Source of the DNA: Lachnospiraceae bacterium
GTDB taxonomy: Bacteria > Bacillota > Clostridia > Lachnospirales > Lachnospiraceae
Reading direction: 5' to 3'
NCBI GenBank assembly: GCA_020860755.1
Contig: JAJBTQ010000014.1
Coordinates: forward strand, 1 to 50,855
DNA length: 50,855 bases
In this document: positions 1 to 50,855 of the stretch, in pieces
How the letters are laid out: every line of letters begins with the position of its first letter
How positions within the stretch are numbered: the first letter of the stretch is position 1
Notes under the pieces: model-generated
What the model was told of the DNA's origin: nothing
The model's database searches: none
What the model saw: the letters and a program-made list of their open reading frames with translations, nothing else
Translations under genes and position numbers: made by a program

Positions 1-1
1 T

Positions 2-139
2 GCCAACGGACAGTGCATCGGCATCTCCATGATCGCGTTTGTCATCATGAAGCGCTTTCCCGGAAAGTGCACTGAAGTTTCGGTATTGACCTACGTAATC
101 GCTGCAATCTTTGCGGTCAAGTTCTTCCTGATCGTGTAA
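2..139 (+). CDS. C-terminal end of an AzgA-type (NCS2) purine permease, partial
   Basis: The window opens inside a gene; the frame starting at base 2 runs 45 codons to TAA at 137-139. The peptide has a hydrophobic segment, a short basic loop (MKRFPGK) and a final hydrophobic helix ending FFLIV. This arrangement, with ANGQCIGISMIAF before the loop and EVSVLTYVIAAIF after it, resembles the last two helices of guanine/hypoxanthine permeases of the PbuG/PbuO/AzgA group. Such permeases import purine bases by proton symport. The call rests on only 45 residues, so another multi-helix permease is possible. It ends 50 bp before the next gene with no visible terminator, so read-through into the ABC operon is possible. 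Confidence 0.55.
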   Translation, partial: ANGQCIGISMIAFVIMKRFPGKCTEVSVLTYVIAAIFAVKFFLIV

Positions 140-189
140 GGAACGGGAAGTCTTACAAAAATAAATAATAAATTTACAGGAGAGGAAAC

Positions 190-1368
190 ATGAAAAACAG
201 AATGAAAAAGATTTTGACACTTGCGGTTGCGGGCTGCATGGTATGTTCACTGGCGGCCTGCGGGAACTCAGGATCCGGAGAGAGTACGGAGGAAGAGGAA
301 GTAACTGAGGCTGAGCCTGCGGAGGAAGAAGGCACAGAGGTGGATGTAGTTGTAGAAGAGGAACCGGATGAGGAAGAGGGCTCCGCTCATGCGGGAGAGC
401 CCGTGGAGGATACCGGCGTCGTCTACAAAGTCGGCATCTGCAACTATGTTAATGATCCTTCCCTGGAGCAGATCGAGAATGCCATTGGGGCAGAGCTGGA
501 TGCCCAGGGCCCGGAGCTTGGGGTGACGTTCTCCTATGAGGACTATTCCTTCAACGGACAGGGAGACCAGACCAACTTAAATTCGATCGGCGCGCAGCTG
601 GTTGCTGAGGATGTGGACATTATCGTTGCGATTGCTACACCGACGGCTCTTGTCATGCAGAACGCGACAGCCGATACGGATATCCCGGTCGTGTTCTCGG
701 CAGTTTCCGACCCGGTGGGATCGGACCTTGTGGCAAGCATGGACGAGCCCGGCGGCAGCATAACCGGCACTTCCGATGCTCTGGCGACTGAGGATATCTT
801 TGACATCATCCTGGCACTGGATCCGGATGTGACCAACGTGGGTCTCTTATATGACTCCTCCCAGGATTCCTCGACACAGGCGATCGCGGACGCGAAGGCT
901 TATCTGGATGAAGCCGGTATTACCTATACAGAGAAGACCGGGACAACGACCGATGATCTCTCTCTGGCTGCTGATTCTCTGATCGCCTCGGGCTGCGAGG
1001 TCGTATTTACTCCGACCGACAACACCGTACAGGTTGCGGAGCCGTCCATCTATCAGAAGTTCATTGATGCGGGCGTGAAGCACTACTGCGGCGCGGATTC
1101 CTTTGCGTTAGTCGGCGCGTTCTGCGGTTACGGCGTGGACTATGAAAATCTTGGGACCATGACGGCTGATATGGTGATCGACATTCTCTTCGGAGAACAG
1201 GATCCCGCCACGACTCCCGTCATGACGTTTGACAACGGCAAGGCTTCCATCAACACGGACACCTGCGAGGCGCTCGGCTTAGACTACGATGAGATCTCCG
1301 AGACCATCGCTCCGCTTTGCACCGCTGTGGAGCCTTTGACCACCAGCACTTCTTTTGATGAGGAATAG
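190..1368 (+). CDS. ABC importer substrate-binding lipoprotein (ABC_sub_bind / TrpX-like)
   Basis: Secreted lipoprotein that should capture a small solute and deliver it to the permease encoded next. The 392-residue product starts with a basic signal peptide and the lipobox LAAC with Cys24 as lipidation site. A very acidic linker follows (about residues 30-66), then a two-lobed periplasmic-binding fold starting at VVYKVGICNYVNDPSLEQI. Family-typical stretches include DIIVAIATPTALVMQNAT, PVVFSAVSDPVGSDLV and the late VGAFCGYGVDYENLG. This is the ABC_sub_bind (PF04392) family, which includes tryptophan-type binding proteins, but the ligand cannot be read from sequence. The start is set by AGGAGAGGAAAC before the ATG. 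It forms an operon with the next two genes (15-bp gap, then a 7-bp overlap). Confidence 0.85.
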   Translation: MKNRMKKILTLAVAGCMVCSLAACGNSGSGESTEEEEVTEAEPAEEEGTEVDVVVEEEPDEEEGSAHAGEPVEDTGVVYKVGICNYVNDPSLEQIENAIGAELDAQGPELGVTFSYEDYSFNGQGDQTNLNSIGAQLVAEDVDIIVAIATPTALVMQNATADTDIPVVFSAVSDPVGSDLVASMDEPGGSITGTSDALATEDIFDIILALDPDVTNVGLLYDSSQDSSTQAIADAKAYLDEAGITYTEKTGTTTDDLSLAADSLIASGCEVVFTPTDNTVQVAEPSIYQKFIDAGVKHYCGADSFALVGAFCGYGVDYENLGTMTADMVIDILFGEQDPATTPVMTFDNGKASINTDTCEALGLDYDEISETIAPLCTAVEPLTTSTSFDEE

Positions 1369-1383
1369 CTCAGGAGAGGATAG

Positions 1384-2349
1384 ATGACGCTAGCGTCTTT
1401 CTTTACGGTATCAATTGTACAAAGCGCATTGGAACAGGGGTGTATCTACGCCCTTGTTGCGCTTGCGCTATATATCAGTTTTACCACGTTAAAGCTGTGT
1501 GATCTGTCCACGGACGGCTGCTTTACGATGGGATGCGCTATCGGCGCGCAGGTGGCTCTTTTAGGCCACCCGATCCTTGCGCTGTTCGCCTCTATGGGCG
1601 CCGGGGTTTGCTCCGGATATGTGACGGCGTTTTTGCAGACACGGCTTAAAATTGAGAGTATCCTGGCCGGGATCATCGTCAACACTGGCCTGTATACGAT
1701 CAACCTGGCTATTATGGGGTGGGGGACAAGCGCAGGCTTTTCCTCCACCATCAATATGTTTCAGGCTACGACGATCTTTGACATGGCGAAGAACTGGATG
1801 TATGACCTGGTCGGCTCCTGGTACAAGCTGATCGTGGTGGTGTTTATTCTCGCCATAGTCAGTGTGGCGCTTCTTTTCTTTTTCCGGACGAGGCTGGGGC
1901 TCTCAATCCGTGCGACCGGCGACAGCCTGGATATGGTGAAGGCTTCCTCCATCAACCCGGCTGTTATGATCACGATCGGCCTGTGCGTCGCAAATGCTTT
2001 CACGGCGCTTAGCGGCAGCCTCTTAGGTCAGTATCAGAAGAGCTGCGACATCAATCTGGGCACCGGCATGGTGACCATCGCTTTAGCAAGCCTGATCATC
2101 GGGTTGACGCTCGTGGGTGCCAGAAAAGGCGGCATCGGGCGTCAGATCCTTGGCGTGGCACTCGGAAGCTGTCTGTACCGGTTTATCATCGCGATCGCGC
2201 TGCGCTTCAACATTGACGCCTCGATGCTGAAACTGATCTCGGCGATCATCGTCTGCATCGCCATCTCGTTCCCTCAGGTGCGGCTGATGGTGATGTTCAC
2301 GCGCAGAAGGGTTCTCGCGCGCAGAGACAGGGGGGATTACGAATGCTGA
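1384..2349 (+). CDS. ABC importer permease (BPD_transp_2 type)
   Basis: Integral membrane subunit of the importer. The 321 residues form about eight to nine hydrophobic segments with almost no soluble domain, as in branched-chain amino acid/nucleoside-type permeases. Recognisable stretches are the N-terminal LVALALYISFTTLKLCDLSTDG and the central FRTRLGLSIRATGDSLDMVK, the cytoplasmic coupling region of this family. The LSGSLLGQYQKSCDINLGTG stretch is also characteristic of permeases paired with PF04392 binding proteins. A good ribosome site (CAGGAGAGGATAG) precedes the ATG at 1384. Its last codons overlap the ATPase gene by 7 bp, so the two are translationally coupled. Confidence 0.85.
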   Translation: MTLASFFTVSIVQSALEQGCIYALVALALYISFTTLKLCDLSTDGCFTMGCAIGAQVALLGHPILALFASMGAGVCSGYVTAFLQTRLKIESILAGIIVNTGLYTINLAIMGWGTSAGFSSTINMFQATTIFDMAKNWMYDLVGSWYKLIVVVFILAIVSVALLFFFRTRLGLSIRATGDSLDMVKASSINPAVMITIGLCVANAFTALSGSLLGQYQKSCDINLGTGMVTIALASLIIGLTLVGARKGGIGRQILGVALGSCLYRFIIAIALRFNIDASMLKLISAIIVCIAISFPQVRLMVMFTRRRVLARRDRGDYEC

Positions 2350-3149
2350 AACTGATCTCCATTTCCAAAACCTTTAATGCGGGTACGGTGAACGAAAAGT
2401 TGGCCATCGATAAGCTCTCGCTCGACTTGGCGGACGGTGATTTTGCCACGATCGTGGGATCGAACGGAGCCGGCAAGTCTACGATGTTCAATGCCATTAC
2501 CGGCAATTTCTATGTAGACGAGGGATATATTATCTTAGATGGCGAGGACATCACGTTTAAGAAGGAGCACGCGAGAAGCAGGGATATCGGACACCTGTTC
2601 CAGGATCCCCTGCGGGGCACGGCTCCCAACATGACGATCGAGGAGAACTTAGCGATTGCCTATCTGCGTGCATCGAACAGCGGATCGATGTTCAGCACTA
2701 TCACAAAGGCAGAAAAAGAGATGTTCCGTGAGCATCTTGCCCAGCTTGAGATGGGCTTGGAAGACCGGATGAAGAACCCGGTGGGTCTGCTCTCGGGAGG
2801 GCAGAGGCAGGCACTGACGCTGCTTATGGCGACCATCGTCACGCCGAAGCTGCTCCTGCTTGATGAGCACACGGCGGCACTCGATCCGTCGACGGCGGAG
2901 AAGGTTCTGGAACTTACAAAGTCGATCGTGGCCGAACGGCATATCACGTGCCTTATGGTTACCCACAACATGCATCAGGCGCTTCAGGTCGGCAACCGGA
3001 CTATCATGATGGATTCGGGCCATATCGTGCTGGATGTCTCCGGAGAGAAACGGGACGGTATGACCGTGCAGGATCTGCTCAACAAGTTTGCGGAGATGGC
3101 GGGGAAGGAGTTCGACAACGACCGGATCCTGCTCTCAACGACGACATAG
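2343..3149 (+). CDS. ABC importer ATP-binding protein
   Basis: Cytoplasmic ATPase that powers the importer. In the 268-residue protein the Walker A motif GSNGAGKS lies at residues 39-46, the signature LSGGQRQ begins at about residue 150, Walker B LLLLDE lies at 170-175, and the switch histidine is in VTHNMHQAL. All catalytic motifs are intact. Length and sequence fit the single ATPase of TrpZ-like importers. The start codon lies within the permease gene behind AGGGGGGATTACGA. The next gene, dCMP deaminase, starts 11 bp after the stop and probably shares the transcript. Confidence 0.9.
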   Translation: MLKLISISKTFNAGTVNEKLAIDKLSLDLADGDFATIVGSNGAGKSTMFNAITGNFYVDEGYIILDGEDITFKKEHARSRDIGHLFQDPLRGTAPNMTIEENLAIAYLRASNSGSMFSTITKAEKEMFREHLAQLEMGLEDRMKNPVGLLSGGQRQALTLLMATIVTPKLLLLDEHTAALDPSTAEKVLELTKSIVAERHITCLMVTHNMHQALQVGNRTIMMDSGHIVLDVSGEKRDGMTVQDLLNKFAEMAGKEFDNDRILLSTTT

Positions 3150-3159
3150 GAGGGAAAGT

Positions 3160-3645
3160 ATGGCGGGAAAACGCGAAAACTACATCACGTGGGATGAGTA
3201 TTTTATGGCGGTGGCCAAGCTGGCCGGCATGCGCTCGAAGGATCCGAGCTCTCAGGTAGGCTGCTGCATCGTCAGCCCGGACAACAAGATTTTATCCATG
3301 GGATACAACGGCTTCCCCAGAGGATGCTCCGACGACGAGTTTCCCTGGGAGCGCGAGGGAGAGGATGAGGACACGAAATACCCTTATGTCGTACACAGCG
3401 AATTAAATGCGATCCTAAACTACCGCGGAGGCAGCTTGGAGGGAGCCAAGCTCTACGTCTCACTTTTTCCCTGTAACGAATGCGCCAAGGCAATCATCCA
3501 GGCGGGGATCAAGACCATCGTCTATGACGATGACAAGTACGACGGCACCGTCTCGGTGATGACATCCAAACGGATGCTGGACGCGGCAGGGGTTCGCTAC
3601 TATCAGTATCAGCGGACCGGACGGAGTATCGAATTCACTGTATAA
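3160..3645 (+). CDS. Deoxycytidylate (dCMP) deaminase
   Basis: Zinc enzyme converting dCMP to dUMP, the precursor for thymidylate synthesis. The 161-residue protein shows the cytidine-deaminase fold signature: H79-S-E81 as zinc ligand and catalytic glutamate, and PC105-NEC108 supplying the two zinc cysteines. The GYNGFPRGC loop near residue 48 is typical of dCMP deaminases of the ComEB group. The ATG at 3160 with AGGAGGG just upstream is preferred; the frame is open further upstream but that part overlaps the ATPase gene out of frame and resembles nothing. The gene ends shortly before a strong terminator, so it is the last cistron of the operon. Confidence 0.93.
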   Translation: MAGKRENYITWDEYFMAVAKLAGMRSKDPSSQVGCCIVSPDNKILSMGYNGFPRGCSDDEFPWEREGEDEDTKYPYVVHSELNAILNYRGGSLEGAKLYVSLFPCNECAKAIIQAGIKTIVYDDDKYDGTVSVMTSKRMLDAAGVRYYQYQRTGRSIEFTV

Positions 3646-3660
3646 ACAAAGGAAACTTTA

Positions 3661-3698
3661 CGGAACACTGTTTTTTGACAGGGTTCCGTTTTTATTTT
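3661..3698 (+). terminator. Rho-independent terminator after dCMP deaminase
   Basis: The arms CGGAACACTGT (3661-3671) and ACAGGGTTCCG (3678-3688) form an 11-position stem with one A-G mismatch and a six-base loop. TTTTTATTTT follows. It separates the importer/deaminase operon from glpK. Confidence 0.85.
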
Positions 3699-3717
3699 GA
3701 GAGAAGGGAGAATTATC

Positions 3718-5211
3718 ATGGAACGGTATATCATGGCACTGGATCAGGGCACGACGAGCTGCCGGTCTATTCTGTTTGACCGGGATGGACATATCTGCTC
3801 TTTAGCGCAGAAGGAGTTTGCGCAGATCTATCCTCAGCCGGGCTGGGTCGAGCACGACCCGACGGAGATATGGGCATCCCAGCTGGCGGTGTCGGCGGAG
3901 GCCCTGGCAAAACTGGGGGTCGGAGTGGACGCGGTAGCTGCGATCGGCATCACGAACCAGAGGGAGACGACGATCGTCTGGGACCGCCATACCGGAGCCC
4001 CGGTCTACAATGCCATCGTCTGGCAGTGCCGCCGGAGTGCGGACCGCATCCGGCAGCTGGAGGAGGACGGCCTCGGGCCTTATGTACAGCAGACGACCGG
4101 CCTCATTCCGGATGCCTATTTTTCCGCGTCAAAGCTGGAGTGGATTCTCGATCACGTGGAGGGTGCCCGTGCGGCGGCCGAGGCGGGAGATCTTCTCTTT
4201 GGCACGATCGAGACCTGGCTGATCTGGAAGCTGACACAGGGGGCCGTTCATGTGACGGACTATACGAATGCGGCCCGGACGATGATGTTTGACATCCACA
4301 AGCTCTGCTGGGATGAGAAGATCCTTCAATATTTCAACATTCCGCGGTCCATGCTCCCGGAAGTGAAACCGTCCGGCTGCCTTTACGGCCTGACAGACAC
4401 GAGCGTCGTGGGCGGCGCCATCCCGATCGCGGGCGCGGCGGGAGACCAGCAGGCGGCGCTGTTCGGACAGTGCTGTTTTTCGCCGGGTGATGTGAAAAAC
4501 ACCTACGGGACCGGAGGGTTCCTTCTGATGAACACCGGGGAGCGGGCACCTGTCTCAGCGAACGGCCTGCTTACAACACTGGCGGCTACAGCAGACGGAA
4601 GCTTACAGTATGCCCTTGAGGGAAGCATCTTTGTAGCGGGGGCCGGGATCCAGTGGCTGCGGGATGAGATGGGATTGATTACTACAGCTGCCGAGTCGGA
4701 GGACTATGCCAATTCCGTCCCGGATACGAACGGTGTGTATCTCGTCCCGGCTTTTACCGGCATCGGCGCCCCGTACTGGGATCCGTATGCCCGGGGCATT
4801 ATCGCCGGCATTACGCGCGGCTGCAGCAAGGCACATGTGATCCGGGCGGCACTGGAGGCCATGGCCTATCAGACCCGGGATATCATAGAAGTTATGATGA
4901 GAGAGTCCGGAGAGGACATTCCCAATCTCAAAGTGGACGGCGGTGCCTCCAAAAACAACTTTCTCCTTCAGTTTCAGGCGGATATGCTCGATGTGCCGGT
5001 GGTGCGTCCCGAGGTCGTCGAGACGACGGCGCTCGGCGCGGCATATCTGGCCGGCCTGACGGTTGGATTCTGGGATGGACCGGAGGATGTAAAACAGCAT
5101 TGGAGTAAGGACCGCACGTTTGCGCCCTCCATGGAGGAGGGGCGCAAAGAGATGCTTTTAGAAGGGTGGCACAAAGCCGTGAAAACGGCCCTTAGCTGGT
5201 CGGAAAAATGA
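3718..5211 (+). CDS. glpK: Glycerol kinase
   Basis: Phosphorylates glycerol to sn-glycerol 3-phosphate with ATP in the cytoplasm, the entry step of glycerol catabolism and a source of lipid backbone. The 497-residue length is normal for the family. The N-terminal phosphate-binding loop [16 protein letters not shown], the substrate motifs [11 protein letters not shown] and [11 protein letters not shown], and the second-lobe ATP motifs ([13 protein letters not shown] and [18 protein letters not shown]) are all intact. The ATG at 3718 follows AGAAGGGAG at 3702-3710; an upstream in-frame ATG at 3697 sits in the terminator tail and is unlikely. No glycerol facilitator or glycerol-3-phosphate dehydrogenase is adjacent, so the gene is probably transcribed alone. 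Confidence 0.96.
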
Positions 5212-5242
5212 CTGATCAAAGACACAATTTCAACACAGTTTT

Positions 5243-5269
5243 TTGATAAAAATAACATATATTTATGAT
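5243..5269 (+). promoter_or_regulatory. Possible promoter for the export operon
   Basis: TTGATA (5243-5248) and TATGAT (5264-5269) are separated by 15 bp, in an A/T-rich pocket between glpK and the first adaptor gene. The spacing is short, so the assignment is tentative. It is the best sigma-A-like match in this 145-bp gap. Confidence 0.35.
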
Positions 5270-5356
5270 GGACTAATACTTTAGACGGATATACTGATGA
5301 TCCGGCGTTACAGCTGGCCGCTGCAGCGGGGGTTTAACTGGTAAGGAGACCTTAAG

Positions 5357-7153
5357 ATGAGCGAGAAAAATGACATCCCGACAACCGATGAAGAACTGGT
5401 TGAAATGCATAAAAAGGCGAAACAGAAAAAACAGCGGAGGAGGATCCTCACCATTGTGATCGTAGTTGTTGCTGTCATCATAGTCGTGGCGGTGGCGATC
5501 GTATTGCTGAGACGCCGGGTGGATGATATGGCGGGTGCCGCGTCTGACGAGGTGGCAGAGGCTGTTGTGACGAAGGGAAGTATCTCTACGACAGTGACCG
5601 GCTCCGGCACGATCACGGATGAGGATGTCGACGAGCTTTCAGTACCGGTTTCGCTTGAGATTACAGACTTCTATGTGGAGGAAGGTGATGTCGTAGAGCA
5701 GGGAGATCTCATCGCAACTGTGACAAACGCGTCCCTGATGGGAGCGATGTCCGATACGCAGGAGGCCATTGACGATCTCGATGAGAATCTGACGGAGGCC
5801 GCCGGAGATACAGTGAGCAGCACTGTGACTTCCAGCGTTTCCGGGCGTGTAAAAGAAATTTTTGTATCAAGCGGCGAAGATGTGTCAAGCGTTATGTACC
5901 GGGACGGCGCACTTATGATGCTTTCTCTGGACGGTTACATGGCTGTGGATGTCGATACAGATTCGCTTCACGTCAATGATTCCGTCACGGTTAAGACGGG
6001 CAGCGGCACAGCGTATGACGGAACGGTTTCCTACGCCGCAGCCGGACAGGCGACAGTCCTGATCACGGACGACGGCCCGTCAAACGGGGAGACAGTCACC
6101 GTGGAGACCAAGAGCGGCTCTAAAGTGGGACAGGGGGCCCTTTACATAAACAGTCCGATGGCGATCACCGGATACACCGGTACGGTGTCTTCCATTCCGG
6201 TGTCTGTGGGCAGCAAGGTTTCCGAGGGAACGACACTGCTGACGTTGTCGGATACGGAGACATCGGCCAACTATGACACACTCCTTGTAGAACGGCAGGA
6301 TCTGGCAGATCAGCTTGATACGCTGATCCGTATTTATAAAGAGGGCGGAATCTGCGCAACCAGTGCGGGGACGGTCGAGTCCATCGACGAGACCCTGACG
6401 GAGACTTCGGCGGTAACCTCCGAAGTATCGTCTGACCTTGCATCTGACGCTCTGGACTATATAGATGAAGGCGCATCTGATAACAGTTCTGCCGTGGAAG
6501 AAGCGGCCAGCTCTGAGACGAACGACGTCACGGTGGCAACCATTTCAAAAGACGACAATATGGTTATCACGATCGATGTGGATGAGACAGACATTCTATC
6601 CCTCTCGGTGGGACAGACGGCCTATGTGACGGTCGACTCTATCGGCGATGAGACATATGAGGGCACGGTGACTGCCATCAACACGACGGCTTCCGGAGGG
6701 TCCGGCGTGACAAACTATTCTGCTGAGATCACGTTCCCGAAAGCTCCGGAGATGCTCTCCGGTATGTCAGCCACTGTGGAGATCACGATCGAGGGAGTGG
6801 AGGACGCGCTCATCATTCCGGTGGATGCCCTGCACCAGACAAGCTCCACGGCTTACGTATATACAGAGTATGACAAGGATACCCAGGAATTCTCCGGCAT
6901 GGTCGAAGTGACTACAGGGCTTGCCAACAGCAGCCTGGTGGAGATCACGAGCGGCCTCTCAGAGGGTGATGTGGTCTTTTATACGCCGGGCGATGACAGT
7001 GAATTTGCGGCGCTCTTCTCTGATGACGGGGATATGGAATCCTACGATATGGAGGAACTGCCGGATATGCCGGACGAAGACAGGGAAGGTGCGCCTGACG
7101 GCGGCATGGGCGGCCCCGGCGGCGACATGGGCGGCCCCGGCGGCGAAAGATAA
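5357..7153 (+). CDS. Membrane-fusion adaptor of an ABC exporter (HlyD/YknX-like)
   Basis: Extracytoplasmic adaptor expected to work with the MacB-type ATPase and permease encoded next. The 598-residue protein has a basic N-terminus, a single anchor helix (about 31-51), then a lipoyl/barrel-sandwich half-motif at about 70-130 (ITDFYVEEGDVVEQGDLIATV) and its partner near 270-300. A C-terminal beta-barrel and membrane-proximal domain follow (about 390-560). The hairpin between the lipoyl halves is short, as expected where there is no outer membrane channel. The tail is acidic and then Gly-rich (GGMGGPGGDMGGPGGER). AAGGAG lies ahead of the ATG. B. subtilis YknX is the nearest functional analogue I know. 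Confidence 0.82.
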   Translation: MSEKNDIPTTDEELVEMHKKAKQKKQRRRILTIVIVVVAVIIVVAVAIVLLRRRVDDMAGAASDEVAEAVVTKGSISTTVTGSGTITDEDVDELSVPVSLEITDFYVEEGDVVEQGDLIATVTNASLMGAMSDTQEAIDDLDENLTEAAGDTVSSTVTSSVSGRVKEIFVSSGEDVSSVMYRDGALMMLSLDGYMAVDVDTDSLHVNDSVTVKTGSGTAYDGTVSYAAAGQATVLITDDGPSNGETVTVETKSGSKVGQGALYINSPMAITGYTGTVSSIPVSVGSKVSEGTTLLTLSDTETSANYDTLLVERQDLADQLDTLIRIYKEGGICATSAGTVESIDETLTETSAVTSEVSSDLASDALDYIDEGASDNSSAVEEAASSETNDVTVATISKDDNMVITIDVDETDILSLSVGQTAYVTVDSIGDETYEGTVTAINTTASGGSGVTNYSAEITFPKAPEMLSGMSATVEITIEGVEDALIIPVDALHQTSSTAYVYTEYDKDTQEFSGMVEVTTGLANSSLVEITSGLSEGDVVFYTPGDDSEFAALFSDDGDMESYDMEELPDMPDEDREGAPDGGMGGPGGDMGGPGGER

Positions 7154-7195
7154 TCTGGAGATCTATCACCGGCATTTAGGCCGGGAGGAATATTT

Positions 7196-7873
7196 ATGGC
7201 TATGATCGTCATGAAAGACATCTGCAAAATGTATCTGGTAGGGGATGAGGAGGTTCACGCCTTAGACCACGCCAGCCTCTCGATCGATGAGGGGGAGTTT
7301 GTCTCTATCATCGGACCGTCCGGAAGCGGAAAATCCACGTTGATGAACATCATCGGCTGTCTGGACACGGCGGATGCCGGCACTTATCTTTTGGAAGATA
7401 TCCCCATCGAAGATTATACAGAGAACGAATTGGCGAAGATCCGGAACGAAAAGATCGGGTTCGTATTTCAGAACTTCAACCTGATCCCGAATCTGACCGC
7501 GGAGGAGAATGTAGAGCTCCCTCTGATCTATCAGGGGATGAAGCGGGCCGACCGCTCGCCGCGTGTAGAGGAGGCGCTTATGCAGGTCGGACTTGACCAG
7601 CGCGCAAAGCATCTGCCGACCGAACTCTCCGGTGGTCAGCAGCAGCGCGTAGCCATTGCGCGGGCGCTCGTGACGCAGCCGTCTCTGATCCTTGCCGATG
7701 AACCCACCGGCAATCTGGACTCTAAGACAAGCGATGAGATCCTTCAGATTTTTCTCGATCTGAATAAGCAGGGGAAAACGATCGTTCTGATCACGCACAA
7801 CAATGAGATCGCACAGCAGGCCTCCCGAAGCATTCACATCTTCGACGGACGGGTATCGGAGGTGACGACATGA
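7196..7873 (+). CDS. MacB/YknY-type ABC ATPase
   Basis: Cytoplasmic ATPase of the LolD/MacB class. In 225 residues it shows Walker A GPSGSGKS (40-47), the Q-loop [21 protein letters not shown], signature LSGGQQQR (144-151), Walker B LILADE (164-169) followed by PTGNLDS, and the switch-histidine motif ITHN. The [10 protein letters not shown] box is typical of mechanotransmission-type ABC systems. A GGGAGG ribosome site precedes the ATG. The last codons overlap the permease gene (ATGA), indicating coupled translation and a matched ATPase/permease pair. Confidence 0.93.
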
Positions 7874-9060
7874 TTCAATCACTCAGGCTGGCCTTAAAAT
7901 CCCTTGCCGGAAACAGAATGCGGGCTTTCCTTACCATGCTTGGCATCATCATCGGAGTCGTGGCTTTAGTTGTTTTAGTGAGTCTGGTAAACGGGGCGAC
8001 TTCAAGTGTTACAGATGTGATGTCAGGGCTGGGCAGCGATATGCTCGAGACCTATATCTATGATGACAAGGGGAATCCCATCACGCTTACTGACATAGAG
8101 GAGTGGAGCGACGAGGCGGAGATCGGAGAGATCTCACCCTGTGTTAGCACGATGGCAACCGTAAAGTACGGTTCGGAAAGCGGAAGCCTCTCTTTGTACG
8201 GCACGACACCCGGATACTATGAGGTCGAAAACTTAAGTCTTTCCCTTGGGCGCTTCTTAAAGACAACGGACGTCGAAAACAGCAACTATGTCTGTGTCAT
8301 AAACGAGAGTATGGCCGAGAGCCTGATCGGATTTTTGGACTGTGTCGGGGAGGAGGTATCCATTGACGGCATGAAATTCACGGTCGTCGGAGTTTTAGAG
8401 GACGACAGCAGTTCCTTCATGTCGCTGTTTACTGACGGCTTAAACGTCGCCTATATCCCTTACACTACGCTTCTTCGCATGTCGTCTGCCGTGAGCACTG
8501 ATATCACTGAGTTTTACGTCAGCGCAGCGCCCGGGCACACAAATGCGGAGGTGGAAACTCTGCTCACCGACATCATGATGGAGCGTTTTGACAACGATGA
8601 GGACGCTTTTTACATCTATAATCAGGACGATCTGGAGGAATCCCTCAGCATGGTCACAACGATCCTGTCCGGGCTGCTCGGCGGCATAGCGGCCATTTCG
8701 CTGCTCGTCGGCGGCATCGGCATCATGAACATCATGCTTGTGACGGTGACAGAGCGCACGCGGGAGATCGGCATCCGCAAGGCCATCGGAGCAACGCGGG
8801 GCAATATCCTGCGTCAGTTCCTCATGGAGGCCATTGTGATCTGCATGATCGGCTGCGCCATCGGCATCTTCCTGTCTTGGGTCATCCTGCAGCTGGCCAC
8901 TATTGTGGCGGGCAGTCTGGGCGTGGCGTTTGCTATGAACTGGAGGATCGTTCTCATCGCCATCGCATTCTGTTTTGCCATCGGGCTTGTATTCGGGCTG
9001 TACCCGGCAAACAGGGCCGCAAAAATGAAACCGATCGATGCATTGCACTATAACGGATAA
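7870..9060 (+). CDS. MacB/YknZ-type ABC permease (FtsX family)
   Basis: Four-helix permease with a large extracytoplasmic domain, 396 residues. The N-terminal MacB-PCD segment has the typical SLRLALKSLAGNRMRAFLTM followed by LGIIIGVVALVVLVS. A roughly 200-residue external domain follows. Three C-terminal helices form the FtsX domain, with GGIGIMNIMLVTVTERTREI and GIRKAIGATRGNILRQFL, the latter being the coupling region. The C-terminus PANRAAKMKPIDALHY is characteristic of MacB-family permeases. The ATG overlaps the ATPase stop, behind GGAGGTGACGAC. Two adaptor genes flank the ATPase/permease core. Confidence 0.93.
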   Translation: MIQSLRLALKSLAGNRMRAFLTMLGIIIGVVALVVLVSLVNGATSSVTDVMSGLGSDMLETYIYDDKGNPITLTDIEEWSDEAEIGEISPCVSTMATVKYGSESGSLSLYGTTPGYYEVENLSLSLGRFLKTTDVENSNYVCVINESMAESLIGFLDCVGEEVSIDGMKFTVVGVLEDDSSSFMSLFTDGLNVAYIPYTTLLRMSSAVSTDITEFYVSAAPGHTNAEVETLLTDIMMERFDNDEDAFYIYNQDDLEESLSMVTTILSGLLGGIAAISLLVGGIGIMNIMLVTVTERTREIGIRKAIGATRGNILRQFLMEAIVICMIGCAIGIFLSWVILQLATIVAGSLGVAFAMNWRIVLIAIAFCFAIGLVFGLYPANRAAKMKPIDALHYNG

Positions 9061-9065
9061 AACGT

Positions 9066-12044
9066 ATGAAAAAGTATCTGAAAGTAATGGACAAAATTAC
9101 AGGCTGGCCGATCCTTAAGCGGAGGGCCCTCTACATAGTGGGGATCGTGATCTTTACGATCCTGTTCCTGCTGATGCTGTTTTTATGCCTTTTGCTGCCA
9201 ATGGTAATGCGGATGATGGGATCGGAAGACGTCGGCAACACTGCGGTGACGGAAGACGTCGAATTGGGCGATGAAGCCGAGTGGACCGATGTCACTGAGC
9301 GTCCCGACGATACCGAGTGGACCGATGACACTGAGCAGCCCGACGATGCCGAGTGGACCGGTGACATGGAATGGGCCGATGATACCGAGTGGTCAGGTGA
9401 CATGGAGTGGTCTGACGACACGGAGTGGAGTGATGACACCGGAGACTCCTACGCCTTGACGCAGGAAGAGCAGGATGTCTTCCATGATGGTCTGCGCGTT
9501 GTGCGGCGCCTGGCCGTTCTGTTCGGTGTTCTGGACGCGGTGTGCATCTATATGCTGGTCTATTTAAGGAGAAAGAAAAAGCGTCTGGCGTTAGAAGAAG
9601 AGAAAGAGAAACTCAGGCAGGCTGCGGAGAGCGGGGAAGCCTATCTTGACAGGACAGAGGAACCGCAAAAACCGCATCCTTACCGCAACTGGATCATTCT
9701 GCTGATCATCGTGGGGATTGTGATCGTCCTGCTCCGTGTGCTGTCCGGGAGAGACCGCCAAGAGGAGTCGCAGACGCAGGCTACGATCCACAGCGGAGAG
9801 GCCGAGATCACGGATCTTGCGACAGTTCTGCCCGGAGCGGGTACGCTCGCCGAGGAGGATGCTGAGGCCTTCTCTCTTCCCGAAGATGTGGAGATTAAAA
9901 AGTGGCTTGTCTCCAACGGGGAGACTGTAGAAGAGGGTCAGATGCTGGCCACGGTGGATCCCGTATCCGTAATGACCTCCATTGTCGAAGTACAGGACAA
10001 GATGGACGCTCTGGATAAGGGCCTTGCCGAATATGAGGATCAGACTGCCACCAGCACGATCACGGCGGCAGCAGACGGCCGGGTCATCAAGATCTATGCC
10101 TCGGACGGCACTTCCGTGACGGATACCATGTACGAGCATGACGCCCTGATGCTGCTTTCTTTAGATGGACTGATGTCGGTCACCCTTGACACAGACGTTT
10201 CTTTAAGTGCGGGCGATACTGTGCAGGTGACGCTCTCAAACGGCACGGAGATGGAGGGCAAGGTCGGCAGTGTGACGAATCAGACTGCCGTCATCACAGT
10301 CTCGGACGATGGACCGACGCTCGGCGATACCGTTTCGGTGAAGACTAAAAGTGGTCAGAACATAGGTGAGGGCACCCTCAGCATCCACAGCGAGTGGGAT
10401 GTGACCGGGTTTGTCGGCGTCGTGTCCGGCATCTCTGTCTCCGAGGGAAGCAAGGTGAGCAGCGGAGATACGCTTTTAACTTTAACTGACACAGAAGATA
10501 CGGGTGCTTACGAACTCCTTTTAGAGCAGCGTGAAAAGCTCGAGGATCAGATGGAGACCTTGTTTAAGGCCTATGAGGACGGCTATGTCTGTGCGCCCTG
10601 TGACGGTGTGATCACAAATATTGACACGGACGCGGCCACGGAGGACAACACGGAGGATGCATCTGACACAGAGAATACGACTGGCACAAAAAATACGACT
10701 GGCGAGAAGAACACAGCCGATCCGACAATAGCCCGCAGCGGCGCAGTGGCGGCTTCTCCGATGGTGAGTCAAAATACGACGGTGAAGTTTGTGCGGCTTT
10801 CAGATCTGGACACTGAGGAAGAGGATCCTTACGAGCGCATAGCCAAGCTGGAACAGCAGGTGGAGGAGCTGACAAATGAGCGGGATCAGCTGCAGGCGGA
10901 TTTAGATGCATCTGATCAGGATAATAGCTCTTTGCGGGATCAGATTACAGATTTAGAAAACCAGATTGGCGACTTGAAGAACCAAATTGAAGAATTACAA
11001 AACAGGGAGTCGGCCGGTACCGGTTCAAATACCCGTTATGCAGTGGGCACGGTACAGTCGGTCTCCGGCAACTCTGTCACGATATCATACATCACCGGCG
11101 GCAGCGGGAGCGGCACAGTCACACTGCCGGCAAACATCGGCCTTTACAAGGACGGGAAATATTCCTCCAATGCCTCAGCCGGTCAGATTCAAGCGGGCGA
11201 TCTGCTGATCATAATCTATAACGGAGACAGCGGTGATGTCCAGACCGCGATCTGCGCCTCGGGCACTTCCCAAGGTCAGCAAAATGAAAGTGGTGTCGCA
11301 GACGAAAGCCCTGGTTTGTCGCTTGAGGAAGGGGAATTGGAAGACCTTTACGGAGATCTGGGTGGTCTGGATGACTACGATCTTGATATGGATGACCTCT
11401 ACGGCGATCTCGATCTTGACATGGACGAACTCTATGGGGATTACGATTTAGGTGACCTGGATGAGGAGGATCTTGCCGCTGAAGCAGTTGCGACTGCAGT
11501 GGAGGAGACATACGGAGTAGCGGAGCGCACCCTTGCATCCATCATTCCGCAGGATCAAATGAAGTTCACGATCACCGTCGATGAGACGGACATTTCCAAG
11601 CTGTCGAAAGATCAGGAGGCTCTTGTCACGCTCGATGCGTTCCCGGGGCAGTCTTTTGTCGGTACGGTATCGGCCATTCACCGCACCGGCTCCAATTCAG
11701 GCGGACGCACCAAGTACACGGCCGACATCACGATCGACCGCGAGGAGGGTATGCTGGCCGGCATGAATGCCTCGGCACAGATCACGCTTGATGCTAAAAA
11801 CGATGTGCTTTGCATTCCGGAGGCGGCGCTTGTCGAGGAGAACGGAGACACCTACGTCTACACTACTTTTGATGAGAGTGAGGACGAGCTCGGCGGCCTG
11901 ACGGAAGTGACGACCGGAATCTCTGACGGCACCAACGTGGAGATCCTCTCGGGGCTTGAGGAGGGAAGCGAATATTATTATCGATACCTCGATGTGGTCA
12001 ACTATGAGTCTGCCTCTGCGTCATCAGACAGCGGAATGTTTTAA
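9066..12044 (+). CDS. Oversized second adaptor (HlyD/YknX-like) with repeats and coiled coil
   Basis: A 992-residue relative of the first adaptor, starting 5 bp after the permease with little visible ribosome site, so probably translated by coupling. The order is: anchor helix (about 18-48); 12-residue acidic repeats rich in EWTDDT-like units (about 72-125); a second helix near 140-160; a charged stretch; a third helix near 220-240; barrel-sandwich halves (about 270-330 and 440-500). Then come a Thr/Asn/Glu-rich linker, a heptad-like coiled coil (about 588-655), a small beta-rich segment (YAVGTVQSVSGNSVTISY), an acidic DLYGDLD-type repeat (about 757-800) and adaptor beta-domains to the end (FTITVDETDISKLSKDQEA onward). 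The adaptor core is clear; the inserted modules are unlike usual YknX or MacA proteins. Confidence 0.75.
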   Translation: MKKYLKVMDKITGWPILKRRALYIVGIVIFTILFLLMLFLCLLLPMVMRMMGSEDVGNTAVTEDVELGDEAEWTDVTERPDDTEWTDDTEQPDDAEWTGDMEWADDTEWSGDMEWSDDTEWSDDTGDSYALTQEEQDVFHDGLRVVRRLAVLFGVLDAVCIYMLVYLRRKKKRLALEEEKEKLRQAAESGEAYLDRTEEPQKPHPYRNWIILLIIVGIVIVLLRVLSGRDRQEESQTQATIHSGEAEITDLATVLPGAGTLAEEDAEAFSLPEDVEIKKWLVSNGETVEEGQMLATVDPVSVMTSIVEVQDKMDALDKGLAEYEDQTATSTITAAADGRVIKIYASDGTSVTDTMYEHDALMLLSLDGLMSVTLDTDVSLSAGDTVQVTLSNGTEMEGKVGSVTNQTAVITVSDDGPTLGDTVSVKTKSGQNIGEGTLSIHSEWDVTGFVGVVSGISVSEGSKVSSGDTLLTLTDTEDTGAYELLLEQREKLEDQMETLFKAYEDGYVCAPCDGVITNIDTDAATEDNTEDASDTENTTGTKNTTGEKNTADPTIARSGAVAASPMVSQNTTVKFVRLSDLDTEEEDPYERIAKLEQQVEELTNERDQLQADLDASDQDNSSLRDQITDLENQIGDLKNQIEELQNRESAGTGSNTRYAVGTVQSVSGNSVTISYITGGSGSGTVTLPANIGLYKDGKYSSNASAGQIQAGDLLIIIYNGDSGDVQTAICASGTSQGQQNESGVADESPGLSLEEGELEDLYGDLGGLDDYDLDMDDLYGDLDLDMDELYGDYDLGDLDEEDLAAEAVATAVEETYGVAERTLASIIPQDQMKFTITVDETDISKLSKDQEALVTLDAFPGQSFVGTVSAIHRTGSNSGGRTKYTADITIDREEGMLAGMNASAQITLDAKNDVLCIPEAALVEENGDTYVYTTFDESEDELGGLTEVTTGISDGTNVEILSGLEEGSEYYYRYLDVVNYESASASSDSGMF
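9279..9440 (+). repeat. 36-bp in-frame minisatellite
   Basis: Four full 36-bp units start at 9279, 9315, 9351 and 9387, with a partial fifth from 9423. Each begins with the codons GAG-TGG and encodes 12 residues of the type EWTDDTEQPDDA. Units differ by point changes but the period is exact and keeps frame. It codes for an acidic, Trp-containing loop between two membrane helices of the second adaptor. Confidence 0.9.
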
Positions 12045-12056
12045 CCTGTGTGGTGC

Positions 12057-12085
12057 TTGCTTTTTCTTCTTTATAGTGCTATAAC
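12057..12085 (+). promoter_or_regulatory. Possible promoter for the MATE gene
   Basis: TTGCTT (12057-12062), a 17-bp spacer and TATAAC (12080-12085) lie in the 75-bp gap before the MATE gene. The -10 is good and the -35 weak. Confidence 0.4.
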
Positions 12086-12119
12086 AGCCAAAGGATAATG
12101 TGTAAGGAGATTATGTGTG

Positions 12120-13523
12120 ATGGCTCGCACGAAGGCGGAAGATACGCACAGCAGAAAGTCCGAAGAGCAGTATGAGACAATGACGCAGACTCCCGTCCGG
12201 AGGCTGATCCTGCGTCTTGCAGTGCCGACTGTGATCAGCATGCTGGTCACGAACATCTACAATCTCGCCGACACGGCTTTTGTCGGGCGGCTCGGCACGA
12301 GTGCCAGCGGCGCGGTGGGGATCGTGTTTGGATTTATGGCGATCATTCAGGCCTTTGGTTTTCTCTTTGGTCAGGGCTCCGGCATCCTGCTCGCCAGAAA
12401 GCTCGGGGAACAGGACCGGGAAGCTGCCAATGTGATCGCGTCAACCGGATTTTTCTGTTCTCTTTTCGCAGGGTTTGTGATCGCGATCCTCTCGGCCATT
12501 TTCTTAAATCCACTTGTAATGCTTTTGGGGAGCACGGAGACGATCGCCCCCTTTGCAAGGACGTATATCTTTTTTATTCTTCTCGCAACTCCCGTCATGA
12601 CGGTCAGCTTTACGATGAATAATATCCTGCGGCATGAGGGAAAAGCCACGCTTGGGACCATCGGTCTCATGGTCGGCGCAGTCTTAAACATCTGCCTCGA
12701 TCCGATCCTGATGTTCGGACTTAATCTGGGGATCGCCGGAGCGGGGCTCTCCACGATGATCAGCCAGTATGTCAGCTTCTTTATCCTGCTCAGTATGTTC
12801 CTCGGGGGAAGAACTGTGAGTGTACTGCGCATCCGCCTGGTCTGCCTTAAACCGGCACTGCTCGGGAATATTTTCACGACCGGTCTGCCCAGCCTTTTGC
12901 GGCAGGGCTTAAACAGTGCCGCTACGGTGGTATTAAACACCTATGCGGCCGGTTTTGGCGATGAGGCGGTGGCGGCGCTTTCCATCGTATCCAGGATCAT
13001 CTTTTTTGTCATGGCGATCGCGATCGGGATCGGGCAGGGATTTCAGCCTGTCTGCAGCTTCAACTTCGGAGCAAGGCGGTTTGAGCGCGTGCGGATCGGA
13101 TATCGCTTCACAACGCTTTTTTCTGAACTCGTCGTTGTGGCAGGGGTGATCATACTTCTGGTCTGGTCGGGAAGCCTGATCGCCCTGTTTCGAAACGACC
13201 CTGCAGTCATCGAGATCGGAATACGCGCGCTTCGGATCCAGAGCGTAGCGCTTTTGACAGTCCCGTTTTGTATGAATACGGAGATGACGCTGCAGTGCGC
13301 GGGCCGGAAGGTCGGGGCCTCCCTGCTCTCCTCCATGCGCAGCGGGCTCTACTTTATTCCGGTGATCATCATTTTGGCATATTGGCGCGGACTGTACGGA
13401 ATTGAAGAGGCTCAGGCGGTGACGTTTGTCCTTTCTCTGATCACGGCTGTGCCGTTTGCGGTTCATTTTTTCAGAAAGATGGGCCAGATGGAGGCGGAAT
13501 CCGCCAAGCCATCTGACCCGTAA
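12120..13523 (+). CDS. MATE family multidrug/metabolite exporter
   Basis: Membrane antiporter of 467 residues with twelve hydrophobic segments in two homologous halves. MATE-typical features are the opening PVRRLILRLAVPTVISMLVTNIYNLADTAFVGRLG, the FLFGQGSGILLARKLG stretch, and the second-half equivalents GLPSLLRQGLNSAATVVLN and IGQGFQPVCSFNFGA. Substrate is not predictable; members expel drugs or metabolites using Na+ or H+. The ATG at 12120 is chosen because AAGGAGA at 12104-12110 is well spaced for it; a GTG directly before it is in frame but less well placed. It converges with the - strand gene across only 22 bp, with no obvious hairpin between them. Confidence 0.9.
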   Translation: MARTKAEDTHSRKSEEQYETMTQTPVRRLILRLAVPTVISMLVTNIYNLADTAFVGRLGTSASGAVGIVFGFMAIIQAFGFLFGQGSGILLARKLGEQDREAANVIASTGFFCSLFAGFVIAILSAIFLNPLVMLLGSTETIAPFARTYIFFILLATPVMTVSFTMNNILRHEGKATLGTIGLMVGAVLNICLDPILMFGLNLGIAGAGLSTMISQYVSFFILLSMFLGGRTVSVLRIRLVCLKPALLGNIFTTGLPSLLRQGLNSAATVVLNTYAAGFGDEAVAALSIVSRIIFFVMAIAIGIGQGFQPVCSFNFGARRFERVRIGYRFTTLFSELVVVAGVIILLVWSGSLIALFRNDPAVIEIGIRALRIQSVALLTVPFCMNTEMTLQCAGRKVGASLLSSMRSGLYFIPVIIILAYWRGLYGIEEAQAVTFVLSLITAVPFAVHFFRKMGQMEAESAKPSDP

Positions 13524-13545
13524 GAGATTATAGCCTTTATTAAAT

Positions 13546-14256
13546 TTACTCTGCCGGCGGATCGCTCATAACGGGCTGTTCGGCGGCTTTTTTTCTGTGC
13601 CGCAGCCACGTTATAAGACAGAGGATGGCGAACACGACTGCTGAGAGGATAGCGATGATCCAGCGCATCGGGACTTCGCCCATCAGCAGGCCGACACCCT
13701 GCACCATGGTCGTGAAACCGAAGATGGCGAAGATGAAAAAGGCGAGGATGTTTAAGAAGCCGGAAGGCGTCTTGCTCTTTAAGAGATAGCCGACGAGCAT
13801 TCCGATGACATCCGCGAGGAAGAGCCCCACGGAGCAGGCGAGCCACACGAGGATGGCCCGGCTGAACCCCTCGTTTGCCGCGAAAGTGATGGCAGTCAGC
13901 TGCGTCTTGTCGCCGAGTTCTGCGATAAAAAATGTGCCGAACACGACCCACATGGGATGGCCCTTGCGGGCGCTGCCTTCGTTTTCCTCCTCTTCTTCCG
14001 TCTGCCGGAAGCTGCTCCAGGCAAAGTAGAAGAAGGCGATGGCGGCGGCGATCTTGATCAGCCAGGTGGGGATAAACGCACTGATGATAGACCCAGCTCC
14101 GACTGCGATCGCATTTAACGCCAGGATCGCGATTCCCGCGCCCATGATAATGTCGCGGAGCTTGTACTTCGATGTCATGGCGATCATCAGAAGCTGTGTC
14201 TTATCGCCCATCTCGGCAATAAACATCGTGCCGAGGATTTCCCAAAAAAGAAGCAT
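13546..14256 (-). CDS. TMEM165/GDT1 family (UPF0016) cation transporter, probably Mn2+ export
   Basis: Membrane protein of 236 residues with two copies of the family signature: EMGDKTQL at residues 15-22 and ELGDKTQL in the second half. Each lies at the start of a three-helix repeat separated by a charged loop (RQTEEEEENEGSARKGH). GDT1/UPF0016 proteins transport Mn2+ and/or Ca2+, and bacterial members act in manganese export. The upstream yybP-ykoY-type riboswitch strongly supports a manganese role. AAGGGGAG on the - strand precedes the ATG at a good distance. Mn2+ rather than Ca2+ specificity is inferred from the regulator. Confidence 0.9.
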   Translation of the reverse strand: MLLFWEILGTMFIAEMGDKTQLLMIAMTSKYKLRDIIMGAGIAILALNAIAVGAGSIISAFIPTWLIKIAAAIAFFYFAWSSFRQTEEEEENEGSARKGHPMWVVFGTFFIAELGDKTQLTAITFAANEGFSRAILVWLACSVGLFLADVIGMLVGYLLKSKTPSGFLNILAFFIFAIFGFTTMVQGVGLLMGEVPMRWIIAILSAVVFAILCLITWLRHRKKAAEQPVMSDPPAE

Positions 14257-14272
14257 GGTTAACTCCCCTTAC

Positions 14273-14310
14273 GCTGCCAATAAAAAAGAGGCAGCTTTTT
14301 TTGTGCTGCC
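14273..14310 (-). terminator. Second terminator hairpin before the GDT1 gene, with a competing segment
   Basis: On the - strand, GGCAGC (14310-14305) pairs with GCTGCC (14295-14290) across an A-rich loop, followed by TCTTTTTTATT. A third copy of GGCAGC at 14278-14273, just before the ribosome site, can pair with the same GCTGCC instead. The segment can therefore fold as a terminator or as an alternative hairpin next to the AAGGGGAG site. Confidence 0.65.
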
Positions 14311-14313
14311 TAC

Positions 14314-14361
14314 AAAAAAATAAGACCATGTATGACAGCATTTTCGTCATACATGAGTCTC
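14314..14361 (-). terminator. Riboswitch-controlled terminator
   Basis: On the - strand, GAGAC-T-CATGTATGAC (14361-14346) pairs with GTCATACATG-GTCTT (14336-14322), a stem of about 15 bp with one bulged T. The loop is short, and A then seven T follow (14321-14314). The upstream arm contains the conserved aptamer 3' segment GAGAC and the 3' strand of P1, so aptamer folding and termination are mutually exclusive. Confidence 0.8.
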
Positions 14362-14442
14362 GTTATTTAATACAAGCCAGGCTTCGAAAGGAAACCAGTA
14401 TGTTGACTTGCAACGCTCCGGGCGCTAACTACTCCCTCATGT
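14351..14442 (-). promoter_or_regulatory. yybP-ykoY (Mn2+-sensing) riboswitch aptamer
   Basis: Read on the - strand, the leader begins ACATGAGGGAGTAG (from 14442) and ends AACGAGACTCATGT (to 14351). P1 forms from ACATGAG (14442-14436) and CTCATGT (14357-14351). The GGGAGTAG and GAGAC blocks are the hallmark conserved segments of the yybP-ykoY class, and between them lie the expected helical arms (GCGCCCGGAGCGTTGC and a second arm with loop TTTCG). Ligand binding would stabilise P1 and prevent the overlapping terminator, giving an ON switch for the exporter when Mn2+ is high. Assignment is by motif and by the GDT1 gene downstream. Confidence 0.82.
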
Positions 14443-14449
14443 TCTGTCT

Positions 14450-14479
14450 AAGGTACCACGCTGCCCTCGTGTTTGTCAA
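14450..14479 (-). promoter_or_regulatory. Promoter of the riboswitch-GDT1 transcript
   Basis: On the - strand a perfect TTGACA (14479-14474) is followed after 18 bp by TACCTT (14455-14450). Predicted initiation falls at the very start of the aptamer, as expected for a riboswitch leader. The -10 is weak (3 of 6). Confidence 0.55.
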
Positions 14480-14529
14480 GCCTAATTTTCCCGGGGCGGG
14501 AATATCCGATAAAAGGAGTGTTTGGATAA

Positions 14530-14558
14530 AAGAAGGAGGGGCCGCCAATGGCGGCCCC
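14530..14558 (-). terminator. Terminator after rubrerythrin
   Basis: A perfect 9-bp stem GGGGCCGCC/GGCGGCCCC (14558-14538) with a three-base loop is followed on the - strand by TCCTTCTTTT. It ends the rubrerythrin transcript 38 bp after its stop and separates it from the riboswitch promoter. Confidence 0.75.
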
Positions 14559-14595
14559 TGCACATTTTATGGCAAATAAAGAAATGGTGGCAAAG

Positions 14596-15129
14596 TTAAT
14601 AGTTCTCTTTTCGTACTTCGAAGTAGCTCTGCGGATGGCTGCACACGGGGCACACGCTCGGGGCTTCCCTTCCGACGACCAGGTGTCCGCAGTTGCGGCA
14701 CTCCCACATGGTAATGTCGCTCTTCGCAAAGACTTCCTGAAGCTGCATGTTCTTTAAGAGCTGCAGATAGCGCTCTTCATGGTGGCGTTCAATTTCGGCG
14801 ACCATGCGGAATTTTGCTGCGAGTGCAGAAAACCCTTCCTCCTCTGCTTCTCTTGCAAAGGTGTCATACATTTCAGTCCACTCATAGTTCTCTCCCGCGG
14901 CTCCGTTTTCTAAGTTGGTCGCGGTATCGTGAATACCGTCCAACTCCTTGAACCACATCTTTGCATGCTCCTTTTCGTTGTTTGCAGTGTCAAGGAACAG
15001 CGCAGAGATCTGTTCATAGCCTTCTTTCTTCGCAACACTCGCAAAGTAAGTGTACTTGTTGCGCGCCTGACTCTCGCCCGCAAACGCTGTCATCAGATTT
15101 GCTTCCGTTTTGCTTCCCTTCAATTCCAT
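14596..15129 (-). CDS. Rubrerythrin
   Basis: Cytoplasmic non-haem iron protein that reduces hydrogen peroxide in anaerobes. The 177-residue protein has an N-terminal ferritin-like four-helix domain (ETEANLM-like opening, then [24 protein letters not shown] and the late [10 protein letters not shown]) carrying the di-iron glutamates and histidine. The C-terminal rubredoxin-like domain has two CxxC pairs (CRNCGH and CPVCSH) for the Fe(SCys)4 site. GAAAGGAGAAC precedes the ATG. Length and both metal centres are complete. It is monocistronic, flanked by its own promoter and terminator. Confidence 0.96.
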
Positions 15130-15202
15130 AAACCGTTCTCCTTTCCGCTCTCCCTAAGAGCTCCTTCTTTTTTTGTATTTCTGGGAACCTTTCGGTAAGC
15201 CC

Positions 15203-15231
15203 AGATTAGCTCAGTAGACGGGTCCAGTCAA
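15203..15231 (-). promoter_or_regulatory. Promoter for rubrerythrin
   Basis: On the - strand TTGACT (15231-15226) and TAATCT (15208-15203) are separated by 17 bp. The 5' leader then contains a hairpin with CTGGG/CCCAG outer arms and an ACC-GAAA-GGT tip. A dyad AAAATCG-GAGG-CGATTTT (15234-15251) abuts the -35 upstream and could be an operator. Confidence 0.5.
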
Positions 15232-15302
15232 GCAAAATCGGAGGCGATTTTTTGTGCGCGCAGCACGAAGAAAAGGACCCTGAAATTCGCTGTACAAATG
15301 CG

Positions 15303-15331
15303 TTGATTTTCCTTAGCTTATTCCATATAAT
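15303..15331 (+). promoter_or_regulatory. Promoter for ptsI
   Basis: TTGATT (15303-15308), a 17-bp spacer and a perfect TATAAT (15326-15331), located 35 bp before the ptsI start. GGGGAGG lies directly before the ATG. Confidence 0.75.
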
Positions 15332-15366
15332 TGAGGTAAGTACAGCCGAATCTTGGGGAGGCGCAC

Positions 15367-17049
15367 ATGGAGAGATATCAGGGAAACCCGGTCGTGGAAA
15401 AGATCGCGGTCGGAAAGATATTCATCTATAAAAAGAAGAAGGACACACCTTACCGGGAGCAGATCGAGGATGTGGTGTATGAGATCTCGCGATTCGAAGA
15501 GGCGCGGGATAAGGCGCTTCGGGAGCTCGATGTGCTCTGTGAGGAGGCAAAGGGCCAGATCGGATCGTCGAATGCCGCTGTGTTCCGGGCACACCGAATG
15601 CTGGTACAGGATCAGATGTACGGCGATTTTATCCGCGGGACCATTCAGGATCAAAAAGTGAATGCAGAGTATGCCGTAGCTGAGGCACAGGCTCATTTTT
15701 CCCAGATGCTTTTGGGCACGGAGGACGCCTATTTAAAAGAACGCGCTTCGGATGTGGCGGATGTCTCGCAGCGGATGCTTCGGCTGCTCGGCAGCGACAT
15801 CGAGACAGAGGGCCCTTCAGAGCCGTCGATCGTTGTGGCGGAGGAACTGACTCCCAGTGAGACAATGCATTTTGACAGGGATACGGTGCTTGCGCTGGTC
15901 GTGCAGCAGGGCTCGGCAAATTCCCACACGGCGATTCTGGCAGAGGCTATGAACATTCCGGCGCTTCTCGGTGTGGAGATCTGCGATGAGTGGGAGGGCC
16001 GGACGGCGGTCTTAGACGGCAGCGCCGGCGAGCTCATTCTCGACCCGGATGGGGATGTCCTCGCACGGATGAAGGAAAAACAGAGAGAGATCGAGGAGAG
16101 GGATGCGAAGCTTGCATTCCTGCGCGGCAGGGAGACGGTCACGGCAGGCGGCCGGAAGATCCGCCTGTACGCAAACATCGGAGAGCTCTCTGACATGGAT
16201 GCCGTGCTCTCCAGCGACGCGGAGGGCATCGGGCTGTTTCGGAGTGAGTTTTTGTATCTGCAGGCTGAGGACTGGCCGACGGAGGAGGAACAGGCGCAGG
16301 TCTACCGTGCCGTGGCGGAGACGATGCGGGGAAAGCCGGTGATCATTCGTACGCTCGATGTGGGCGCGGATAAACAGGCCCCGTACTTTGAGCTGACGTC
16401 GGAGGAAAACGAGGCGCTTCGGTATGCTCATCCGGAAAAGGAAGCGACGGCACCCGGCCCCGGGTTGTTGACAAAAGACGCCCCCGCTTTCGGATACAGG
16501 GGCATCCAGGTCTGTCTCGACCGGCCGGAGATGTTTTGCACCCAACTGCGTTCCATTCTCAGGGCGAGTATGTACGGAACGGTATCGGTGATGTTCCCCA
16601 TGATCGCGTCCGTAGAGGAGGTTGTGGCGTGCAAGGAGCTTTTGACGCAGGCAAAGTCGGAGCTTCGCAAGGAGGGGAAAGAGTACCGCGATATCGAAGT
16701 CGGCGTGATGATCGAGACGCCGGCAGCGGTCGAAGTCAGTGCCATGCTGGCCCGCGAAGTGGATTTTTTCTGTATCGGAACGAATGACCTGATCCAGTAT
16801 CTGCTCGGGGTGGACCGGCAGGACGCCGCGCACGCCGAATGTGCCGATCCGCGGCATCCGGCTGTGACGGAAGCGATCCGGACAACGATAGAAAACGGAC
16901 ATGCGGCGGGTATCTGGGTTGGGATCTGCGGTGAGATGGCAGCGGATACGACGCTGACGGAAATGCTCGTCGAGATGGGAGTCGATGAGCTGTCGGTATC
17001 TCCGGGGGCAGTGTTAAAAGTGCGGGGAGCAGTGAGGGAACTGAACTGA
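15367..17049 (+). CDS. ptsI: PTS Enzyme I (phosphoenolpyruvate-protein phosphotransferase)
   Basis: First enzyme of the sugar phosphotransferase system: takes phosphate from PEP onto a histidine and passes it to HPr. In 560 residues the N-terminal HPr-binding helical domain comes first, then the swivelling phosphohistidine domain with GSANSHTAILA (active His187), then the PEP-binding barrel with GIGLFRSEFLY, RTLDVGADKQ, GVMIETPAAV, GTNDLIQYLLGVDR and GICGEMAAD. All catalytic segments are present. Between EEN and the expected PxxGxRxI there is an extra stretch of about 24 residues (349-372). ptsH lies 20 kb away, not adjacent as in many genomes. It has its own promoter. Confidence 0.94.
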   Translation: MERYQGNPVVEKIAVGKIFIYKKKKDTPYREQIEDVVYEISRFEEARDKALRELDVLCEEAKGQIGSSNAAVFRAHRMLVQDQMYGDFIRGTIQDQKVNAEYAVAEAQAHFSQMLLGTEDAYLKERASDVADVSQRMLRLLGSDIETEGPSEPSIVVAEELTPSETMHFDRDTVLALVVQQGSANSHTAILAEAMNIPALLGVEICDEWEGRTAVLDGSAGELILDPDGDVLARMKEKQREIEERDAKLAFLRGRETVTAGGRKIRLYANIGELSDMDAVLSSDAEGIGLFRSEFLYLQAEDWPTEEEQAQVYRAVAETMRGKPVIIRTLDVGADKQAPYFELTSEENEALRYAHPEKEATAPGPGLLTKDAPAFGYRGIQVCLDRPEMFCTQLRSILRASMYGTVSVMFPMIASVEEVVACKELLTQAKSELRKEGKEYRDIEVGVMIETPAAVEVSAMLAREVDFFCIGTNDLIQYLLGVDRQDAAHAECADPRHPAVTEAIRTTIENGHAAGIWVGICGEMAADTTLTEMLVEMGVDELSVSPGAVLKVRGAVRELN

Positions 17050-17078
17050 CAGGACACAGAAAATTTACATTTCGTTCA

Positions 17079-17107
17079 TTGTTTCGACCGCAAGATAGTG
17101 CTATTAT
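17079..17107 (+). promoter_or_regulatory. Promoter for secA
   Basis: TTGTTT (17079-17084), a 17-bp spacer and TATTAT (17102-17107) lie in the 112-bp gap before secA. Confidence 0.55.
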
Positions 17108-17161
17108 TATCCAAGTGTTTTTAGACTCTTTTTTATTGTTAAAAACAGGAGACAGATAACT

Positions 17162-19732
<2,571 letters not shown>

Positions 19733-19753
19733 AAAACAGGGGGAGGGAAACAC

Positions 19754-20224
19754 ATGCCTAACAAAAGCATAGAGTGGATCACGACAGTCGGCGAGCCTCT
19801 GGTATATCGGATTGCAAGAATTGTCTGCCTGCTCGTTGCGGCTATATGTATCATCATAGCCATACTGCAGTCAGCTGTAATGATGTATGTCCCAATGGCC
19901 TTTTTTTTGATCGTGTTTATTTGGCTTACCGCCCGCTCCCAAGTGGAATACTCGTTCATTCAGGTCGAGGAGAATATACAGATTTCTGTTATCTACAATC
20001 ATAACCGGCGTAAGAAGATGATGGAGTTTTCTTTAAGAGAGGTGGAGCGCATGGTGCACCGGGTTGAGAATTACGGCGGCGGCACGCAGTATCTGTGCAG
20101 ACCGAATGACGACGAGGATAAATATACGCTTGTGGTTCATCAGAAGGATCTTCGCAAGTCGTTGATCATTGAGCCGCCTCAGGAATTTGTGGACTTTATG
20201 GAGATGAAACACCTGCTGGGATAG
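19754..20224 (+). CDS. Small membrane protein with cytoplasmic PH-like tail (possibly DUF6106)
   Basis: A 156-residue protein with two adjacent hydrophobic helices (about 20-40 and 44-60). A soluble C-terminal half of alternating beta-type segments follows (VEYSFIQVEENIQISVIYN, then RKKMMEFSLREVERMV, then YTLVVHQKDLRKSLIIEPP and a terminal helix). The layout of paired helices plus a beta-rich domain ending in a helix resembles bacterial PH-like membrane proteins, and I recall a Lachnospiraceae family of this type (DUF6106), though this is from memory. No function is known to me. It follows secA closely and may be co-transcribed. GGGGGAGGG precedes the ATG. Confidence 0.75.
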   Translation: MPNKSIEWITTVGEPLVYRIARIVCLLVAAICIIIAILQSAVMMYVPMAFFLIVFIWLTARSQVEYSFIQVEENIQISVIYNHNRRKKMMEFSLREVERMVHRVENYGGGTQYLCRPNDDEDKYTLVVHQKDLRKSLIIEPPQEFVDFMEMKHLLG

Positions 20225-20254
20225 CGCATCGAAGATTTCAAAAAAGGAGAGACT

Positions 20255-21370
20255 ATGCCAAACGAGACAAGACCGTATCTGCCCTGGAAGTTGGTAGACG
20301 ATTTTATGACAGCTGTTTTTGTAAAGGTGGGGGTTCCCGAGGAGGATGCAAGGCTCTGCGCCGATGTGCTCATGGAGAGCGACCGGAGAGGAATTGAGAG
20401 CCACGGGTGCAACCGCTTTAAGCCGATCTACATCGATCGGATAAATGACGGGATTTTAAACCCGGTCACAAAGATTGATGTCATCAAGGAGACGCCGACG
20501 ACGGCAGTCCTCGACGCAAACGATGGCATGGGGATGGTGGCCAGCAAGAAAGCCATGGACATGTGTATCGAGAAGGCACACACGTATGGCATGGCAATGG
20601 TCGCGGTGCGCAACTCCTCGCACTATGGCATCGCAGGCTACTGGGCCGGTCTCGCCGTGCAGGCGGACATGATCGGCATCACCGGCACGAACGCCCGCCC
20701 TTCCGTAGCTCCGACGTTCGGAGTCGACAATATGATGGGGACCAACCCGCTGACGTTTGGCATGCCGACGGACGAACCATTTCCGTTCATGCTGGACTGC
20801 GCGACGTCCATCACACAAAACGGAAAGATCGAATACTATGCGCGGATCGGACACGAGACCCCCGCGGGGATGGTGATCCTGCGCGACGGCAGCACGATCA
20901 CGGATTCGGAAGAAGCCCTTAAGCTGATCCGGAGCAATCAAGCTGCGCTCGTCCCGCTCGGCGGTATCGGAGAGACGCTCGGAGGATACAAGGGCTACGG
21001 CTATACGGCGGTGGTCGAGATCCTCTGTGCCGCGCTTCAGGGCAACCTCTTTATGCGCGCTTTGGACGGCAGGGATGAGAACGGCAACCTTCAGCCCTAC
21101 CACCTTGGCCATTTCTTTATGGTGATCGATCCGGAAGCGTTTTTGGGAGTCGAATCGTTCAAGAAAACGACCGGCGATATTCTGCGGGACCTTCGGGCCT
21201 CCGCGAAGATGCCGGGACAGGACCGCATCTATACGGCCGGAGAGAAGGAGTATGAGGTGTGGATGAAGCGGCGTGACAAGGGCGTACCGATCACAGAGGC
21301 CGTACAAAAAGAGTTTATTCAGATGCGGGATGCGTACGGATTGACGCAGTTTACATTCCCGTTTGAATGA
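20255..21370 (+). CDS. Ldh_2 family (malate/L-lactate/ureidoglycolate) dehydrogenase
   Basis: NAD(P)-dependent 2-hydroxyacid dehydrogenase of the non-Rossmann MDH2/LDH2 family, 371 residues. Family signatures include the early VLMESDRRGIESHGCNRF with the conserved SHG, AMVAVRNSSHYGIAGYW with the catalytic SxHxGxAG-like loop, and the NPLTFGMPTDEPFPFMLDCATS segment. The late LGGYKGYGYTAVVEILCAAL is also typical. Substrate may be malate, L-lactate, sulfolactate or a related hydroxyacid; sequence alone does not decide. AAAAAGGAGAG precedes the ATG. It lies 30 bp after the small membrane protein and ends at a strong terminator, so it likely closes the secA transcript. Confidence 0.9.
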   Translation: MPNETRPYLPWKLVDDFMTAVFVKVGVPEEDARLCADVLMESDRRGIESHGCNRFKPIYIDRINDGILNPVTKIDVIKETPTTAVLDANDGMGMVASKKAMDMCIEKAHTYGMAMVAVRNSSHYGIAGYWAGLAVQADMIGITGTNARPSVAPTFGVDNMMGTNPLTFGMPTDEPFPFMLDCATSITQNGKIEYYARIGHETPAGMVILRDGSTITDSEEALKLIRSNQAALVPLGGIGETLGGYKGYGYTAVVEILCAALQGNLFMRALDGRDENGNLQPYHLGHFFMVIDPEAFLGVESFKKTTGDILRDLRASAKMPGQDRIYTAGEKEYEVWMKRRDKGVPITEAVQKEFIQMRDAYGLTQFTFPFE

Positions 21371-21396
21371 AAAATGAAGTGAATCAAGCAGACCGG

Positions 21397-21437
21397 GCCG
21401 GTTTCTTTTAAAGAGAGAAACCGGCTGATTTTATTGT
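21397..21437 (+). terminator. Terminator after the Ldh_2 dehydrogenase
   Basis: GCCGGTTTCT (21397-21406) pairs with AGAAACCGGC (21416-21425) around a short A/T-rich loop, followed by TGATTTTATTGTTG. Confidence 0.85.
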
Positions 21438-21453
21438 TGTATTGTGTTATAAT
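21425..21453 (+). promoter_or_regulatory. Possible promoter for the lipid-type module
   Basis: A perfect TATAAT (21448-21453) lies 17 bp after CTGATT (21425-21430). The -35 is weak and overlaps the terminator's 3' side. Confidence 0.45.
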
Positions 21454-21511
21454 AACAATGTTAAGAATCTGAAAGGGTAAAATCTTTTACAGAGTTGGGG
21501 AGAGATCTGTT

Positions 21512-22129
21512 ATGATCGTTACAAGGGCGATAATTTTTATCGTAATAGCATACCTGTGCGGCAGTATCCTGTTTGGACGAGTAGCGGCAGCCCTTTTCCA
21601 TAAGGATATCACGGGAGACAGCATTGACGGCGTTCCGGGTACCAGCAATGCATACAAATATGGCGGGTTCGGGTGCGGAACCCTGACACTGGCCGGGGAC
21701 GTGTTAAAAGGGCTGATCCCTGTCTTTTTCTTTCTCAGATGGATGGATCCCGCCACACCGTGGTTTTTGCGTGCATTTTTGATCGCGGCACCGGTCATCG
21801 GCCACATTCTTCCCGTGTTTTTTAAGTTCCGGGGAGGGAAGGGCAACGCAACGACATTTGCTGTCCTGTTTGCACTCATGCCTGTACTCGGACCCTTTAT
21901 CATTCTGGCGGCGGTATTTATCATTCTTACAGTGCTCATAAGGATTTCGCCCAACTATTATACGCTGATCGTTACCTATGTCATTACCTTGATCCTGGTG
22001 CTTATAGGACACTATGGCCCGGCAATCACGCTGGGATTCTCCATCATCGCAGTGGCGGTTTTGATCCGCATGTTTGCCAGCCGGGAAGAGAAAGAGAAAA
22101 TGGAGGTGCGTTTTATATGGATGCATTGA
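21512..22129 (+). CDS. PlsY-like glycerol-3-phosphate acyltransferase family membrane protein, divergent
   Basis: A 205-residue protein with about five to six helices. It keeps three PlsY landmarks in order: GSILFGR near the N-terminus, a central TSNAYKYGGFGCG followed by LAGDVLKG, and FFKFRGGKGNATTF. PlsY uses acyl-phosphate to acylate glycerol 3-phosphate. The second motif here (GVPGTSNAY) differs from the canonical GSGNxGxTN, and the N-terminal arginine/serine context is also altered, so this may be a paralogue with another acceptor. The start lies behind GGGGAGAGATCTGTT. The last 13 bp overlap the glycosyltransferase gene, implying coupling. Confidence 0.8.
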   Translation: MIVTRAIIFIVIAYLCGSILFGRVAAALFHKDITGDSIDGVPGTSNAYKYGGFGCGTLTLAGDVLKGLIPVFFFLRWMDPATPWFLRAFLIAAPVIGHILPVFFKFRGGKGNATTFAVLFALMPVLGPFIILAAVFIILTVLIRISPNYYTLIVTYVITLILVLIGHYGPAITLGFSIIAVAVLIRMFASREEKEKMEVRFIWMH

Positions 22130-23304
22130 TCATGGCCTGCGGAACCGGCGGCGGACACAACGGTGCCGCCTACGCATTAAAAGCGGAACTGGAGCATCGG
22201 GGTCATACGGCTGTGTTTATGGATCCCTATACGCTGATCAACGAACACTTAAGCGATAACGTCGGCGGAGCTTACATTAGTATGGTTCAGCGGGTTCCCT
22301 GGCTGTTTGCGATCATCTATCAGATGGGTGAGATCTACCGCAAGCTTCCGATCCGCTCCCCGGTTTATGCGCTCAATAAGCGGATGGCGGATCCCCTGCG
22401 CAGATATCTGGCGGAACACCATTTTGACGTTATCCTGATTCCGCATCTGTTTCCGGCGATGATCGTGAAGGCCATGAAGGAGGACGGGGCCGAGCTGCCC
22501 CCGACGATCTACATTCCGACGGACTACACTTGTATCCCGTTTACGGAGGAGACCGGGTGTGACTACATGGACATTCCGTCGCCGCGGCTTGTGGATGAAT
22601 TTCTCGCAAAGGGGATTAAGCCGGAGGAGATCCTGACATTCGGGATCCCGGTGCGCCCGGAATTCTCCAACCCGACACCGAGGGAAGAGCTGCTTACGCA
22701 GATGGATCTCGACCCGGAAAAACACTATATTTTGCTGTCCGGCGGGAGCATGGGGGCCGGAAAACTGTACCGCGCCGCCAAGAAGCTGCAGCGGTTTTTA
22801 CGCGTACACCCTGATCATGTGCTGATCGTTGTCTGCGGAACGAACGACCTGCTCTATAAGAGGCTTGACTCCCGGTATGGCAAAAACAGCCAGATGATCT
22901 TAACGCACGTCGTGGAAAACATGGGAACCCTCATGAAGGTGAGTGATGCCATCCTCACCAAGCCCGGAGGTTTAAGCTGTACGGAAGGGGCTGTCTGCAA
23001 CCGGCCGATCATCTTTGTCTCCCCGATCCGCGGCTGCGAGAGCCATAATCTGGAGTTTTTTTCTACCCTGGGTCTGGGTGTGAATCTTGTTAACCATCGC
23101 GGGCGTATCGGCCGTGCACTGGAATTACTCTCCGGGTCGGAATACGAGGAACAGATGCTTAAGATGCAGCGGGAGGAGATCAACCCCCACGCAGCTACGG
23201 ATATTTGCGATTTTGCGGAGAAGCTGGTGAAAGAGAGGGATCTTCAGGAGCAATCTGAGGAGGATTCGAAACTGAGACTTGTCTATCCGGCAGAGGAGGC
23301 ATAG
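22117..23304 (+). CDS. MGDG-synthase/UgtP-type glycosyltransferase (GT28)
   Basis: Probable membrane-associated glycosyltransferase of 395 residues. The N-terminal domain begins with DALIMACGTGGGHNGAAYAL, the family's GGGH loop, and contains ADPLRRYL and the PTDYTCIPF segment. The C-terminal nucleotide-sugar domain has LLSGGSMGAGKLYRA, then LTKPGGLSCTEG and NRPIIFVSPIRGCE, the donor-binding elements of GT28. Relatives make mono- or diglycosyl-diacylglycerol from diacylglycerol. Overlap with the PlsY-like gene supports a lipid substrate, but donor sugar and acceptor are unknown. GGAGGTGCG in the upstream gene serves as ribosome site. Confidence 0.85.
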   Translation: MDALIMACGTGGGHNGAAYALKAELEHRGHTAVFMDPYTLINEHLSDNVGGAYISMVQRVPWLFAIIYQMGEIYRKLPIRSPVYALNKRMADPLRRYLAEHHFDVILIPHLFPAMIVKAMKEDGAELPPTIYIPTDYTCIPFTEETGCDYMDIPSPRLVDEFLAKGIKPEEILTFGIPVRPEFSNPTPREELLTQMDLDPEKHYILLSGGSMGAGKLYRAAKKLQRFLRVHPDHVLIVVCGTNDLLYKRLDSRYGKNSQMILTHVVENMGTLMKVSDAILTKPGGLSCTEGAVCNRPIIFVSPIRGCESHNLEFFSTLGLGVNLVNHRGRIGRALELLSGSEYEEQMLKMQREEINPHAATDICDFAEKLVKERDLQEQSEEDSKLRLVYPAEEA

Positions 23305-23310
23305 AGATAT

Positions 23311-23664
23311 ATGTCAAGAAGGTGGGTCATAGTAATCGTAGTCATAATATTGATCCTTGTGATCTACCCGATATCCCGGGCCATTGGAAACCGGGGCGGT
23401 ACCTCGGATCTGCTCGCCGGTGAGGAGTCGTCCCAGACAGACCGTTCCACCGGAATGGTTGTCAGTGTGGATCCGGAGGACGAGACCATGGTTGTGGAAG
23501 TCAGTGCCAAAGACAGCATGTTTGACGAGGGTGACGTGGTGCTCGACTGCGAGGAGGCTGAGATCGATCTGACCGACTTTGAGCCCGGGGATGAAGTTGT
23601 CTTTTATTATTTTTTGACCGATATCGATGGGAATAACGTGGCTGCAAGAAATGTGATCAAGTGA
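23311..23664 (+). CDS. Small membrane-anchored protein with beta-rich external domain
   Basis: 117 residues: one N-terminal helix (VIVIVVIILILVIYPIS), a short polar linker, and a roughly 75-residue acidic domain with alternating hydrophobic strands (TGMVVSVDPEDETMVVEV, DVVLDCEEAEIDL, DEVVFYYF). It looks like a small OB- or barrel-type fold facing outside. I do not recognise a family. It starts 6 bp after the glycosyltransferase stop without a strong ribosome site and appears to belong to the same operon. Confidence 0.75.
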   Translation: MSRRWVIVIVVIILILVIYPISRAIGNRGGTSDLLAGEESSQTDRSTGMVVSVDPEDETMVVEVSAKDSMFDEGDVVLDCEEAEIDLTDFEPGDEVVFYYFLTDIDGNNVAARNVIK

Positions 23665-23691
23665 CGATCCCTAACAAATCAGCCGGTCAAC

Positions 23692-24342
23692 ATGAAATAT
23701 ACAGGTAAGAAACGAAGAAACATTCAATATATCATCGGACTGTTTGTCATGGCACTCGGGATCGTTTTGATCAAGAAAGCCGGGGTCGGCGTCTCTCCGA
23801 TCAGCGTCATCCCCTCGGTGCTTTCCACGATCTTTCCGCTCTCGTTCGGGGTGATGACGATCTTCTTCCAGCTCATCTGCTTTGCCCTGATCTTTGTCGT
23901 CCTAAGGACAGCAAATCTTAAGACGGTGTTGATCATGCCGATCGCGATCGTGTTCGGCTTCATCATCGACTTTTATATGTACCTTCTGCCGATCGGGGAG
24001 CCCCCGATCGTGCTTCGCTATGTCGTCTGTCTGGCTGGGATCGCCGGGACGGCTATGGGAATCGTCATTATCACCGGGACGGATCTGATGCTGCCGGCCG
24101 GGGACGCGCTGATCCGGGCCATCAGTCAGACTTACCACTGGCCGCTCTCCCGTGTTAAAATAATGGGGGACGCAGTCTATGTGGTGATCGCGCTGATCAT
24201 TGAACTTTCTTATTTTCATTATCTGGATTCCGTGTGGATTGGCACGATCCTGTCGGTTTTGCTCACCGGATTTTTTGTCGGAAGATTTGGAAAGTGGTTC
24301 CCGCGATTAAACATGAAAAGGGAGGAGGCTCCGGCCTCTTAA
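23692..24342 (+). CDS. YczE/YitT-type integral membrane protein
   Basis: 216 residues with five to six hydrophobic helices. The opening [30 protein letters not shown] matches the YczE/YyaS-like family (N-terminal helix, then a Gly-rich amphipathic loop), as does [21 protein letters not shown] in the second half. Function is not established; members are predicted transporters or permease-like regulators. A ribosome site is hard to see before the ATG at 23692, so the start is somewhat uncertain. It lies 27 bp after the previous gene and just ahead of uvrB. Confidence 0.8.
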
Positions 24343-24380
24343 AAGAGATACACATCGGCAGATTAAATGGAGGAGAATAT

Positions 24381-26363
24381 ATGCCGGAATTTAAGATCCA
24401 TGCTCCATATGAGCCCACCGGAGACCAGCCGCAGGCGATCACTGCTCTGGTGAACGGCTTTCGTGAGGGCAATCAATTTCAGACGCTTCTCGGCGTGACG
24501 GGTTCCGGCAAGACATTTACGATGGCAAATGTCATTCAGGCCCTAAATAAGCCGACGCTTATTATTTCTCACAACAAGACGCTCGCGGCACAGCTCTACG
24601 GTGAGATGAAGGAATATTTTCCGGAAAATGCCGTGGAGTATTTTGTGTCCTATTACGACTACTATCAGCCTGAGGCCTACGTGCCCTCCACGGACACTTA
24701 CATCGCCAAGGACTCTTCCATAAATGACGAGATCGATAAACTTCGGCTCTCGGCCACAGCGGCCCTCTCCGAGCGGAATGATGTGATCATCGTCTCGTCG
24801 GTGTCCTGCATCTACGGCATCGGTTCTCCGTCGGACTATCAGAACATGATCGTCTCGCTTAGGCCCGGTATGGAAAAGGATCGGGACGAGGTGATCCGTC
24901 AGCTTATAGACATGCAGTACGACCGGAATGACATGGACTTTCACCGAGGCACATTCCGTGTGCGCGGCGATACGCTGGAGATCTTTCCGGCGGATTACGG
25001 GGAGACCGCGGTCCGCGTCGAGTTTTTCGGGGACGAGATCGACCGGATCACTCAGATCGATATGCTGACCGGCGAGATCAAAGCGCGTCTCGCTCACTGC
25101 GCGATCTTTCCGGCCTCACACTATGTGGTACCGCAAGAGAAGATCGACCGCGCGGTCGCGGGGATCGAGGTGGAGCTTGCGGAGAGGATCCGTTTTTTTA
25201 AGGGTGAGGATAAACTTATCGAGGCACAGCGGATCGCCGAACGGACCAACTTCGATATGGAGATGCTTAAGGAGACCGGATTTTGCAGCGGCATCGAGAA
25301 CTATTCCCGCTGGCTCACGGGCCTGGCGCCGGGGGAGCCTCCTTACACGCTGCTTGACTATTTCCCGGAGGAATTTTTGATCATCGTCGATGAGTCCCAC
25401 ATGACGATCCCGCAGGTGCGCGGGATGTACCACGGGGACCGCTCCCGCAAGCAGACACTCGTGGACTACGGGTTCCGCCTGCCGTCCGCACTCGACAACC
25501 GGCCGCTTAACTTTCCGGAGTTTGAGAGCCACATCGATCAGATGATGTTTGTCTCGGCTACGCCGAGTGACTATGAAAAAGAGCACGAACTGCTCCGGGC
25601 TGAACAGATCCTCCGCCCGACGGGCCTGTTGGATCCGCGGGTCGAAGTGCGTCCCGTCGAGGGGCAGATCGATGATCTGATCGCCGAGGTCAACAAAGAG
25701 ACAACCGGTCATCACAAGGTGCTCATCACGACGCTGACCAAACGGATGGCGGAAGATCTGACAGACTATATGCGTGACGTCGGTATCCGTGTGAAATATC
25801 TGCACTCGGATATCGATACGCTTGAGCGGGCCGAGATCATCCGTGACCTGCGCCTTGACGTGTTTGACGTCTTAGTCGGCATAAACCTGCTCCGGGAGGG
25901 GCTTGACATCCCGGAGATCACGCTTGTCGCGATCTTAGATGCAGACAAGGAGGGCTTTCTCCGCTCGGAGACTTCGCTGATCCAGACGATCGGCCGGGCG
26001 GCCCGCAACAGCGACGGACACGTCATCATGTACGCCGACACCATCACGGATTCGATGCGTGTCGCGATCGATGAGACCAACCGCCGCCGCAGGATGCAGC
26101 AGGAGTACAACGATGCGCACGGTATCACGCCGCAGACGATCCAAAAGTCCGTCCGCGACCTGATCGCCATCTCAAAGAAGGTCGCGAAGGAAGAACTCGA
26201 GTTTTCCATGGATCCCGAGTCCATGAGCAAAAAGGACTTAGAGAAGCTGATCGCGGATGTCACGAAAAAAATGGAGCGCGCGGCTGCGGAGCTCAACTTC
26301 GAGGCCGCGGCGGAGTACCGCGACAAGATGATCGAGTTAAAAGGGATGCTGCGGGATATATAA
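24381..26363 (+). CDS. uvrB: Excinuclease ABC subunit B
   Basis: Damage-verifying helicase of nucleotide excision repair, handed DNA by UvrA and recruiting UvrC. The 660-residue protein has Walker A GVTGSGKT (38-45), the beta-hairpin region [21 protein letters not shown] with its aromatic residues, the helicase motifs DESHM and FVSATP, and [21 protein letters not shown] and [11 protein letters not shown]-terminal UVR motif (about 615-655, [13 protein letters not shown]) binds UvrC. The ATG at 24381 behind TGGAGGAGAATAT is clearly the start; the frame is open upstream but overlaps the previous gene. uvrA follows 10 bp later. Confidence 0.98.
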
Positions 26364-26373
26364 AGGAGTTTAC

Positions 26374-29211
26374 ATGGCAAAGCAGTACATTAAGATCCGC
26401 GGAGCTGCGGAGCACAACTTAAAGCATATCGATGTGGATCTGCCGCGTGACGAGTTCATCGTGCTGACCGGCTTATCCGGCAGCGGAAAGTCCTCTCTTG
26501 CGTTCGACACGATCTACGCGGAGGGGCAGAGGCGCTATATGGAGTCTCTCTCGTCCTATGCCCGGCAGTTCCTGGGACAGATGGAAAAACCGGAGGTCGA
26601 AAAGATCGAGGGACTGTCCCCGGCCATCTCCATCGACCAGAAATCGACGAACCGGAATCCCCGGTCTACCGTCGGAACGGTGACGGAGATCTATGACTAT
26701 TTTCGTCTGCTCTATGCCCGGATCGGCATTCCGCACTGTCCAAACTGCGGGAAGGAGATCCGCCGGCAGAGCGTGGACCAGATGGCGGATCAGATCATGC
26801 AGCTTCCGGAGGGAACGCGGATCCAGCTTCTGGCCCCGGTCGTCCGCGGGCGCAAAGGTATGCATCAGAAGCTTTTGGAGCAGGCAAAGCGCAGCGGCTA
26901 TGTCCGCGTACAGGTAGACGGCAGCATCTATGAGCTGACCGAAGAGATCACCCTCGACAAGAATATAAAACACAATATCGACATTGTGGTGGACCGGCTC
27001 GTGATCAAACCGGACATGGGCCGGCGCAGGCTTGTCGATTCCATTGAGAATGTCCTTAAGCTGGCGGACGGTCAGATGACGGTGGACGTCATCGGCGGGG
27101 AGACAATGGAGTTTTCCGAAAACTTTGCCTGCCCGGACTGCGGGATCAGCATCGAGGAGATCGAGCCCCGCAGCTTTTCCTTCAACAATCCGTTCGGGGC
27201 ATGCCCGGAGTGCGCCGGACTGGGCTTTAAGATGGAGTTTGACGTGGACCTCATGGTACCGGATATGCGTAAATCCATCAAAGACGGCGCGATCCAGGTG
27301 CTCGGCTGGCAGTCTGCCGGCAGGGAGGGCAGCTTTACCCACGCGATGCTCTCGGCATTGGCGAACGAGTATGATTTTGACCTTGACACTCCGTTTGAGG
27401 ATTATCCGGAGGAGATCAAACACATCCTGCTTTATGGGACCGGCGGCCATGTGGTGAAAGTGCATTACCGCGGGCAGCGCGGTGAGGGCGTATACGACAT
27501 TGCGTTTGACGGCCTGATCCGCAACGTGGAGCGCCGTTACCGGGAGGTCTCCGAGACGACCCGGCAGGAGTATGAGGCCAATTACATGAGGATCACACCC
27601 TGCTCAAGCTGCCACGGCAAGAGGCTGAAGCCGGAATCCCTCGCCGTGACGGTGGCAGATAAGAATATTTACGATGTGACGGACATGTCCGTGAAACATT
27701 TAAGCAGTTTCCTGTCCGAGATGGAATTGAGCCCGCAGCAGGAGCTTATCGGAGCACAGATCTTAAAGGAGATCCGCGGCCGCGTCGGATTTTTAAAGGC
27801 AGTAGGCTTAGACTATCTGACGCTGACCCGGGCGACCGGCAGTCTCTCCGGAGGAGAGGCGCAGCGCATCCGTCTGGCGACACAGATCGGATCCGGGCTC
27901 GTGGGGGTCACCTACATTCTGGACGAACCGAGCATCGGTCTGCATCAGAGGGACAACCATAAGCTGCTGACCGCCCTAAAAAATTTAAAGGATCTCGGCA
28001 ATACACTGATCGTCGTCGAGCACGATGAGGACACGATGCTGGCGGCCGACCACATCGTGGATATCGGGCCCGGTCCCGGAGAGCACGGAGGCGAGATTGT
28101 CGCACAGGGTACGGCGCAGGACATTATGGACTGCCCGGACTCCATCACCGGTGCCTATTTGAGCGGGAAGTTAAACATCCCGGTGCCCGAATCCCGGAAA
28201 AAGCCGACCGGGTGGCTTACCGTCTTAGGGGCGGCGGAGAACAACTTAAAAGCCATCGATGTGCGTTTTCCCCTTGGCGTGATGACGGCTGTGACCGGCG
28301 TCTCCGGATCGGGGAAGAGTTCCCTCGTAAACGAGGTGCTCTATAAGAATCTGGCCCGGCAGTTAAACCGTGCCCGCACCATCCCCGGAAAGTACCGGGG
28401 GATGGACGGCCTCTCACAGCTTGACAAGGTCATCTGCATCGACCAGTCGCCGATCGGGCGGACGCCACGCTCCAATCCGGCGACCTACACCGGCGTGTTC
28501 GACCATATCCGCACCCTGTTCGCGGCGACGCAGGACGCGAAGGCCCGCGGATACAAAAAAGGGCGCTTTAGTTTTAACGTAAAAGGCGGCCGCTGCGAGG
28601 CCTGTTCCGGCGACGGCATCTTAAAGATCGAAATGCACTTTCTTCCGGATGTCTACGTGCCCTGCGAAGTCTGCAAAGGCAAGCGCTACAACCGGGAAAC
28701 ACTAGAGGTGAGATACAAGGGAAAAACGATCTACGATGTGCTGAACATGACGGTGGAGGAGGCACTTTCCTTTTTTGCTAACGTGCCTTCTGTGAAGCGG
28801 AAGCTTCAGACGCTTTATGATGTGGGCTTGTCCTACTTAAAGCTCGGTCAGCCCTCGACCACCCTCTCCGGCGGTGAGGCGCAGCGGATCAAGCTGGCGA
28901 CGGAGCTCTCCAAGCGAAGCACCGGCCGGACGATCTACATCTTAGACGAGCCGACGACCGGGCTGCACTTTGCGGATATCCATAAACTCATCGACATCCT
29001 GCACCGCCTGACCGAGGGCGGGAATACCGTGGTCGTCATCGAACACAACATGGATGTGATAAAGACCTCGGACTACATCATTGACCTGGGCCCTGAGGGC
29101 GGAGAGGACGGTGGACGCGTTATCGCCCAGGGCACACCGGAGGAGGTGGCTCAAACCCCCGGATCCTACACGGGTGAGTTTGTGAAGCGTTATCTGCCGG
29201 ATAAAACATAG
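26374..29211 (+). CDS. uvrA: Excinuclease ABC subunit A
   Basis: Damage-sensing ATPase dimer of nucleotide excision repair. The 945-residue protein has two ABC modules: the first Walker [11 protein letters not shown] near residue 32, the second [10 protein letters not shown] in the C-terminal half, each with its signature ([13 protein letters not shown] and [13 protein letters not shown]). Zinc sites are visible as [13 protein letters not shown] with [17 protein letters not shown], and CEACSGDG with CEVCKGKRY. The [12 protein letters not shown] and [12 protein letters not shown] Walker B regions are intact. Standard length. AAAGGAG precedes the ATG, and a terminator follows the gene. Confidence 0.98.
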
Positions 29212-29246
29212 AGGAGAGTTGCCTTTAAAACGCATAAAAATGAAAA

Positions 29247-29276
29247 GGCCTCACCTCCCGGTGGGGTCTTTTCTTT
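29247..29276 (+). terminator. Terminator after uvrA
   Basis: GGCCTCACC (29247-29255) pairs with GGTGGGGTC (29260-29268), including two G-T pairs, followed by TTTTCTTT. Confidence 0.8.
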
Positions 29277-29451
29277 GGGGAGGACTATCCGGATTTGGGG
29301 GATCCGGAAAGTCTAGAGTTATGAAAAATTATATCAGCCTATCCTGCCGATACAGCTATCAGTATAGGCACTGTTTGTGTCTAAAATGTGATGCAAATAT
29401 AAATTTTTTTTAATATTACGGATAACTTTTTGGAAAAATAAAAAAAGTACT
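29277..29451. other. Non-coding stretch with two stable hairpins upstream of mreB
   Basis: No gene is visible between uvrA and mreB (338 bp in total). Past the terminator, GACTATCCGGAT (29283-29294) pairs with ATCCGGAAAGTC (29302-29313) with a single mismatch. Further on, GCCTAT (29337-29342) pairs with ATAGGC (29364-29369) enclosing GATA-CAGC-TATC. Both lie upstream of the mreB promoter, so they are not part of its leader. No T-rich tail follows the first; a run of eight T at 29404-29411 follows the second at a distance. Confidence 0.5.
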
Positions 29452-29479
29452 TTGAAAAATATGCTTCTTTGTATATAAT
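29452..29479 (+). promoter_or_regulatory. Promoter for mreB
   Basis: TTGAAA (29452-29457), a 16-bp spacer and a perfect TATAAT (29474-29479), in an A/T-rich region 70 bp before the start codon. Confidence 0.7.
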
Positions 29480-29549
29480 GAATATTGCGCGAAGCGTTTT
29501 TTCTTTTTTGACATAAGTCTTTTTACATAGATCCAGAGAGGAGCATTTT

Positions 29550-30551
29550 ATGCCTACAATTAGTTCATCCGATATCGGAATTGACCTTGGGACAGCCAGT
29601 ATCCTCGTGTATATCAGGGGAAAAGGGGTTGTCTTAAAAGAGCCTTCCGTTGTCGCTTTTGACCGGGATACGAACAAGATCCAGGCGATCGGCGAGGACG
29701 CCCGTCTGATGCTCGGACGTACGCCGGGGAATATCGTGGCGGTCCGACCGCTGCGTCAGGGTGTGATCTCCGATTACACCGTTACAGAGAAAATGATGAA
29801 ATATTTCATCCAGAAAGCCGTCGGGAAGAAGAATTTCCGCAAGCCGATCATCAGTGTCTGTGTGCCGAGCGGCGTCACAGAGGTGGAAAAGAAAGCCGTG
29901 GAGGACGCGACGTTTCAGGCGGGCGCCAGAGATGTCAAGATCATCGAGGAGCCCATCGCGGCGGCCATCGGCGCAGGCATCGACATTGCGAAGCCCTGCG
30001 GCAACATGATCGTGGATATCGGCGGCGGGACGACGGACATCGCGGTGATCTCTTTGGGAGGGACCGTGGTCAGCACTTCCATCAAGATCGCCGGGGATGA
30101 TTTTGACGAGGCGATCGTCCGTTATATGAGAAAGAAACATAACCTGCTGATCGGTGAGCGCACCGCGGAGGATATCAAGATCCGGGTTGGGACCTGCTAC
30201 CCTCTGCCGGAGCCGGGCTCCATCGATGTGAGGGGAAGGAACTTAGTGACCGGCCTACCCAAGACGGTCACAGTCACCTCGGACGAGACGGAGGAGGCCT
30301 TGCGGGAGCCGACCCTACAGATCGTGGATGCGGTACACAGCGTACTGGAGAAGACGCCGCCCGAGCTGGCAGCGGATGTCTCCGACCGGGGGATCGTCCT
30401 CACGGGAGGAGGCGCGATGCTGCGGGGCTTAGAGAACCTGCTCGAGGCGCATACCGGCATCAATGCCATGACGGCGGAGGATCCGATGACCTGCGTAGCG
30501 ATCGGTACCGGAAAGTATGTAGAGTTTCTCTCACAAAGGGGAGACGAGTAG
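29550..30551 (+). CDS. MreB/Mbl actin-like cell-shape protein
   Basis: Actin-family ATPase that organises lateral wall synthesis under the membrane. The 333-residue protein has the phosphate-1 loop GIDLGTASILVYI, the phosphate-2 loop IVDIGGGTTDIAVISLGG and the adenosine motif GIVLTGGGAMLRGL, as well as the family stretch EEPIAAAIGAGIDI. Whether it is MreB or the Mbl paralogue cannot be settled here; no mreC or mreD follows, which is more common for Mbl-like copies. GAGAGGAGCATTTT precedes the ATG. A terminator-like hairpin follows. Confidence 0.93.
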   Translation: MPTISSSDIGIDLGTASILVYIRGKGVVLKEPSVVAFDRDTNKIQAIGEDARLMLGRTPGNIVAVRPLRQGVISDYTVTEKMMKYFIQKAVGKKNFRKPIISVCVPSGVTEVEKKAVEDATFQAGARDVKIIEEPIAAAIGAGIDIAKPCGNMIVDIGGGTTDIAVISLGGTVVSTSIKIAGDDFDEAIVRYMRKKHNLLIGERTAEDIKIRVGTCYPLPEPGSIDVRGRNLVTGLPKTVTVTSDETEEALREPTLQIVDAVHSVLEKTPPELAADVSDRGIVLTGGGAMLRGLENLLEAHTGINAMTAEDPMTCVAIGTGKYVEFLSQRGDE

Positions 30552-30571
30552 GAAAAGAAGATTTGAGAGAG

Positions 30572-30609
30572 GGCAGTCTTTTTTGATCGGGCTGCCTTTT
30601 CCTTGTTTT
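30572..30609 (+). terminator. Terminator after mreB
   Basis: GGCAGT (30572-30577) pairs with GCTGCC (30591-30596), with one G-T pair, and TTTTCCTTGTTTT follows. The stem is short, so termination may be partial. Confidence 0.55.
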
Positions 30610-30631
30610 GAGAAGAGGAACAAAGAGACGG

Positions 30632-32836
30632 ATGGAACAGATCAGGGGCTATGTCGAACACATCATATTCCGTAATGCTGATAACGGATATACCGTCCTG
30701 ACTCTGTCACAGGAAGGGGAAGAGGATATCACCTGTGTCGGCGTGTTCCCGGCGATCAGTGAAGGGGAGCATGTCGAGCTTACGGGGGAGTATGTCATCC
30801 ATCCCTCCTACGGAATGCAGCTGCAGGTTAAGGAACACCGGGTCATCGCGCCCGGGGATCAGGTCTCCATGGAGCGCTACCTTGCCTCCGGGGCCATCAA
30901 GGGCGTGGGTCCCAAGATGGCCGCCAGGATCGTAGAGCGGTTCGGGGATGATACGTTTCGGATCATCGAGGAGGAACCGGAATGTCTGGTCGAGGTGAAG
31001 GGGATCAGCGAGCGGATCGCGCGCTCGATCGCGCAGCAGATGGAGGAGAAACGGGAGCTCAGACAGGCCATGATCTACCTGCAGCAGTACGGGATCTCTT
31101 TAAACCTCGCGGTGAAGATCTATGAGCGCTATGGGATAGACACTTACCGGGTGCTTCAGGAGAATCCCTATCAGCTCGCGGAGGACGTGGAGGGGATCGG
31201 GTTTCGGATCGCGGATGAGATCGCCCGGCGCGTCGGGATTCACACGGACTCGGATTTCAGGATACGAGCCGGCATCCTGTATGTGCTGCAGCAGGCAGCG
31301 CAGGAGGGGCATACCTATCTGCCGTCCGAGATCCTGACTGCGCGGGCCTGCGAGCTTCTCGACGTGGAAGCGGACGCTGCCGCGAAGCATTACATGGACA
31401 TGGCGATCGAAAAAAAACTTGTGTTAAAGCAGGAGGAGGATCAGCTTCAGGTCTATGCAGCCCTTTACTATTACATGGAGGCAAATGTGGCAGCCATGCT
31501 CCGATCGCTCAACGTCAGGTACGATGTGTCGGATGCCATGGTGGAGAAAAAGATCCGACGGCTGGAAGAGGGGTCTGAGATCGTCCTGGATGACCTGCAG
31601 CGGATCGCGGTGCGTGAGTCTGTGAGCAACGGACTGCTCGTGATCACCGGAGGACCGGGCACCGGCAAGACGACCACGATCAACACGATCATCCGATATT
31701 TTATGGCGGAGGGCCTTATGATCTCCCTCGCCGCGCCCACCGGCCGGGCGGCGAAACGGATGAGTGAGACGACGGGCTGTGAGGCGAAGACGATCCACCG
31801 GATGCTGGAGCTGTCCGGAGACGTAGAGGGAAGGGCCGGCTTTGAGCGAAACGAACAAAATCCGCTTGAGACAGATGTCATCATCATCGATGAGATGTCC
31901 ATGGTGGATATCACGCTGATGAACTCTCTGCTCAAGGCGATCGCACCGGGCACGCGCCTGATTCTCGTGGGAGACGCGAGCCAGCTCCCTAGCGTGGGAC
32001 CGGGCTGCGTCCTGCAGGATATCATTGATGCACATGCCTGCAACGTAGTTCGCTTAAACCATATTTTCCGGCAGGCGGCCAAGAGCGATATCGTCGTAAA
32101 CGCCCACCGGATCAACAGGGGAGAGGAAGTCCCCTTAGACAACAAGAGCAGAGATTTTTTCTTCCTGAAGCGGGAAGAGGCGGATGAGATCATCGGTGTC
32201 TGTATCCTTTTAGTTAAGCAGAAGCTTCCGGAATACGTGGATGCAAGACCGTTTGACATTCAGGTGCTCACACCCATGCGCAAGGGACTGTTGGGAGTGG
32301 AGCGGTTAAACCGCATCCTGCAGCAGCACTTAAACCCGCCGGATCCGGAAAAAGCCGAGCGGGAGCACGCAGAGAACGTGTTCCGTGTCGGGGATAAGGT
32401 CATGCAGATCCGAAACAATTACCAGACCGAGTGGGAAGTTGTAAACCGCTATGGGATCCCGGTGGAGAAAGGGGTTGGCGTGTTCAACGGGGACATGGGG
32501 CTTATCCGGGAGATCAATCCCGTCTCGGAGTCCGTCACCGTAGAGTTCGAGGAGGGCAGGCTTGTTGAATATCCGTTCCGGCAGATGGATGAGCTGGAGC
32601 TTGCATACGCGATCACGATCCACAAGGCGCAGGGGAGCGAGTATCCGGCCGTTGTGATGCCGCTGCTCGACGGACCGCGGATGCTGATGAACCGGAATCT
32701 CCTTTACACCGCGGTGACCCGGGCCCGCCGGTGCGTTACGATCGTGGGTCATGAGGAGACGTTTGTCCGCATGGAACAAAATACGAGTGTGCAGAGGCGT
32801 TACAGCGGACTGCGCGACCGATTGACGGAACAATAG
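30632..32836 (+). CDS. RecD2-type ATP-dependent DNA helicase
   Basis: Superfamily 1B helicase of the RecD2 type (RecD-like without RecBC), 734 residues. An N-terminal OB/helix-hairpin region (MEQIRGYVEHIIFRNADNGYTVL; SGAIKGVGPKMAARIVERFG; ENPYQLAEDVEGIGFRIAD) precedes the motor. Walker A is GGPGTGKTTT, then IIDEMSMVD (motif II), LVGDASQLPSVGPG (motif III), and the C-terminal YAITIHKAQGSEYPAV and LYTAVTRARR. RecD2 unwinds DNA 5' to 3' and acts in recombination and mismatch-repair-linked maintenance. The start is taken at the ATG encoding MEQIRG; an in-frame TTG at 30608 is less likely. Confidence 0.93.
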   Translation: MEQIRGYVEHIIFRNADNGYTVLTLSQEGEEDITCVGVFPAISEGEHVELTGEYVIHPSYGMQLQVKEHRVIAPGDQVSMERYLASGAIKGVGPKMAARIVERFGDDTFRIIEEEPECLVEVKGISERIARSIAQQMEEKRELRQAMIYLQQYGISLNLAVKIYERYGIDTYRVLQENPYQLAEDVEGIGFRIADEIARRVGIHTDSDFRIRAGILYVLQQAAQEGHTYLPSEILTARACELLDVEADAAAKHYMDMAIEKKLVLKQEEDQLQVYAALYYYMEANVAAMLRSLNVRYDVSDAMVEKKIRRLEEGSEIVLDDLQRIAVRESVSNGLLVITGGPGTGKTTTINTIIRYFMAEGLMISLAAPTGRAAKRMSETTGCEAKTIHRMLELSGDVEGRAGFERNEQNPLETDVIIIDEMSMVDITLMNSLLKAIAPGTRLILVGDASQLPSVGPGCVLQDIIDAHACNVVRLNHIFRQAAKSDIVVNAHRINRGEEVPLDNKSRDFFFLKREEADEIIGVCILLVKQKLPEYVDARPFDIQVLTPMRKGLLGVERLNRILQQHLNPPDPEKAEREHAENVFRVGDKVMQIRNNYQTEWEVVNRYGIPVEKGVGVFNGDMGLIREINPVSESVTVEFEEGRLVEYPFRQMDELELAYAITIHKAQGSEYPAVVMPLLDGPRMLMNRNLLYTAVTRARRCVTIVGHEETFVRMEQNTSVQRRYSGLRDRLTEQ

Positions 32837-32873
32837 ATTTATGAGAGAGACTGCCTGACCGGGAGAAACGAGA

Positions 32874-33596
32874 GTGTCAGGAGGCTTTGTGATAAGAGAT
32901 ATTAAAACGGGCGATCTTTTGGATTACCTCTATCCACCGAGATGCCCCATCTGCGACGGGATACAGACAAAGGGGATCTGCGACCCGTGCCGGAAAGAAC
33001 TGGTCTTCATTCGGGAAGACTACTGTATGAAATGCGGAAAGCCGCTTACAGAGGAACGGGAAGAGTACTGTGCCGACTGCCGAAAGAGGACTCATGTATT
33101 TGAGGCCGGACGCGCAGTCTTCTCCTATCAGGGAAAGCTTAAGCAGTCCATTTACCGGTTAAAGTACAGAGGGAAACAGGAATACGGGCGCGTGTTCGGA
33201 GCAGAGACGGCCCGCCAGCTGGGCCCATGGATCGCCCGCGCGCAGATCACGCGGATCGTCCCGATCCCGCTTCATCCCTCGCGCAAAAGGGAGCGCGGCT
33301 ACAATCAGGCTGCGCTGATCGCCAGAGAACTGGGACGTCAGCTTGAGATCCCGGTGGACGAATCGCTCCTTTGCCGGGTAAAACGTACCGCGCCGCAAAA
33401 GACGCTGACCGGAGCTGAGCGCAGAAAAAATCAGGCCGGCGCGTTTGCGGTTAGAGGAGAGATCCGGCCCGGAGAGAGGATCCTGCTCGTGGATGATATT
33501 TACACGACGGGAAGCACGGCAGATGCCGCTGCCGCAGAACTCAAAAGGGGCGGGAAGTGCCGTATCTATGTGGTTGTCGTGGCAATCGGCGGTTGA
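32874..33596 (+). CDS. ComF family amidophosphoribosyltransferase-like protein
   Basis: A 240-residue ComF-type protein. Two N-terminal CxxC pairs (CPICDG with CDPCRKEL, then CMKCGKPL with CADCRKRT) form a zinc-ribbon. The C-terminal phosphoribosyltransferase domain carries the PRPP motif LLVDDIYTTGSTADAAA and the PLHPSRKRERGYNQA stretch. ComF proteins act in DNA uptake and perhaps in recombination restart. It starts with GTG at 32874 behind GGGAG; a second GTG at 32889 follows AGGAGG closely and is an alternative. Located 37 bp after recD2, probably in the same transcript. The arms CCTGAC/GTCAGG (32854-32881) could fold the start region into a hairpin. Confidence 0.92.
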   Translation: MSGGFVIRDIKTGDLLDYLYPPRCPICDGIQTKGICDPCRKELVFIREDYCMKCGKPLTEEREEYCADCRKRTHVFEAGRAVFSYQGKLKQSIYRLKYRGKQEYGRVFGAETARQLGPWIARAQITRIVPIPLHPSRKRERGYNQAALIARELGRQLEIPVDESLLCRVKRTAPQKTLTGAERRKNQAGAFAVRGEIRPGERILLVDDIYTTGSTADAAAAELKRGGKCRIYVVVVAIGG

Positions 33597-33621
33597 AAGA
33601 ACACATCTGGTATGCTATACT
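33593..33621 (+). promoter_or_regulatory. Promoter for the cdaA operon
   Basis: TTGAAA (33593-33598), a 17-bp spacer and TATACT (33616-33621). The -35 overlaps the comF stop codon. It would start a transcript covering the two membrane proteins, cdaA and cdaR. Confidence 0.65.
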
Positions 33622-33656
33622 AAAAATGATGCAAAAAAATTAGACAGGTGGTTTTT

Positions 33657-34121
33657 ATGCTTGATCCGAACAAAATCAGAACGATGACAAAACTGGCAAT
33701 TATGGAGGAAGAAGAGGGCACTGAGATGATGAAGCGCATCTCTCATCGCAAGATCGACTATGTCTTCACAGGGGTCTTTAAGGGATTTGTCGCGGGGTCT
33801 GTCTGTTTTATCATTGCTATGCTCCTCTGGTTTTTCTATCTCTGGGATGATCTGAATGATTTTATCGTGAATTTAGATTTCATGCAGCTTATGAAAGATA
33901 TCGGATTCCGCTATCTCATTTTTATTGCAATCTATGTCGCAATCTGTGCGATCGTTGCATTCAGGACCCACACAAAGGGCATGCAGCAAAGATATATCTA
34001 CCTTAGCTATTTAAAGCGTTTAAAAAGCTCTTATGATCAGGACCGCAGGGACAGTACCCGGCGCGGACAAAATAAAACGAAAAGGACTGGCAACGACCGA
34101 GCCGAACGGGAGGACGTATGA
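33657..34121 (+). CDS. Unknown two-helix membrane protein upstream of cdaA
   Basis: 154 residues. A charged cytoplasmic N-terminus (NKIRTMTKLAIMEEEEGTEMMKR), a helix at about 40-60 (GFVAGSVCFIIAMLLWFFYLW), a loop, a second helix at about 84-100 (YLIFIAIYVAICAIVAF), and a strongly basic tail (RRDSTRRGQNKTKRT). I do not recognise a family. The ATG at 33657 behind CAGGTGG is preferred over an in-frame GTG nine bases earlier. Its stop overlaps the next start (ATGA), so the two products are made together and may form one complex. Confidence 0.75.
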   Translation: MLDPNKIRTMTKLAIMEEEEGTEMMKRISHRKIDYVFTGVFKGFVAGSVCFIIAMLLWFFYLWDDLNDFIVNLDFMQLMKDIGFRYLIFIAIYVAICAIVAFRTHTKGMQQRYIYLSYLKRLKSSYDQDRRDSTRRGQNKTKRTGNDRAEREDV

Positions 34122-35431
34122 CTCAGCTATTGAAATTCAAGGAACTTGTCTTGGACTTTGTCTCCCGCTATGAGATTTATGTGATGGCAGCGGTACGGTT
34201 TGTGATCGGATTTGCCGCATTTCGCCTGATCATTCTCAATACCGGATACATGGAGACGTTGACCAACTATCCGATCGCGATTCTTCTGGCGCTGCTGTGC
34301 TGCTTCCTTCCCTCAGGGGTCATGGTATTTGTCGGCGCGGTGCTGATCCTTTTGGAGTTTTATGCGCTTTCGCCGATGATCTGTCTGCTTACGGCGCTGA
34401 TCTTTTTGATCATGTTCTGCGCGTATATGCGCTTTACGGTTCGAAAGGGACTGTACGCGGTGCTGACCCCGATCTTAAGTGTGCTGGGGATTCCCTATAT
34501 CATGCCTGTGACCAGCGGGCTGCGGGGAGAGCCCTTTGCAGTGATATCCGTGATCTGCGGAGAGTTCACATATTTTATGATCCGGCATGTGTCCATCAAC
34601 GCCGCGGTCTTTGCGGCCGATGAGGAGTCCGGCGGTACCGGCGTTATCACGATGGCGGTAAATGAACTTCTGATGGATCAGGAGATGTACCTGTATCTGA
34701 TCGGTTTTGTGGCGGCGGCGATCGTAACGTTCTGCATCCGAAAACTGTCAGTGAGGATGTCTCATCTTATCGCGGCGGCCATTGGCATTGTTTGCCAGAT
34801 CGCCATTATCGGCGGCGGGGAGATCATGCTCGGCAATCAGGAAGCACTTACGCGGATCATTCTCGGATGTGTGGTTTCATTCCTGATCCTTTTGATCGTC
34901 AGCTTTTTCATGCACGATCTGAATTATCGTAAGACTGAGAACGTACAGTTTGAAGATGATGAATATTACTACTATGTGAAAGCGATCCCGAAGCGCCTTG
35001 TCTCATCGGAAGCTGAGACGACTTCAGAGAATGCAAACGACAATATTACGGTTACGGTGACTTCCTCCGATGTTGCGGCGGCGATCGGAGCCGCGGGCAT
35101 TTCTTCGCAGCAGGATTCGAAGGGAAGCGATACAGAGTCGGGATCAGAAAAGAAGAATAGAAAGAAACATCAATCCACCCCGGAAGAGGAAGTTTTGGAG
35201 CAGCAGGAGGCGTCGGCACCGCAGCTTGCCGCTCAGGCGGCAGAACAGGCTGCGGCGGCGGAAGCGGCAGAACGTGCCGCGGCCGAGGCAGTGGCGGAGC
35301 GTGCTGCGGCAGCTGCACAGGCGATTTCAGCGGCAGCCGGACAGGCAGATTCCACAGAGGAATCCGTCGAAACTCCCGAACCGGACTCGCCCGGGAAAGA
35401 GGAATCAGATAAGGAACCAGAGTCCGAATAG
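34118..35431 (+). CDS. Unknown polytopic membrane protein with Ala/Glu-rich tail, upstream of cdaA
   Basis: 437 residues. The first 270 or so contain about eight to nine hydrophobic helices, with an early conserved-looking FVIGFAAFRLIILNTG and a long glycine-poor core. From about residue 295 the protein becomes soluble: Ser/Thr/Asp/Glu-rich, a basic patch (KKNRKKHQSTPEEE), an alanine/glutamate run of helical character (about 365-410), then an acidic end. Short period repeats such as AAEAAERAAAEAVAERAAA suggest a long helix or coiled coil. I do not recognise a family. It overlaps the preceding gene by 4 bp and lies 52 bp before cdaA. Confidence 0.75.
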   Translation: MTQLLKFKELVLDFVSRYEIYVMAAVRFVIGFAAFRLIILNTGYMETLTNYPIAILLALLCCFLPSGVMVFVGAVLILLEFYALSPMICLLTALIFLIMFCAYMRFTVRKGLYAVLTPILSVLGIPYIMPVTSGLRGEPFAVISVICGEFTYFMIRHVSINAAVFAADEESGGTGVITMAVNELLMDQEMYLYLIGFVAAAIVTFCIRKLSVRMSHLIAAAIGIVCQIAIIGGGEIMLGNQEALTRIILGCVVSFLILLIVSFFMHDLNYRKTENVQFEDDEYYYYVKAIPKRLVSSEAETTSENANDNITVTVTSSDVAAAIGAAGISSQQDSKGSDTESGSEKKNRKKHQSTPEEEVLEQQEASAPQLAAQAAEQAAAAEAAERAAAEAVAERAAAAAQAISAAAGQADSTEESVETPEPDSPGKEESDKEPESE

Positions 35432-35483
35432 GACCAAAACAAGATCAGCCGGGATCACGGCACAGTAGAAAGGAAATCTTCCC

Positions 35484-36428
35484 ATGAGAGAAATGACGGC
35501 AAGCCTATATGCTGTTATCGACAAATATTTCTACTGGATCGATCTGCCCAAAATTACCGTGATCGATGTGATCGAGATCATTATTATCGCGTTTGTGATC
35601 TATGAAGTGCTCGCCTGGATCAAAAACACCCGTGCCTGGGCACTCCTTCGGGGCATCATTGTGATCCTGCTTTTTATTGTGATCGCAGCGATCTTCCGGA
35701 TGAATGTCATCCTATGGCTGGCGGCAAACCTTGTCAGCATCGCAGTGATCGCGCTGATCATTATCTTCCAGCCTGAGCTGCGGAATGCGCTGGAGACGTT
35801 GGGACGGGGGAATCTGTTCAGCCGAATATTCCAATTTAATGCGGATCGCAATGCTTCCGAGCGAATGTCTGAGAAGACTATAAATGACATTGTGAAGGCC
35901 TGTCAGGAGATGGGCAAAGATAAGACCGGTGCGCTGATTGTTGTCGAACGCGATATCATGTTGAGAGAGTATATCCGAACGGGGATCGAACTGGATTCCC
36001 TGATCTCGAGTCAGCTGCTGATCAATATATTTGAGCACAACACGCCATTACACGATGGCGCGATCATTGTGCGCGGAAACCGGGTTGTTGCGGCGACCTG
36101 TTATCTCCCGCTATCCGACAACATGGAGCTCTCCAAAGAGCTGGGCACCCGCCACCGGGCGGCCGTAGGGATCAGTGAGGTAAGTGACTCCCTGACCATC
36201 GTGGTATCTGAGGAGACGGGAGCGCTATCCATTGCGATGGACAGAGAGCTGTATCAGGACGTATCTGCCGATTTCTTAAGAGAAAAGCTCAAGGAAGCGG
36301 CCAGGATAGGTAACGAGAACAGGCCGTTCAGGCAGAGAATGCGCAACAGGGCAATGAATACGGACGCCGAAGGAGCCCGGAAGGACTCCTCTTCCGAGGA
36401 TAAAGGAAGGGGGTCTGGCGATGCTTAA
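35484..36428 (+). CDS. cdaA: Diadenylate cyclase CdaA (c-di-AMP synthase)
   Basis: Membrane enzyme that condenses two ATP to c-di-AMP, the second messenger controlling potassium and osmotic balance in Firmicutes. The 314 residues have three N-terminal helices (about 28-95) and a DisA_N cyclase domain. The catalytic signature DGA is at 191-193 within PLHDGAIIVRGNRVV, and the RHR motif is at 223-225 within GTRHRAAVGISE. The C-terminal tail is charged and longer than the enzyme core needs. AAAGGAAATCTTCCC precedes the ATG. It overlaps cdaR by 8 bp. Confidence 0.97.
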   Translation: MREMTASLYAVIDKYFYWIDLPKITVIDVIEIIIIAFVIYEVLAWIKNTRAWALLRGIIVILLFIVIAAIFRMNVILWLAANLVSIAVIALIIIFQPELRNALETLGRGNLFSRIFQFNADRNASERMSEKTINDIVKACQEMGKDKTGALIVVERDIMLREYIRTGIELDSLISSQLLINIFEHNTPLHDGAIIVRGNRVVAATCYLPLSDNMELSKELGTRHRAAVGISEVSDSLTIVVSEETGALSIAMDRELYQDVSADFLREKLKEAARIGNENRPFRQRMRNRAMNTDAEGARKDSSSEDKGRGSGDA

Positions 36429-37671
36429 GAAGTTTGGCCGGATGGTCATCAATAATTTTGGCCTGAAAGTGCTCGGCGTTGTGTTCGCGATTTTTCTCTG
36501 GCTCGTGATCGTCAACACGGAGGATCTGGACAAATCCGCCACTTTTACGATTCCCGTTGAGATTGTCAATGCGGATTATCTGACTGAAGAGGGAAAGACA
36601 TATGAAGTTCTGGATAATACGGATATAATCTCTTTTACGGTGGAGGGGAAGCGTTCCATTGTTGAAACGCTGACTGAGGATGATTTCCGCGCCGTTGCCA
36701 ACATGAGATATATCGATGACTCAATGTCTATGGTTCCCATTACTTTGACGGCGACAGGCTACAGCAACCAGCTGGATATTACAACGAGACAATCCTATCT
36801 GATGGTGGATGTGGAGAATCTGGTCACCCGGGAGTTCGAGATCTCAGTTGTGGCCGATGGAACACCAGCCGGGAATTATTTCGTGGCATCTACAGAGGCG
36901 ACACCATCCGTCGTAACGGTCACAGGGGCGCAGTCACTGGTGGATGAGGTCGATTCCGCACAGACTTCGATCGATGTCTCCGGAGCAGAGGAAACGCTCT
37001 CCTCGACAGAGACCGTTTTGCTGTTGAATGAAAACGGAGTTGTGGTCGATGAGGAAGATCTCACGGTTGACACGACGGAAGCCGAAGTTACCGCGACGAT
37101 CTATATGGAAAAGACAGTACCTGTCACGTTTGAAGTGCAGGGAGAGCCCGCAGAGAATTACTGGTTTGGCGATCCGGAGTGCGATGTCGATTCCATCACG
37201 ATCCAGGGGCCTCCGGACGTGATATCGGAGATAGAAGAGATCACACTCACGTCCCGGCAGCTGAATGTGACGGGGAAGGATTCTGATATCACGGCAGTGG
37301 TCCAGATATCGAATTCACTGCCGGCTGGGGTCGCTTTGGCTGAGGACGAGCCGGAAGCCGTGACCGTTACCCTGCCCATCGGACCGGCTGTCACTGCCGA
37401 GGTGGAGACACCGGCAAGAAACATTTCCGTTACCGGGCTTGCTGACGATCTGACCCTGACGATCACAGAGGATCCGATCCCCGTGACGCTCACCGGACTT
37501 GAGGAGGATGTGAGCTCCGTTAACGGCAATCGGCTTTCCGGGACCATAGATGCGTCCGGCCTGGATGCCGGCAGCTATATCATCACGACCGCGCTGGATT
37601 CGGATGACAACTACAAGGCAGAGGCGGAGATTTCCGTTACCATAGAGGCTTCTGATACCTCCGAGGAATAG
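36421..37671 (+). CDS. cdaR: CdaA regulator CdaR (YbbR-domain protein)
   Basis: Single-pass membrane protein whose external YbbR repeats modulate CdaA. In 416 residues an N-terminal helix (VLGVVFAIFLWLVIVNTED, near 14-32) is followed by four beta-rich YbbR-like repeats of about 85 residues. Each carries the pattern of a strand, a Val-Thr-Val turn and a D/E-rich loop (for example SVVTVTGAQSLVDEVDS and SITIQGPPDVISEIEEI). It ends in an acidic tail. GGGGG lies just before the start, and the 8-bp overlap with cdaA indicates coupled synthesis of the pair. Confidence 0.93.
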   Translation: MLKKFGRMVINNFGLKVLGVVFAIFLWLVIVNTEDLDKSATFTIPVEIVNADYLTEEGKTYEVLDNTDIISFTVEGKRSIVETLTEDDFRAVANMRYIDDSMSMVPITLTATGYSNQLDITTRQSYLMVDVENLVTREFEISVVADGTPAGNYFVASTEATPSVVTVTGAQSLVDEVDSAQTSIDVSGAEETLSSTETVLLLNENGVVVDEEDLTVDTTEAEVTATIYMEKTVPVTFEVQGEPAENYWFGDPECDVDSITIQGPPDVISEIEEITLTSRQLNVTGKDSDITAVVQISNSLPAGVALAEDEPEAVTVTLPIGPAVTAEVETPARNISVTGLADDLTLTITEDPIPVTLTGLEEDVSSVNGNRLSGTIDASGLDAGSYIITTALDSDDNYKAEAEISVTIEASDTSEE

Positions 37672-37718
37672 AGCCAGCACTTATCTGCCGACAACCATGA
37701 ATTGGAGGAGTGGGAACA

Positions 37719-37982
37719 ATGGTAAAAGAAAAGATTATTATAAAAAATCCTACGGGGCTTCATCTCAGACCGGCCGGAGAACTCAGCAATCTGGCATCGA
37801 GTTTTCAATGTTCCATCCGGATCTGCAAAGGCAGCAATATGGCGGACGCCAAGAGTCTGCTGGCCCTTCTGGGGTCCTGCATAAAGGTTGGGGATGAAGT
37901 AGAATTCATTTGCGAGGGCGAGGACGAGCAGGAGGCGCTCGCTGCAGTGCTTGCTTTGATCAACGAAGGACTTGGCGAGTAA
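37719..37982 (+). CDS. ptsH: Phosphocarrier protein HPr
   Basis: Phosphocarrier between Enzyme I and sugar-specific EII proteins. In 87 residues the active-site His15 lies in NPTGLHLRPAG, and the regulatory Ser46 is present in ADAKSLLALL, so HPr kinase control is possible. The usual GLHARPA is GLHLRPA here. The ATG at 37719 has TTGGAGGAG well placed upstream; an in-frame GTG at 37710 overlaps that site and is unlikely. It sits alone among c-di-AMP and sulfate genes, 20 kb from ptsI. Confidence 0.95.
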   Translation: MVKEKIIIKNPTGLHLRPAGELSNLASSFQCSIRICKGSNMADAKSLLALLGSCIKVGDEVEFICEGEDEQEALAAVLALINEGLGE

Positions 37983-38032
37983 GACCATTAGATTTTGACT
38001 GATACAAAGATCGCGTGGGAGGATTACGGGAT

Positions 38033-38926
38033 ATGGATCATTTGGATGAACTGGAAGCGGAAGCGATATACATTATGCGGGAAGTCGCGGCAGAGTGTGA
38101 GAATCCGGTCATGCTCTACTCCATTGGAAAAGATTCTTCCGTCATGCTCCATCTCGCACTGAAAGCCTTTTATCCGGAGAAGCCGCCATTTCCGTTTCTC
38201 CATGTCAACACAACGTGGAAGTTTAAGGAAATGATCGAGTTTCGGGACAAAGTGGCCGAAAAATACGGGATCCAAATGTTGGAATATATCAACGAGGAGG
38301 GTGTCCGGCAGGGGATCAATCCCTTTGACCACGGTGCGGCTTACACCGATATCATGAAGACGCAGGCATTAAAAGATGCCCTCGACAAGTACGGGTTTAC
38401 CGCAGCATTCGGAGGCGGCCGCCGGGATGAGGAGAAGAGCCGGGCAAAAGAACGGATCTTTTCTTTCCGGAATTCGGAGCACGCCTGGGATCCGAAGAAC
38501 CAGCGTCCCGAGATGTGGAAGCTTTTTAATACAGAGATAAACAAGGGGGAGAGTATTCGTGTATTTCCCATCTCCAACTGGACAGAGAAGGATATCTGGC
38601 AGTACATCCGGAGAGAGGGGATCGAGATCGTGCCCCTTTATTTTGCTGCTGTTCGGCCTGTCGTGGAGCGCGACGGCAATCTGATCATGGTGGATGATGA
38701 CCGCATGCGCATGGAGCCCGGGGAAGAGCCCATGATGAAAAAAGTGCGGTTTCGGACGCTGGGGTGTTATCCCTTATCCGGCGGAATGGAATCCGATGCG
38801 GATACTCTGGATAAGATCATTGACGAGACATTAAGCGCCGTGTCCTCCGAGCGGACGAGCCGTGTGATCGATTCCGATGACGGCTCCGCAAGTATGGAGA
38901 AACGCAAGAGGGAGGGCTATTTTTAG
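38033..38926 (+). CDS. cysD: Sulfate adenylyltransferase subunit 2 (CysD)
   Basis: Catalytic subunit making adenosine 5'-phosphosulfate (APS) from ATP and sulfate, as a complex with CysN. The 297-residue protein has the PP-loop [11 protein letters not shown] (30-39) and the family stretches [43 protein letters not shown], and [17 protein letters not shown] at 38033 behind GGGAGG is chosen over a GTG at 38015 that overlaps that site. The stop is immediately followed by cysNC at 38927 with no gap, so the two are made together. Confidence 0.97.
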
Positions 38927-40750
38927 ATGGATGCACTGCTCAAATTTATCACATGCGGCAGTGTGGATGACGGAAAGTCTACACTGATCGGACATATGCT
39001 CTACGATGCGAAGCTCATCTTTGCGGACCAGGAACGGGCGCTGGAATTGGATTCCAGAGTCGGTTCGCGCTCAGGCAAGATCGATTACAGCCTTCTCCTT
39101 GACGGCCTCATGGCCGAGCGGGAGCAGGGGATCACGATCGATGTGGCCTATCGCTATTTTACGACGGAAAACCGCTCCTTTATTGTCGCGGACACGCCGG
39201 GACATGAGGAATATACGCGGAATATGGCTGTAGGCGCTTCGTTTGCGGACCTGGCTGTCATTTTAGTGGACGCGAGTCAGGGTGTTTTAACCCAGACAAG
39301 GCGTCACACGCGTATCTGCTCACTGATGGGTATCAAGCACTTTGTGTTTGCCATCAACAAGATGGATCTCATCAATTACGAAAAGACAAAATACGACAAG
39401 ATCGAGAAAAATATAAAGATCCTGCTGGCAGAGTTTGACTACAAGACGGCAGTGATGATCCCCGTCTCCGCCACGGAGGGAGACAACATCACCGTAAAGT
39501 CTTCACGGATGCCGTGGTATAAGGGGCCGACCCTTTTGTCCTATCTGGAAACGATCGACGTGAAAGAGGATCCGGCGGAGACCGGCTTTACGATGCCCGT
39601 GCAGCGCGTCTGCCGGCCGAACCACACCTTCCGCGGATTTCAGGGACAGATCGAGAGCGGCAGCATATCCACCGGCGATGAAGTGACTGTTCTTCCGAGC
39701 GGGGAGCGCGCGGCGGTGGCTTTGATCTATCGGGGCTTCGACGAAGTGCCGACTGCGTCTGCCGGCATGGCGGCGACGATCCAGCTCGACTCCGAGATTG
39801 ATGTCTCCCGCGGCTGTGTTCTTGTAAAGGATGCCGAAGAGTGTGTCAGCCACATGTTTGAGGCGACACTTTTGTGGATGGATGACAGTACCCTGATGGA
39901 GGGGAGAAACTATCTGCTGAAACTCGGCACACAGCGGGTGCCGGCCACAGTCATGCGGATCAAGTACAAGATCGACGTGAACACCGGCGAAGAGCTCAAT
40001 GCCGACACGATCTATAAAAACGAGATCGCGCGCTGCGATATCGCGGTCTCCACACGGGTCGTCTTCGACCGCTTTGAAAAGAACAATGCACTTGGATCCC
40101 TGATCTTAATCGACCGGGTCTCCCACATGACTTCCGCCTGCGGCGTCATCGAGCACACGTTGAACCGCGGGCATAACCTGACATGGCAGGATACGGATAT
40201 CACCCGGGAGTTCCGTGAGAACCAGCTCGGACAGCAGGCGAGGACCATTTGGTTTACCGGCTTGTCCGGCGCCGGCAAGTCTGCGCTGGCCAATGGCCTT
40301 GAGAAGCGGCTGGCCGCCATGGGCAGGCATACGATGCTCTTAGACGGAGATAATGTCCGCATGGGTTTAAACCGGAACCTGGGCTTCAGGGAGCAGGACC
40401 GGATCGAAAATATCCGGAGGATCGCGGAGGTTTCCAAGCTCTTAAACGATGCAGGTCTGATCGTGTTAAACGCGTTTATTTCCCCCTTTAACCGCGACCG
40501 GAAGCAGGCGCGAGAGATCATCGGGAACGCCTATATCGAGGTCTATGTCAGCACACCGATCGAGGAGTGCGAGCGTCGGGATGTAAAAGGTCTTTACAAA
40601 AAGGCCCGCGAGGGAGAGTTGGACAACTTTACCGGCATCACGAGCCCGTACGAGGTACCGGAGCACCCGGATATCGTGATCGACACCAGCAAAGGAACGC
40701 TGGAGGAGTGTGTTGACGAACTGCTCGAGCAGCTGATGGATCTTTTGTGA
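38927..40750 (+). CDS. CysN-CysC fusion: sulfate adenylyltransferase GTPase subunit plus APS kinase
   Basis: A 607-residue fusion. The N-terminal part is an EF-Tu-like GTPase: G1 GSVDDGKS (11-18), G3 DTPGHEEY from residue 89, G4 NKMD, then two beta-barrel domains. GTP hydrolysis by this part drives APS formation by CysD. From about residue 430 comes APS kinase, with Walker A GLSGAGKS at 445-452 and LLDGDNVRMGLNRNLGF, which phosphorylates APS to PAPS. The fusion is a known arrangement in many bacteria. It begins directly at the cysD stop. No PAPS/APS reductase or sulfotransferase is nearby, so the fate of PAPS is not visible here. Confidence 0.95.
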   Translation: MDALLKFITCGSVDDGKSTLIGHMLYDAKLIFADQERALELDSRVGSRSGKIDYSLLLDGLMAEREQGITIDVAYRYFTTENRSFIVADTPGHEEYTRNMAVGASFADLAVILVDASQGVLTQTRRHTRICSLMGIKHFVFAINKMDLINYEKTKYDKIEKNIKILLAEFDYKTAVMIPVSATEGDNITVKSSRMPWYKGPTLLSYLETIDVKEDPAETGFTMPVQRVCRPNHTFRGFQGQIESGSISTGDEVTVLPSGERAAVALIYRGFDEVPTASAGMAATIQLDSEIDVSRGCVLVKDAEECVSHMFEATLLWMDDSTLMEGRNYLLKLGTQRVPATVMRIKYKIDVNTGEELNADTIYKNEIARCDIAVSTRVVFDRFEKNNALGSLILIDRVSHMTSACGVIEHTLNRGHNLTWQDTDITREFRENQLGQQARTIWFTGLSGAGKSALANGLEKRLAAMGRHTMLLDGDNVRMGLNRNLGFREQDRIENIRRIAEVSKLLNDAGLIVLNAFISPFNRDRKQAREIIGNAYIEVYVSTPIEECERRDVKGLYKKAREGELDNFTGITSPYEVPEHPDIVIDTSKGTLEECVDELLEQLMDLL

Positions 40751-40828
40751 GAACCAAAGCGTGAAATGCCGGGATGTTTTTAAAAGCGGGAATGCTGTGG
40801 CATCATTTGAGATAGAGGAGATAAAACT

Positions 40829-42187
40829 GTGGGTAAATACTTTGGAACAGACGGCTTCCGTGGCGAGGCCAACGTGACACTGACAGTAGAACACGCGTAC
40901 AAGGTGGGCCGCTTTTTGGGATGGTATTATGAAAAGCTGTCCGGGAGACCTGCAAAGGTCGTGATCGGAAAGGACACCAGGAGATCGAGCTATATGTTTG
41001 AGTACGCACTCTCGGCCGGGCTGACCGCTTCCGGTGCAGACGCCTATCTGCTGCACGTAACGACCACGCCGTCCGTATCCTATGTGGTGCGCACGGATGA
41101 CTTTGACTGTGGCATTATGATCTCCGCCAGCCACAATCCCTATTACGATAACGGGATTAAATTGATCAACGGAAAAGGCGAAAAGATGGACGAGGAGACC
41201 ATCGCCTATATCGAGGATTATTTAGACGGTCATGTGAGCCTGTTCGGAGAGGAGTTTGATGAGCTCCCGTTTGCCGTCCGGGCCGGGATCGGCCGCACCG
41301 TGGACTATTCTGCGGGGCGAAACCGCTATGTCGGCTATCTGATCTCTCTGGCGATCTACTCTTTTAAAGACAAGCGCGTCGGCCTTGACTGTGCCAACGG
41401 CAGTGCCTGGATGATCGCAAAGAATGTGTTTGACGCGCTCGGCGCGAAGACTTATGTGATCGGAGCCGAGCCGGACGGGACCAACATCAATGAGGATGCC
41501 GGATCCATACACATAGAAGCGCTGCAGCAGCTTGTGCGCGAGAACCAGCTGGATGTGGGATTTGCCTACGACGGCGACGCGGATCGCTGCATCGCGGTGG
41601 ATGAAAACGGGGATGTCGTTAACGGGGATCAGATCCTCTATATCTACGGCAAATATATGAAGGAGAGGGGCAAGCTGTTAAACAATACGGTTGTGACGAC
41701 GGTCATGTCCAACTTCGGACTCTACAAAGCGTTTGATCAGGCAGATATCGGATACGAAAAGACCGATGTCGGCGATAAATATGTCTATGAGAATATGCAG
41801 CAAAACGGACACCGCCTCGGCGGCGAGCAGTCCGGCCACATCATATTCTCAAAATATGCGACCACCGGCGATGGGATCCTGACCTCCATCAAGATCATGG
41901 AGGTGATCCTGGCGAAAAAGATGCCGCTGTCAAAACTGGCAGAGCCGGTCCGGATCTATCCGCAGGTCTTAAAGAACATCCAGGTTGAGAGCAAACAGGA
42001 AGTGTTATGTGCTCCGGCTGTACAGGAGGCTGTCCGCAGCGTGGAGGAGGAGCTCGGCGATACCGGCCGGATCCTCGTCAGGGAGAGCGGAACAGAGCCG
42101 CTCATCCGCGTTATGGTGGAGGCGGAGTCTGAGGATGCGTGCGAGACCTATGTAGAGCAGGTGCTCGAGGTGATCCGGAATTTATAA
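40829..42187 (+). CDS. glmM: Phosphoglucosamine mutase
   Basis: Interconverts glucosamine 6-phosphate and glucosamine 1-phosphate on the way to UDP-GlcNAc and peptidoglycan. The 452-residue protein starts MGKYFGTDGFRGEAN. It has the phosphoserine loop ISASHNPYYDNG with Ser101 as phosphate carrier, the metal loop AYDGDADRCIAVD, the sugar loop LGGEQSGHI and the phosphate-binding RESGTEPLIRVMVE. Start is GTG at 40829 behind AGAGGAG. In many Firmicutes it lies directly after cdaR and its product inhibits CdaA; here ptsH, cysD and cysNC intervene. Confidence 0.95.
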   Translation: MGKYFGTDGFRGEANVTLTVEHAYKVGRFLGWYYEKLSGRPAKVVIGKDTRRSSYMFEYALSAGLTASGADAYLLHVTTTPSVSYVVRTDDFDCGIMISASHNPYYDNGIKLINGKGEKMDEETIAYIEDYLDGHVSLFGEEFDELPFAVRAGIGRTVDYSAGRNRYVGYLISLAIYSFKDKRVGLDCANGSAWMIAKNVFDALGAKTYVIGAEPDGTNINEDAGSIHIEALQQLVRENQLDVGFAYDGDADRCIAVDENGDVVNGDQILYIYGKYMKERGKLLNNTVVTTVMSNFGLYKAFDQADIGYEKTDVGDKYVYENMQQNGHRLGGEQSGHIIFSKYATTGDGILTSIKIMEVILAKKMPLSKLAEPVRIYPQVLKNIQVESKQEVLCAPAVQEAVRSVEEELGDTGRILVRESGTEPLIRVMVEAESEDACETYVEQVLEVIRNL

Positions 42188-42207
42188 AAGAAAGGTAGGT
42201 GAGGCGT

Positions 42208-43333
42208 GTGGTCGAGTTGGATAATTTTAAGACAACTATGAACGAATACCGTCACCCGCTGCAGGAAGTAAGGGATTCACTTTAACCTCTCTTACAAGGA
42301 ACAGCGGATAGAAGAACTGGAAAGAGAAATGGAAGCGCCGGATTTTTGGAATGATCCGGAGCGCTCCCAGCAGATGACAAAAGAACTAAAGAGCATGAAG
42401 CAGGATGTTCAGACGTACGACGAACTGCAGTCCATGGCGGACGACATCGACACTATGATCGAGCTGGGATATGAGGAGAACGATGATTCTCTGATCCCGG
42501 AGATCGGGGAGATGATCGACGAGTTTGAGCATACCTTCGACAGTATCCGAATGAAGACGCTGCTCTCCGGTGAGTTTGACGCGGACAACGCGATCCTGAC
42601 CCTTCACGCCGGCGCCGGAGGGACCGAAGCCTGCGACTGGGCGGATATGCTGTACCGCATGTACAGCCGTTGGGCAGTCGCGAAGGGCTATGACCTCGAG
42701 GTGCTGGATTTTATGGACGGCGACGAGGCAGGCCTTAAGTCGATCACATTCCAGGTAAACGGCGAGAATGCATACGGATACTTAAAGTCTGAGAAGGGCG
42801 TACACCGACTGGTGCGCATCTCCCCGTTCAACGCGGCGGGCAAGCGCCAGACCTCCTTCGCGTCCTGTGACGTGATGCCGGAACTGGAGGAAGATCTGGA
42901 AGTCGAGATCAATGACGAGGATTTAAAGATCGACACCTACCGGGCCAGCGGGGCCGGCGGACAGCACATCAACAAGACGTCCTCGGCAGTTCGCATCACG
43001 CATCTTCCGACCGGGATCGTGGTTCAGTGTCAGAATGAACGCTCGCAGTTCATGAACAAGGACAAGGCGATGAAGATCTTAAAATCCAGGCTCTACCTGC
43101 TGAAACTGCAGGAAAACAAAGAGCGCGTGGATGAGGTCCGCGGGGAGCTGACTGACATCGCGTGGGGCAACCAGATCCGCTCCTACGTCATGCAGCCCTA
43201 CAAGATGGTCAAGGATCTTCGCACCAACGAGGAGACCGGAAATGTAGATGCAGTCATGGACGGGGATATCGACCGCTTTATCAATGCGTATCTGAAGTGG
43301 GTCGCGCTGGGAGAACCGGACATGAATCAATAA
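42208..43333 (+). CDS. prfB: Peptide chain release factor 2, read through a +1 frameshift
   Basis: Releases peptides at UAA and UGA codons. The gene is split: a GTG at 42208 opens a 25-codon leader ending CTT TAA at 42280-42285. A +1 shift on CTT then continues with AAC at 42284 to the stop at 43333, giving 374 residues. With this reconstruction the tripeptide SPF falls at 205-207 and GGQ at 250-252, the same numbers as in E. coli RF2, which supports the joined reading. The shifted sequence continues LNLSYKEQRIEELEREME, a normal RF2 continuation. TAAGG at 42269-42273 supplies an internal Shine-Dalgarno-like stimulator. The stop in the slip site is TAA rather than TGA. A tRNA anticodon-like domain swap or pseudogene is not suggested. 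Confidence 0.93.
42269..42286 (+). other. prfB: +1 programmed frameshift site of prfB with TAA stop
   Basis: The elements are TAAGG (42269-42273), GATTCA, the slippery CTT (42280-42282) and TAA (42283-42285) followed by C. Aligned on the anti-Shine-Dalgarno complement TAAGGAGGT, the end of the duplex register falls two bases before CTT, matching E. coli AGGGGGT-AT-CTT. Only the stop codon departs from the canonical CTT-TGA-C. Confidence 0.85.
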
Positions 43334-43361
43334 GTATTTCGTACAGGCAGGAAAGTAAGTT

Positions 43362-44564
43362 ATGATAAAGATTGCTGTGATGGGCTACGGGACCATCGGT
43401 TCCGGAGTCGTGGAAGTATTGGAAAAAAACAGAGACATCATCGCTAAGAGGGCAGGAGATGAGATTACAGTCAAGTATATCCTGGACCTCCGCGAGTTTC
43501 CGGGGGATCCCCATGAGGATATCCTGGTCCATGATTATGAGATCATCCGCTCGGATCCGGAGATCCTTGCCGTGGTCGAATGCATGGGAGGCGTGGAGCC
43601 GGCCCACACGTTTGCCCGGGAGGCGATCCTGGCGGGCAAGCATTTTGCCACCTCAAACAAGGCACTGATCGCGGAGTACGGACCGGAGCTCATCGCCCTT
43701 GCGCAGGAGCGGAATTTAAACTGCCTGTTTGAGGCCAGCGTGGGTGGAGGGATTCCCATTATCCGACCCTTAAACAGCTGCCTGACCGCTGACGTGATCG
43801 AGGAGATCTCCGGCATCCTAAACGGTACGACCAACTATATGATGACAAAGATGTCCGAGGAGGGATCGGAGTTTGATGAGGTCTTAAAAGATGCCCAGCA
43901 GAAAGGATTTGCCGAGGCTGACCCGACAGCGGATATCGAGGGATATGACGCCTGCCGGAAGATCGCGATCTTAACCTCCCTGATCTGCGGAAATCAGGTC
44001 GACTACGAGGACATCCCCACACAGGGCATCTCCGGGATCACCGCGACCGACATCCGCTATGCGACTGCTATGGGAAGAAAGATCAAGCTGATCGCTTCAA
44101 GCTACAAGACCGAGAACGGTTACTGCGCGTTTGTAGCGCCGGTCATGCTGGCGCCCGGCAATGCGCTGCACGGTGTGGACGGTGTCTTCAATGCGATCTT
44201 TGTCAAGGGGAATATGCTCGGTGACGCGATGTTTTACGGGAGCGGTGCCGGCAAGTTGCCGACGGCCAGCGCTGTCGTGGCCGATATCGTGGATATCGTA
44301 CGGCACAAAAATGTGAGTATTACGATGCAGTGGTCTGCCGACAAGATGGTGCTGGAGGATGCCAGACAGCTCTCCTGCCGCTATTTCGTGCGGACAACGT
44401 CCGCAAAGGATCGGATCGGAGAGGCCTTTGGACCGGTTCAGTACGTAAGCGCCGAGGGGATCACGGGTGAGACCGCGTTTGTCACAGAGGAGATGGATGG
44501 GTTCGCGTTTGAAGAAAGGCTTGCCGGACTGAAAGGCGTACGGCAGTGGATCCGTGTAAATTAA
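43362..44564 (+). CDS. hom: Homoserine dehydrogenase
   Basis: NAD(P)H-dependent reduction of aspartate semialdehyde to homoserine, leading to threonine and methionine. In 400 residues there is an N-terminal Rossmann motif GYGTIGSGVVEVL, the catalytic region TSNKALIAEYG, the family signature SGILNGTTNYMMTKM and the DPTADIEGYDACRKIAIL substrate motif. The remaining C-terminal segment (about 335-400) looks like a short ACT domain, so allosteric control is possible but not certain. Starts 28 bp after prfB and ends at a strong bidirectional terminator. Confidence 0.95.
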   Translation: MIKIAVMGYGTIGSGVVEVLEKNRDIIAKRAGDEITVKYILDLREFPGDPHEDILVHDYEIIRSDPEILAVVECMGGVEPAHTFAREAILAGKHFATSNKALIAEYGPELIALAQERNLNCLFEASVGGGIPIIRPLNSCLTADVIEEISGILNGTTNYMMTKMSEEGSEFDEVLKDAQQKGFAEADPTADIEGYDACRKIAILTSLICGNQVDYEDIPTQGISGITATDIRYATAMGRKIKLIASSYKTENGYCAFVAPVMLAPGNALHGVDGVFNAIFVKGNMLGDAMFYGSGAGKLPTASAVVADIVDIVRHKNVSITMQWSADKMVLEDARQLSCRYFVRTTSAKDRIGEAFGPVQYVSAEGITGETAFVTEEMDGFAFEERLAGLKGVRQWIRVN

Positions 44565-44591
44565 ATAAGTTTTTCTAAGAGACTTTAGATG

Positions 44592-44660
44592 GAAATAAAA
44601 AAGGGCTGTCGTACCCACCGATTGATATGTGATCTGGTGGCAGATGCGACGGCCCGTTTT
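44592..44660. terminator. Bidirectional terminator between hom and the convergent membrane gene
   Basis: GGGCTGTCG (44603-44611) pairs with CGACGGCCC (44647-44655), enclosing CCACC/GGTGG. On the + strand GTTTTGC follows; on the - strand the stem is followed by six T then ATT (44602-44594), which is stronger. It can end both converging transcripts. Confidence 0.8.
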
Positions 44661-44674
44661 GCTGTCTGTGGTTT

Positions 44675-45445
44675 TTATGCTTTTTGTTCATTCTCTCCGG
44701 CTGTTGCAGAGATATGGTCCAGATAAAAGCAGGCTATGCTCTGGTGGATATAAGGTACGACCCACAAAAGCGCGAGCCCGAATGAGAGGATGCAAAAGAC
44801 GATCCACCCTAAGAATGTGAGGATCAGCAAAAACAGCTGCCATTTCCTGCGATGCATGATCTCTCTGCTCTTTTTTTGGGCTTCCCGCATGCGCAGATTC
44901 GTGTTATCCAGGAGAATAAAGACGGTCAGCGCCCAGGCGTGCAGGATATAGACGAAGAGGATGATCCCGGCCAGCAGGACAAAATGACCGATGATCATCA
45001 GGGTCCTCATCACCACTTCTACCTCCCTGGTGTCAAAGGAGATCGACACGGAAAAAAGGAGACAGAGCAATCCCGGAAGCAGGCAGGCCACTCCTATGAC
45101 TGCCCGGAGCAGATCGAAGCCGACAAACTTGCCCGGTTGATTGAGAAATGCGTATAATATGTCACGGGCAACAGGTTTTCGGTTCCGGGCCAGCTGCAGG
45201 TGAATGCGTGATACGCCGGCGAATAAGAGCATACCGATTATGAATACGATCACAAAGCCGATCACGCCGATCACGATCCGGGGGATGGCTGAAAAGTAGA
45301 CACCCTGCATGATCATATTTGTGAACGGGATATTTACGAACAGCCATACGATCACGGTCAAAAGCAGGCCTCCCACGACAGATCTGTAATGTCCCAGAAG
45401 GTTGCCCCGTGCGCAGGATCTCAATTGTGTCTTTGTCATATACAT
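44675..45445 (-). CDS. DUF975 family integral membrane protein
   Basis: 256 residues from the chosen start (two nearby ATGs, 45445 and 45439, are equally good). The N-terminal TKTQLRSCARGNLLGHYRSV motif, then helices near 25-45, 60-85, 115-140, 155-180 and 210-235, match the DUF975 family of five-to-six-helix proteins common in Clostridia. The loop before the last helix contains REAQKKSREIMHRRKWQLFLL, a hallmark stretch. Function is unknown. The frame is open further upstream, but the extra residues overlap the gap after the next gene and resemble nothing in the family. It lies 40 bp downstream of the second - strand gene and is likely its operon partner. Confidence 0.85.
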   Translation of the reverse strand: MYMTKTQLRSCARGNLLGHYRSVVGGLLLTVIVWLFVNIPFTNMIMQGVYFSAIPRIVIGVIGFVIVFIIGMLLFAGVSRIHLQLARNRKPVARDILYAFLNQPGKFVGFDLLRAVIGVACLLPGLLCLLFSVSISFDTREVEVVMRTLMIIGHFVLLAGIILFVYILHAWALTVFILLDNTNLRMREAQKKSREIMHRRKWQLFLLILTFLGWIVFCILSFGLALLWVVPYIHQSIACFYLDHISATAGENEQKA

Positions 45446-45485
45446 TATAAAAACAGCTTCTTTCTCTAAACCATGGCCGACATAT

Positions 45486-45860
45486 CTAAAGGTCGTCGGT
45501 TCCATAGAACTGATCAATGGTGTAGGAGTTGTAAAAATTCTCAAGGCTTCCGTAATCTCTCATAAGGACAGACATACTGTAGATGATCATGATCGCGCCG
45601 ATGACAGCGGCGATGATGCCGATGACGCGGCCATAGATCGCAGGTCTCTCCACCCGGGACTTTGAACCCCTGGCGAGGAAGGAAAACAGGATGGCCAGGG
45701 AGCCAAAGAAAATGGCAAAGAAGCCGGTTACAATACAAAAAAGTCCGATGACCCCACAGACCAAAGAGGCGATGACCATTGGAGACATCCTCCTCGAGGG
45801 CTGACCGGAATTCGGGGTCTGCGGACCCTGCTGTTGATTGTTAGTCCAATCATCATTCAT
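45486..45860 (-). CDS. DUF4190-like small membrane protein
   Basis: 124 residues: a Gln/Asn/Pro-rich soluble N-terminus, then two hydrophobic helices (VIASLVCGVIGLFCIVTGF and IIAAVIGAIMIIYSMSVLM) around a small basic loop, then a polar acidic tail. This matches the common Gram-positive two-helix DUF4190-type proteins whose function is unknown. It shares a promoter with the DUF975 gene downstream. GAGG on the - strand lies eight bases before the ATG. Confidence 0.75.
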   Translation of the reverse strand: MNDDWTNNQQQGPQTPNSGQPSRRMSPMVIASLVCGVIGLFCIVTGFFAIFFGSLAILFSFLARGSKSRVERPAIYGRVIGIIAAVIGAIMIIYSMSVLMRDYGSLENFYNSYTIDQFYGTDDL

Positions 45861-45892
45861 AGCGGTTACCTCATATTTACTCCTAAATCCCT

Positions 45893-45921
45893 ATTCTAAC
45901 ATTATGGTTGGAAAATGACAA
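45893..45921 (-). promoter_or_regulatory. Promoter for the DUF4190/DUF975 pair
   Basis: On the - strand TTGTCA (45921-45916), a 17-bp spacer and TAGAAT (45898-45893), each matching five of six consensus bases. It is divergent to the tsaE promoter with 21 bp between the -35 boxes. Confidence 0.75.
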
Positions 45922-45942
45922 TAGAGGGCGGTCAGGTTGCGA

Positions 45943-45971
45943 TTGCAAAAACGAGAAAAGTGTACTACAAT
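45943..45971 (+). promoter_or_regulatory. Promoter for the tsaE operon
   Basis: TTGCAA (45943-45948), a 17-bp spacer and TACAAT (45966-45971), with the start codon 33 bp downstream. Confidence 0.75.
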
Positions 45972-46003
45972 CACTTTGAAAAAGAGCAAAGAGAGATATT
46001 TCA

Positions 46004-46438
46004 ATGAATACAGAGACCTTTTCCGCGAAGGAGACCTTCGCGCTCGGAGAAAAACTGGGACAGGCCGCAAAGGTCGGAGATGTGTATACGCTGGTGGGAG
46101 ATCTGGGCGCAGGAAAGACGGTGTTTACGCAAGGGTTTGCCCGGGGGCTTGGCGTTACTGAGCCGGTTAACAGCCCGACGTTTACGATCCTTCAGGTCTA
46201 CGACACAGGGCGGCTTCCGCTTTTTCATTTTGATGTATACCGGATCGAGGATGCAGACGAGATGGACGAGATCGGCTGGGAGGACTGTGTATACGGAGAT
46301 GGCGTGAGCATCATCGAGTGGGCTGACCGCATTCGGGAGATCCTGCCGGAGTCCTGCAGGGAGATCCGGATCGGAAAGGATCCGGAAAAGGGATTCAACT
46401 ACCGCAGGATCACGGTCGATGATGTGCGGGAAGGATAG
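46004..46438 (+). CDS. tsaE: tRNA threonylcarbamoyladenosine biosynthesis ATPase TsaE
   Basis: ATPase that resets the TsaB-TsaD complex during t6A37 tRNA modification. The 144-residue protein has Walker A GDLGAGKTVFTQG near residues 29-36, the switch-like NSPTFTILQVY, and the HFDVYRI segment followed by WADRI. Normal length. AGAGAGATATTTCA precedes the ATG. It opens an operon with tsaB 26 bp downstream. Confidence 0.95.
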   Translation: MNTETFSAKETFALGEKLGQAAKVGDVYTLVGDLGAGKTVFTQGFARGLGVTEPVNSPTFTILQVYDTGRLPLFHFDVYRIEDADEMDEIGWEDCVYGDGVSIIEWADRIREILPESCREIRIGKDPEKGFNYRRITVDDVREG

Positions 46439-46464
46439 GAACACAACGAAGGAGATAAGGCTGC

Positions 46465-47181
46465 ATGAAGATTCTGGCAGTGGACAGCTCCGGGCTGGTC
46501 GCAAGCGTTGCCGTCGTCGAGGATGACACTCTGCTCGGGGAATATACCGTAAATTATAAGAAGACGCACTCACAGACGCTGCTTCCCATGCTGGACGAAG
46601 TGGCAAAGATGATCGAGTTGGATTTAGACACTGTGGATGCTATTGCGGTGGCGGCGGGGCCGGGTTCCTTTACCGGACTCCGTATCGGTTCCGCCACGGC
46701 CAAGGGGCTGGGTCTTGCGATGGACAAGCCGATGATCCATGTCCCTACTATAGATGCGCTGGCCTGTAATCTGTGGGGGTCAGGAGATCTGGTCTGTCCG
46801 CTGATGGACGCCAGACGTGATCAGGTATACACCGGGATATACCGGCTTTGTGACCACAGGCTTGAAGCCCTTGTCGCACAGTGCGCCATCAGCATTGAAG
46901 AGATCATACAAAAGGGGAACGAACTGGGTGAGCCGATCGTGTTTCTGGGAGACGGTGTCAGTGTGTTTTCCGATTATATAGAGGAACACTGTGAGGTGCC
47001 ATACAGCTATGCGCCGGCACATATGAACCGGCAAAGGGCCGGAGCGGTCGCATGGCTCGGCCTGCAGTACGCGAAGGCAGGCAGATTTGAGACGGCGGCG
47101 GAGCACAGCCCCGACTATCTGCGGATGTCTCAGGCGGAGCGGGAACGGCTCGCCCGCCAAAATAAGGCCGAAGAATCATGA
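46465..47181 (+). CDS. tsaB: tRNA threonylcarbamoyladenosine biosynthesis protein TsaB
   Basis: Actin-fold partner of TsaD in t6A synthesis. The 238-residue protein opens MKILAVDSSGLVASVAVVED and has KKTHSQTLLPMLDEV and the diagnostic AAGPGSFTGLRIGSATAKGL, followed by PLMDARRDQVYTGIY. Its stop overlaps rimI (ATGA), indicating coupled translation. AAGGAGATAAGGCTGC precedes the ATG. Confidence 0.96.
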   Translation: MKILAVDSSGLVASVAVVEDDTLLGEYTVNYKKTHSQTLLPMLDEVAKMIELDLDTVDAIAVAAGPGSFTGLRIGSATAKGLGLAMDKPMIHVPTIDALACNLWGSGDLVCPLMDARRDQVYTGIYRLCDHRLEALVAQCAISIEEIIQKGNELGEPIVFLGDGVSVFSDYIEEHCEVPYSYAPAHMNRQRAGAVAWLGLQYAKAGRFETAAEHSPDYLRMSQAERERLARQNKAEES

Positions 47182-47654
47182 CAGGAAAAGTGAGAGAACA
47201 AGAAGCACGGCCGGAAATCCTGGTCAGAAAAATGGAGTGGGATGATGTCCCGGATGTGGCGGCACTCGAGAGGTCAATCTTTTCCGAGCCATGGACACAG
47301 CGTGGATTTGAGCAGGCAATTGCCATGGAGCAGAACCTCTTCCTTGTGGCTGAAGAGCCGGACGGACCGATCGCCGGTTACTGCGGGCTCTATGCCGCCG
47401 GAGATGAGGGTGAGATCACGAATGTGGCCGTTTCGATAAAAATGCGCCGGCAGGGAATCGGAGAGACCATGCTTGAGGAGATTTTAAAGATGGCCGGGGA
47501 GCAGGGCTTAAGTCAGATCTTTTTAGAGGTCCGCGAGTCCAACGTCGGGGCAATCTGTCTGTATGAAAAGTTTGGTTTTGAACCCTGCGGAAGGCGTATA
47601 AACTTTTACCGCTGGCCTGATGAGGACGCCCTGTGCATGAGGTGCGAGATTTAA
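47178..47654 (+). CDS. rimI: RimI-type ribosomal protein N-acetyltransferase
   Basis: GNAT acetyltransferase of 158 residues, likely acting on ribosomal protein S18 or a related N-terminus. The opening VRKMEWDDVPDVAALERSIF, the acetyl-CoA loop VSIKMRRQGIGETML (RRQGIG is the Q/RxxGxG motif) and the C-terminal LEVRESNVGAICLYEKFGF are typical. It is placed between tsaB and rnz with a 4-bp overlap to tsaB. rimI is often found in this tRNA-modification cluster. Confidence 0.93.
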   Translation: MTGKVREQEARPEILVRKMEWDDVPDVAALERSIFSEPWTQRGFEQAIAMEQNLFLVAEEPDGPIAGYCGLYAAGDEGEITNVAVSIKMRRQGIGETMLEEILKMAGEQGLSQIFLEVRESNVGAICLYEKFGFEPCGRRINFYRWPDEDALCMRCEI

Positions 47655-47674
47655 GAGTTGGAAGGAACAACGTT

Positions 47675-48586
47675 ATGTTGGATGTATGTTTGCTTGGCAC
47701 AGGAGGCATGATGCCTCTGCCCTATCGAAAACTTACTGCGCTGATGACCCGCTTTAACGGGAGCAATCTGCTGATCGACTGCGGCGAGGGTACGCAGCTT
47801 GCGATCCGGGAGCAGGGGTGGAGCTTTCACTCTATCGATGTAATCTGTTTTACGCACTATCACGCAGACCACATAAGCGGGCTGCCTGGGCTTTTGCTGA
47901 CAATGGGCAATGCAGAGCGTACCGAGCCGCTTATCATGATCGGACCGAAAGGGTTGGCGCGCGTTGTAAATTCGCTTCGGGTTATCGCACCGGAACTTCC
48001 GTTCCCGATTGAATTTCAGGAGCTTACGGATCCGGAGGAGACCATTGCGATCAAAGGTTATCAGATTCAGGCATTCCGCGTGTGCCACAACGTGCCTTGT
48101 TACGGATATTCGCTCCTTATTGAGAGAAATGGCAAGTTCGATGTAGACCGGGCAAAAGAGGCAGGGATTCCTCAGCGCTTTTGGAATCCTCTGCAAAAGG
48201 GTGAGATCATCTCGGACGGAGATCGGGTCCTGACGCCGGATATGGTGCTGGGGCCGCCGCGCCGCGGCATCAAGGTGACCTACTGCACGGATACGCGCCC
48301 GCACAAGACGATTGCTGAGCACGCACAGGGCGCGGACCTTTTTATCTGTGAGGGAATGTATGCCGAGAAAGACAAAGAGGACAAGGCTCGCCAGTACAAA
48401 CACATGACGTTCTATGAGGCGGCAAAGCTGGCGGCGCGTGCCAACGTCTCCGAGCTGTGGCTGACCCACTTCAGTCCGTCGCTGGTCTATGCGGAGAACT
48501 ATATGAAAGACGTAAAGAAGATCTTCCCCCGCGCCTCGCTGGGTCAGGATGGGCGCACAGTAGAGTTGGACTTCACAGATGAGTAG
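47675..48586 (+). CDS. rnz: Ribonuclease Z (metallo-beta-lactamase fold)
   Basis: Endonuclease that trims the 3' ends of tRNA precursors lacking CCA. The 303-residue protein has the metal motif HYHADH (61-66) and the RNase Z opening [10 protein letters not shown] followed by [13 protein letters not shown]. Further metal ligands are expected in the [21 protein letters not shown] and LTHFSPS segments. The exosite arm is short. The ATG at 47675 behind GAAGGA is preferred to an upstream in-frame ATG overlapping rimI. The two tRNAs downstream in this window lack encoded CCA, matching a need for such an enzyme. Confidence 0.9.
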
Positions 48587-48602
48587 TGATAGGAATCATA
48601 TT

Positions 48603-49628
48603 ATGGCAGATACAGATGTTTTAATCCTGGCGATTGAGAGTTCCTGCGACGAGACGGCGGCTGCGGTCGTGAAAAACGGGACAGAGGTTCTCTCCAACGT
48701 GATCGCTTCCCAGATCGATCTTCACACCCTGTACGGAGGCGTCGTACCGGAACTTGCTTCGCGCAAACATATTGAAAAGATCAATCAGGTGATAGAGGAG
48801 GCCTTGGATGAGGCCGGCGTGACGTTAGATGATATCACTGCGGTAGGTGTCACTTACGGTCCCGGACTCGTGGGAGCCCTGCTGGTCGGAGTCGCTGAGG
48901 CCAAAGCGATCGCTTACGCGAAACGCCTGCCTCTTGTCGGTGTGCACCACATCGAGGGACACATCTGCGCAAATTACATTGAAAATCCGGATCTGGAGCC
49001 GCCCTTTCTTTGTCTGGTGGTCTCCGGCGGGCACACACACCTCGTCCGCGTTTTGGACTACGGCACATATGAGATTTTGGGAAGAGCCAGGGATGATGCC
49101 GCGGGAGAGGCGTTTGACAAGGTGGCGCGCGCGATCGGACTTGGCTACCCGGGCGGGCCGAAGATCGAGAAGGCCGCTCTTTCGGGCGATCCGGATGCCA
49201 TTCCCTTTCCCAGGGCAAAGATCAGCGACAATCCATACGATTTCAGCTTCAGCGGTGTGAAGACCGCTGTGTTGAATTATATCAACGGCTGCAGTATGAA
49301 GCAGGAGGAGATCGTGCCGGAAGATATCGCGGCCTCCTTCCAAAAGGCGGTGGTGGATGTCCTGGTGGATCACACCATGCAGGCAGCAGAGGAGTTTGAG
49401 GTCCCGGAACTGGCCATAGCCGGAGGGGTAGCCGCAAACGGTGCGCTGCGGGAGGCGATGCGCAATGCCTGCGAAAAGCGTGGGATCCGACTCTATCATC
49501 CGTCCCCCGTCCTCTGCACGGACAATGCGGCCATGATCGGCACAGCCGCTTACTATGAGTATCTGGCCGGCACACGGCACGGATGGGATTTAAACGCGAT
49601 CCCGAACTTAAAGCTTGGAGAACGGTAG
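48603..49628 (+). CDS. tsaD: tRNA threonylcarbamoyltransferase TsaD
   Basis: Catalytic subunit transferring the threonylcarbamoyl group to A37 of ANN-reading tRNAs. The 341 residues begin with [17 protein letters not shown] and have [21 protein letters not shown]. The metal-binding HHIEGH is at 115-120, then [13 protein letters not shown], and a late [15 protein letters not shown] and [16 protein letters not shown]. The ATG at 48603 gives the family's usual length; an in-frame ATG at 48579 would overlap the rnz stop. It is separated from tsaB by rimI and rnz. Confidence 0.96.
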
Positions 49629-49646
49629 AAAAAAGGAGAAGGAAAC

Positions 49647-50342
49647 GTGGCAGGAAAAAAGCATACGGCAATCATATTGGCGGCGGGCAAGGGCGCCCGC
49701 ATGAACAGCGATGTCCCCAAGCAGTTTTTGGAGCTGGGGGGAAAGCCTGTCATTTGCTATGCGCTGCAGGCGTTTGAGGAGAGCTTTGTCGACGAGATCA
49801 TTCTGGTCACCGAAGCCGGTATGGAAGATTACTGCAGGAGTGAGATCGTCGAGAAGTACGGATTTTTAAAGGTGAGTCAGATCACAGCAGGCGGAGAGGA
49901 ACGCTATGACTCGGTCTATCGCGGACTCTGTGCCATTTCGGACTGCGACTATGTCTATATCCATGACGGGGCTCGTCCATTCGTGGATAAGGATATCCTG
50001 CTCAGGGCAAAACAGTGCGTTGAGGAAACCGATGCCTGCGCGGCCGGAATGCCCGTAAAGGATACGATCAAAGTGGTGGACGATTTAAACTTTGTCGCCG
50101 AGACGCCGGAGCGCAGACATGTGTGGCAGATGCAGACACCGCAGGCGTTTGCCTATGCGGTTGTTCGTGAGGCTTATGACAAGCTGTTTGACAGTTATGA
50201 TCTGACGGGCATCACCGACGATGCCATGGTGGTGGAACGGAGTCTGTCCCACCCGGTAAAACTCTTCGAAGGATCCTACCGAAACATGAAGATCACAACG
50301 CCCGAAGATCTGGCTTTGGCCGAGCGTATGCTCGATCTTTAA
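49647..50342 (+). CDS. ispD: 2-C-methyl-D-erythritol 4-phosphate cytidylyltransferase
   Basis: Third enzyme of the MEP isoprenoid pathway, transferring CMP to methylerythritol phosphate. The 231 residues have the nucleotide-binding ILAAGKGARMNSDVPKQFLEL, YIHDGARPFVDK, the VKDTIKVV segment and TPQAFAYAVVREAY, and TDDAMVVERSLSHPVKLFEGS. The start is GTG at 49647 behind AAAAGGAGAAGG. The stop codon TAA at 50340-50342 overlaps the first base pair of a tandem 24-bp repeat. No ispF or ispE is adjacent. Confidence 0.93.
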   Translation: MAGKKHTAIILAAGKGARMNSDVPKQFLELGGKPVICYALQAFEESFVDEIILVTEAGMEDYCRSEIVEKYGFLKVSQITAGGEERYDSVYRGLCAISDCDYVYIHDGARPFVDKDILLRAKQCVEETDACAAGMPVKDTIKVVDDLNFVAETPERRHVWQMQTPQAFAYAVVREAYDKLFDSYDLTGITDDAMVVERSLSHPVKLFEGSYRNMKITTPEDLALAERMLDL

Positions 50343-50388
50343 ATCCCTGTGTATGCGCCAAGTTAAATCCCTTTGTATGCGCCAAGTT
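50341..50388 (+). repeat. Two tandem copies of a 24-bp repeat
   Basis: Copies at 50341-50364 and 50365-50388 differ at one base (G or T after AAATCCCT). The unit is AAATCCCTNTGTATGCGCCA plus AGTT. The first copy contributes the last two bases of the ispD stop codon. The array abuts the tRNA promoter. Confidence 0.9.
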
Positions 50389-50392
50389 GCGG

Positions 50393-50422
50393 TTGACACG
50401 AATTGTTTGCCTATAGTATAAT
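50393..50422 (+). promoter_or_regulatory. Promoter for the tRNA-Ser pair
   Basis: A perfect TTGACA (50393-50398) and perfect TATAAT (50417-50422) with an 18-bp spacer, 32 bp before the first tRNA. Confidence 0.9.
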
Positions 50423-50453
50423 TACAACTGCACTTATCAGACGTGTGGCACGG

Positions 50454-50539
50454 GGAGAGTTACCGAAGTGGTCATAACGGGGCGGTCTTGAAAACCGTTT
50501 GTCCGAAAGGGCGCGTGGGTTCGAATCCCACACTCTCCG
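50454..50539 (+). tRNA. tRNA-Ser(TGA)
   Basis: Acceptor arms GGAGAGT (50454-50460) and ACTCTCC (50532-50538) with discriminator G. The anticodon loop CTTGAAA gives anticodon TGA, and the T-loop is GTTCGAAT. The long variable arm is typical of tRNA-Ser. CCA is not encoded. Confidence 0.95.
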
Positions 50540-50591
50540 TTATTGATTACAAGACGAAAAAAGTATAAATGATGGTTTCATTAGGCATTTT

Positions 50592-50680
50592 GGAGAAGTA
50601 CCCAAGTGGCTGAAGGGACACCCCTGGAAAGGGTGCAGGTCGTTAATAGCGGCGCGAGGGTTCAAATCCCTCCTTCTCCG
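50592..50680 (+). tRNA. tRNA-Ser(GGA)
   Basis: Acceptor arms GGAGAAG (50592-50598) and CTTCTCC (50673-50679) with discriminator G. The anticodon loop CTGGAAA gives anticodon GGA. Long variable arm, T-loop GTTCAAAT, no encoded CCA. A run of T follows immediately (50681-50690). Confidence 0.95.
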
Positions 50681-50737
50681 TTCTTTTTTTTACTCTAAAA
50701 ATGTGGGTAAAAAAAGCAAAAAAGCCCGCAAAAACGG

Positions 50738-50766
50738 TTGACATTCCTATGCCCGCGTGGTACGAT
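50738..50766 (+). promoter_or_regulatory. Strong promoter, probably of an rRNA operon beyond the window
   Basis: A perfect TTGACA (50738-50743), a 17-bp spacer and TACGAT (50761-50766). Confidence 0.7.
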
Positions 50767-50855
50767 AATTGGGCTGTTCCATTCGTTTGCGGCAGCATGA
50801 ACATTGATAACTGAACAGTGAAATAACCTTGAAAGATTCACGAGAGAAAATTCAA
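50767..50855 (+). other. Probable leader of an rRNA operon, truncated by the window end
   Basis: Downstream of the promoter the sequence contains CTGTTC (50774-50779) complementary to GAACAG near 50813-50818, and GAACATTGATAACTGAACAG. These resemble processing or antitermination leaders ahead of 16S rRNA in Clostridia. No 16S body is present before the edge. Confidence 0.5.

Follow-up and report, generated by a model that had tools for sequence, protein, structure and literature searches.

The programmed +1 frameshift in prfB, the gene encoding release factor 2 (RF2), is the textbook autoregulatory frameshift, and the RF2-readable stop codon at the shift site is a main argument that RF2 autoregulation is the purpose of this switch. 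The prfB gene of a Lachnospiraceae bacterium, which resides in a 50,855-nucleotide stretch of DNA (contig JAJBTQ010000014.1; the whole stretch is hereafter called the window), raises the question of how such a loop might operate when the in-frame stop is TAA instead of the usual TGA, a replacement that was noticed in a preliminary description of the locus and that we confirmed by direct reading. In the portions drawn on here, a survey of 8,164 prfB sites, or genomes (Prince, Lin and Feaga, mBio 2025; PMC12421855), gives TAA for 1.4% (about 114 by our own arithmetic) in several phyla, TGA for 98.6% and TAG for none, reports that TAA is not broadly fixed within clades, and argues that TAA sites remain RF2-sensitive; the shift consensus given in the excerpted part of Antonov 2013 is YTT_TRA_C. 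The window site, with the same cassette as the CTTTAA sites in that part of the survey, is by itself a further member of the published TAA minority.

All parts of a canonical +1 frameshift cassette are present in the window (Table 1), namely, a zero-frame leader with its stop, RF2 in the +1 frame, a stimulator in register, the slippery CTTT, and C after the stop, which is readable by RF2 but is not the RF2-specific TGA. The E. coli-type shift site (CTT TGA C with an internal Shine-Dalgarno sequence) is the same in leader length, stimulator register, CTTT, the C at position +4 and the placement of RF2 in the +1 frame, and differs in the stop (TAA in the window, TAG in some relatives) as well as in the stimulator and spacer, which are UAAGGG or UGAGGG and GAT TCA here, where we take the E. 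coli counterpart letters to be AGGGGG UAU. Measured from CTT, UAAGGG occupies the register that AGGGGGU has in E. coli. Joined across the shift, the window RF2 comprises 374 amino acids and scores 534.8 bits against TIGR00020 (cut-off 370), with the RF1 models below their own cut-offs; its motifs, S205 P206 F207 and G250 G251 Q252, are invariant across 37 aligned proteins and occupy what we take to be the E. coli positions. The preliminary description, which had called the remainder of the cassette canonical (slippery CTT, stimulator register, and a full-length RF2 with SPF and GGQ), was accurate on these points. The window also holds a fused sulfate adenylyltransferase subunit 1/adenylylsulfate kinase gene (cysNC, 38927-40750) upstream of glmM-prfB. 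The genome encodes RF1 with the PxT motif, from a prfA gene on a separate contig (G000:C18), and RF3.

Table 1. Features of the prfB locus and its surroundings in the window
Feature	Coordinates	Strand	Remarks
glmM (TIGR01455)	40829..42187	+	context; 20 nt upstream of the prfB leader
Purine-rich ribosome-binding stretch	42193..42204	+	AGGTAGGTGAGG; 5' of the leader start; identified by eye
prfB zero-frame leader ORF	42208..42285	+	25 codons from GTG, then TAA; peptide VVELDNFKTTMNEYRHPLQEVRDSL, then stop; 3' end GTA AGG GAT TCA CTT, TAA, C; frame present across the genus
Shine-Dalgarno-like stimulator UAAGGG	42269..42274	+	E. coli register to CTT; contains an RF2-frame stop, TAA, at 42269-42271
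Slippery CTTT	42280..42283	+	Leu CUU (42280-42282) able to slip +1 to UUU; CTT in 20/20 genus members
In-frame stop TAA	42283..42285	+	replaces the usual TGA; read from the sequence
C after the stop	42286..42286	+	weak termination context; C in 20/20 genus members
Main RF2 frame of prfB, entered by the +1 shift	42284..43333	+	349 codons and stop TAA (43331-43333); first codon AAC (42284), Asn26
Homoserine dehydrogenase gene	43362..44564	+	context; 28 nt downstream of prfB

The stimulator GTAAGG doubles as an RF2-frame stop located 15 nt before the shift, and in relatives with GTRAGG this position holds TAA or TGA; such stimulator-borne stops mislead automated stop counts for the window and its genus. 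The automated tally reports one TAA in 18 of the 19 non-window genus rows, only five of which (L012, L015-L017 and L020) have TAA as the shift stop, and none for L018, where the shift stop is TAA. Because the tally catches the TAA of the stimulator and not the shift stop, the shift stops had to be read from the sequence.

Read in this manner, the shift stop in the window's genus (20 genomes, all with a prfB match) is TAA in seven (L001, the window's own, with L012, L015-L018 and L020) and TGA in 13. The 12 nt 5' of the stop (AGGGATTCACTT) and the C that follows it are identical in all 20 genomes, AGG GAT TCA CTT being invariant as the upstream leader codons vary, and TAA and TGA interleave within the genus on the RF2 tree. 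It follows that TAA occurs naturally, is inherited and has come and gone repeatedly, and that TAA at the window site is not a sequencing error; the possibility raised in the preliminary description that close relatives all carry TGA, with this genome a lone exception or an error, does not agree with the seven TAA carriers.

The family census covered 299 Lachnospiraceae genomes from 298 genera, with pattern searches that detect only sites with (G)GGATTCACTTT. TAA was found in prfB of 34 genomes (the window's and a contig-edge case, L213, included), TAG in one (G302), and the TGA motif in 168, the latter being a pattern count for which 85 loci were fetched and 84 verified (L277 of G038 is not RF2); one genome, G313, was tallied under both TGA and TAA, and its prfB has TAA. 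The 97 genomes that match none of the three patterns have no frameshift, another spacer, or a missing gene. Among 71 occurrences of the TAA pattern, reading covered all 36 that have spacer A, of which 34 lie in prfB (G302:C44 and G223:C5 do not), and 18 of the 35 with other spacers, none of which is RF2. Set against the published 1.4%, 33 TAA genomes and 169 non-TAA genomes (the window's own left out) yield an odds ratio of about 14, which serves only as a guide because the rows are non-independent, the samples differ, and half of the TGA loci are pattern-only. Exact matches to named contigs for 11 census loci carry Lachnospiraceae names in nine cases and broader clostridial names in two. A search for TAA sites among named contigs returned at least 119 contigs, and for 111 of those listed the TAA site could be read within prfB; among the matches listed, ten contigs were doubtful, nine of which show an RF2 start and one of which (L193) has just 28 nt remaining. 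The TAA isolates among the matches listed are Blautia parvula NBRC 113351 (a complete chromosome), Eisenbergiella porci, Clostridium vitabionis, Ructibacterium gallinarum (DSM 107454), Lachnoclostridium sp. An14 and Parablautia sp.

In 13 genomes from four families, the in-frame stop of prfB is the RF1-specific TAG, which RF2 does not read, and the rest of the cassette is intact. Two genera account for most of these sites. The first is that of G302 (CTT TAG C), in which seven of eight genomes have a prfB match, six with TAG and one with TAA, and the prfB genes of the six TAG species are about 75-90% identical in nucleotides. When the family was sampled more widely (397 genomes), TAG in prfB turned up in this genus only, with three candidates (L368-L370) rejected as not RF2. 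The second, that of G547, has TAG in five of the five genomes sampled and emerged from a sample of 291 genomes of the class Clostridia, which also added single TAG genomes from two further families, G500 and G447, and another candidate (L419) rejected as not RF2. Readable relatives of G500 have TGA (4/4) and those of G447 have TAA (3/3). TGA was not counted in the class sample, which therefore yields no rates. The family of G547 was sampled in 31 genomes, 28 of them readable, and these comprise 23 with TAA, five with TAG, and none with TGA. The L337 locus (G323) is a TAA prfB inside the otherwise TAG genus of G302, which would be explained by two gains of TAG, by a reversion or by an unresolved genus tree. 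In G433:C128, the TAA pattern occurs twice (L421/L440), 227 nt apart and beside a run of N, which is possibly an assembly or masking artefact.

SPF is kept in RF2 in all seven prfB genes of the G302 genus, PxT and GGQ in RF1 in the seven genomes with a long RF1 match, and RF3 is present in all seven genomes of this genus tested; the G323 RF1 is fragmentary (L345), and that of L449 does not match the strict motif pattern and rests on a 313.9-bit match. Missing RF1 was rejected as an explanation since RF1 is seen in TAG genomes, and so was missing RF3, which is present in 12 of 12 genomes tested in a sample without G500, G447 and the genus of G547. A scan for tRNA-Leu(GAG) or a stop-reading anticodon found none in 32 stretches of G302 and G000 and decides nothing because it spans only part of each genome. 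We found no report of a natural TAG prfB site in the literature searched (open-licence papers, mostly at listing level). Among the excerpted sources, the closest precedents are a UAG-based series in which 32 variants of CUU were tested (Atkins 2016; PMC5009743) and engineered E. coli RF2 windows with CUU UAG and the RF2 stimulator (PMC2680264), whose output follows RF1 activity, with termination relative to shift falling from 1.30/1.42 in the parent to 0.06-0.18 when RF1 is mutated; those constructs carry UAGA or UAGU, whereas the natural sites described here have UAGC within prfB itself.

How often has the stop changed? After removal of duplicates (six rows before tree construction and, by protein, before the residue and stimulator counts), an RF2 tree of 156 rows (109 TGA, 41 TAA and 6 TAG) requires at least 31 stop changes, or 27 with branches under 80 support collapsed and 18 with those under 95 collapsed. 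Shuffled labels require 38-47, 33-46 and 21-30 changes, respectively, so that the stop states cluster on the tree more than expected by chance. The tree is weak in places: support falls below 80 on 63 of its 154 inner branches. A separate tree of 64 RF2s, for which long-branch warnings were issued, requires at least four changes between TAG and the other stops.

The stop overlaps the RF2 reading frame, and therefore the protein and its control evolve together. RF2 codon 26 consists of the last two bases of the stop and the following C (T-GAC, T-AAC and T-AGC), which encodes Asp, Asn or Ser, and the residue is one of these in all 109 TGA, 41 TAA and 6 TAG rows. Among 16 frameshift-free RF2s, a set that includes L045 and leaves aside L452, L453 and L460 for their unusual shift site, it is Asp in ten, Asn in four, Gly in one and Lys in one. 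Residues 26 and 29 (42284-42286 and 42293-42295 in the window) covary: residue 29 is Asp or Glu in 20 of 41 TAA proteins and in one of 109 TGA proteins (Fisher p ~1e-12, from non-independent rows with the frameshift-free L045 counted as TGA). In an AlphaFold2 model built from 37 sequences (mean pLDDT 79.2), helices at 2-24 and 27-41 are separated by a break at 25-26, which places residue 26 at a predicted helix-cap position and residue 29 three further on. Asp, Asn and Ser are all favoured just before a helix, Ser being a common cap. The exchange between TGA and TAA accordingly has an easy path through the protein, with Asp and Asn at the cap position both used by frameshift-free RF2s.

Several compositional and structural accounts of TAA were considered and set aside. 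The suggestion in the preliminary description that the stimulator might be strong enough to force the shift is not supported: TAA and TGA sites use the same stimulators (GTGAGGGATTCA in 20/41 and 46/109, GTAAGGGATTCA in 14/41 and 19/109, respectively), and a crude duplex energy, with the anti-Shine-Dalgarno sequence assumed, is -5.5 kcal/mol for the window against -10.7 kcal/mol for E. coli. Low GC content as a driver is likewise unsupported, given that prfB third-position GC is 0.598 in TAA and 0.524 in TGA types (p 0.002, again from non-independent rows with L045 counted as TGA); in TAG types it is lower, 0.383 (n=6). A special residue 246 in the RF2 of TAA types was rejected because Ser occupies this position in 36 of 41 TAA and 93 of 109 TGA proteins; the window RF2 has Ala246.

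The neighbourhood of prfB differs among these bacteria. In class-level families, prfA often directly follows prfB, and, with starts placed by motif, the gap is 11 to 33 nt in seven TGA types (L445, L446, L459, L475-L477 and L479) and ranges from -1 to 84 nt in those TAA types for which a start was located; adjacency is thus insufficient as a cause of TAA, because TGA types have it as well. The overlap TAATG between prfB stop and prfA start in L447, L449, L456 and L492, which include TAG and TAA types, suggests translational coupling. At the TAG locus L329, prfB sits between secA and a small ORF, with homoserine dehydrogenase next (names assigned by eye).

Taken together, we consider it probable that the window cassette works, with its sensor stop changed from UGA to UAA, and that it still regulates RF2 while also sensing RF1, the autoregulation being weaker but not lost. 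By analogy with E. coli, when release factors are scarce, the ribosome would pause with CUU in the P site and the internal Shine-Dalgarno sequence paired, and would then slip to UUU and make RF2; with an ample supply, termination at UAA would fall to RF1 as well as to RF2. The loop would sense RF2 plus RF1 because both factors end translation at UAA. The preliminary description was right that RF1 can compete at this codon, and a blunting of RF2 feedback by RF1 is plausible: RF2 reads UAA too, and in E. coli, according to the part of PMC5373646 drawn on here, UAA is shared between RF1 and an RF2 of the Ala246 type. Frameshifting at the window site, the share of each factor in termination and the feedback are what we infer from these comparisons, and if RF1 dominates at UAA, feedback on RF2 could be almost nil. 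The switch from UGA to UAA would be easy because the stop overlaps the first RF2 codon, where frameshift-free relatives already have Asp or Asn, and the same change appears to have reached TAA fixation, and even TAG, in several lineages of Clostridia.

These observations could also be read in other ways. The genomes are mostly metagenome assemblies, which might invite an explanation by sequencing or assembly error, or by reassignment of TAG or TAA; given the many species involved, the TAA in the complete chromosome of B. parvula and in the R. gallinarum isolate, and the use of TAG as the final stop in 25 among 168 long ORFs across 290 kb read from G302, with RF1 intact, this explanation is largely refuted and its probability negligible. 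A loss of feedback that leaves the site as a decaying relic, with RF2 supplied by near-constant shifting or from a downstream start (for example, the ATG at 42329), would fit with termination by RF1 at UAA or UAG regardless of the RF2 level and with the loss of the prfB switch reported as common in bacteria in the excerpted part of PMC13245932; the conservation of these sites speaks against it. Across the TAA and TAG groups tested, no synonymous change occurs in the final four leader codons and a single nonsynonymous one does (L486, one of 17 f20 TAA genomes), and in both TAG genera neither AGG GAT TCA CTT nor the C behind the stop varies, while codons further upstream in the leader change. 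Leader codon differences in the G302 genus number 72 synonymous and eight nonsynonymous (15 pairs), a ratio that fits a selected shift site and not a relic; those in the G547 genus (36 and 26, ten pairs) are weak evidence for the leader peptide itself. Since, furthermore, frameshift-free genes of the same family have no cassette, we regard decay as very unlikely.

Two further alternatives accept a maintained cassette and differ on what selects the stop. Selection or drift at residue 26, with residue 29 as its partner, could set the stop, with the regulatory effect incidental; the association of the two residues, seen also among frameshift-free RF2s (Asn29 accompanies Asp26 in seven of ten and Asn26 in none of four), and the predicted position of residue 26 before a helix speak for such a by-product, whereas the 98.6% TGA of the published survey, in the part drawn on here, exceeds the Asp:Asn split of frameshift-free RF2s, and TAG lacks support from these proteins because Ser26 occurs in none of the 16. 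We therefore consider the protein an unlikely driver. Alternatively, the change could be adaptive, such that UAA would read the total release capacity (RF1 plus RF2) and UAG would read RF1, giving an RF1-autoregulated operon where prfA is adjacent and cross-control of RF2 by RF1 elsewhere. The retention of TAG across the species of the G302 and G547 genera, the sampled family devoid of TGA, the short gap (-1 to 15 nt) between prfB stop and prfA start in every one of the seven operon-type TAG genomes, and the tracking of RF1 activity by the UAGA and UAGU windows in the excerpted PMC2680264 are in line with such rewiring; against it, prfB and prfA are neighbours with TGA too, the TAG genus of the window's family has prfA elsewhere (on a separate contig in its six TAG genomes), and the interleaving of TAA and TGA in the window's genus resembles tolerance. 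Adaptive rewiring is thus rather doubtful, and our preference remains with a working cassette whose autoregulation is weakened but not lost.

For the TAG sites, we advance a more specific proposal from sequence, tentatively and at somewhat less than even confidence, that in some Clostridia CTT TAG C lets RF1, and not RF2, decide RF2 synthesis, that a coupled prfA would turn this gate into RF1 autoregulation, and that TAA would be a two-factor intermediate between RF2-only and RF1-only control. A UAG gate before a coupled prfA would amount to RF1 feedback, and in the TAG genomes of the G302 genus, with prfA elsewhere, RF1 would control RF2 across loci; the window has no UAG sensor with prfA directly downstream. 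The authors of a 2021 paper (PMC8073009), in the part drawn on here, knew of no report of RF1 autoregulation. In E. coli and Salmonella, hemA precedes prfA and ends in a weak UAGC stop, which the excerpted PMC2680264 mentions as a possible RF1 sensor; readthrough and a weak prfA start were suggested there, whereas the sensor here would be a +1 shift in prfB.

A different arrangement was observed in three species of one genus from another clostridial family (L452 of G533, L453 of G508 and L460 of G579; RF2 at 73-77% nucleotide identity). Their leaders end in GAT TCA CTC TGA or TAA, RF2 lies in the +2 (equivalently, -1) frame and not in the +1 frame in all three, and the +1 frame used elsewhere stays open for 2-12 codons only; a +2 slip from CUC to CUG or CUA, both Leu, would fit these sequences. 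We found nothing on such a prfB site in the literature searched.

What is new here, on present sequence evidence, is the natural occurrence of TAG as a variant of the prfB switch, together with a family in which no readable sampled site is TGA; the survey PMC12421855, in the part drawn on here, lists no TAG and describes TAA as not broadly fixed. The thirteen natural TAG sites, in four families and retained through most or all readable species of a genus in two cases, break the rule of no TAG in 8,164 genomes. They supply natural TGA, TAA and TAG alleles in closely related backgrounds, which open to direct test what the feedback is worth, how much of the termination at UAA falls to RF1, and possible control by RF1; the window's genus holds both the TGA and the TAA alleles. 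The TAG sites predict RF1-gated synthesis of RF2, and if this is true, a textbook feedback loop would have been rewired in these bacteria.
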